Positions 1-38,509 of a stretch of DNA of 38,509 bases are shown piece after piece. The notes beneath the pieces are model-generated. The model searched no databases. It saw only the letters and a program-made list of their open reading frames with translations, and was not told where the DNA came from. Position 1 is the first letter of the stretch. Each line of letters opens with the position of its first letter. Source of the stretch: Cryomorphaceae bacterium (GTDB lineage: Bacteria > Bacteroidota > Bacteroidia > Flavobacteriales_D > Crocinitomicaceae); assembly GCA_027485365.1 (NCBI GenBank), contig JAIXRD010000193.1, positions 1-38,509 on the forward strand. Reading direction: 5' to 3'. Made by a program: the position numbers and the translations under genes.

Positions 1-1
1 A

Positions 2-499
2 TTTAAATTCTTTATTCGCAAAGAGGCCTATTATGTGGGCTTGAACGTGGTGCCAATATTACTGCTTGCCAATGTTTGCCTCGGTATTTATTATAATCAG
101 AGTGTCTGGTATAAACTCTCTAATCAAACTAAGTTTGGGGCTTATATTGCCTTAATTGGTGCGGGTATAACGATTGTAGTTAATGTGCTTTTCATCCCAA
201 TGTACGGATATATGGCCAGTGCTTGGGCTACACTGCTAGCCTACATGGCCCAGATGATCATTTCATTTTATTTGGGTAAAAAATATTATCCCATTCCCTA
301 TGATGTGCGAAAATTCTATTTGTATGTTGGAAGCGCCGTTGGGATTTACTGCCTCTTTAGCTTGATTCGAATGGGAATGAACGTGCCGCTTAAAGGATTT
401 AATGGGCTACTTATCTTTTTAGGTAATTTAATGATTTTAGGCTTTATTTACCTTGTTTATAAAAACGAGCGTGCCTTGCTTCGAATTAACAAGCGTTAA
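2..499 (+). CDS. Polysaccharide/oligosaccharide flippase, C-terminal part (partial)
   Basis: The reading frame is open from base 2, so this is the 3' end of a gene that begins outside the window; the GTG at 35 is internal. The visible ~165 residues are several hydrophobic helices with short polar loops, including an asparagine-rich stretch (GIYYNQSVWYKLSNQT) and the pattern VNVLFIPMYGYMASAWATLL. This is typical of the C-terminal half of Wzx/MATE-like (MOP superfamily) flippases that move lipid-linked glycans across the inner membrane. The C-terminus ends in a basic tail. It converges with, and overlaps by 14 bp, the ArsC-like gene on the other strand. The family assignment rests only on the tail, so the exact substrate cannot be stated. 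Confidence 0.75.
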   Translation, partial: FKFFIRKEAYYVGLNVVPILLLANVCLGIYYNQSVWYKLSNQTKFGAYIALIGAGITIVVNVLFIPMYGYMASAWATLLAYMAQMIISFYLGKKYYPIPYDVRKFYLYVGSAVGIYCLFSLIRMGMNVPLKGFNGLLIFLGNLMILGFIYLVYKNERALLRINKR

Positions 500-842
500 A
501 TCTTAACTTTAATCGCTCAATAACCACTCGATCATTTCCAACGGAATAAAAATCACCGTAAAGTATCACTGGGCGCTTTAAAAAAGTATAATCCGATAGA
601 ATCAATTGCTTATAGTCGTCGTCGCAGGTGATGCTGTCTTTAACCTCCACGTATCGCTTTGCTTTTTTTGAAAACACTGCTTCAAACGTACCGTATTGTT
701 CTTTTAATAAATCCAGTACTTCCGCTGTGATCGATTGTTTTTTTATATCAATAAATGAAATATCATTCGGCCATGATACCTCGCCAAGAATACGTTTACA
801 CGTAGAGCAAGTTCCTAAATGATAAACCCGCTTCACTTGCAA
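486..842 (-). CDS. ArsC/Spx-family thioredoxin-fold protein
   Basis: This 118-residue protein has the size and fold signature of the ArsC/Spx/YffB family. An N-terminal beta strand leads into Cys12-Ser-Thr-Cys15 (GTCSTCKRIL), and a conserved C-terminal block SDYTFLKRPVI resembles the family motif of a Pro-containing strand followed by an Arg-Pro. Bona fide glutaredoxin-type arsenate reductases use the first Cys, while many Bacteroidota members of this family have unknown substrates; no arsenic genes are nearby. It follows the bacilliredoxin gene with a 10-bp overlap, so the two are probably co-translated and may act together in thiol redox homeostasis (inference). Its 3' end overlaps the flippase gene on the opposite strand. 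Confidence 0.85.
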   Translation of the reverse strand: MQVKRVYHLGTCSTCKRILGEVSWPNDISFIDIKKQSITAEVLDLLKEQYGTFEAVFSKKAKRYVEVKDSITCDDDYKQLILSDYTFLKRPVILYGDFYSVGNDRVVIERLKLRFNAC

Positions 843-1249
843 AATTCATCATAAGCCGCCTTAAGATTATCTGAAATCATGTCGGCCGTAGCTCCTTCAA
901 TGTGATGACGCTCTAAAAAATGTACTAATGCTCCGTTATGAAACACCGCAATTGAAGGTGAAGACGGAGGATAAGGTAAAAAATACTTTCTCGCTTGGTT
1001 TGTAGCTTCCGTATCAAATCCAGCAAAAACTGTATATAATTCATTCGGAACCACACTATGCTCTAGCGATTTCTTAACCCCAGGGCGCATATTTCCAGCG
1101 GCACATCCACAAACCGAATTAACTACCATTACCATGGTGCCTTTTGAGTTTTCAATCGCATGATCAACGGCTGCAGCTGTGGTTAACTCATTAAACCCAA
1201 CACTTGTTAGGTCGTTCTTCATTGGTTGTACTATTTCTATTGGATACAT
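833..1249 (-). CDS. Bacilliredoxin, BrxA/BrxB (YphP/YqiW) family
   Basis: The 138-residue product carries the hallmark Cys47-Gly-Cys49 motif in the context NSVCGCAAGNMRPG, followed by the family's PPSSPSIAVFHNG segment and a C-terminal His-rich helix (HFLERHHIEG). The length is usual for the family. In Firmicutes, bacilliredoxins remove bacillithiol from S-bacillithiolated proteins; Bacteroidota members are presumed to act as disulfide reductases. It is the first gene of a two-gene minus operon with the ArsC-like gene. A TATCTTTG element 14 bases upstream of the ATG (positions 1263-1270, read on the minus strand) is a good candidate promoter. Confidence 0.9.
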   Translation of the reverse strand: MYPIEIVQPMKNDLTSVGFNELTTAAAVDHAIENSKGTMVMVVNSVCGCAAGNMRPGVKKSLEHSVVPNELYTVFAGFDTEATNQARKYFLPYPPSSPSIAVFHNGALVHFLERHHIEGATADMISDNLKAAYDEFCK

Positions 1250-1262
1250 TGTATTTTTTTTA

Positions 1263-1270
1263 CAAAGATA
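1263..1270 (-). promoter_or_regulatory. Bacteroidota-type -7 promoter element (TATCTTTG) for the bacilliredoxin operon
   Basis: Read on the minus strand, these bases are an exact match to TAnnTTTG, the -7 element of the Bacteroidota primary sigma factor. It sits 14 bases before the bacilliredoxin ATG and inside the short gap after porZ. No clear -33 TTTG is visible at the expected spacing, so confidence is moderate. Confidence 0.5.
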
Positions 1271-1295
1271 CTCAGTATTTTCTTAGATTGTTGTC

Positions 1296-3623
1296 CTAAC
1301 GAACAACAACTACTTTTCCAACTTTATTCGACGAGCCTTCATTCGTAGCTGTCCAAATTAAATAAACGCCACTTTCTACCTTGGTGCCATCAACTCGTTT
1401 CCCATCCCAAGTAGCTGTTCCACCATTTGAAGTGGTTTTGAAAATTAGATTCCCAGAAACATCCGTTACCTTAACATCAGAATCATACCGTATTCCTTGA
1501 ATCGTAATTAACCCCTCATACCCAGGCCTGACTGGATTTGGAAATACCTTGGTAGAAGAATAATCTGCATCATCTTGCGAGGCATCAGAACGATAAGAAA
1601 CCAGGCCTAAGTCTGTAATAATAAATAATTCCCCGGTCTCTTGATTCATCTTGATATCATAAATATTATTTGAGATCAAGGCTGAATTTTCTTTTGTAAA
1701 TTGTTTAATAATTTCCGAACCATCCGAAGACAATAGCACTAATCCGGCACCGGCTGTTGCCATCCATTTTCGATTGCCACCATCAACCTCTATGTCGGTG
1801 ATGTGAGTTGATCCAAGAACATATTCCACATTTCCTTCAAACCGCACCTTAATTCGCTGGGCGTTATAATCTCCAGGATTCGCTGTAAAGGATCCCGTTG
1901 TGTTGTATAACACGGCAAATCCCGCATCGGTGCCAATCCACAATTCCCCATCTAAATCCACCGCTAGGGCGGTTACATTATTAGACGGAAGCGCTCCACT
2001 AAAATCTCCACTGCTTAAATTTATATGAAAATCATCACCAATATTATCAATGGTTTCTGAATAATTATACCCAAACAATCCATTCGTTTCTGTTGCAAAC
2101 CAAAGGTTTTGATCTTTATCAATTACCATTCGTGTAGTATACTTGTTTCTGGCTTCAACTCCACAATCAAAAGCCGACCACGTATTGTCTGCGCGTTTAA
2201 CAACCAATGGGCGATCAGACCAACCATTCAGAACCCAAAGATTACCTTTTGTGTCATAACACACATCCGATACTAAGCTCCACCCATTTCCCGCCAAACT
2301 CAATTGAATTGGGCTGTTTGTTTGATCGTAAACCGAACAGGAATTGTTTGCTGTATTAATAATTGAAACCGGATATGCTGAATAGGTAGATACCGCAACT
2401 TCCTCCGGGATTTTGGGATTTACTGATATGTCAATAAAATCATGAATGTCTATTCCTTGCCATTGGGACAAGGTGGTATTGTCGTTGTACGACCAATTTT
2501 CATCTTGAAACAAATAATATCCGTGGCGCAAAAAACCTGGACTTTTAAATTCGAGTCGACCGCTAGCAATTGCTAACTTTCCTTTATTCCAATCCATCGC
2601 ATAAAAATCATTCCTTGGTGGCCCGGGATAGGTTACTTTCTCGTATGAATATTCTCCAATGACTCGAATAGGCCCACTAAACTCATCGGCCATCCATTTT
2701 TCTCCGTTTTCAAGAACCACCATTTGACTTGGGCGAAAATAGATGCCCAAATAAAAAGAAAGTGCAGACTCAATTAACTGTCCATTCGCGTTGTATGTGA
2801 GCAAGGCTCCATCTGCTAAAACATCTAGTTTGTTTTCATGTTGAGTTAAGTTTGTGATTTCTAGGCCTACCGAGTAATAATCAAAATATACAAATTCAGT
2901 TGGCGTAAGTTTAAGTATGGTATCGTTACCAAAGGCATTGGTTTTTTGTAACACAAAAACCTCTTCATTGACTTTTTCTATTGCAGCATATGTGCTGTTA
3001 AATACCATCGGTACACGCACGTCTTGCGTCCATCCTTGTGGCGAAGGAAGCAACACATCTCCGAGGTTTCCAATAAATAATTTAGATGGACTTAAGGCTA
3101 AAATTTGTTGGTCTTTTATTTCTATATCGACAATTGGATCTACTGAATTCGTGGGGTAGTATGTATCTTTTATTTCGTTTTTTAGCGGGTTTACCAAGAC
3201 CACTCCAAAATCAGTGGCAACATATACTGTAGTACCGTATCGATAAAATCGATTGATTTTTTTACTCCCTGAAATCGATGCTAATTTAATCGCGGGTATA
3301 TTTATTACGGTGTTACCTGAAACCTTGTCGATATTTCCATTTTTATACCCAATGTATAGCGCTTGATCAATGGTGTCATAATAAATACAGGAAAGTAAAA
3401 TATCAGAAAGACCATTCATTTTATTCAGTAGGGTCTTTTCTTTTGAGGCAAGATGATACTTCATTAGACCGTTTTCATAGGCTGTATAAACGAACTCATC
3501 GTCTTGAGCTATATCTAAGGCTCTCATCGTTGCCGTGTGTAAACGCCAACTTCCTGTTTCTACCTGGGAAAATAACCCGAAGGAAACACTAAGAAAACCA
3601 CATAATAAATAAAGCCATTTCAT
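1296..3623 (-). CDS. porZ: T9SS-associated beta-propeller protein PorZ
   Basis: The product is ~775 residues, close to the length of Porphyromonas PorZ. I chose the ATG at 3623 rather than the upstream in-frame TTG at 3647 because it begins a clean signal peptide (MKWLYLLCGFLSVSFGLFSQ). The body contains repeated propeller blades of the two-component-regulator type, each with a pattern such as LWFATETNGLFGYN, LWIGTDAGFAVLYN and KWMATAGAGLVLLSS. The last ~85 residues form a T9SS-type C-terminal domain (VFPNPVRPGYEGLITIQG ... GVYLIWTAT). In Porphyromonas gingivalis, PorZ is a surface component of the T9SS attachment complex that works with the sortase PorU and binds A-LPS. The CTD sequence, with TSNGGTATWDGK, closely resembles PorZ rather than ordinary cargo. 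It is monocistronic, with a -7 element at 3645-3652. Confidence 0.88.
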   Translation of the reverse strand: MKWLYLLCGFLSVSFGLFSQVETGSWRLHTATMRALDIAQDDEFVYTAYENGLMKYHLASKEKTLLNKMNGLSDILLSCIYYDTIDQALYIGYKNGNIDKVSGNTVINIPAIKLASISGSKKINRFYRYGTTVYVATDFGVVLVNPLKNEIKDTYYPTNSVDPIVDIEIKDQQILALSPSKLFIGNLGDVLLPSPQGWTQDVRVPMVFNSTYAAIEKVNEEVFVLQKTNAFGNDTILKLTPTEFVYFDYYSVGLEITNLTQHENKLDVLADGALLTYNANGQLIESALSFYLGIYFRPSQMVVLENGEKWMADEFSGPIRVIGEYSYEKVTYPGPPRNDFYAMDWNKGKLAIASGRLEFKSPGFLRHGYYLFQDENWSYNDNTTLSQWQGIDIHDFIDISVNPKIPEEVAVSTYSAYPVSIINTANNSCSVYDQTNSPIQLSLAGNGWSLVSDVCYDTKGNLWVLNGWSDRPLVVKRADNTWSAFDCGVEARNKYTTRMVIDKDQNLWFATETNGLFGYNYSETIDNIGDDFHINLSSGDFSGALPSNNVTALAVDLDGELWIGTDAGFAVLYNTTGSFTANPGDYNAQRIKVRFEGNVEYVLGSTHITDIEVDGGNRKWMATAGAGLVLLSSDGSEIIKQFTKENSALISNNIYDIKMNQETGELFIITDLGLVSYRSDASQDDADYSSTKVFPNPVRPGYEGLITIQGIRYDSDVKVTDVSGNLIFKTTSNGGTATWDGKRVDGTKVESGVYLIWTATNEGSSNKVGKVVVVR

Positions 3624-3644
3624 GGGCACGCAACGTATTTTAAA

Positions 3645-3652
3645 CAAATTTA
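3645..3652 (-). promoter_or_regulatory. Bacteroidota-type -7 promoter element (TAAATTTG) for porZ
   Basis: This is an exact TAnnTTTG match on the minus strand, 21 bases upstream of the porZ ATG at 3623. It overlaps the alternative TTG start at 3647, which further argues that translation begins at 3623. A TTTG lies further upstream, but its spacing is shorter than the usual 17-23 bases. Confidence 0.5.
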
Positions 3653-3724
3653 TTCCCTATTAATCAAATTCCTGCTTCTTTTAACATTATTATGATTCAA
3701 ATTCCTTTTAATTTCGAACCATAA

Positions 3725-5365
3725 ATGAATCGCTTACAAAAACAACTATACGCAACTGGACTTTTTTTGTTTCTTATACCAAGCATTGTCTTTGTATTAG
3801 CAACCTTACTTTGGTTTATCGGCGTACCTGTTAACGGATGGTTGTTTCTAGTTTCTATCGGATTAACTGCGGGGATATCCTATCGCGAGTTCTTACCCAG
3901 GTCTCTAAAAGAATGGAGTTGGCTTTTCTTTGGCGGTTTAATCATCGTTGGCTCTCTATTAATAGCTGTTCAATTTTATGATTGTTCTTTTGATGGGCAG
4001 TGGTATCATCAAGATGCTGTCATGTTTCTTTCTGATGGTTGGAATCCAGTTTGGGATGCTGCCATATCAAATAACGCCGTTTCTGGTTTAAATGCAAACT
4101 ATGTTAATCATTACCCAAAGGCTCCGTGGGTAATTGAGGCTGCGCTCTATATGTTCACTGGCAACATAGAAGCCGGGAAGGCAATTCAATTGATTTACCT
4201 GGTATCGTTTATGTTACTGCTGCTCACATTCCTAAAGAACAGGTTTATGTTATCTTGGGGAACCGCAATACTCATTACACTCTTAGTTGGAGGAAGCACT
4301 GTATCCCTTGGGCAACTTTTTAGCTTTTATGTAGATGGTCTACTTTTTAGTTTATTAGGGATTTTGCTGTTATTTCTGTTAGAATTAATTTATTACGATG
4401 CTAAGGTTTTGGGGTACATGGGCTTAGCGTTTGTCGTGCTGGCCAACATCAAATTTACCGGGTTAATTTATGGAATGGTGTTTTTAATGATGGCTGGAAT
4501 TTGGGTAATACTTAGGCATAAAGACCTGATTAAAAAAAGAGTGCTGCACTTTAGTTCCGTAGTGCTTATTGGTGTAGTATTTATTGGATACCCAACCTAT
4601 GTGAGAAATGTGATCTCTAAAGGTCATCCCCTATTTCCCATTATGGGTCAAAACAACGAAGGTAAGTCAATCGCCGAAGTACAATATCCAGCAGACTTTT
4701 TCCCTATGAATCGCTTTGAAAAACTGATTGCGGCGCACGCCTCGATTCCGATTTATACGGATCATGAGCACGCCTCCGTAAAAAAACCATTATTCAACAA
4801 AAACCTCATCTTGGAATCTATTCCATATTATAAAAACCATCAACCGGTAACGATGAGCCCCTTCGGGCCTTTTGAAGGCGAATTACTTGTGGTTTTTATT
4901 CCGCTTTTATGTTTGTTTTTCCTTAGAAGAAGACCTCTTGCATTATACCTGCTATTTGGCGGGATTCTTCTTTCGATGGTTATTCAGCCTGAGGCTTGGA
5001 ATTTACGCTACGCCCCGCAATTGCTTTTGATTTTTGCGATTGTTTTAACTGTGTTAATGCAAGAAAAAAAGGGTTGGATTAGGGTATACTCCATGGGATT
5101 TGCGGGACTATTTATTCTTAATTCAAGCATAGCTGTTTTTCAAAATTGGCGGTGGGTTTCAGAAAATAATGCTACATTAATTCAGGAATTGGAACCAATG
5201 CGAAAAACTCACGTAAAGATTCAAGCGGGTTGGATGAAATCATTTGAATTAAAACTGAAGCACTTTGAAATTACACCCGTGTATGAACTTGATAGCAATG
5301 GTGTATATAATACCTTTCCAGGCGATGCCTTTAGTGGATGGAAAGTTAAGAAGGATCTAAAATGA
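3725..5365 (+). CDS. GT-C-like multi-pass membrane glycosyltransferase (putative)
   Basis: This 546-residue protein has roughly ten to twelve hydrophobic helices. The first long loop, around residues 85-130, is acidic and aromatic (FYDCSFDGQWYHQDAV), which resembles the Asp-bearing first periplasmic loop of GT-C enzymes that use polyprenyl-phosphate sugars as donors. A soluble C-terminal tail of ~70 residues follows the last helix. The gene overlaps the UbiA-family gene by 4 bp (ATGA), which in turn overlaps the HAD gene, so all three are almost certainly one operon. I infer that it transfers the lipid-linked sugar made by the next two enzymes to an envelope glycan. I do not recognise a named family; the GT-C assignment rests on topology, loop composition and context. 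The upstream TAATTTCG (3709-3716) is a one-mismatch -7 element. Confidence 0.6.
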   Translation: MNRLQKQLYATGLFLFLIPSIVFVLATLLWFIGVPVNGWLFLVSIGLTAGISYREFLPRSLKEWSWLFFGGLIIVGSLLIAVQFYDCSFDGQWYHQDAVMFLSDGWNPVWDAAISNNAVSGLNANYVNHYPKAPWVIEAALYMFTGNIEAGKAIQLIYLVSFMLLLLTFLKNRFMLSWGTAILITLLVGGSTVSLGQLFSFYVDGLLFSLLGILLLFLLELIYYDAKVLGYMGLAFVVLANIKFTGLIYGMVFLMMAGIWVILRHKDLIKKRVLHFSSVVLIGVVFIGYPTYVRNVISKGHPLFPIMGQNNEGKSIAEVQYPADFFPMNRFEKLIAAHASIPIYTDHEHASVKKPLFNKNLILESIPYYKNHQPVTMSPFGPFEGELLVVFIPLLCLFFLRRRPLALYLLFGGILLSMVIQPEAWNLRYAPQLLLIFAIVLTVLMQEKKGWIRVYSMGFAGLFILNSSIAVFQNWRWVSENNATLIQELEPMRKTHVKIQAGWMKSFELKLKHFEITPVYELDSNGVYNTFPGDAFSGWKVKKDLK

Positions 5366-6240
5366 AGATTGGGTGGCATTTACTTCGGGTAAAAAGTTGG
5401 GTAAAAAATGGCTTTCTATTTTTACCTGCAATTTTTTCATTGCGCTTATTGCAATGGGAATTTATGTGCTCCGTGTTCGTGGGTTCCATTATTTTCTCTC
5501 TCATTAGTTCGTTTGTTTACATAAACAATGACATTAAAGATGCGGAAGAAGACGCCTTACATCCGAGAAAAAAATATCGTCCCATCGCTGCCGGTTTAAT
5601 TTCTAAACAACGGGCATTCCTCATCGGAATTGGCTTGCTAATACTTGCTTTTTCTTTACTTTTTATTGCTAAGCTTCCGCTTGCTTTTTTGGGTATTGTT
5701 CTTACCTATTTAATTTTAAACATTCTTTATTCCTTTTGGCTAAAAACATTGCCCTTATTAGAACTATTCATTGTGGCTATCAATTTTGTGCTTCGTGTAC
5801 TGGCAGGATGTGCAATAATTACAGTTAATCCATCCCATTGGATTTTGGTGGTTACATTCTTTCTTGCCTTTCTGATGGTAGTAGTTAAAAGAAAGTCAGA
5901 AATTACCCAATTACAAGGCAATGCGGTAAATCACCGCGCGGTATTGAAAGCCTACAGTGTCGGGTTTTTAAATACCCTCACATACATTGCAGCAACAATA
6001 ACCATTACAGCATATTTGTTATACTCCATAGACCCAGATGTCGTAAAAGCCTTGGGCACTGATTGGTTAATGTATAGCTCCTTATTTGTGTTGATGGGGG
6101 TAATTCGATTCATCCAAATAAGCGAACACGGATTATATGAAGGAGAAGGAGACCCAACCACCTTGTTGTTTAAAGATCGGTTTTTGCAAGGAACCGTATT
6201 TTGTTGGATTTTGTATTTAATCGGGATTATCTATGTCTGA
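5362..6240 (+). CDS. UbiA-family prenyltransferase, decaprenyl-phosphate phosphoribosyltransferase-like
   Basis: This 292-residue polytopic protein has the UbiA Asp motif NDIKDAEED (56-64), followed directly by HPRKKYRPIAAG (67-78). That combination is characteristic of the decaprenyl-phosphate 5-phosphoribosyltransferase branch (mycobacterial Rv3806c type), which couples PRPP to a polyprenyl phosphate, rather than of quinone or haem enzymes. The second UbiA motif is less canonical. It starts within the stop codon of the GT-C-like gene (ATGA overlap) and its 3' end overlaps the HAD phosphatase by 8 bp. The expected product is polyprenyl-phosphoryl-5-phosphoribose at the inner membrane. The prenyl chain length and the downstream epimerisation (DprE1/DprE2 are not in this window) are unknown. 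Confidence 0.83.
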   Translation: MKIGWHLLRVKSWVKNGFLFLPAIFSLRLLQWEFMCSVFVGSIIFSLISSFVYINNDIKDAEEDALHPRKKYRPIAAGLISKQRAFLIGIGLLILAFSLLFIAKLPLAFLGIVLTYLILNILYSFWLKTLPLLELFIVAINFVLRVLAGCAIITVNPSHWILVVTFFLAFLMVVVKRKSEITQLQGNAVNHRAVLKAYSVGFLNTLTYIAATITITAYLLYSIDPDVVKALGTDWLMYSSLFVLMGVIRFIQISEHGLYEGEGDPTTLLFKDRFLQGTVFCWILYLIGIIYV

Positions 6241-6853
6241 CCATTCCGATAAGCTTGCGCTGTTTGATTTTGATGGAACCCTATATAAACACGACAGCAT
6301 TCTTGCCTTTTGTCTATTTTATTATCGAAAGAAACCCCTAAGAGTTTGGCGAGTAATGATGCAGGTATATGCATTGGTGCTATGGAAATCAAAACGAATC
6401 AACACCAGTACATTTAAGTCTAAATTCATTTGTTTTATTGCAAGTGATTCTGACCAGGAGGTTCGGCGCATGGCAACCCAATTTTGGAAAAATAAAGACG
6501 AATTTAACGAAGAGCTTCTGTTGGCTTTAAAATGCTGTCAAGCAGAGAACTTGTGTGTTGTGGTGGTTTCGGCCTCACCAGATTTGTTTATTCTTCCGGC
6601 CTGTGAAAAACTAGGCATTAAGTATGTTGTCTCAACTACCCTGCGGATTCATAAGGACGGATATACCTTAGGTACAAATTGTAGGGGTTCTGAAAAAACC
6701 AGCCGTTTAAGGGACTTGTTTCCAACCCAACGCATTGTCCAAGCCTATTCAGATAACACCGATGATCTTCCATTATTACAAGCGGCGGAACAGGGTTTTC
6801 TTGTTAAGAAGGGCGCTATTCGTACAGTGCCTAACGCGGGTGATTTTCATTAA
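6233..6853 (+). CDS. HAD-superfamily phosphatase (HAD-IB type)
   Basis: This 206-residue soluble protein shows HAD motif I DFDGTL (12-17; the nucleophile is the first Asp), motif II in VVVSASPD (Ser113/Ser115), a motif III Lys near 155 and motif IV SDNTDDLP (173-180). The arrangement is that of the HAD-IB/phosphoserine-phosphatase-like group. It overlaps the phosphoribosyltransferase gene by 8 bp, so the most economical guess is that it removes the 5-phosphate from the polyprenyl-phosphoryl-phosphoribose made by that enzyme; in mycobacteria this step is assigned to an unrelated PAP2-type protein (inference from context). Its 3' end overlaps the convergent membrane-protein gene by 23 bp. Confidence 0.82.
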   Translation: MSDHSDKLALFDFDGTLYKHDSILAFCLFYYRKKPLRVWRVMMQVYALVLWKSKRINTSTFKSKFICFIASDSDQEVRRMATQFWKNKDEFNEELLLALKCCQAENLCVVVVSASPDLFILPACEKLGIKYVVSTTLRIHKDGYTLGTNCRGSEKTSRLRDLFPTQRIVQAYSDNTDDLPLLQAAEQGFLVKKGAIRTVPNAGDFH

Positions 6854-8564
6854 AAATATACCGCGCATCTAGCAAAAGCTGTTCCTCTAGGTCCATGTGA
6901 TTACGTTCAGCTTTTAATGTTATTTCTTTTATCCACTGTGGATTAGCGCGCATTTCACTGATAATTCGTTGCACTTCTGAATTTTCAATTATTCGTAATA
7001 ATTCAACACTCGATTTGGTTGATCTTTGTTTAAAATTATTAATGTAAATCCAACGCTCTCTACCACTTTTCACCATTGGATAACTGCGTAACGTGTTCAT
7101 TTTATATCCAAAGGTTGATAAGGTGTCTACATTCTCAAGGTGGACTGCAAGTTTAACCAGTTGATTGTTTTGGTTGAAATACAGCACAGGAGAGCTGTTT
7201 TTAGTAAAATCAAACAGCCGATTGGTTCTTGCGATAAAAATCTGTGGATCGGGATTATACCAGGATGGATGGTGGTTAAGCACCCATTTCGCTATGGGCA
7301 TGTGTTGTAGGTTAGACCAATCAAATTGGTTAAAGGGCAAATGGACACTTAATAATATCCCTTGAGAAATATAGGCCGAAACTAGCAGCGGAATTCGAAA
7401 CCGCATAGAAAAATCATGCATTAAATGAAATACATGAAAAAGTAAGGGTACTGCAATCCAAACCGCATACCGATTAACGATCGCCATTCCATGATTCCAA
7501 TTGTTCATAGCCGAAACCAATACGGTCATCGAAACTAAAATAAGTGGTATTAAATCCCATGGATCCCATAATCGATTTTTAATCATTATTACCCATCGAT
7601 ATACTAACAGTGCCATATAAACCAATAGAAATAGTCCAATGCTTAATATCATTCCTTGATTTAAGTCAAAATAAAAACCTACAACTCGGGTCATGGAAAT
7701 GTTCTCTGCAGCAAGAAATCCTGCGTCCTTAATCAAGCTGGTGGTACCAAATAAACTATAAAAATACAGTGAGGGGATAAAAACAATCACCCCATAAAGA
7801 CCAAACGGAAGCATTGGTTTTATTGCGTATCGCAGTTTACTCCAAACGTATACATACATCCAAAGCAATAGAAAAACTAAGGGTTGATTCTGCAAGGTGG
7901 CTAAGGCACACGTGAGTATGGCAAGGTGAAATCGTTCATGTTTTAAAAAAATGAAACTTGCCATCAATAAAACAACCGTAGTTAATTCGGGATGGGTCCA
8001 TGTGTTATAATAAAATGCCGCACTTAGAAACGCGGCCAAAAAGAGCAATACCTCATCAAAACCAAGCGGTTTTCGGATGAATAAAATTAATATCAATAAT
8101 AGTATCCAACATGCAAGATTGGTGTACTTAAATGCCTGAATCGGGTGTATATTAAATAAATCCGTCATGCACCGAGCAGGAACATTCAATAAGGAATAAA
8201 ATACAAAATGATACCCGTAAACGCCCCCGTTTTTGTTTCGATAAAAACCACCGAATTCTTTTCGAATGGGCGCTTTTTCCATAGACTGATCTTCTTTTAA
8301 AAAGCGTTCAACCTCATCAAACGCAGCGGCCTTATAATTCGATTCCCACGATTGATGCGCTATAAAATCAGCTTTAAATGAATTAAAATCTACGGGCTTA
8401 ATCGTTGGTGTGCCGTGATTATACCACGCTTCTGTGGTTAAAATATACTCAATTCCATCGCCGGTAGCATAGGGTTCTGTATTCGAGTAATACCGAAACA
8501 AACCCAGTGTAAAAAGCAAAAGAACAACGCTTTTAACAACCCAACCTGGCAGTTTATTGAACAT
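6831..8564 (-). CDS. GT-C-like multi-pass membrane protein, putative glycosyltransferase
   Basis: This 577-residue protein begins with a hydrophobic helix, then a long polar loop starting with EPYATGDGIEY, a common GT-C style Asp-containing motif just after the first helix. About nine to ten further helices follow, then a ~170-residue hydrophilic C-terminal region (YFNQNNQLVKLAVHLENVD onward). It is not obviously homologous to the 3725-5365 protein beyond topology. It starts 11 bp inside the end of the upstream VTT-family gene (8554-8985), implying co-translation, and runs convergently into the HAD gene with a 23-bp overlap. The position beside a lipid-linked pentose operon suggests another glycan-assembly enzyme, but the substrate cannot be read from the sequence. 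Confidence 0.55.
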   Translation of the reverse strand: MFNKLPGWVVKSVVLLLFTLGLFRYYSNTEPYATGDGIEYILTTEAWYNHGTPTIKPVDFNSFKADFIAHQSWESNYKAAAFDEVERFLKEDQSMEKAPIRKEFGGFYRNKNGGVYGYHFVFYSLLNVPARCMTDLFNIHPIQAFKYTNLACWILLLILILFIRKPLGFDEVLLFLAAFLSAAFYYNTWTHPELTTVVLLMASFIFLKHERFHLAILTCALATLQNQPLVFLLLWMYVYVWSKLRYAIKPMLPFGLYGVIVFIPSLYFYSLFGTTSLIKDAGFLAAENISMTRVVGFYFDLNQGMILSIGLFLLVYMALLVYRWVIMIKNRLWDPWDLIPLILVSMTVLVSAMNNWNHGMAIVNRYAVWIAVPLLFHVFHLMHDFSMRFRIPLLVSAYISQGILLSVHLPFNQFDWSNLQHMPIAKWVLNHHPSWYNPDPQIFIARTNRLFDFTKNSSPVLYFNQNNQLVKLAVHLENVDTLSTFGYKMNTLRSYPMVKSGRERWIYINNFKQRSTKSSVELLRIIENSEVQRIISEMRANPQWIKEITLKAERNHMDLEEQLLLDARYIFNENHPR

Positions 8565-8985
8565 ATAAATAAAAGAGAAGAATTAATAAATACCGTACAA
8601 ATTTGCCGATAAAGATAAATAAGAAGGTTGGCTTCCACGCTGTTTTAAAAAACCCTAAGGCTACGGCTATTACATCACCAACAAAGGGTAGCCAAGTAAC
8701 AAGTGCTAACCAAACCCCATAGCGGTTGACCTTATGCTCCCATCGTGAAATTTGATCTTCTGTAACACGAATTTTTGCCAACCATTCAGGGTTTCCCAAA
8801 TAACCAATGCCATAATTTAAATAACCACCCAACGTGTTTCCTGTGCTTGCAACGAATAAACAAACCCACGGATTAAAAGAAAAAAGCATCGCAATAAACA
8901 GTGCTTCTGAAGCAATAGGAAGTATGGTTGCAGCTAAAAATGAGGCAACAAACAAACCAATATATCCCCCTTCAATCCAATCCAT
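8554..8985 (-). CDS. VTT/DedA-like small membrane protein (YqaA family)
   Basis: This 143-residue protein has four or so hydrophobic segments and the family signatures LPIASEALFIAML near the N-terminus, GNTLGGYLNYGIGY in the middle and TWLPFVGDVIAVALGFF plus a GKFVRY motif at the end. This is the short YqaA-like branch of the VTT (DedA) superfamily, whose larger relatives are proposed scramblases or flippases for undecaprenyl phosphate and other lipids. That would fit the neighbouring polyprenyl-phosphate glycan genes (inference). Its ATG follows immediately after the U-tract of a strong terminator hairpin for the upstream T9SS cargo gene, so it must use its own start or partial read-through. 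It overlaps the next gene by 11 bp. Confidence 0.85.
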   Translation of the reverse strand: MDWIEGGYIGLFVASFLAATILPIASEALFIAMLFSFNPWVCLFVASTGNTLGGYLNYGIGYLGNPEWLAKIRVTEDQISRWEHKVNRYGVWLALVTWLPFVGDVIAVALGFFKTAWKPTFLFIFIGKFVRYLLILLFYLYVQ

Positions 8986-9010
8986 AAAAAAAGGCCGGAT
9001 AACCGGCCTT
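8986..9010 (-). terminator. Rho-independent terminator of the T9SS cargo gene
   Basis: On the minus strand AAGGCCGG, a 4-nt loop and CCGGCCTT form a perfect 8-bp GC-rich stem (arms 8991-8998 and 9003-9010), followed by an uninterrupted run of seven T (8986-8992, partly shared with the stem foot). It lies 20 bases after the stop of the 9030-10850 gene and touches the ATG of the next gene at 8985. Confidence 0.88.
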
Positions 9011-9029
9011 AATTACTTGTTATTACTTG

Positions 9030-10850
9030 TTATTTTTTGGTGAATTTACGTGTAGCAAACCCATCATTCGTTGTAATCTTTACGGTATATAATCCAGCAG
9101 ATAAGTCATTTATAGACACCTGCTCAACAGATACTCCGTTAGCTGCATTAAACGCCGTTTCTTTTACTTTGCTTCCCGCTGCATTATAAATTGCTATTAC
9201 TCCAGCCGTTGCGTTGTTGATTTCCATTTTAATATTCAACACCTCATTCGCTGGATTTGGATAAACCAAGGTAGCAATACTTGCCGATTCTTCATTTATA
9301 CCAATCGTTGGATCAAAATTCATTCGAACCCACGGTGTAGCTGTTTGATAATACCATGTGTTGTCAAAATAATCAAAGAAGAATGAAGTTTGCGGCTCAG
9401 ATGAACCAGCAGTAACAACTCTCAAACCTTGGCTATATGCTCCCATAACCGCCAAATACGTTGTATTTGCAACCAAATTTACAGGAACGTTCAACATCAA
9501 CATTTTGTTTACATTTAAATCCGCTGCTGTTACAATGTATGGATCTGATTCAGATTCAAAAACAAAGTCACCTGTTGCTGCATCAACTGAATACAATTTC
9601 ACAAACACCTCTGTTCCTACTGTCGTTCCACTGGCTCCACCTAACATTCTAACGTCAATTCCTTTTAAGGTTTGAGCATTCCAAATATCAAATAAATTCC
9701 CTGACTCAAAACCATCTACTCCGTTAGATGTAGACCCTGCTGGGGTTCCATTATCACGTGCATAGATGTAGTTAGTTACACTAAATGCTGTATTCGCGAT
9801 TGCGTTATTTGCAGGCACGTCATCTGTTGAATCAGCCGTCAACGCATGAACTACCGTGTAATTTCCAATCGCAGCCGGAGTAAATGGATTGCTTACCGTT
9901 AACGTTGCAGTATCTAACGAAGGAATTGTAGTTGCTGGACTTGACGATGTAAATGCACCACCGTTTACGTTAATGCTGTATTGAACACCAGATTGGCTGT
10001 TAATTCCACCATTGAATGCATTGATTTCAAAATCAATTGGTGCGGTTTGTGTGGTTGGGATTTGGAAATATGGTAGTCCCGCAGTTCCCCAATACTTTGA
10101 AGTAATGCTTAGGTCATTCGTTGGGTTAGTAACAATCTTAACGTTATCAATATACCAACCATAGGTAATCCAAACATTCGGATTTGTGGCTAAATTCGGA
10201 TAGTTTGTTGTCCAGCTAAAACGAATCCATACATTTCCTGGATTGGCCGGCAATACAGTTGCAAGGTTAATTATTTTCACGTCAGGATTAGTATACGGTG
10301 ACCCTCCTGATGCGGAAAGCACGGGCTTATCTAAGTTGTTTCCAACAGAGAAAAAGTTAGTCCCGTCCGTACTGATTTGAATGTCTTGTAAGTCATTAAA
10401 TCGCGCACCAAACTGCTCAAACTCTAAACTAACTTGGTTTGTTCCGCCAAGTGCAGCAATATTTATTGGAGCGGCTGTAGTTAAATTGTAGGTTACCCCT
10501 AAGGCTTGAGTTCCTGGAGTTTGTGTAGGGTCTCCGTTCACCAATTCTGCATAATTTCCACCTCCAGTTGAAGTGATTCCATTAGCAGACCACCAGCCAT
10601 CAGAGGCATTATTGATGTTCCATCCGTATTCAATTCCAGCTTGGCCGCTATTATCAACAGTCCAGTTAGCTGCGTTATCGAAGTTATCTGACCATATGGT
10701 AACTCCAAGTGTTTTGGTGTCCGCAGATGGTTTTGCCGTCATTGCACTTGACGATGGGGCCAAGGCATTTGCCGAAGGAATTAAAGGTTTCTTTTGAGCA
10801 TACGCCACTGAGCCAAGTGCCACTAAAGAAAAGAGTAAAGTTTTTTTCAT
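9030..10850 (-). CDS. Secreted protein with T9SS type A sorting domain
   Basis: This 606-residue protein starts with a clear signal peptide (MKKTLLFSLVALGSVAYAQ). Residues ~50-240 read WSDNFDNAANWTVDN ... GWYIDNVKIV, a jelly-roll/choice-of-anchor (MAM-like) module with a C-terminal strand describing the anchored face. Residues ~245-350 are a beta-sandwich region, and a second sandwich precedes the end. The last ~80 residues are a T9SS type A sorting domain (LVYPNPANEVLNIKM ... LSAGLYTVKITTNDG ... RKFTKK). No catalytic residues are apparent, so an adhesin or surface-structural role is more likely than an enzyme (inference). The gene is monocistronic and ends at a strong terminator. Confidence 0.85.
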   Translation of the reverse strand: MKKTLLFSLVALGSVAYAQKKPLIPSANALAPSSSAMTAKPSADTKTLGVTIWSDNFDNAANWTVDNSGQAGIEYGWNINNASDGWWSANGITSTGGGNYAELVNGDPTQTPGTQALGVTYNLTTAAPINIAALGGTNQVSLEFEQFGARFNDLQDIQISTDGTNFFSVGNNLDKPVLSASGGSPYTNPDVKIINLATVLPANPGNVWIRFSWTTNYPNLATNPNVWITYGWYIDNVKIVTNPTNDLSITSKYWGTAGLPYFQIPTTQTAPIDFEINAFNGGINSQSGVQYSINVNGGAFTSSSPATTIPSLDTATLTVSNPFTPAAIGNYTVVHALTADSTDDVPANNAIANTAFSVTNYIYARDNGTPAGSTSNGVDGFESGNLFDIWNAQTLKGIDVRMLGGASGTTVGTEVFVKLYSVDAATGDFVFESESDPYIVTAADLNVNKMLMLNVPVNLVANTTYLAVMGAYSQGLRVVTAGSSEPQTSFFFDYFDNTWYYQTATPWVRMNFDPTIGINEESASIATLVYPNPANEVLNIKMEINNATAGVIAIYNAAGSKVKETAFNAANGVSVEQVSINDLSAGLYTVKITTNDGFATRKFTKK

Positions 10851-10898
10851 GGGTTAATTTAATTTATGGGTCACGTAAAAATAAAGTAAAATATTTAT

Positions 10899-11678
10899 TT
10901 ATCCTTTTCTTTCTTTTAGAAAAGGCAGTGATTTTCTAAAATCAGTCAGTTGATCATATGAAATAGACTGAAAAACCAAGCCTTCTTTGCCTTGTATAGG
11001 TGGTTCTACACAACTACCGTCGGCAGCAATTATACATGAATGCCCATTATAATCTATGTGATTTCCATCAACACCAACTCGATTAACTGCGGCTACATAA
11101 CATTGATTCTCAATGGCCCTGGCTACTAACAACGAATCCCAATGGGAAATTCTACGGCTCGGCCAATTTGCCACATATAATAACAAATCATACGCTGGAT
11201 TACCATCTATAACTTGGTTTCTGGCACCTTCAGGAAAACGAAGATCAAAACAAATTTGTAAGTTTATTTTCCAGCCTTTAAATGAGACAATTGTTTGACT
11301 ATTTCCAGATTCAAACACCGCATCTTCACCAGCAAAGGCAAATAAATGTTGTTTGTCGTAATGTGCAATTACATTTCCTTCTGAAATAAACACTCCTCGG
11401 TTGTAGTATAGCCCATTGAATTTAATTAATAAAGAGGTGTAAAACGCCGTATTATAGCGAAGAGATTGTTTCTTCAACCATGAAATGGATTCGGATTTTT
11501 CCCATTCCTCAACGTATTCCTCAGCGTTCATACTAAATCCTGTAAAAGCCATTTCGGGAATTAATACTACGTCGGCTCCGGATTGGTTTTTTAGTGCCGA
11601 TTCAATCCGATTTCTATTTTCTTGTGGATTTTGCCACGCTTGGTCAAACTGCAGTAAGCCAATGATTAAATCTTGCAT
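10899..11678 (-). CDS. Omega-amidase (NIT2/YafV-like carbon-nitrogen hydrolase)
   Basis: This 259-residue nitrilase-superfamily enzyme has the complete catalytic triad: Glu42 in LIPEMAFTGF, Lys109 in YDKQHLFAF and Cys143 in LQICFDLRFPE. The KQHLF and CFDLRFPE contexts match the NIT2/YafV branch that hydrolyses alpha-ketoglutaramate and alpha-ketosuccinamate. I chose the ATG at 11678: upstream in-frame sequence to 11726 lies within the aminotransferase gene and has no family similarity. The gene overlaps the aminotransferase by 13 bp. Aminotransferases that use glutamine release alpha-ketoglutaramate, which this enzyme would clear, so the pair forms a glutamine transaminase-omega-amidase pathway, as in methionine salvage. 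Confidence 0.9.
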   Translation of the reverse strand: MQDLIIGLLQFDQAWQNPQENRNRIESALKNQSGADVVLIPEMAFTGFSMNAEEYVEEWEKSESISWLKKQSLRYNTAFYTSLLIKFNGLYYNRGVFISEGNVIAHYDKQHLFAFAGEDAVFESGNSQTIVSFKGWKINLQICFDLRFPEGARNQVIDGNPAYDLLLYVANWPSRRISHWDSLLVARAIENQCYVAAVNRVGVDGNHIDYNGHSCIIAADGSCVEPPIQGKEGLVFQSISYDQLTDFRKSLPFLKERKG

Positions 11679-12793
11679 AATTTCTCTAAGGCATTGGTGA
11701 GCGTTTCTCGATCTTTTGCGAAACACAAGCGAATGTGATGAAGGTCTTTTTTAGATTTATAAAACACGGAAAGAGGAATAGCGGCGACACCATGTTCTTT
11801 AATTAACCACATGCAAAAATCCACATCATTTTGGGTGGAAATCTGGCTATAGTCTACCGTTTGAAAATAGGTGCCTTCACAGGGTAAGCACGTAAATCTA
11901 CTCGCCGACAATCCTTTTCTAAAACACATCATGCGTTCTTCATACTCGGTTCGAATCAACAAGGGATTAAAGGTTGGTAAATACCTGGAAATCGCATCTT
12001 GCATAACTGAATTCACACTGAACACTAAATACTGATGCACGTTTAATATCCGTTGCATTAGGTTTGTTGGAGCGCACAAATACCCCATTTTCCATCCAGT
12101 AACCTGAAGTGTTTTGCCAAAGGAAGAGACCACAACGGAACGCGTTCTTAACGCTTCGTATGCTCTTACCGAAATATGTTCGCTTGAATAGGTTAAATAC
12201 TCATACACCTCATCAGACAGTATCGTAAGATTTGGATACATAGAAACTAAGTGTATAAGCTGTGAAAAATCTTCGGGACACCAAACACGCCCACTTGGAT
12301 TGTGTGGACTATTGATAATCAGCAACCTTGTTTTTGAGTTTACCGCCGAAGTAATTGCTTGCCAATCTGGTAAAAAATCTGGCCCAAGTTCCACATGTAC
12401 CGGAGTTCCGCCTACTAACAAAACCGGAGTTTCATAACAATCGTAACACGGGTCTAAAAGCACCACCTCATCCCCCGCGGAAACTAGGGCTTGAACTGTT
12501 GTAAAGATGGCTTGTGTTGCGCCTGCAGTAATTAAAATTTCATCCGTCGTAATTGGGTATCCGTTGTTTTGGTCAATCAAGTCTTTAATTGCCTTTCGCA
12601 GGGTCAACTGGCCTTGATAGGGCGCATATTGATGCGCCTCACTTTGAGCCGCCTGAGAAACTGCATTGCGCAGGGCTTGGTCTATTGGAAAATTCGGGAA
12701 ACCTTGTGCTAAGTTTATAGCCCCGTATTCATTCGCTAATTGCGACATAACGGAAAAGATACTCGGGGTAGTTGGGATAGAATGGGTTGCCAT
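11666..12793 (-). CDS. PLP-dependent methionine/glutamine-type aminotransferase (YbdL/KAT-like)
   Basis: This 375-residue fold-type I aminotransferase has INLAQGFPNFP at residues 26-36, the NSPHNPSG substrate and PLP loop (161-168), Asp194 in LSDEVYEYL and the Schiff-base Lys227 in SSFGKTLQVTGWKMGY. The QGFP and GKTLQVTGWKMG patterns are typical of the methionine aminotransferase / kynurenine-oxoglutarate transaminase / cysteine-S-conjugate beta-lyase group (E. coli YbdL). It overlaps the S41 peptidase gene by 1 bp (TAATG) and the omega-amidase by 13 bp. Transamination of the keto-acid 4-methylthio-2-oxobutyrate with glutamine, followed by omega-amidase, is the likely role. Confidence 0.9.
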   Translation of the reverse strand: MATHSIPTTPSIFSVMSQLANEYGAINLAQGFPNFPIDQALRNAVSQAAQSEAHQYAPYQGQLTLRKAIKDLIDQNNGYPITTDEILITAGATQAIFTTVQALVSAGDEVVLLDPCYDCYETPVLLVGGTPVHVELGPDFLPDWQAITSAVNSKTRLLIINSPHNPSGRVWCPEDFSQLIHLVSMYPNLTILSDEVYEYLTYSSEHISVRAYEALRTRSVVVSSFGKTLQVTGWKMGYLCAPTNLMQRILNVHQYLVFSVNSVMQDAISRYLPTFNPLLIRTEYEERMMCFRKGLSASRFTCLPCEGTYFQTVDYSQISTQNDVDFCMWLIKEHGVAAIPLSVFYKSKKDLHHIRLCFAKDRETLTNALEKLCKI

Positions 12794-14241
12794 TAATGAG
12801 AAAGGAAATAAGATAAATGAATGTCTTTACCTTCTTGTATATCACCAGAAGTTGGGGTTAATAACACATTGGGTTGAATTGGTATATTGCTTGGGTCTTG
12901 GGGTGAATTAACTTTCATTGTTGAAATCATAATGGGTAGTGCGGTATTGTTTAAATATATGGTAATCGGATTAGCAAACGTACCGGTATAGGTTCCCGTT
13001 GCGGGTGTACCCACAATGCTTCCTCTATTAGATGTAGCAAACCAAGCTGCAAAATTTGCCGAAGCAGACATAGACATTCCGTTAATAAACAAGGTACACT
13101 TGCCTCTGAATTCTTGCTTATACCGATTACTAAGGATTGGTTCATTAAGCACTGTATCTATTGTTCCTTTGGGGCTGTTGTAAAAATCCCACTCTTGAGC
13201 GATTGCCCCGTTCGGATAGTAACGTTTTGCTGTTTTTTTGAAGCGCCATTTTTGAACCTTTGACAACTGCTCAAATCGATCATAATCACTCCGCTTGTAC
13301 ACATAATGGTTACTATATTTTGTTCCCTCTGGGGTTAGAAAACTCATCAAATACTCTTGTAATAGAATATATCCACCCGTGTTATTTCTTAAATCTATCG
13401 CTAAGGATTCTATGGAATCGGCTTTAATCTTTTTGAAAATGTCATCCAAGCGTTTTTTAAATGAGCCGATCGACGTAGGAGAGAATGATGTAACGCATAA
13501 CACCGCTTTCTTGTCATAGTGTTCATAAGTGATTTGGGCATTATCGCCTAAAAACTCTGGGGAATTTAAGACCTTTCGTAAGCGCGGACTCTTAAGCGCT
13601 TTCATGACCGTATCCCCTTTATATACATAGGTTACCGTGGGGGTTTTCATTGGGCTTTGTAGGTTTAGTAAACCCGAAAGCACATAGGAAGACAATTCTT
13701 CTTGCGCAATCGAAGTATATGCCTCTATGGGGGAAAAAGCCAATGCTGTTTTTACCATCTGCTGTGGCTCTAAGTGATTAAAAGCTAACAATTCAGAACC
13801 AACAGGAAAACTCGATTTCCATGCTTTAGCGATTAAAAACTTCTCGTTCATTTGAGTAATCCAGAATGGAAGATAGTGTCGAGAATACCGATCATATGAT
13901 AATAACTCCCGCACATTAAAAAAGGTATGCGAATCCCTGATTTCTAATAAATAATCATTTAATATTTGACTGAATTCAAGCAGCGTTCTTTCCGTTCCAC
14001 AACGTTCAATTGCACATATAAACGCAGAATCCAAAGACCGAGATGACGTGTATCGATACAAATCAGGATGGATTTCTAAGAGCCGTTCTTTTAACTCTTT
14101 CAAGTCTTCAATTAATGCCCGTGAACAGATTTTTTCCTGTATAGGGTTCGTATTATGCCTAAAAACAAAGGATTTACAAGATTGTGAAAATCCAGAAGTT
14201 AGGAGAATCGATAAACACAAGAACAGCAGAATCTCACGCAT
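12793..14241 (-). CDS. Exported S41-family (tail-specific protease-like) peptidase
   Basis: This 482-residue protein has a signal peptide (MREILLFLCLSILLTSGFSQ). An N-terminal helical region (residues ~40-110) precedes the S41 core, recognised by LAIDLRNNTGGYILLQEYL and, near residues 385-400, INGMSMSASANFAAW. The latter is the position of the catalytic Ser in S41 peptidases, and TPATGTYTG follows. No convincing PDZ domain is seen between them. It is the first gene of the three-gene minus operon with the aminotransferase and omega-amidase, although a functional link is not obvious. A TATTTTTG -7 element lies 6 bases upstream, suggesting a leaderless or near-leaderless transcript. The substrate is unknown. 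Confidence 0.85.
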   Translation of the reverse strand: MREILLFLCLSILLTSGFSQSCKSFVFRHNTNPIQEKICSRALIEDLKELKERLLEIHPDLYRYTSSRSLDSAFICAIERCGTERTLLEFSQILNDYLLEIRDSHTFFNVRELLSYDRYSRHYLPFWITQMNEKFLIAKAWKSSFPVGSELLAFNHLEPQQMVKTALAFSPIEAYTSIAQEELSSYVLSGLLNLQSPMKTPTVTYVYKGDTVMKALKSPRLRKVLNSPEFLGDNAQITYEHYDKKAVLCVTSFSPTSIGSFKKRLDDIFKKIKADSIESLAIDLRNNTGGYILLQEYLMSFLTPEGTKYSNHYVYKRSDYDRFEQLSKVQKWRFKKTAKRYYPNGAIAQEWDFYNSPKGTIDTVLNEPILSNRYKQEFRGKCTLFINGMSMSASANFAAWFATSNRGSIVGTPATGTYTGTFANPITIYLNNTALPIMISTMKVNSPQDPSNIPIQPNVLLTPTSGDIQEGKDIHLSYFLSH

Positions 14242-14247
14242 TATTCA

Positions 14248-14255
14248 CAAAAATA
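14248..14255 (-). promoter_or_regulatory. Bacteroidota-type -7 promoter element (TATTTTTG) for the S41 operon
   Basis: Exact TAnnTTTG match on the minus strand, only 6 bases before the S41 peptidase ATG at 14241, so the transcript would be leaderless or nearly so. No TTG is seen 17-23 bases further upstream, which lowers confidence. Confidence 0.4.
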
Positions 14256-14351
14256 GAAAAGCTTCGCGTGTAGCTAAGATTATGAACATATTAATTTTAT
14301 TTATAAGAGATGCCGAATGGCTATATTTTTTAATTTAACACCCAAAAGATT

Positions 14352-15233
14352 ATGGAGGTTTTGATTGTTGGTGGGACGGGATTTATAGGCCAAGCGCTAC
14401 AAAAAGCACTTGATTTATCTGGAATAGCCTATAAAATTCTAAGCAGGCGCCCCTCCAAAGCCAATCATATATTTTGGGATCCGACAAAAAAACAGTTGGA
14501 TACTTCTACGCTTGGTTCAATTACCCACATCATTAATTTAGCAGGGGCGGGTATTGCCGAAAAGCGATGGACTAAGGAAAGGAAGAAAGAACTAATTAAT
14601 TCGAGGGTCGATGCGACACAGTTCCTTTATAATGAATGCTCCAAACATTGTCCGTCTCTTGAAGGATATATCGGGATTTCTGGTGTAAATGCCTTTGGAT
14701 TTGATGATTCCTTAAGTTACAATGAAACCCACCCCTTTGCAACGGATTTTTTATCAGGTTTAGTCAAGCAATGGGAAGAAGCACACCGCCTGTTTGATAA
14801 ACTTCCCTCTTTCAGCATATTTCGTCTAGGAATGGTCTTGTCTAGCCAGGGAGGCGCCTATCGAAAAATAGCGGCCCCGATGAAATTTTATATGGGGGCT
14901 GTTCCTGGCAGCGGAAAACAACTTGTTCCTTGGATTCATTTAGATGATGTCGTTGGCTTTATTATGTATGTTCTTAAAAGCACACCCGTTGGTTTAATTC
15001 ATGTGGTTTCGAATAATTCAAGCATGAAGGAATTAACCCAAGCAATAGCCCTCAAAGAGCGTTCGAAAATCATCCTTCCGAATATTCCAAGCTTTATGAT
15101 TCGTTTAATTTTTGGGGAAATGGGCATGTTGTTAACGGAATCACTTCGGATTGACCACACAAAACTCACCCAAACCGCATATAAAACTCGTTTTAACCAA
15201 CTATCAGATTTAATTTATGAAAAAGAAAACTAA
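14352..15233 (+). CDS. TIGR01777-family NAD(P)-dependent epimerase-like oxidoreductase
   Basis: This 293-residue atypical SDR begins MEVLIVGGTGFIGQALQKAL, the Rossmann GxxGxxG motif, and continues with the family landmarks NLAGAGIAEKRWTKERKKEL (~residues 61-80), SRVDAT and ISGVNAFG, plus EEAHRLFDKLPSFSIFRLGMVLS and VPWIHLDDVVGFI. These define the TIGR01777 (YfcH / SulA-homologue) family, whose physiological substrate is unresolved. It shares a 17-bp overlap with the PhoH-family gene, indicating co-translation. The upstream TATATTTT is one mismatch from the -7 consensus. The length agrees with the family. Confidence 0.88.
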   Translation: MEVLIVGGTGFIGQALQKALDLSGIAYKILSRRPSKANHIFWDPTKKQLDTSTLGSITHIINLAGAGIAEKRWTKERKKELINSRVDATQFLYNECSKHCPSLEGYIGISGVNAFGFDDSLSYNETHPFATDFLSGLVKQWEEAHRLFDKLPSFSIFRLGMVLSSQGGAYRKIAAPMKFYMGAVPGSGKQLVPWIHLDDVVGFIMYVLKSTPVGLIHVVSNNSSMKELTQAIALKERSKIILPNIPSFMIRLIFGEMGMLLTESLRIDHTKLTQTAYKTRFNQLSDLIYEKEN

Positions 15234-16542
15234 AATTTTCGTGTTAGACACCTCGGTGTTAATTCACGACCACCATGCAATCATTAATTTCAAGCAACAT
15301 GATGTTGCGATACCCATCACGGTACTGGAAGAATTAGATAAATTCAAATCGGGAAATGACACCAAGAATTTTTCTGCACGGGAAGTAATCCGTTTTATTG
15401 ATAAACTGGTGGGAAATGAGCGTTTGAGTAATTGGATTGACATTGAGAAAACATTAGGGAAATTCAAAATCATTATGGACAATGATCCGAAAACACTTAA
15501 TGCTGAAAAAGTATATGCCTCCTCAAAAAACGATCATAAAATCATCAATGCCGCCCTTATTTTACAGGAAGAATTCCCTACACGCAACGTTATTCTTGTA
15601 ACCAAAGACATTAACCTTCGGATAAAAGCAAAAGCCTTGGGTGTTGCTGCAGAAGATTATGAAACGGGTAAGGTTTATGAGCTAAAAAATGAATTAGCGC
15701 CAGACTATATTATTGATCACGTGGATAGCGACTTAATCCGCGAAGTGTTTACCCGAGGAACTTGCGAGGAACAAGGGGTTCTTGGTGAGTTAAAGCGAAC
15801 CAATGGCTATTACATTTTAAAAAATGGCAAAACCTCTTCGTTGGTATATTACAACCAAACGTCTGGGATGTTGGAGCGTATAGAAAAGGAATTTGTTTAC
15901 GGAATCAAACCAAAAAACGCAGAGCAGGCCTTTGCTTTACATGCGCTAACGAATCCTGATATCAAACTGGTTGCGCTTCAAGGGGTTGCCGGTACGGGAA
16001 AGACACTTCTTGCCTTGGCTGCCGCGTTAGAGCAAGAAAAAAAGTTTAATCAAATCATTTTAGCAAGACCCATTGTGCCCTTGTCTAATAAAGAGATTGG
16101 CTTTCTTCCGGGTGACGCCAACGATAAAATCAGTCCATACATGGAACCCTTATGGGATAACTTAAAGTTTATAAAAGCACAATACGGTGAGCACGAGAAA
16201 AAGCACAAGGCGATAAATGAAATGGAAGAAAACAAGAAAATTGTGATTACCCCACTTGCATTTATTCGAGGAAGAAGCTTTTCTAACATCATGTTCATCA
16301 TTGATGAGGCACAAAATTTAACGCCTCATGAGATTAAAACCATCATTACTCGTGCGGGTGAGAACACAAAAATTGTATTTACCGGTGATGTCCATCAAAT
16401 TGACACACCATATTTAGATGAATATAGTAATGGGCTTGCGTATTTAATTCAGAAAATCAAGAATCAACCCTTGTTTGCACACGTAAAACTTGAAAAAGGT
16501 GAGCGCTCTGAATTGGCAAATCTTGCGAACGACTTGCTTTAA
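15217..16542 (+). CDS. PhoH-family ATPase with N-terminal PIN domain (PhoH2)
   Basis: This 441-residue two-domain protein has a PIN nuclease domain at residues 1-~140, with FVLDTSVLIHD, the acidic residues of TVLEELDKF and LVTKDINLRIKA. The PhoH ATPase follows at ~240-441, with Walker A GVAGTGKT (~256-263), Walker B FIIDEAQN (~360-367) and VFTGDVHQID. PIN-PhoH (PhoH2) proteins are ATP-dependent RNA helicases/RNases and often act with an antitoxin-like partner, PhoAT; none is seen immediately upstream here. The gene instead overlaps the TIGR01777 gene by 17 bp. It abuts the convergent ftsE with no gap. Confidence 0.93.
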   Translation: MKKKTKIFVLDTSVLIHDHHAIINFKQHDVAIPITVLEELDKFKSGNDTKNFSAREVIRFIDKLVGNERLSNWIDIEKTLGKFKIIMDNDPKTLNAEKVYASSKNDHKIINAALILQEEFPTRNVILVTKDINLRIKAKALGVAAEDYETGKVYELKNELAPDYIIDHVDSDLIREVFTRGTCEEQGVLGELKRTNGYYILKNGKTSSLVYYNQTSGMLERIEKEFVYGIKPKNAEQAFALHALTNPDIKLVALQGVAGTGKTLLALAAALEQEKKFNQIILARPIVPLSNKEIGFLPGDANDKISPYMEPLWDNLKFIKAQYGEHEKKHKAINEMEENKKIVITPLAFIRGRSFSNIMFIIDEAQNLTPHEIKTIITRAGENTKIVFTGDVHQIDTPYLDEYSNGLAYLIQKIKNQPLFAHVKLEKGERSELANLANDLL

Positions 16543-17208
16543 TTATGTATGCACTTGCTCGTTCTCAACACGTAAGGTGCGGGCGGGAAATTTTTGTACC
16601 ATTTGAAGGTCATGAGTAGCCATTAACACGGCTGTATTTTCTTCTTTAGATAACGCTACCAACAATTGCATAATTTCTTCCGAAGTTTCTACATCTAAAT
16701 TACCTGTTGGTTCGTCGGCAAGAATAATTTTTGGGTCGTTTAACAAGGCTCGTGCGATGGATACCCGTTGCTGCTCTCCTCCAGACAGGGTGTGGGGCAT
16801 TTGATCCGCTTTTTGTTCTATACCAACCAGTTGCAATACACTCATTGCCCGTTTATGGATTTCCGCTTTATCTTTCCATCCGGTAGCCTTGAGCACAAAA
16901 TATAAATTCTGAATTACAGTACGGTCCAATAATAACTGAAAATCTTGAAACACTATGCCCAATTTTCGTCGTAAAAACGGAATCTCTTTTTGTTTTATCG
17001 TTTTAAGATTATACCCAGCAATAGCCCCTTCACCTTCTGAAATAGACAATTCGCCATACAAGGTCTTTAATAAGGAGCTTTTACCGCTGCCCGTTTTTCC
17101 GATTAAATAAACAAACTCAGCTTCTACAACTGATAAATTAACCTCTTTAAGTACGGTCTTTTCTCCTTGACGGATCGTAACGTCTGTTAAACTAATGATT
17201 TGCTCCAC
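16543..17208 (-). CDS. ftsE: ABC-transporter ATPase FtsE
   Basis: This 221-residue ATPase has Walker A GKTGSGKS (37-44), Q-loop VFQDFQLL (~87-94), signature LSGGEQQ (141-147), Walker B IILADEP (161-167) and His-loop MATHD (196-200). The [18 protein letters not shown] context matches Bacteroidota FtsE, which with FtsX activates peptidoglycan hydrolysis at the division site. The start is the GTG at 17208: an in-frame TGA lies two codons upstream, and the nearby ATG at 17215 is out of frame. No ftsX gene is in the window, so the partner must be elsewhere. It is convergent with the PIN-PhoH gene. Confidence 0.88.
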
Positions 17209-17309
17209 GTGTCATTTTTTACAAAGATGTAACAGAGAACGAGTCGATTCACAAGCGCATAAAATATCTCTTAACAAAAATGAGTGAAAAACTTTTAACC
17301 CAATGCGAA

Positions 17310-17337
17310 TTGAAGCGTTCTGTGCGATATAATTTTG
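17310..17337 (+). promoter_or_regulatory. Bacteroidota-type promoter (TTG-17-TAATTTTG) for the TPR/barrel operon
   Basis: TTG at 17310-17312 and an exact TAnnTTTG (TAATTTTG, 17330-17337) are separated by 17 bases, within the spacing described for flavobacterial promoters. The -7 element ends 4 bases before the ATG at 17342, so transcription would begin at or next to the start codon (a leaderless message). Confidence 0.6.
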
Positions 17338-17341
17338 TTCC

Positions 17342-20300
17342 ATGCGAAAAAGTCTCTTTTTTCTATTCTTTATATGGATAGGTGTTGGTTCTTGTTTCTA
17401 TGGGCAAGAAACAATCAAAACAAATTCTGTTTATCGCGATTACCATCGCGCATGGGAGTTGTATGAAAAAAGTCAATTCACTGCGGCACGTATTGAATTT
17501 GAAAATTTTATCAAGCAACCGCTCGATCGAAATGACCCGTTCCTAATTAAGGCTTATTATTATCAAGGCATGTCGGCGTTGGCGCTGTATAACGACGATG
17601 CCATTTCATTGCTCAATACATTCAACCAGACATATCAAGAAAATCCATACAAAAACACAATTAACGTTGAAATTGGTAATTACTTTTTTCAGAAAGAGGA
17701 CTATACTGCAGCGATTCCTTATTATGAGTTGGTCAATAGTTCAGAATTAGATTCTGTAAATAAAGAGGTTTATTTTTTTAAAAAAGGATACAGCTATTTT
17801 ATTGAGGGCCAACAAAAAGAGGCATTAAACGCGTTTAAAGAAGTTAAAAACTCCGCTGGACAATATGGTGCGATTAGCTTATATTATTATGCGCATTTGA
17901 ACTATACCCTTGGAAGCTTAACTGAATCAAAAACCGCCTTTCACCGCCTGAAATACCAGCCAGAATTCACCACGATTGCTCCGTATTATATTGTCCAAAT
18001 AAATCACAAACAAGGATTATATGACAGTGTCATTGCCTATGCACCTTCGGTATTGGATACAGCAGAATTAGGAAACTACAACGACATCGTTCACTTATTA
18101 GGAGATTCATATTTTAAACTTAACCAGTATAAAGAGGCTGCCCAATATTTGTTGATTTTTGACAAACGAGCAAAAACTACAAGAATCGACGATTATCAAC
18201 TTGGTTTCTCTTTAATGAATACCAACCGAGGGGAAGAGGCCATTACCTTTTTGGAGCGTGCCGCAAGATTTGATGATAGCCTTGGTCAAACAGCGATGTA
18301 TCATATCGCTAATTGTTATTTAAATGCAGATAAGATGTTGCCCGCAAGAAATGCGTTTGAGCGTGTTTCTAAAATGACGGCAAAACCCATATTAGCTGAA
18401 GATGCATTGTATCAATTTGCAGTAATTTCATTTAAAATAGACATCAATCCATATGATGAATCCGTACGGGCGTTTGAGGATTATTTAAAAAAATACCCGA
18501 ATTCAAATCGGAAATCAGATATTTTTCAATACTTAGTTAATGTGTATGCCTCCACCAGTAACTATGCTAAAGCGTTGGAGTCCCTGAATAAAATCCCAAA
18601 TAAAGATGCTCAACTTAAAAATGTTTACCAAACCGTGGCTTTTAACTATGGGGTTGATTTGTATCAAAAATCATTATTAGACTCTGCCTTTAACACCTTT
18701 GGATTAGTAGATAAATATCCAAACGAACCAGAAATAATGGCGAAAGCTAAATTTTGGCGAGGGGATATTTACTTCAAAAAAGCGAAATATAAAGAAGCGA
18801 TTACAGAATTTAAAACGTTCTTAGCCGCACCTTCGGCTAATTTATTAGAAGAAAAACCCGATGCATATTATAGCATAGCTTATGCCTATTTAGAACAAGA
18901 CCAATTAACGGATGCCCTGGAATATTTCGGTATTTACCTTCAATCTAAACCCCAAAATGCAGAAAAAAAGCTTGACGCTATGTTTCAACTTGCGGATGGG
19001 AATTATTCTCAGGGTAAAGATGAACAAGCCATTAAATATTATAAAGAAATCCTAGCTAAAAAAACAGAACAAGCCGATCGCGCTTCATTTTACTTAGCAA
19101 AATCATATGGGTATAATAAGCAACCCTTATTGAAAATCTCGACACTAGAAGAGTTAACCGCGGATTATCCAAAGTCAAAATATATTCAAAATGCATCGTA
19201 TGAATTAGCCATGAGCTACAAGGCACAATCCGATTTCACTAAATCTTTTGAAGGGTTTGAGCGTTATGTGCTGAATTATCCAAAATCGCCTAAAGTGGTA
19301 AACTGCCGTATAGAAATGGCAGACATTTACTATAAACAATGGAAATATCAACTGGCGGAAAGCGCGTATCGATCGATATTATTGGAATATGGGAATAAAA
19401 AAGACATCTGTGCTGTAGCAGCAAAAGGACTAATGGATGTGTATGTTGCGATGAAAAGCCCAGAACGCGCAGAAGAAGTGGCAAACGAATACGATTGCGC
19501 TGGTTTATCGGCAGATGAAAAAGAAAACCTGTATTTTAATCCGGCACTACAGAGTTACGTAGATAGTAATTATGTGGAGGCAATTCCTAAGTTTAATCAA
19601 TATTTATCCAAATTTCCGAATGGAAAATTCTCCCAGGATGCACATTTTTATGCCGGTAATGCCTGTTTAAGATTAAAAGATACACTAGCCGCCTTGCCTC
19701 ATTACGAAGCGTATTTAGCCGGTCCAACAGCAAGCTATTTTGAGCCCGTAGCTTTTAAAATTTCTGCCTATTACTACGAAAAAAAGAACTACGAGTCCGC
19801 ACGAATTTATTACCTCAAACTGGAACAATACGCCTCAAAACCGAATAACATTAATGCCGCAAAAATTGGATTAATGCGTTGTGAGTTTCTTCTAAAAAAC
19901 TACCAAGGAGCAAATAATTATGCAAAACAGGTTCGAGAGATTAGCGGATTGAATCAACCCTTAAAAGTCGAAGCAGAATACGCTTATGGAATGAGCGCTT
20001 TTTATCTAAATAACTACAGTACAGCAGAACCTTCGTTGCGGTGGTTGGTTAAAAATACCGGAACCATTAAAGGCGCGGAAGCGAAATATACCCTTGCAGA
20101 AATTCAATTTAAAAACAACGTACTTGACTCTGCTGTAATCCTTGTTAAAGAATTACTTAAAATGAAACCGAGCTATAATTACTGGGTAGCCAAAGGCTTA
20201 ATTCTTCAAACCAAAGTACATATGCAACTCGGAGAATTATTAGAAGCAGAGCAAACCATAACCTCCGTTATTGACTTCTATCCAATTAAAGAAGAAGATG

Positions 20301-20410
20301 GGATTTTAACTGAAGCAAATGCCCTTAAACTGGAGATTGAACGCTTAATGAATCCCACGAAAACTATTGAAAGTGATCCACAAAAAACCATTGACATTAA
20401 ACCCGAATAA
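17342..20410 (+). CDS. Large exported tetratricopeptide-repeat protein
   Basis: This 1022-residue protein opens with a signal sequence (MRKSLFFLFFIWIGVGSCFYGQ); whether Cys19 is lipidated or the cut is after the Gln region is unclear. Nearly all of the remainder is TPR/Sel1-like helical repeats, recognisable by recurring units such as ALNAFKEVK, AIPYYELV, ALEYFGIYLQSKP and AEQTITSVIDFYP, probably more than fifteen. There is no catalytic motif. It is followed after 1 bp by the outer-membrane barrel gene, so the two should be expressed together. A periplasmic scaffold that assembles or recruits partners for the barrel is a reasonable inference. The coupling of a ~1000-aa TPR protein to a barrel is recurrent in Flavobacteriales, but I know no established function. 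Confidence 0.85.
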   Translation: MRKSLFFLFFIWIGVGSCFYGQETIKTNSVYRDYHRAWELYEKSQFTAARIEFENFIKQPLDRNDPFLIKAYYYQGMSALALYNDDAISLLNTFNQTYQENPYKNTINVEIGNYFFQKEDYTAAIPYYELVNSSELDSVNKEVYFFKKGYSYFIEGQQKEALNAFKEVKNSAGQYGAISLYYYAHLNYTLGSLTESKTAFHRLKYQPEFTTIAPYYIVQINHKQGLYDSVIAYAPSVLDTAELGNYNDIVHLLGDSYFKLNQYKEAAQYLLIFDKRAKTTRIDDYQLGFSLMNTNRGEEAITFLERAARFDDSLGQTAMYHIANCYLNADKMLPARNAFERVSKMTAKPILAEDALYQFAVISFKIDINPYDESVRAFEDYLKKYPNSNRKSDIFQYLVNVYASTSNYAKALESLNKIPNKDAQLKNVYQTVAFNYGVDLYQKSLLDSAFNTFGLVDKYPNEPEIMAKAKFWRGDIYFKKAKYKEAITEFKTFLAAPSANLLEEKPDAYYSIAYAYLEQDQLTDALEYFGIYLQSKPQNAEKKLDAMFQLADGNYSQGKDEQAIKYYKEILAKKTEQADRASFYLAKSYGYNKQPLLKISTLEELTADYPKSKYIQNASYELAMSYKAQSDFTKSFEGFERYVLNYPKSPKVVNCRIEMADIYYKQWKYQLAESAYRSILLEYGNKKDICAVAAKGLMDVYVAMKSPERAEEVANEYDCAGLSADEKENLYFNPALQSYVDSNYVEAIPKFNQYLSKFPNGKFSQDAHFYAGNACLRLKDTLAALPHYEAYLAGPTASYFEPVAFKISAYYYEKKNYESARIYYLKLEQYASKPNNINAAKIGLMRCEFLLKNYQGANNYAKQVREISGLNQPLKVEAEYAYGMSAFYLNNYSTAEPSLRWLVKNTGTIKGAEAKYTLAEIQFKNNVLDSAVILVKELLKMKPSYNYWVAKGLILQTKVHMQLGELLEAEQTITSVIDFYPIKEEDGILTEANALKLEIERLMNPTKTIESDPQKTIDIKPE

Positions 20411-20411
20411 C

Positions 20412-22130
20412 ATGAAGTACTTTTTGATTTTATTGATTGGGGGTTGGAGTTCTTTGCTTTTTGCTCAGTCCGATGTGTTTGAAACGGATGGAAAGGGAAA
20501 TAGAGATATTGAACGTACGCATCGAATCGCTTCTTCTCCAAAAATTATTGACTCCATTAAAACATCTGCTGTTCCTAATCGCGCCTTGCTTGGACCAAAA
20601 TTAAATGTAAAAATTCAAGTGGATACCATACAAGCTGCTACAATAGAAACAGAACAGTTGCTTGAAAAATTCTATCCCTTTTATTTAAAATTAGGCATGG
20701 GTTCCACCTTAATGCCTTTGGGTGAGTTTTATGTTAATTCTACCCGGTCCCGATCAAATTATTATGGACTGCATGTAAAACACCTCAGTTTCTTTGGAGA
20801 TGTAAAAACGCGCGACAAGCAACAACTTGCGCCAGCTGGCTTTGACCAAACCAGCGTACAAGGCAATTTTGAAACATTTCAAAAGAAGTATACACTTCGA
20901 ACGAATTTAAATTATACAAACCATGGTTTTCACTATTACGGATTAACCCAACCCGAAGTAGATAAAGATTCGATTGCACAACGGTACCAACTGGTTAATG
21001 CACATGCAGACATCAGAACAAATCGGGGCGATACGGGCGTGTTCAATGTACAAACCACGATTGATTTTAGATATACAGGGACTGCTTCGCCTATGGCAGA
21101 TAGCTTAAAAGATTGGCGAGCAAAAGAACAAGGGTTTAATATCAATGGCTTAGGATACCTTCGCTCTGGAAACAATATGTTTTATGGCAACCTTGGTGTT
21201 AGATACAACGGATATGCATATGGAATTCAAGATTCTATATTAAGCCTTTCAGATAGCGGGATCGTTCGGAAAAACACCATCCTAGATATTAATCCTGGAA
21301 TTAAAAGTACCTTATTGAATAACAAACTAATGATTGATGCGGGCTTTAGAGTAAGTGTTGATTTCGCTCAAGAAACCCGAGCTTATTTCTTTCCTGCAAT
21401 CACTATGCAATATGCGTTATCTTCCAACCAATTTGTTCCCTTTATTGCACTTCAAGGCCAAGCTAAACAAAGTTCTTTAACCGGTTTCTACCAAGAAAAT
21501 CAGTTTGTATTGCCAAATCTTCTTATTCAGAACCAAATTAATCCGTATGATATTCAACTTGGATTTAAAGGAGTCGCGGCAAGAAAATTTAGCTACGGAT
21601 TATCCGCAAACTTCATTAAAGAAAACAACCGGGCATTTTTTGTTACCGATACCTTAATTTCAACAGGAAATAAATTTACCTTGGTTTATGATTCGTTAAA
21701 TCACACGAAAATCGAAGGACGTCTAGGTTATCAAGTAGACAAGAAACTAGCCATCGATTTAATAGCTCGATACCATTCGTACGAGATGTTCAATGAAGCG
21801 AAAGCCTGGAACCTACCACAAGCGGAAGTGATCTTAAATGCTAGCTATAACTTATTCGATAAGTTTTTAGTGAAAGCTGGACTAGATTTATCTTTTGGAA
21901 GGTATGCTAAAGTTTATGCATTAGGTGAAAATGTGACCGAACTTAATAATCAATTTGTTTATAACCTAGGGAGTGTTATTGATGGTAACCTAACCTTGGA
22001 ATATAGATATAACAAACGCCTTTCTGCATTTATTCAACTCAACAACATCGCTTCTCAGCGATACCTGAGATTTTATAACTACCCTGTTATGCCGATTTCC
22101 GTGTTCGGTGGATTAACAATAAAGTTTTAA
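20412..22130 (+). CDS. TonB-dependent-receptor-like outer-membrane beta-barrel protein (no plug seen)
   Basis: The protein is 572 residues. I chose the ATG at 20412, one base after the TPR stop; the longer in-frame start at 20367 lies inside the TPR gene and would bury the signal peptide MKYFLILLIGGWSSLLFAQ. From residue ~80 on it consists of alternating amphipathic strands with aromatic girdles and ends in ...GGLTIKF, a typical barrel C-terminal Phe. Local similarity to TonB-dependent receptor barrels is seen in LNNIASQRYLRFYNYPV, but I see no plug domain or TonB box, and the length is short for a TonB receptor. It may be a TonB-independent or partner-fed channel served by the TPR protein. 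A terminator follows. Confidence 0.75.
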   Translation: MKYFLILLIGGWSSLLFAQSDVFETDGKGNRDIERTHRIASSPKIIDSIKTSAVPNRALLGPKLNVKIQVDTIQAATIETEQLLEKFYPFYLKLGMGSTLMPLGEFYVNSTRSRSNYYGLHVKHLSFFGDVKTRDKQQLAPAGFDQTSVQGNFETFQKKYTLRTNLNYTNHGFHYYGLTQPEVDKDSIAQRYQLVNAHADIRTNRGDTGVFNVQTTIDFRYTGTASPMADSLKDWRAKEQGFNINGLGYLRSGNNMFYGNLGVRYNGYAYGIQDSILSLSDSGIVRKNTILDINPGIKSTLLNNKLMIDAGFRVSVDFAQETRAYFFPAITMQYALSSNQFVPFIALQGQAKQSSLTGFYQENQFVLPNLLIQNQINPYDIQLGFKGVAARKFSYGLSANFIKENNRAFFVTDTLISTGNKFTLVYDSLNHTKIEGRLGYQVDKKLAIDLIARYHSYEMFNEAKAWNLPQAEVILNASYNLFDKFLVKAGLDLSFGRYAKVYALGENVTELNNQFVYNLGSVIDGNLTLEYRYNKRLSAFIQLNNIASQRYLRFYNYPVMPISVFGGLTIKF

Positions 22131-22179
22131 TTCATTGTATATCAGTAAGTTGATAAATTAAAAATACTATTAAGTAAAG

Positions 22180-22204
22180 ATTTGCGTTTCCTCGCAAATT
22201 TTTA
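22180..22204 (+). terminator. Rho-independent terminator of the TPR/barrel operon
   Basis: ATTTGCG (22180-22186) and CGCAAAT (22193-22199) form a 7-bp stem with a 6-nt loop, followed by a T-rich run (TTTTATTT) that leads straight into the ATG of the amidase at 22208. It terminates the plus-strand barrel gene, 50 bases after its stop codon. Confidence 0.7.
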
Positions 22205-22207
22205 TTT

Positions 22208-25153
22208 ATGCCTAAACTACTTTTAATTTATCTTGTCCTTTCAATGCACCTCAGGGTGTTTAGTCAAGCGGTTAATTTTTCTGCCGCATACCAACAACAT
22301 CCGGAAATTCCTCGCGGATTTTTAGAAGCAATTTCCTATACACATACACGCTTTACCCAAATTAATCCTGAAGAATCTCTAAGTTGTTCAGGAATGCCCC
22401 TCCCTTTCGGAATTATGGGAGTTTTTGACCATGGAAATGGATATTTTTTAGAAAATGCTAAACGAATCGAATCCTTAAGTGGAATTAGCATTACCGCTCA
22501 AAAAAATAATGTAATGATGCAAGTAGAAGCCTATGCATCAGCCTGTGCAAGCCTCATCCAAAGTTACGCCGTCACGGGAGATAACACGCCAGAATTAATG
22601 TATAATTTAATGTGGGAACTGAGTGAAATTCCTCGAGAAGGAAGTATTAATCGGTTCGCCTTTGAATCCAGCGTTTTGGAAGTATTTCGTTTTTTAACCG
22701 ATGAATCCCAAGCGGCTACTTTTGGCTTTCCATTGTATGAAATCAATATGAAAGACTTCTTTGGAAGAAATAACTATGCGGTGTTAACCGCAACAACCGT
22801 TACCATTGATTCCACCGGAATTAAAAACCAAGATCAACTCCATTACCATGGAGGAAATAGTTTAAAATCTATCAATTACGGACCCGCCCTTTGGAATGCA
22901 GCACCCACGTGTAACTATAGCAGTAGAAACGGAAGCGCCATTTCAGCGGTAACCATTCATACGGTACAAGGAACCTATGCCGGAGCTATTTCGTGGGGAC
23001 TAAACTGCAACGCGCAAGTATCCTATCATTATGTGGTGCGCAGTTCAGACGGTCAAGTTACCCAAATGGTCTTAGAAAGCAACAAGGCTTGGCACGTGGG
23101 TAATGAAAACGGATACACCATTGGAATAGAACATGAAGGGTATGTTTCTAATGCCGCGTGGTACACGCCATCGCTTTATCAATCCTCTGCAAACCTGGTA
23201 AAAGACATTACCCAAAGTGGGTATGGAATAAATCCGAAACGGACCTATGATGGTGCAAGCTCAAGTACTACGCAATTGCTCGGTAATTGCATCCGCATCA
23301 AGGGACATCAGCATTATGCTAACCAAAGCCACACCGACCCTGGAATTAATTGGAATTGGAATAAATACTATGGATTAGTCAACGACACCTATACCCCAAC
23401 ACTGCTTACCAATCCTTCAGGAACCTTTTATGACTCTGGTGGGGCAAATGGAAATTACGCGTCTGATGAGCGAAGTGTTTGGGTAATCCAAGCCACGCAA
23501 GGAAGTACAATTACACTTCAATTTACTGCCTTCGAATTAGAGGCTTCCTTTGATAAGTTATTGCTGTACAACGGCCCAAACCTAAATTCTCCGTTACTCG
23601 GTAGTTTTACTGGCAACAGCATTCCACCAAACATCCAATCTACCGGAAACACCTTAACCATAGAATTTCGTTCGGATTGCGCCACCCAATTGGCTGGTTG
23701 GGTTGCCAACTACCATACCGTTGCGCTTACCAACGATATTACTCCACCGGTTAGCACCTTAAGTTATACTGGAACTTGGCAAACGCAATCGTTCACCGCT
23801 GCGTTTCAAGATACCGATGCCTCTGTAATAAAACACAAATTCTATCATGTAGCAGCAAGAGCATCTTCAACAACACCCTTTTTATCCAATCAACCGATGG
23901 GTTTCTTTGAAGATGAATTTAATGGCAATTCAGGACTTTGGACCAATCAATCAGGGAATTTTCAAGTCATGAATGGATGTTTTATTCTGAACGACGCCAC
24001 ACAGAATAATTCAAACGCGTATGCCCAAGTAAGCCAATCTTCACAACATACGTACTTATATACTTGGAAACAACGAATTACATCCAGCAACGCCAATCAA
24101 CGCGCAGGAATGCACTTTTTCTGTAGCGATCCAACCCTGCAGAATCGAGGCAATTCCTACTTTGTATATTTTAGAGAAGAAACGGATAAGGTTCAACTAT
24201 ATAAAGTAATGAACGATGTCTTTAGCTTAGTCAAAGAAGATTCAGTTAATGTCTTGGTAAATCAATGGGATCAAGTCTATGTTACCTATAATCCACAAAG
24301 TGGATTAATTCAGGTATACCTTAATGCGTTACAAGTGTGTACTTGGACCGATGCCAACCCGCTTCAACAAGGTACCGCGATTTCCTTGCGCTCTGGAGCA
24401 TGTACTGTAACGTTTGATGAAGTTTATGTCTATAAAAATCACTCAAACAGCGAACTAATTGCGGTTGGACCCATGCAGGAAATTCATCAGCAAAGTGACC
24501 AACAGATTCCGAGTGGAAAGATTAGAGTTATTGCCATGGATAGCCTTGGAAACTGGAATGTTCCACATGAAACCTTAGTTCAGGTAGACTGGACCGCACC
24601 CGTAATTTCCTCACTAAACGATGGTGCATACTCGGATATAGACAGTGTATATCAACCGATTCTTGAAGGGAATTGGATAGATAATGAGCCACATTCTGGA
24701 CTGGGTTATCAATCTATTGACATCGGAAGTTCCCCTTTGGGAAATGATTTTGTTCAAGCGCATCCGGTAGCGAATAATACATTTACACTCAGTGCAAACG
24801 GGATGGTACCAAACCAAATTTATTATACCACACTTCAGGTGAGTAATCAAGCCGGGTTAAGCACTCAGCTATGTTCCGACGGACAACGCTTTATCAATCA
24901 CGCGAATATCGAATTGAATAATCCGCTAATGGACGTGATACTCTTTCCAAATCCAATTCAAGACGGGCAATTAAGCATTGAAAATTTGATGTTCCCGGTG
25001 GAATTAACGGTGTATGATTTAAATGGCAGGTTGATTAATACCCGTGAAATTACGAACGATGGAAAAACACCCTTGGATCTAAGCACCGGAAGGTATTTAA
25101 TCAAACTCTCCGGAAACGGACATGAATTAATAAAACAAGTGATTGCCTATTGA
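22208..25153 (+). CDS. Secreted N-acetylmuramoyl-L-alanine amidase with CUB, LamG-like and T9SS sorting domains (copy 1)
   Basis: The protein is 981 residues. Its architecture is: signal peptide (MPKLLLIYLVLSMHLRVFSQ); an unusual N-terminal module at ~25-225; an amidase_2/PGRP-type domain at ~235-390 with zinc-ligand candidates His251 (VTIHTVQGTY) and His375 (SHTDPGINWNW); a CUB domain at ~398-505 (SGTFYDSGG ... VWVIQ ... FDKLLLYNG); a concanavalin/LamG-like sandwich at ~570-745 (DEFNGNSGLWTNQSGNF ... GMHFFCSDPT); a Fn3-like region; and a T9SS type A CTD at the end (LFPNPIQDGQLSIENL). It cleaves the MurNAc-L-Ala bond of peptidoglycan and is exported to the cell surface or medium, so lysis of competitors or prey or wall recycling are plausible roles. 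It is paralogous to 25425-28397. Its ATG directly follows a terminator. Confidence 0.9.
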   Translation: MPKLLLIYLVLSMHLRVFSQAVNFSAAYQQHPEIPRGFLEAISYTHTRFTQINPEESLSCSGMPLPFGIMGVFDHGNGYFLENAKRIESLSGISITAQKNNVMMQVEAYASACASLIQSYAVTGDNTPELMYNLMWELSEIPREGSINRFAFESSVLEVFRFLTDESQAATFGFPLYEINMKDFFGRNNYAVLTATTVTIDSTGIKNQDQLHYHGGNSLKSINYGPALWNAAPTCNYSSRNGSAISAVTIHTVQGTYAGAISWGLNCNAQVSYHYVVRSSDGQVTQMVLESNKAWHVGNENGYTIGIEHEGYVSNAAWYTPSLYQSSANLVKDITQSGYGINPKRTYDGASSSTTQLLGNCIRIKGHQHYANQSHTDPGINWNWNKYYGLVNDTYTPTLLTNPSGTFYDSGGANGNYASDERSVWVIQATQGSTITLQFTAFELEASFDKLLLYNGPNLNSPLLGSFTGNSIPPNIQSTGNTLTIEFRSDCATQLAGWVANYHTVALTNDITPPVSTLSYTGTWQTQSFTAAFQDTDASVIKHKFYHVAARASSTTPFLSNQPMGFFEDEFNGNSGLWTNQSGNFQVMNGCFILNDATQNNSNAYAQVSQSSQHTYLYTWKQRITSSNANQRAGMHFFCSDPTLQNRGNSYFVYFREETDKVQLYKVMNDVFSLVKEDSVNVLVNQWDQVYVTYNPQSGLIQVYLNALQVCTWTDANPLQQGTAISLRSGACTVTFDEVYVYKNHSNSELIAVGPMQEIHQQSDQQIPSGKIRVIAMDSLGNWNVPHETLVQVDWTAPVISSLNDGAYSDIDSVYQPILEGNWIDNEPHSGLGYQSIDIGSSPLGNDFVQAHPVANNTFTLSANGMVPNQIYYTTLQVSNQAGLSTQLCSDGQRFINHANIELNNPLMDVILFPNPIQDGQLSIENLMFPVELTVYDLNGRLINTREITNDGKTPLDLSTGRYLIKLSGNGHELIKQVIAY

Positions 25154-25164
25154 TGCTGATGATA

Positions 25165-25259
25165 AGGCAAGCTTCAAACGCCGCAGGCAAATGGGTAGCG
25201 AAAATGGATTCGAAATCTTTGGATACATATTCTAACACATCCAAGCCTGCGGCTTTTAT
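25165..25259 (-). pseudogene. Fossil fragment of the 2-hydroxyacid dehydrogenase gene
   Basis: From 25173 to 25259 this piece matches 28514-28600, inside the dehydrogenase gene, at 80 of 87 bases, in the same orientation. AGGCAAGC at 25165-25172 matches 28501-28508 just before a 5-base deletion. It corresponds to dehydrogenase residues ~245-277, in antisense relative to the amidases. It starts only 11 bases after the stop of amidase copy 1, while the real dehydrogenase 3' end (about 100 bp) is missing. It is non-functional and best read as a duplication remnant. Confidence 0.88.
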
Positions 25260-25356
25260 AAACGTGAACAACGTAAGCTCTCAAAGGTATTTGGGGTATT
25301 GTAATTGTCCCGTTCTTCCCATTCAATTTCTTGCTGTAATTACAGCACGTTTCTAA
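25255..25356 (+). pseudogene. Fossil 3' end of an outer-membrane barrel gene
   Basis: These 102 bases align without a gap to the last 102 bases of the barrel gene (22029-22130), and both end in TAA. The translations share NN, SQRYL, N, PV, PI, T and the terminal F (about 16 of 33 residues). The rest has decayed, including loss of the GG and several aromatic positions. It sits 68 bp upstream of amidase copy 2, as the intact barrel gene sits 77 bp upstream of copy 1. It is the remnant of a second barrel gene. Confidence 0.75.
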
Positions 25357-25424
25357 ACCAGAACTTAACAATCATTTATTATCGAAATAAAATTTTTCTT
25401 TAGAACTTTGCCAATAATAACAAA

Positions 25425-28397
25425 ATGTTAATTATGCGATTATTCTTGTTTATTCTGTTCTCTACTTTTGCTCTTGGCGTCACAACAGCACAATCGGTAT
25501 CTTTCGACCATGCTTATCAACAGTTTCCTTCTGTTCCTAAGGGGTTCCTAGAGGCCTACGCCTTTACACATACGCGCATGGTGCCCGTAGATTCGCAAGA
25601 AACAACTCCTTGTTCTGGTATGCCTTTGCCTTATGGCATCATGGGGGTGTTCGCGGATGGAAAAGGGTATTTTAATGAGAACGGAAAACTCATTGGAAAA
25701 CTCAGTCGAATTGGAATAAATGAACAAAAAGATCAGGTTTCTGTGCAAATATTTGCCTTTGCAAAGGCCTGTGATTCACTGTTACGCTTTTGGGAAACAA
25801 CCCAAAATTCCCGTAAAACAGAGGCGGAAAAAATATATGGTCTCATGGCTGTTTTGACTGAATTTCCCCAAAACAATGAAGGCAACTTATATGCCTTTCA
25901 AAGCAGCGTTTACGAAGTTTATTCCTTTTTAAACGATGAGTATTATGCCGCTACGTATAATTTTCCACTATATGCTTTGGATATGAAGGCACAATTTGGT
26001 GAAAAGAATTATGCCGTGCTTTCATCCCAAAAACTAACCTTATCTGACGAGGGCATAACCAATGTGGATGGTGTTAAATACGATGCTCAAATCGCTCAAC
26101 TCAAGTCGGCTGACTATGGTCCTGCCTTGTGGACAGCAGCACCAACCTGCAATTACAGTTCGCGAAATGGAACGGCAATCTCTGCGGTCACCATTCACAC
26201 TGTACAAGGAACCTATTCCGGAGCAATTTCTTGGGGCTTAAATTGTAACTCACAGGTTTCTTATCATTACGTGGTAAGAAGTTCTGATGGACAAACCACA
26301 CAAATGGTATTAGAAACAAACAAGGCTTGGCATGTAGGCACGGCGAATCCTTACACCATTGGAATAGAACACGAAGGGTATGTTTCAAATCCGACATGGT
26401 ATACCAACGCTATGTACCAAGCATCCGCCAACTTAGTTAAAGACATTACACAGAGTGGCTATGGCATTAACCCACTTCGGACCTATCACGGGGCATCCTC
26501 AACAAGCACCCAAACGCTTGGGAATTGTTTAAAAATAAAAGGCCACCAGCATTACCCAAGTCAATTACATACCGACCCAGGAATTAATTGGAATTGGGAA
26601 AAATACTACCGTCTCATAAACAACACCTATACACCAACCCTCATCACAAATGCCAGCGGTAGCTTTTTTGACACCGGAGGTGCAGGGGCAAATTATCCAA
26701 ACGACGAAAGAAGAGTGTGGGTTATTCAACCCGTTGGCGCGAGCAACATTACCCTGACTTTTACGCAATTCAATGTGCAACCGGTATTTGATAAGATGAT
26801 TATCTATGACGGAGCGAACATTAATGCACCGATTATTGGGTCCTATTCAGGAAGTACCTTGCCCGCAATAGCAACCTCTACAACAGGTGCCTTAACCATT
26901 GAATTTCGTTCGGATTGTACTACCACCCAAACCGGTTGGAGCGCTACATATGTGTCCTCTCAAAACAACATCGACAATACGCCTCCTTCTTGTGTGGCAA
27001 CGGTGCCTCAAGTTTGGAATACCCAGGATTTCACTGCCACCTTACAATCGACAGATGCACAGTCGGGTGTTTTAAAATCTTACTACAATGTCTCAGACCG
27101 TTCTTCGATGAATGCAAAATTCTTCAGTAATCCCAGTTATGGGTTTTTACGAGATGAATTTACCTTAAACAACCTTCAATGGACAAATCAAACAGGGGCA
27201 TATCAAGTAAACGCTGGGGTATTCTCCTTAAACGATGCAAGCCAAAACAATTCCAATGCGTACGCCCAATTAACCCAAAACACCGGCTCCATTTATTTAT
27301 ACACCTGGAGACAACGCATGACCTCTAGCAACGCAAACCAGCGAGCAGGAATGCACTTTTTCTGCAGCGATCCAACCCTGCCAAATCGAGGCAATTCCTA
27401 TTTCGTTTTTTTCAGAGAAGAGACGAATAAGGTACAGATTTACAAGGTTATCAATGATGCATTTACAATTGTATTTGAAGACACGGCTATCATGGCGCCT
27501 AACGTATGGTATAAAGTTTACACGCATTACAATCCTTCTAATGGATGGATCAAGGTATATTTAAATGGTGTTTCTATTGCACAGTGGCAAGACGCGAACC
27601 CTCTGCTTACCGGAAACTCTGTTTCATTGCGATCTGGAGGCTGTACCATAGATTTTGATGACATCTTTGTATACAAGGCAAATTCACCTACGGAAATTGT
27701 TTCTGTTGGGGCTAATAAAGAAATCAGGTACCAAAGTGATCAACAAATTCAGTCTGGTGATATTCGTATGATTGCCATTGATTCCGCTGGAAACTGGTCT
27801 GCTCCCTCATCCCAATTGGTACAGGTAGATTGGACCGCACCACAGTTAAATGCCATCAACGATGGAGCAGGCAACGACATTGATACTGTATACACTTCTA
27901 CCCTTTATTCGAATTGGAACATCGTTGATCCTCATTCTGGAATCTCCTATTTTGATGTTTCTGTTGGAACAAGTGCGGGAAGTACAAACATCAGCAATTG
28001 GGTGGGAGTAAACAATGTCAACTCATATAACCATACGCTCGCCTCGCCGGTTTATAATACCACATATTACATAAATAATCGCGCTTTTAACAATGCAACG
28101 CTTACTGCTACTTACTCCACGGATGGGCAAAAATTGATTCTAAACGCAGGTTTACAAGAAGACCATTTATTAAACAATGTAGAGATTTATCCGAATCCGA
28201 ATGACGGTTCTGTGTTGTACTTTAATAATGTAACACAACCCATTCAAATTGATGTGTACGATGCCAACGGAAAATGCGTAATTTCATCAAAACTGCAACA
28301 AAACGGTGGGATTCCAATCTCTTTGGCCAATGGGTTTTATCAGGTGTGGGTCAAAAATTCGAATGACTTTGTGGTTAAAAAACTCATAGTTCATTGA
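25425..28397 (+). CDS. Secreted N-acetylmuramoyl-L-alanine amidase with CUB, LamG-like and T9SS sorting domains (copy 2)
   Basis: This 990-residue paralogue of the 22208 gene has the same module order: signal peptide (MRLFLFILFSTFALG, so the ATG at 25434 is also possible); an N-terminal module with GFLEAYAFTHTRM and CSGMPLPYGIMGVF; an amidase domain with His258 (VTIHTVQGTY) and His382 (LHTDPGINWNW); a CUB domain at ~405-510; a LamG-like sandwich; and a T9SS CTD (IYPNPNDGSVLYFNN). The two copies share long identical blocks in the amidase and LamG-like parts and diverge most in the N-terminal module and CTD. The stop overlaps the convergent dehydrogenase stop by 7 bp. No immunity-like small protein accompanies either copy. 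Confidence 0.9.
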   Translation: MLIMRLFLFILFSTFALGVTTAQSVSFDHAYQQFPSVPKGFLEAYAFTHTRMVPVDSQETTPCSGMPLPYGIMGVFADGKGYFNENGKLIGKLSRIGINEQKDQVSVQIFAFAKACDSLLRFWETTQNSRKTEAEKIYGLMAVLTEFPQNNEGNLYAFQSSVYEVYSFLNDEYYAATYNFPLYALDMKAQFGEKNYAVLSSQKLTLSDEGITNVDGVKYDAQIAQLKSADYGPALWTAAPTCNYSSRNGTAISAVTIHTVQGTYSGAISWGLNCNSQVSYHYVVRSSDGQTTQMVLETNKAWHVGTANPYTIGIEHEGYVSNPTWYTNAMYQASANLVKDITQSGYGINPLRTYHGASSTSTQTLGNCLKIKGHQHYPSQLHTDPGINWNWEKYYRLINNTYTPTLITNASGSFFDTGGAGANYPNDERRVWVIQPVGASNITLTFTQFNVQPVFDKMIIYDGANINAPIIGSYSGSTLPAIATSTTGALTIEFRSDCTTTQTGWSATYVSSQNNIDNTPPSCVATVPQVWNTQDFTATLQSTDAQSGVLKSYYNVSDRSSMNAKFFSNPSYGFLRDEFTLNNLQWTNQTGAYQVNAGVFSLNDASQNNSNAYAQLTQNTGSIYLYTWRQRMTSSNANQRAGMHFFCSDPTLPNRGNSYFVFFREETNKVQIYKVINDAFTIVFEDTAIMAPNVWYKVYTHYNPSNGWIKVYLNGVSIAQWQDANPLLTGNSVSLRSGGCTIDFDDIFVYKANSPTEIVSVGANKEIRYQSDQQIQSGDIRMIAIDSAGNWSAPSSQLVQVDWTAPQLNAINDGAGNDIDTVYTSTLYSNWNIVDPHSGISYFDVSVGTSAGSTNISNWVGVNNVNSYNHTLASPVYNTTYYINNRAFNNATLTATYSTDGQKLILNAGLQEDHLLNNVEIYPNPNDGSVLYFNNVTQPIQIDVYDANGKCVISSKLQQNGGIPISLANGFYQVWVKNSNDFVVKKLIVH

Positions 28398-29335
28398 TTA
28401 TCTGCCCATTCTAAAATTTTATCTGCTAAAACATTACTGAGTTTAAAATAACTCTCTTTCGTCCAACCGCCAACGTGTGGACTAAGCATTACGCGGTCAG
28501 AGGCAAGCAGGTATTCAAACGACGCAGGCAATTGGGTAGCGAAAATGGATTCAAAATCTTTGGATTCAAATTCTAACACATCCAAGCCTGCAGCCTTTAT
28601 TTTATTAGATGCTAACCCCTGCATTAGTGCTTCGGTATTCACAATTTTTCCACGGGATAAATTCAACAAGTAGAATGGTTTTTGAACCGAATCAATAAAC
28701 GAAGTGTCTACAAAGCCAAGGGTTTCTTTGTTTTGTGGAATGTGTAGTGAAATCACATCAGCTGAATTCAAAATTGCTTCTAGGGTGCTCTCAAGTACAA
28801 ACGCATCTCCAAAGCCCTGTTTGTATTTATCATAAGCCAAGACCTTCACATCAAAGCCGCGTAATTTTTTTGCAAAGGCCGACCCATTGTTCCCGTAACC
28901 AATGATGCCCACCGTTTTTCCGTCCAATTCTTCTCCTCGATTGTCCTCGCGCTTCCATAAACCACGATTTATTTGGTCATTCGCTCGACACAATTTGTTC
29001 ATGAGTGCGAGTAACATCCCTAAGGCATGTTCGGCTACCGCATTTCGATTTCCTTCTGGAGAATTAAATAACTGAATTTGGTGTTCCTTACAATAGGCCG
29101 TATCGATGTTCTCAAGTCCTGAACCTGAACGGGCAATAAATGCTAAGTTCGGAAAAGAAGCAATTAATTCCGCGTTCAAAAAAAATCGGGCACGAACAAC
29201 CAAGCCATGCACTTCATTTCGTCGTTCCAATAATTCATCCAGACTCCATTGGGTGGCATCTATGCAATGCAACCCACTTTTAGCTAAACGCTCCTGAAGT
29301 ATGGGATGAACCTTATCAATAAAAAACACATTCAT
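28391..29335 (-). CDS. D-isomer-specific 2-hydroxyacid dehydrogenase (SerA-like)
   Basis: This 314-residue protein has the family NAD-binding motif GYGNNG (146-151) in a Rossmann domain and the catalytic trio Arg228 (LSRGKIV), Glu255 (LDVLEFE) and His287 (LSPHVGGW). There is no ACT domain, so it is the short form. The substrate could be 3-phosphoglycerate, glyoxylate/hydroxypyruvate or another D-2-hydroxyacid; the serine partners serB/serC are not nearby, so I do not assign SerA. A fragment of this gene (residues ~245-277) is found as a fossil copy at 25165-25259. The gene converges on amidase copy 2 with a 7-bp overlap. Confidence 0.9.
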   Translation of the reverse strand: MNVFFIDKVHPILQERLAKSGLHCIDATQWSLDELLERRNEVHGLVVRARFFLNAELIASFPNLAFIARSGSGLENIDTAYCKEHQIQLFNSPEGNRNAVAEHALGMLLALMNKLCRANDQINRGLWKREDNRGEELDGKTVGIIGYGNNGSAFAKKLRGFDVKVLAYDKYKQGFGDAFVLESTLEAILNSADVISLHIPQNKETLGFVDTSFIDSVQKPFYLLNLSRGKIVNTEALMQGLASNKIKAAGLDVLEFESKDFESIFATQLPASFEYLLASDRVMLSPHVGGWTKESYFKLSNVLADKILEWADNQ

Positions 29336-29488
29336 ATCGCACTAAGGTATGCAATGAAGTTGAAAAAATTCATCTGGACCTAAAAAAAACGGCTTTTATA
29401 GTTTGATTCTAATAAACTTTTTAAATGTATCCTTGGTGTTTTCACATCAAAACACACAAAGCGCGCTTAAATCGAATTAAAACGGTAT

Positions 29489-31357
29489 TTATCTTCCCAA
29501 ATAGATCAAAAGAACAGAAATATCGCTGGGCGAAACCCCAGAAATACGCGAAGCTTGTCCGATGGTGACAGGTTGGATGTGCGACAGCTTTTCTACGGCT
29601 TCGGTACTTAAACTTTTTAACTGGGCATAATTTAAGTCGCTTGGGATTTGCACGCGTTCTAAGCGATGCATTTTCTCTGCAATTTCCTCTTCCCGTTCAA
29701 TATACCCTTCATATTTCACTTGAATCTCTGCTTGGACCACCACGTCCTCTGCTATCTCATTGTTTTTCAATGTATTATACAATAAAGTAGAGGCATTTGT
29801 TAAGATATCCATAGTTACTCCGGGTCGGGTAAGTACGCTGGATAATTTTACTTGCTGCGTTATGGGCGAAGATTCCATCGCTTCTAAGTGCGGATTCATT
29901 TCTTGGGGTGTGATTCCAATGGATTTAAGTTCTTTTTTGAGCCATTGGGTTTGCGCTTCCTTCTTAATCACTTGCTCGTGTTGTGCTGAAGTAATCATTC
30001 CCAATTCAAAGGCCTTTTCACTTAATCGCAAATCCGCGTTATCTTGTCTCAACAAGATCCGATACTCAGCGCGGCTGGTAAACATTCGATACGGTTCTTT
30101 GGTTCCTTTGGTAACTAAGTCGTCAATCAATACGCCGATGTAGGCTTCGCTTCGTTGAAGCATAAACGGTGCTTTATCGTTGATCTTGAGGTGTGCGTTG
30201 ATACCCGCCATTAATCCTTGGCAGGCTGCTTCTTCATATCCTGTAGTACCGTTTATTTGTCCGGCAAAATATAAGCCCTCAATGGCTTTTGTTTCCAGGG
30301 TATGTTTCAACTGAGTGGGTGGGAAATAATCATATTCAATCGCATAGCCCGGTCTAAATAACTTCGCCTGCTCAAATCCTGGAATTAATTTAATTGCGCT
30401 AACCTGAACATCCTCCGGAAGCGATGTACTAAAACCATTCACATAGATTTCAACGGTATTCCACCCTTCGGGTTCAACAAAGATCTGATGCCGATCCCGG
30501 TCTGCAAAGCGATTAATTTTATCCTCAATGCTAGGACAATAGCGTGGGCCTGGACTTTTAATGGCGCCATTAAACATGGGTGAACGATCAAAACCGGTAC
30601 GCAACTGATCGTGCGTTGCAGGATTCGTGTAGGTAATATAACATGGAAGTTGATGCGCCAAGGCCTTTGTATCCCAATAACTAAATTTCGAAGGATTCTC
30701 ATCGCCGTGCTGGATTTCCATCTTCGTATAATCTAAACTTCTTCCGTCTACACGGGGTGGAGTTCCGGTCTTCATTCTGCCCGATTCAAAGCCTAAGGAA
30801 ACCAAGTCTTCCGTTATCCCGGTTGAAGCACGTTCTGCGGCTCTTCCACCACCAAACTGTTTTTCACCTAAATGAATAATTCCATTTAAAAAGGTACCGT
30901 TGGTTAATACCACGGCACGACTATAAATATCGATTCCTAGGCTTGTTTTAACCCCAACGACTTTATTGTTTTCTACAATGATTCCGGTACCCATGTCTTG
31001 CCAGAAATCCACATTCGGGTTTTGTTCCAATAAGAGTCGCCATTCCGCTGCAAACATCATGCGGTCGTTTTGCGTACGTGGAGACCACATGGCGGGACCT
31101 TTTGAAAGATTAAGCATTCTAAACTGGAGTGCACTTTTATCGCTTACAATCCCTGAACCACCTCCTAAGGCGTCGATTTCTCGTACAATCTGTCCTTTAG
31201 CTACTCCTCCCATGGCGGGATTACAGCTCATTTGAGCAATAGTGTTCATATTCATTGTGAGCAACAACACCTTGCTTCCCATTTTAGCTGCGGCATTGGC
31301 TGCCTCACAACCGGCGTGACCCGCACCAACAACAATCACATCATACGTATCTAACAT
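29489..31357 (-). CDS. mnmG: tRNA uridine-5-carboxymethylaminomethyl modification enzyme MnmG (GidA)
   Basis: This 622-residue FAD enzyme has an N-terminal Rossmann motif [19 protein letters not shown], the conserved [14 protein letters not shown] block near residue 200 and [16 protein letters not shown] near residue 370, and a C-terminal helical tail ending [21 protein letters not shown]; all are hallmarks of MnmG. With MnmE it installs the cmnm5 group at U34 of tRNAs. The gene starts 12 bases after the ybeY stop, in a predicted operon order DUF4175 - HATPase - ybeY - mnmG. A parS site lies immediately upstream in the ybeY 3' end. In many bacteria mnmG is close to the replication origin. Confidence 0.97.
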
Positions 31358-31369
31358 GGTAAAATTTAA

Positions 31370-31795
31370 TCAATGTTTCACGTGAAACAATTTATTTAAA
31401 TAGAAGTTTTCTTTAGCGCGCATTACCTCAATTTCTTGATCTGTTTTATCGTTGTATCCGACTAAATGTAATACCCCGTGATAACAAACCCGATGCAATT
31501 CTTCTTCCATAGAAACACCCAGCTGAGTTGCATTATCTTTTATACGATCCACGGAGATAAATAAATCACCGCTGACTATCGAATCATTGTTATAATTGAA
31601 GGTAATAATGTCTGTGTAATAGTCGTGATCTAAATGCTCTTTATTAATAGCTAAGAGCTCTTCGTCGATACAGAAAATCAACGTGATATCTCCTAATTCA
31701 CGGGATTCCAAGGAGACTAATACAGGTAAGGTTTCCGTTATGGAATCAATAGGTAAACCAGCAATTTCATTGGAAAAGTACTCAATAGAAATCAT
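31370..31795 (-). CDS. ybeY: rRNA maturation endoribonuclease YbeY
   Basis: The product is 141 residues from the ATG at 31795, which overlaps the upstream TGA (ATGA, 31792-31795); an alternative in-frame TTG at 31807 lies within the upstream gene. The metal motif reads HGVLHLVGYND: His106 and His110 are present, but the third metal position is Asp116 where the classical E. coli-type H-x3-H-x5-H has His. As far as I know this is common in Bacteroidota. SGDLFIS and TFNY match the family. It matures rRNA and takes part in 70S quality control. The codons for the last residues (LFHVK) contain a perfect parS palindrome. Confidence 0.92.
   Translation of the reverse strand: MISIEYFSNEIAGLPIDSITETLPVLVSLESRELGDITLIFCIDEELLAINKEHLDHDYYTDIITFNYNNDSIVSGDLFISVDRIKDNATQLGVSMEEELHRVCYHGVLHLVGYNDKTDQEIEVMRAKENFYLNKLFHVKH
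31374..31389. other. parS centromere site (TGTTTCACGTGAAACA)
   Basis: This 16-bp perfect palindrome is identical to the consensus parS bound by chromosomal ParB/Spo0J. It lies inside the ybeY coding sequence, covering the codons that end ...LFHVKH just before the TGA, and is 17 bases upstream of the mnmG start codon. A single perfect match in a random window this size would be unexpected. Whether ParB binds it here is an inference from the consensus. Confidence 0.85.
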
Positions 31796-32205
31796 CGACG
31801 AAAACAAACATTAACCACTGTACCACCCGCTTCATACGTTACTTCGTCTGACAGATTTTTCATAAGAAATACGCCGCGGCCATTTTCTTTCAATAAATTC
31901 TCCGGTGCCGTTGGGTCAGGAATAGCCTCGGGATCAAACCCAGCGCCTTGATCTTTAACAGAAAAACAAACCCATTCCTCGTTGTTATGAACTCCCACAT
32001 GAACAGATAATGTTGCATCCAACTTATTCCCATGAATTATGGCATTATTTACCGCTTCTGTTACCGCGATCAAAATATTACCATAAGCGTCTTCACTGAG
32101 CGCTAACTCGCCACAAGCTACATCAATTAAACTTTCAACATCCGTAATAGAGGCTGGTGTTGAAGGTAGAGTTACTTCATGGATTAATTGTAATTGATGT
32201 TTCAT
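31792..32205 (-). CDS. Anti-sigma/HATPase-type ATP-binding protein (RsbW-like)
   Basis: This 137-residue protein is a stand-alone GHKL ATPase domain: N-box LIAVTEAVNNAIIHGN (~residues 46-61), G1 box KDQGAGFD, and a later ENGRGVFLMKNLSDEV. It has no sensor or phosphoacceptor domain. Members of this group are RsbW/SpoIIAB-like serine kinases or anti-sigma regulators, but in Bacteroidota the one next to ybeY and DUF4175 has no assigned partner. It begins 9 bases after the DUF4175 stop, and its TGA overlaps the ybeY ATG, indicating translational coupling. Confidence 0.85.
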   Translation of the reverse strand: MKHQLQLIHEVTLPSTPASITDVESLIDVACGELALSEDAYGNILIAVTEAVNNAIIHGNKLDATLSVHVGVHNNEEWVCFSVKDQGAGFDPEAIPDPTAPENLLKENGRGVFLMKNLSDEVTYEAGGTVVNVCFRR

Positions 32206-32214
32206 GCTATAAAT

Positions 32215-35200
32215 TTAATCAACTAAATTAAAATAAGTTTCCGCCTTGGATTTATAGTAGATACTAAATGCAGGATCTACCACCTGAAGCATTTCAACTT
32301 GCTTTAACTTATCCCGATTGTACGTCTTAATCTCAATAAGGTTACCCTTTATTTGATCTACACCCGATTTTGACTCCCGCTTCTCTTCAAAACCTCGCTC
32401 CATCAAGGCTTTCTCGCTTTCCAATAAACGGGTCATGATGTCTTTTTGACGGTTTATCATCTCCGGACTAAAGTTCTTATTGATCAAATCTTTCTCCTGC
32501 TGTTCAAGTTCTTTCAACAAGGGATTCAATTGATTTCCCTTGCCTTTTCCGTCTTTATTGAGTTCATTTTTCAACTGTTCCAAGCGCTGTCGAATGGCCG
32601 TTTGTTCTGCCGCCATTTTAGCGATTTCCTTGTTGCCTAATCCCATCATGTTCATTCCGGATTGACCCGGCTTCATGCCCGGACTATCTCCTTCCTTATC
32701 GCCCGGTTTTTTTCCTCCTGGATTCTGACCTTTCTGCATTTTCTCTAATTGCTTTTTGAGCATTTCTTTCATATCTCCCGGCGACATACTATTGCCTGGT
32801 TTAGGTTTTCCATTCCCCGGTTTACTGCAACTTCCACTGCTCTGCATTTGGGATTGCATCTGAGACTGCATTTGTTGTAAAGCTTCATTTAAGAGTAAAG
32901 CCAAGTTATTATAGGCAGTCATGACCTGTTGCTGACTTTTAGAAATATCTTGTTTCTTATGATCATCAATGGCTTCTACCGCTGCATTTTGAGAGAAATT
33001 GATATCACCGAGTTCTTTGTCTACAAAGGAGGCAATCTTTGGTTGACGTTTGGCTAACGCCAATAAGCTATCACTTACCGCCTTTGTGTCTGTATTAATT
33101 CGAATCTGCTGACGTCCTAATTTTTTATACTTAGGATCGGTAGTGTTTACCTTAGAAAATTTACCAATAAGCGCCTCTTGATCAAAGCTCAGTATCATTA
33201 AACTTTCTAAAATCTGTCGCACCAATTCCATATCCTCTTCCTGTTGCTGCTGGTTCGACTCCTGCTGCTGTTGATCGAGCATATCGGCCAACTGTTCCAT
33301 TTGATCCGCTGCCTGCTGCTGGGATTCTTTAGATTTGCCTTTCTTGCCGCTTTTAACCTCTTCTGAGGCCTTTCCAAGTTCTGAATCGATTGATTCCTCC
33401 AACGCCTTAGAATCTTCCAAATTAAGCGGACTTTCAAGCTCCTTATTCAGTGCTTTCGTTTCTTCTAATTTCTTTTGGATTTCATCGAAACGCTTATTGA
33501 TCTCTTCTTGGCGTTTAACAGCATCTTCCTTAGATACCTTTTCGTTTTCAATGTCTTGTTTTAATTCCTCTTGCTCCGCTGCATTTTCCTTAAGCTCCTT
33601 CTCTATATCATCTATTTTCTCGTTCACCTGCAACTTCTTCAACATCTCTAAGGTGCGATCCAATTGCTTATTCATGTTTTCAGCCTGCTGATCCAATTTA
33701 TTCATCTCCTTCTGAATCTCTTGATCCGCCCGTTCGTTGAATAGTTTCTCTAAATCCTCCAGGAGCTTCTTCAGTTCGTCATCCATTACCTCCTCCAGCA
33801 GTTTCTCAATCATTTCCTGTTTATCTAACAAGGCTTTATCGATTTCAGAAAGTTGATTCTTTTCCTGAGTGGTTTGCTCTAATTGATCTTTAATTTGTTG
33901 CAATTCGTTGGCTAAAGATTTTTGTTCTTCTTGCAGTTGTTTTAATTGTTGTTTATTATTCCAATCATTTGATTTTGAATTAGTTAAGTCTTTTTTAAGC
34001 TTATCAACCGACCGTTCAAATTCTTTCGTTTTACTCAATACGCGTTCTAAATCTTGCTTAGTCTGGGCTTGTTGCTCATCGCGTTGTTCATTCAATTCCT
34101 TTAAGTCGGGTAATTGATATTGTCCCACATAACTCTTCGTGCTCTTGCTTCCATTCACCCCGTCGTTATCAGAAACCGTAAAATAATATTCAATCTTATC
34201 TTCCAATTTCACTTCTTCCAACCTAAAATCTACAGCCAATGAAAAACTGCTGCGCGTTCCTGATTGAAAAGACACCGGCAATTTTCTAGTTTTAAGCGCT
34301 TTTCCGTTTCGTAGGATCGTGTAATGAAAGTTCAATGCAGATACGCCATAATCATCACCTACTTGTCCGCTAAAGAAACGCAAACCATCCTGAATTGAAT
34401 CACTTGCCTCTCCCACTTGAATGCTTGGATACGCATCTTTAATGACGCTTACTTGAAACGTAGAAGAATCCACTTTGTTAGAAAACATGTTGGAAAGCCG
34501 AATCTTTAATTTGCTTGAGTTTCGCGCCTGGAATGCATAAGTAAATCCTGAATTCTTAAACTTCTTTGGCGTATTCGCGTGTTGTAATTCAACCCAAGAG
34601 GTATTTTTAGAGGATCCATTCCACGTTAACTCACTTCCTTCCGGAACGGTAATGTCGCCAACATTTTGAATTAACTCATCCTTTTTGTTTAAGTAGGCGG
34701 GGTAATGAATCTTGAGTGATACTTTACCTAAGACACTTTTACCGGTAACCTTGTACTCGTACGATTTACTCTCATACCCATTCGCTTCAAAGTAAAACGC
34801 GCCGCTGGTTTTAACTTTTTTCATCACAAAGTCAAAGCGATTCTTTAAGGCACGTTGCATTAAGAATTTTCCCTGATCCGACACTAAATATACCTTATCC
34901 GGAATGCGTTCACCCTTCAAGGTGACTTGAATTGGAATGTTGGCGCCTTCTTCATAACTTCCTTTTCCTTCCGCTAAATAAAATTTAAAGGGCAGGAACA
35001 CTTGATCGTATTGAATAATGCGGTAGGTTCCTTGGGTAAGAATTGCTGGAATAAAGATTAATAAAACAAGCAGGGTTAACAGCGAAGGAAGTACATATTT
35101 CGCGTATTTTTTATTTACTGAAAGGTCAATGGCCGAACTAAAATTAAACACCGTTAATTGAGAAGTTTTCTGCGCAATGGAAGCCGTTAATAAATCTAAA

Positions 35201-35583
35201 TTTTCGTTTGCCGACGAAGATTGACTAATTAATTGCAAGGTATTCGTTAAGCGATCGGCAATATCAGAAAACATGCTGCCAATTAACTGCGCGGCTTCGA
35301 GTTGTGACATGCGCTTCATCCATCCGAAGCGTTGCGCCAAAGGAATAAACACCAGGCGAACAAACACCGTAGCATTTAATGCCACAAAGGCCAATAAAAA
35401 GAAGAGGCGAATCCAGCTGCTGAGTTCAAAAAAATACGCCAGGCTGGAAAAGAACAAATAGCTGACAGAAAAAACGCCCAAGCTCAGGATGCTTCCTTTC
35501 AACAGGCGATTCAAATAAAACTTATTTGCAAATTTTTCAATCTCTGCATATAAGGTTTGTATGTCATCTTGCGGCTTACTCAT
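32215..35583 (-). CDS. DUF4175-family large membrane/coiled-coil protein
   Basis: This 1122-residue protein has hydrophobic segments near residues 25-85 and 165-190, then beta-rich extracytoplasmic sequence (~190-500: YLVSDQGKFLMQR, YYFTVSDNDGV). Next come ~350 residues of highly charged Glu/Lys/Gln coiled coil (e.g. KELKENAAEQEELKQDIE) and a long low-complexity tail rich in Gln, Met, Gly and Lys (KPGDKEGDSPGMKPG). This is the layout of the Bacteroidota DUF4175 family, whose function I do not know; I recall it near the ybeY-mnmG block. It is the first gene of the four-gene minus operon. TACTTTTA, one mismatch from the -7 consensus, is 11 bases upstream of the ATG. Confidence 0.82.
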   Translation of the reverse strand: MSKPQDDIQTLYAEIEKFANKFYLNRLLKGSILSLGVFSVSYLFFSSLAYFFELSSWIRLFFLLAFVALNATVFVRLVFIPLAQRFGWMKRMSQLEAAQLIGSMFSDIADRLTNTLQLISQSSSANENLDLLTASIAQKTSQLTVFNFSSAIDLSVNKKYAKYVLPSLLTLLVLLIFIPAILTQGTYRIIQYDQVFLPFKFYLAEGKGSYEEGANIPIQVTLKGERIPDKVYLVSDQGKFLMQRALKNRFDFVMKKVKTSGAFYFEANGYESKSYEYKVTGKSVLGKVSLKIHYPAYLNKKDELIQNVGDITVPEGSELTWNGSSKNTSWVELQHANTPKKFKNSGFTYAFQARNSSKLKIRLSNMFSNKVDSSTFQVSVIKDAYPSIQVGEASDSIQDGLRFFSGQVGDDYGVSALNFHYTILRNGKALKTRKLPVSFQSGTRSSFSLAVDFRLEEVKLEDKIEYYFTVSDNDGVNGSKSTKSYVGQYQLPDLKELNEQRDEQQAQTKQDLERVLSKTKEFERSVDKLKKDLTNSKSNDWNNKQQLKQLQEEQKSLANELQQIKDQLEQTTQEKNQLSEIDKALLDKQEMIEKLLEEVMDDELKKLLEDLEKLFNERADQEIQKEMNKLDQQAENMNKQLDRTLEMLKKLQVNEKIDDIEKELKENAAEQEELKQDIENEKVSKEDAVKRQEEINKRFDEIQKKLEETKALNKELESPLNLEDSKALEESIDSELGKASEEVKSGKKGKSKESQQQAADQMEQLADMLDQQQQESNQQQQEEDMELVRQILESLMILSFDQEALIGKFSKVNTTDPKYKKLGRQQIRINTDTKAVSDSLLALAKRQPKIASFVDKELGDINFSQNAAVEAIDDHKKQDISKSQQQVMTAYNNLALLLNEALQQMQSQMQSQMQSSGSCSKPGNGKPKPGNSMSPGDMKEMLKKQLEKMQKGQNPGGKKPGDKEGDSPGMKPGQSGMNMMGLGNKEIAKMAAEQTAIRQRLEQLKNELNKDGKGKGNQLNPLLKELEQQEKDLINKNFSPEMINRQKDIMTRLLESEKALMERGFEEKRESKSGVDQIKGNLIEIKTYNRDKLKQVEMLQVVDPAFSIYYKSKAETYFNLVD

Positions 35584-36060
35584 CTTGGGTAAAAGTAAAA
35601 ATTCATCGCTACATTCCCTAGTTTAATCTTTGCACACCAGTTAATTGTATTTAAAGATATTTATTTAAAAAGAATTTTATTAAAACTATTAAGGCTGTTC
35701 ATTTGTGTAAAAATAAGACCCTTTTATTAACCTTGCATTACTATCAACGAGATTTCAACGGTTTGTTAACATAATTTAATTTCATATTAGCCAATTAAAC
35801 CAAGAATAAATACCCTGTTGTTCACGTGTGTGTATAAGTGACTAAGGTTTATAAATAATTCCAAAAACGCCCGATTTTTTAGTTAACAATCCGTGCATTC
35901 TTATTGCAAAGATTCCGCTAAGTTTCATGCATTAAGTCAAATACTTGTATATAAGCGAACCCAATTGAATATTCCTACACTTTTCTTTTAGCAGTTTTCA
36001 ATACTAATTAACAAGGCTATTCACATGTTATCAAATCACTAATTTTACAAAAAAAACACC
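35584..36060. other. AT-rich intergenic region (477 bp), no gene seen
   Basis: No convincing ORF or tRNA is present. It separates the minus-strand DUF4175-to-mnmG operon from plus-strand rpiB and is notably AT-rich. It contains one exact DnaA-box-like nonamer (TTATACACA, minus strand, 35829-35837), two single-mismatch ones (35704-35712 minus; 36017-36025 plus) and several TTAAC/GTTAAC words. A promoter-like AATCTTTG lies at 35626-35633, and TAATTTTA stands before rpiB. It could be a promoter region, a weak candidate replication origin, or hold a small RNA; I see no decisive structure. Confidence 0.6.
35829..35837 (-). promoter_or_regulatory. DnaA-box-like nonamer TTATACACA
   Basis: An exact match, read on the minus strand, to TTATNCACA, the DnaA box consensus. 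It is the only exact match in the 477-bp gap. Chance occurrence in such AT-rich DNA is quite possible. Confidence 0.35.
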
Positions 36061-36492
36061 ATGAAAATCGCCATCGGATCCGACCATGCAGGTTTTGCGC
36101 TCAAAGCAACATTAATTACTATCCTTGAAGCAGCAGGACATCAGGTAAAAGATTTTGGATGCTACAGTGAAGACAGCATCGATTATCCCGACTATGCGCA
36201 TCCGGTAGCCAATGAAGTGGAGCAGGACGCAGCGGATCTTGGGGTGTTGATTTGCGGTTCTGGAAACGGTATTAGCATGACAGCGAACAAGCACCAAGGC
36301 ATTCGATGTGCCCTGTGTTGGACTCCAGAAATTGCCAGTTTAGCTCGTCAGCACAACGACGCGAACATTTTATCTTTACCGGCGCGTTTCATCAGTGAAG
36401 AACTCGCAACAGAAATCTTACATGCATTTTTATCTGCCCAATTTGAAGGAGGAAGACACGCCACACGCGTGGGGAAGATTGCCTGTGGGTAA
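36061..36492 (+). CDS. rpiB: Ribose-5-phosphate isomerase B
   Basis: This 143-residue RpiB/LacAB-family isomerase has Asp8-His9 in GSDHAGFALK, the anion hole and catalytic Cys65 in CGSGNGISMTANK, CALCWTPEIASLARQHNDANILSLPAR with the general-acid His98 region, and a C-terminal GGRHATRVGKI. It interconverts ribose-5-phosphate and ribulose-5-phosphate, supplying precursor for PRPP and nucleotides. It is monocistronic in this window. Its stop codon lies within the first arm of an inverted repeat (36490-36521). Confidence 0.96.
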   Translation: MKIAIGSDHAGFALKATLITILEAAGHQVKDFGCYSEDSIDYPDYAHPVANEVEQDAADLGVLICGSGNGISMTANKHQGIRCALCWTPEIASLARQHNDANILSLPARFISEELATEILHAFLSAQFEGGRHATRVGKIACG

Positions 36493-36615
36493 CGGTTTCG
36501 GGCTTTGCGAAGTGGCGGATTTTCACCACAAAACTTCATTTGAAAAACCGAACTTGAACCTTGCAATAAGATGTCATAGAAGCACTTAACCCGCCATTTT
36601 GCAAAACCCGTGTTA
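36490..36615. repeat. Long imperfect inverted repeat (attC-like or hairpin element) after rpiB
   Basis: The left arm GGGCTTTGCGAAGTGGCGGA (36500-36519, extending TT) pairs with the right arm at 36588-36609, whose reverse complement is identical at 18 of 22 positions with only transitions. The flanking ends are both TAAC-like (TAAC 36490-36493; GTTA 36612-36615). The spacer of ~66 bp is AT-rich and non-coding. The size and end words recall integron attC or other fold-back recombination sites, but the core bases are not canonical (GTTATCG). It overlaps the rpiB stop codon. Confidence 0.7.
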
Positions 36616-36677
36616 TCGCTTCGGTGTTCTTTTTCGTCCGTTGGTTTGTCGGTCGGTTTTGTCGTGCGTTGGGACAG

Positions 36678-36736
36678 ACACACTCTTTGCCAAGCTTGGG
36701 TTTGAGCGTTGGCTTGTGCGGCTTGGCAATGTGTGT
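36678..36736. repeat. Second inverted repeat with a nested palindrome
   Basis: ACACAC...TTGCCAAGC (36678-36695) pairs with GCTTGGCAA.GTGTGT (36721-36736): 9 bp of perfect inner stem plus 6 bp of outer stem, interrupted by a 3-versus-1-base bulge and enclosing 25 nt. A perfect 10-bp palindrome CCAAGCTTGG spans 36690-36699. It precedes the stop of the restriction gene by about 20 bases and could also serve as a terminator-like structure for it. Confidence 0.65.
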
Positions 36737-36754
36737 GGCTGTTGAGCATTGGCA

Positions 36755-38509
36755 TTATTCAAACATTTTTTTAAAGTCCTTTGTAAAATATTCTCTTACT
36801 GATTCGTTTACTCCTGTCGGCTCATTATAGAAAAATAGGTCAATTTGAACTTCCTTGTCGTTATACTTAATTGTATGGCCATTGAATATATTTTCATAGC
36901 CTTTTGCCTTGTCTTCTGCGTTACCTGTTCCTACTACGTTACCTTTTGGATCAATGAACTTTATAATTAATTTGTTACTGTCTTTTGGTTTTAGCCAAAA
37001 AACAAAGTCTGGAAAGAAGTTTCTGTATTCTTGTTCTCTCGTGTCGTAATATGGTATAGAAACATCATCTGTTGTTTGGTCTATTTTTGAGAAATACCAC
37101 CATTCGTATTTTTCAAGTTTGTCACGATTTTCTTGCAGTTTCTTTAAAAATTCAACTTCTGAAGGAACCCAAACAATGTGTTTAAAAAGTTGTTTGTGTG
37201 CTTCTGATGTAAGTATGATTGGATTGTAATAATTTTCTACTAAAAAATCCGTATTTAATTCAAGTTTCAAACCATTATATGAATAGTTGTTTGGTTTGTC
37301 TTTGCTGTTAAATAAGTCAAGTTGTTCCTGTAATTGTTGGTCGTTTAGCTTCTTTGCTGTGTAGGCTGCAACTATATCACTAACGGAATTGTATTCCGAT
37401 TTACTGCCTTTTATAGAATCAATAATCGCTTGTTCTAAAAGTTCAAGTTCGTTATCAGGAAGATTGGCAACTTCAATTTTGTCAAAGTGGTTTATTTCCG
37501 TCAATACTGGTTCGAATGATTTTAGGCGTTTTGGTTTTTGATTGAAATGTTGATTTAGAAGCAACAAATTGTCAATTGGTTTACGAATGGAACGAGAAAC
37601 AGTGAAATTAAAATTCGTTTCAATTCTTATTTTTTCTAATGTAGAAACCAATGTTTTTGATACATTGATTGGTGATTGCATCAAAACAATTTTGTCTTGT
37701 ACACCTGCACTTTTTCCAACGAATTCTAAAAGGTCGTTGTATTCATCACGGTTTATTGAATAAGCAGGGATTTCTGCGATTACTTCTTCATATTTCGGAA
37801 TCAGTAATTCTTGAGGTATAGCTGTTTTAGCAATATGCTTAACTATTTTCCAATCGTCAGCATCTTTTTCTCTGCTTAGATTTTCAGTAATATTTTTAAT
37901 TACTTCCTTTTTTGTAGCAAATAAAAACAAACTTTCTAAAGGCAAGTTTCTTTTCAGAATGTCAGCTTTAGCTTTAATATCAATGTACCTTGAAAGTGTT
38001 TCAGTTTCTTCTGGAGATACAATGTAGTCAAGTCGCTTTCTAATACCTGAAACTGGTTGAATTCTTACACCACGTCCAATTGCTTGAAGTACAAATTTTT
38101 GTGCACCTTCGTCAACGCCAATATTGATAAAGTTTACAACATTTGGTCGATTACTATCCCAACCTTCTGTAAAGATTCTTGAACCTAGTAAAATATTAAT
38201 ACCGCTTGTTTGTGAGTTTATTTCCTTAAAGTAAGATTTAGTTAATGGTGTTTCTGTGTATTCGTAATTATCCAAAACATTGTCACTCCATTTGGTTGCA
38301 TCTGATGCAACTAACAAACAAAAATGTTGACCTGCATCTGCTGTTTTAAGTCTGAAAGCTATTTCACGACTATTGTTTAATATTCTTGTATATTCTATTT
38401 TTCCATATGATGAAGCATTAAAAACGTACTTTAGTATATCTTCTTTGCTAATGTTTTCAATAATTTGAATAAATGAAGACGGAATTTCCGCTGTATTGAA
38501 TTGATATGA
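36755..38509 (-). CDS. Type III restriction enzyme Res-like helicase-nuclease, C-terminal part (partial)
   Basis: The frame is open to the right edge; the TTG at 38317 is internal, so about 584 codons of a longer gene are visible. Helicase motif V (GSRIFTEGWDSNRPNVVNF) and motif VI (QAIGRGVRI) of an SF2 enzyme are followed by a ~400-residue linker and a C-terminal PD-(D/E)xK nuclease candidate: FPDFVFWLK ... IKFIDPKGN, with PD before D-P-K. This is the layout of type III restriction Res subunits. The Mod methylase, if present, must lie beyond the window. The gene sits just past the paired inverted repeats, consistent with an acquired defence segment. Confidence 0.85.
   Translation of the reverse strand, partial: SYQFNTAEIPSSFIQIIENISKEDILKYVFNASSYGKIEYTRILNNSREIAFRLKTADAGQHFCLLVASDATKWSDNVLDNYEYTETPLTKSYFKEINSQTSGINILLGSRIFTEGWDSNRPNVVNFINIGVDEGAQKFVLQAIGRGVRIQPVSGIRKRLDYIVSPEETETLSRYIDIKAKADILKRNLPLESLFLFATKKEVIKNITENLSREKDADDWKIVKHIAKTAIPQELLIPKYEEVIAEIPAYSINRDEYNDLLEFVGKSAGVQDKIVLMQSPINVSKTLVSTLEKIRIETNFNFTVSRSIRKPIDNLLLLNQHFNQKPKRLKSFEPVLTEINHFDKIEVANLPDNELELLEQAIIDSIKGSKSEYNSVSDIVAAYTAKKLNDQQLQEQLDLFNSKDKPNNYSYNGLKLELNTDFLVENYYNPIILTSEAHKQLFKHIVWVPSEVEFLKKLQENRDKLEKYEWWYFSKIDQTTDDVSIPYYDTREQEYRNFFPDFVFWLKPKDSNKLIIKFIDPKGNVVGTGNAEDKAKGYENIFNGHTIKYNDKEVQIDLFFYNEPTGVNESVREYFTKDFKKMFE

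Follow-up and report, generated by a model that had tools for sequence, protein, structure and literature searches.

A consensus parS palindrome in the last codons of ybeY, linked to mnmG and close to a predicted oriC in a Cryomorphaceae bacterium

A perfect 16-bp palindrome in the last codons of ybeY, next to mnmG, raises the question of whether the sequence is kept for the peptide that it encodes, for the control of mnmG, or for the segregation of the chromosome and, in the last case, whether it lies close to the origin of replication. The palindrome was analysed in a window of 38,509 nucleotides, the whole stretch under study (contig JAIXRD010000193.1 of assembly GCA_027485365.1), and in the genomes of relatives. 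It is almost certainly the chromosomal parS of a ParABS system, for which we infer ParB binding, a function in segregation, and oriC activity. As a standard parS of an ordinary ParABS, it therefore belongs to a known kind of system.

The palindrome at the end of ybeY

The palindrome TGTTTCACGTGAAACA (positions 31374–31389, unstranded) has zero mismatches to the consensus for parS (Livny et al. 2007, in the form given in PMC10197239), and its identity to the consensus given in the earlier note is thus correct. The minus-strand gene ybeY (31370–31807), encoding endoribonuclease YbeY (PF02130), carries the site in its last codons, LFHVKH and stop, and the C-terminus in the translated open reading frame, ..FYLNKLFHVKH, runs across the palindrome. 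The gene mnmG (also gidA, PF01134; 29489–31357, minus strand), to which parS is linked across the phylum, starts at 31357, and parS is located just upstream of it. The coding of YbeY residues by the site and its closeness to mnmG, both described previously, hold as well.

An exact 16-mer is expected by chance approximately 1e-5 times in the window, and the probability of an exact match in 2.5 Mb is approximately 6e-4. The draft genome (2.54 Mb in 356 contigs, 94.5% complete) contains one exact copy. The next-best genomic match, with two mismatches, falls outside the TGTTYCACGTGRAACA type; at three mismatches there are 17 parS-like sequences versus 19 matches to the reversed control. The expectation that more copies would occur in the same chromosomal arc was not borne out in the assembled 94.5% of the genome. 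A search of Rfam gave no match.

The sole other match in the window with up to three mismatches, TGTTCCACATGAAACC (24559–24574, three mismatches), is within chance expectation, as shuffled sequences give 0.29 such matches per window. It is positioned inside the first of two adjacent paralogous genes for secreted proteins of approximately 985 residues (22208–25153 and 25425–28397, together spanning 22208–28397), which share long near-identical stretches. Both paralogues match one and the same gene in the congeners that were read, which suggests that the pair arose in this lineage by a recent duplication. The large minus-strand open reading frame at the end of the window (36755–38317) has no Pfam match and, by eye, is similar to the C-terminal portion of a restriction or helicase subunit.

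The cognate ParB

The genome encodes a single ParB (contig C140, 8004–8525, E = 2.3e-53), located beside ParA. The protein is composed of the N-terminal ParB_N domain, an HTH_ParB domain, and the dimerisation domain ParB_C, and its nearest relatives of solved structure are ParB/Spo0J proteins. One TIGR00180 ParB per genome was found in each of 15 genomes searched (15/15). The DNA-contact residues, in Caulobacter numbering, are Q162, K171, S172, R173, N178, G201, and R204, of which R173, N178, G201, and R204 are assigned by the spacing of the segment KSRSDIAN...TMGHAR. Position 170 is occupied by serine instead of glycine, and positions 179 and 184 by histidine and lysine. Arginine 173 and glycine 201 distinguish parS-type contacts from those to NBS, as Noc has Q173 and R201 (PMC7383237). 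Judged by these two residues, the ParB is of the parS type and not of the Noc type. The check for parAB in the genome thus returned one ParA–ParB pair, the ParB of which has parS-type contact residues.

Position of parS relative to dnaA, parAB, and the skew minimum

Since parS was expected near oriC, its position was compared with those of dnaA, parAB, and the turning point of the skew. In relative G038, which is assembled into one contig of 3.98 Mb, parS is at 17,389, dnaA at 462,058, and parB at 2,878,265, corresponding to distances from parS of 445 kb for dnaA and approximately 1.1 Mb for parB. In relative G016 (a 2.2-Mb contig), parS at 1,118,633 and dnaA at 548,070 are 570 kb apart. Among 20 loci, none was found with parS beside parB or dnaA.

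The genome of the window is in 356 contigs, and the skew was read from relatives. Raw GC skew was dropped for placing the origin, as it is weak, noisy, and dominated by coding direction in this group; the skew at third codon positions (GC3) was used in its place. In G016, the GC3 skew has its minimum, with a change from negative to positive, in the 20-kb bin that holds parS (1.10–1.12 Mb). In G038, the same change of sign falls at the 3.98/0-Mb junction, within approximately 20 kb of parS. In both genomes, it is parS, rather than dnaA, that marks the turn. Because the parS locus coincides with the turning point of the skew in two relatives, the claim that the window is origin-proximal is supported. 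Of the earlier statement that parS clusters near oriC, the vicinity of oriC, and of mnmG, stands, whereas the comparison with dnaA and parAB places these genes hundreds of kilobases away.

When the GC3 skew was pooled over 20 loci, including the window itself, the change of sign fell on the flank of parS opposite to mnmG, at a distance of 4 to 5 kb. Minus-strand genes shift from −0.05 to +0.17, and plus-strand genes shift in the same direction, from −0.18 to −0.09; the plus-strand set beyond the turn is small and never becomes positive, so that the minus-strand genes carry most of the weight in the fine placement.

Predicted oriC between DUF4175 and rpiB

The pooled skew turn and a conserved sequence block point to the intergenic region that separates the DUF4175 gene from rpiB (35584–36060, unstranded), which is AT-rich (71%), as the predicted oriC, at 4.2–4.7 kb from parS. 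The block resembles a BUS (basal origin unwinding system), in which a DnaA box is followed by a spacer of 10–13 bp and TA(G/A) DnaA-trios (PMC8287927). Its first element is the DnaA-box-like sequence TTTTACACA (35704–35712, minus strand), which is TTATACACA in several relatives. The box is adjoined by the spacer AATGAACAGCC and a degenerate DnaA-trio-like element, TTAATAGTTTTAA (35680–35703, minus strand), which were identified by reading the sequence and from the alignment; the trio-like element in relatives is TAATAGTAG. The combination of DnaA box, spacer, and trio-like element is shared by 17 aligned loci, and its clearest members, read on the minus strand, consist of the box in its TTATACACA form, the spacer with a length of 11 bp, and TTAATAGTAGTAG.

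Of 22 loci, 7 contain a strict pattern in which a DnaA box is combined with a spacer no longer than 16 bp and three or more DnaA-trios, each time at a distance of 4.39 kb from parS. The expectation over all loci is 0.05, which describes the position and is not a blind test, as the pattern was written after the alignment had been seen. DnaA boxes are not in excess in the window, where five were observed versus 6.6 expected, and among the DnaA-box signals there only the conserved block is informative. Because the window's own copy of the block is degenerate in both the box and the trio-like element, the assignment of the DUF4175–rpiB region as oriC is a prediction.

The site could be parS and yet lie in an arc without a replication origin, the true origin being at dnaA or parAB. 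The distances of 445 and 570 kb to dnaA and approximately 1.1 Mb to parB fit such an arrangement, as does the weak and noisy raw skew of the group. However, in both genomes the GC3 skew has its turn at parS instead of dnaA, and the pooled skew turns 4–5 kb from parS at the conserved BUS-like block, which makes an origin elsewhere improbable. Moreover, dnaA need not mark the origin, as has been noted for gut bacteria (PMC10197239).

Linkage of parS to mnmG in the genus and across the phylum

Exact copies of the palindrome are present in 29 of 60 relatives searched, with zero matches to the reversed control. The flanks of mnmG contain the exact site in 25 members of the genus, including the window's own genome, and one-mismatch sites (TGTTCCACGTGAAACA, TGTTTCACGTGGAACA, and similar) in the remaining seven with mnmG assembled. 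All 32 congeners with an assembled mnmG start (three members without mnmG in the assembly are outside this count) thus have parS, with at most one mismatch, within approximately 75 bp upstream of the gene, while the surrounding DNA differs among them. The same-place conservation in close relatives that had been proposed as a check is therefore found in every testable congener. Two further members with one side of mnmG assembled have the site as well. Many members of the genus contain a doublet of parS copies with starts 24–47 bp apart, unlike the species of the window, which, together with its nearest relatives, has a single copy. In eight relatives (L284, L285, L286, L291, L325, L326, L328, and L330), mnmG is bracketed by a parS just past its stop codon and the upstream parS.

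In an even sample of the phylum, the degenerate motif TGTTYCACGTGRAACA is present in 222 of 297 genomes and absent in its exact form from 75, versus 1 of 297 for the reversed control. Carrier genomes have one to five copies, which, among the copies listed, are tightly clustered within each genome. Of 30 sampled mnmG genes, including that of the window, 27 have parS (at most one mismatch) in their 1.5-kb flanks, mostly within 200 bp and either upstream, downstream, or on both sides, and three do not; a permuted-palindrome control matched 0 of 200. The linkage of mnmG and parS is thus strong across the phylum and not universal. A scan of named genomes placed parS just upstream of mnmG also in Chlorobi, Desulfuromonadales, Alphaproteobacteria, and Firmicutes, among the matches listed. 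The neighbourhood of mnmG and parS is apparently old and, in this group, apparently persisted after parAB and dnaA had become separated from it.

The constant position within approximately 75 bp upstream of the mnmG start in 32/32 congeners is also what would be seen if the palindrome were an operator of mnmG, bound by a transcription factor unrelated to chromosome segregation. This is very improbable, as the site in many relatives is a short way downstream of the gene or flanks it on both sides, the sequence is identical to the parS consensus in a genome with a matching ParB, and the site marks the skew minimum. It is similarly unlikely, though somewhat less so, that parS in Bacteroidota is held at mnmG by function and not by history, such that ParB loaded at sites next to mnmG or on both sides of it tunes the expression of mnmG, and of ybeY, or transcription of mnmG tunes the loading of ParB. 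If it were so, tRNA modification would be coupled to origin segregation.

The same DNA in two reading frames

Among 103 distinct ybeY loci, parS overlaps the coding sequence in 46 and is located wholly after the stop codon in 43; this 46/43/14 split is biased, as many loci were fetched through the search for the site, and the frame change holds regardless. The overlapping sites are read in frame 1 (..FHVK..) at 13 loci and in frame 2 (..VSRET.. or close to it) at 32. The retention of the same 16 bp while frame and peptide change shows that selection acts on the DNA, and rules out selection on the YbeY peptide. A required YbeY C-terminal peptide with a coincidental match to parS, to which the overlap here and at the 46 loci might lend itself, has virtually no chance of being correct and is refuted by the frame change, together with the sites past the stop codon and the low probability of an exact chance match. 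The proposal that one 16-bp sequence serves both protein and centromere therefore stands for the overlap and not for the protein role, which looks incidental, the tail sequence being a by-product of the DNA site.

Proposed mechanism and implications

In the mechanism that we propose for the palindrome as parS, ParB, encoded together with ParA on another contig, would bind the site as a dimer, load there as a CTP clamp, and slide into the neighbouring mnmG–ybeY–DUF4175 DNA. ParA would move the freshly copied origin region. Because parS is approximately 4 kb from the predicted oriC, it would be replicated almost first.

The combination of parS and mnmG provides a simple origin landmark for Bacteroidota drafts, which also serves genomes with dnaA and parAB far from the origin. 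Where genomes of the group have just one or two copies of parS, a change to one site could serve as a test of origin segregation. The overlap, with its switch of frame, neatly illustrates how a signal in the DNA can prevail over the tail of a protein. Our literature searches, the scope of which did not include Livny et al. 2007, found no paper stating that parS is linked to mnmG in Bacteroidota. New here are the phylum-wide linkage to mnmG, the two-frame argument for selection at the DNA level, and the predicted oriC in the same window.

Comparison with known systems

The locus shares with chromosomal ParABS/parS systems the identical 16-bp palindrome, a parS-type ParB, a ParA partner, the origin-proximal position, and a low copy number. 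It differs in having parAB far away and in the association of the site with mnmG, which it brackets in some relatives, instead of with parAB. The predicted oriC is similar to the BUS (PMC8287927) in its DnaA box, spacer, trinucleotide repeats, and AT-rich intergenic location near the skew turn, whereas it is predicted, its trios are degenerate in the window itself, and few DnaA boxes surround it. A signal embedded in a gene, which the earlier note had considered unusual, is common for parS near oriC: in P. aeruginosa, nine of the ten parS sites most likely lie within genes (PMC4368675). The window resembles P. aeruginosa in that a parS near oriC is part of a coding sequence, and differs from it in that a single site lies over the tail of ybeY, in a frame that differs among relatives.
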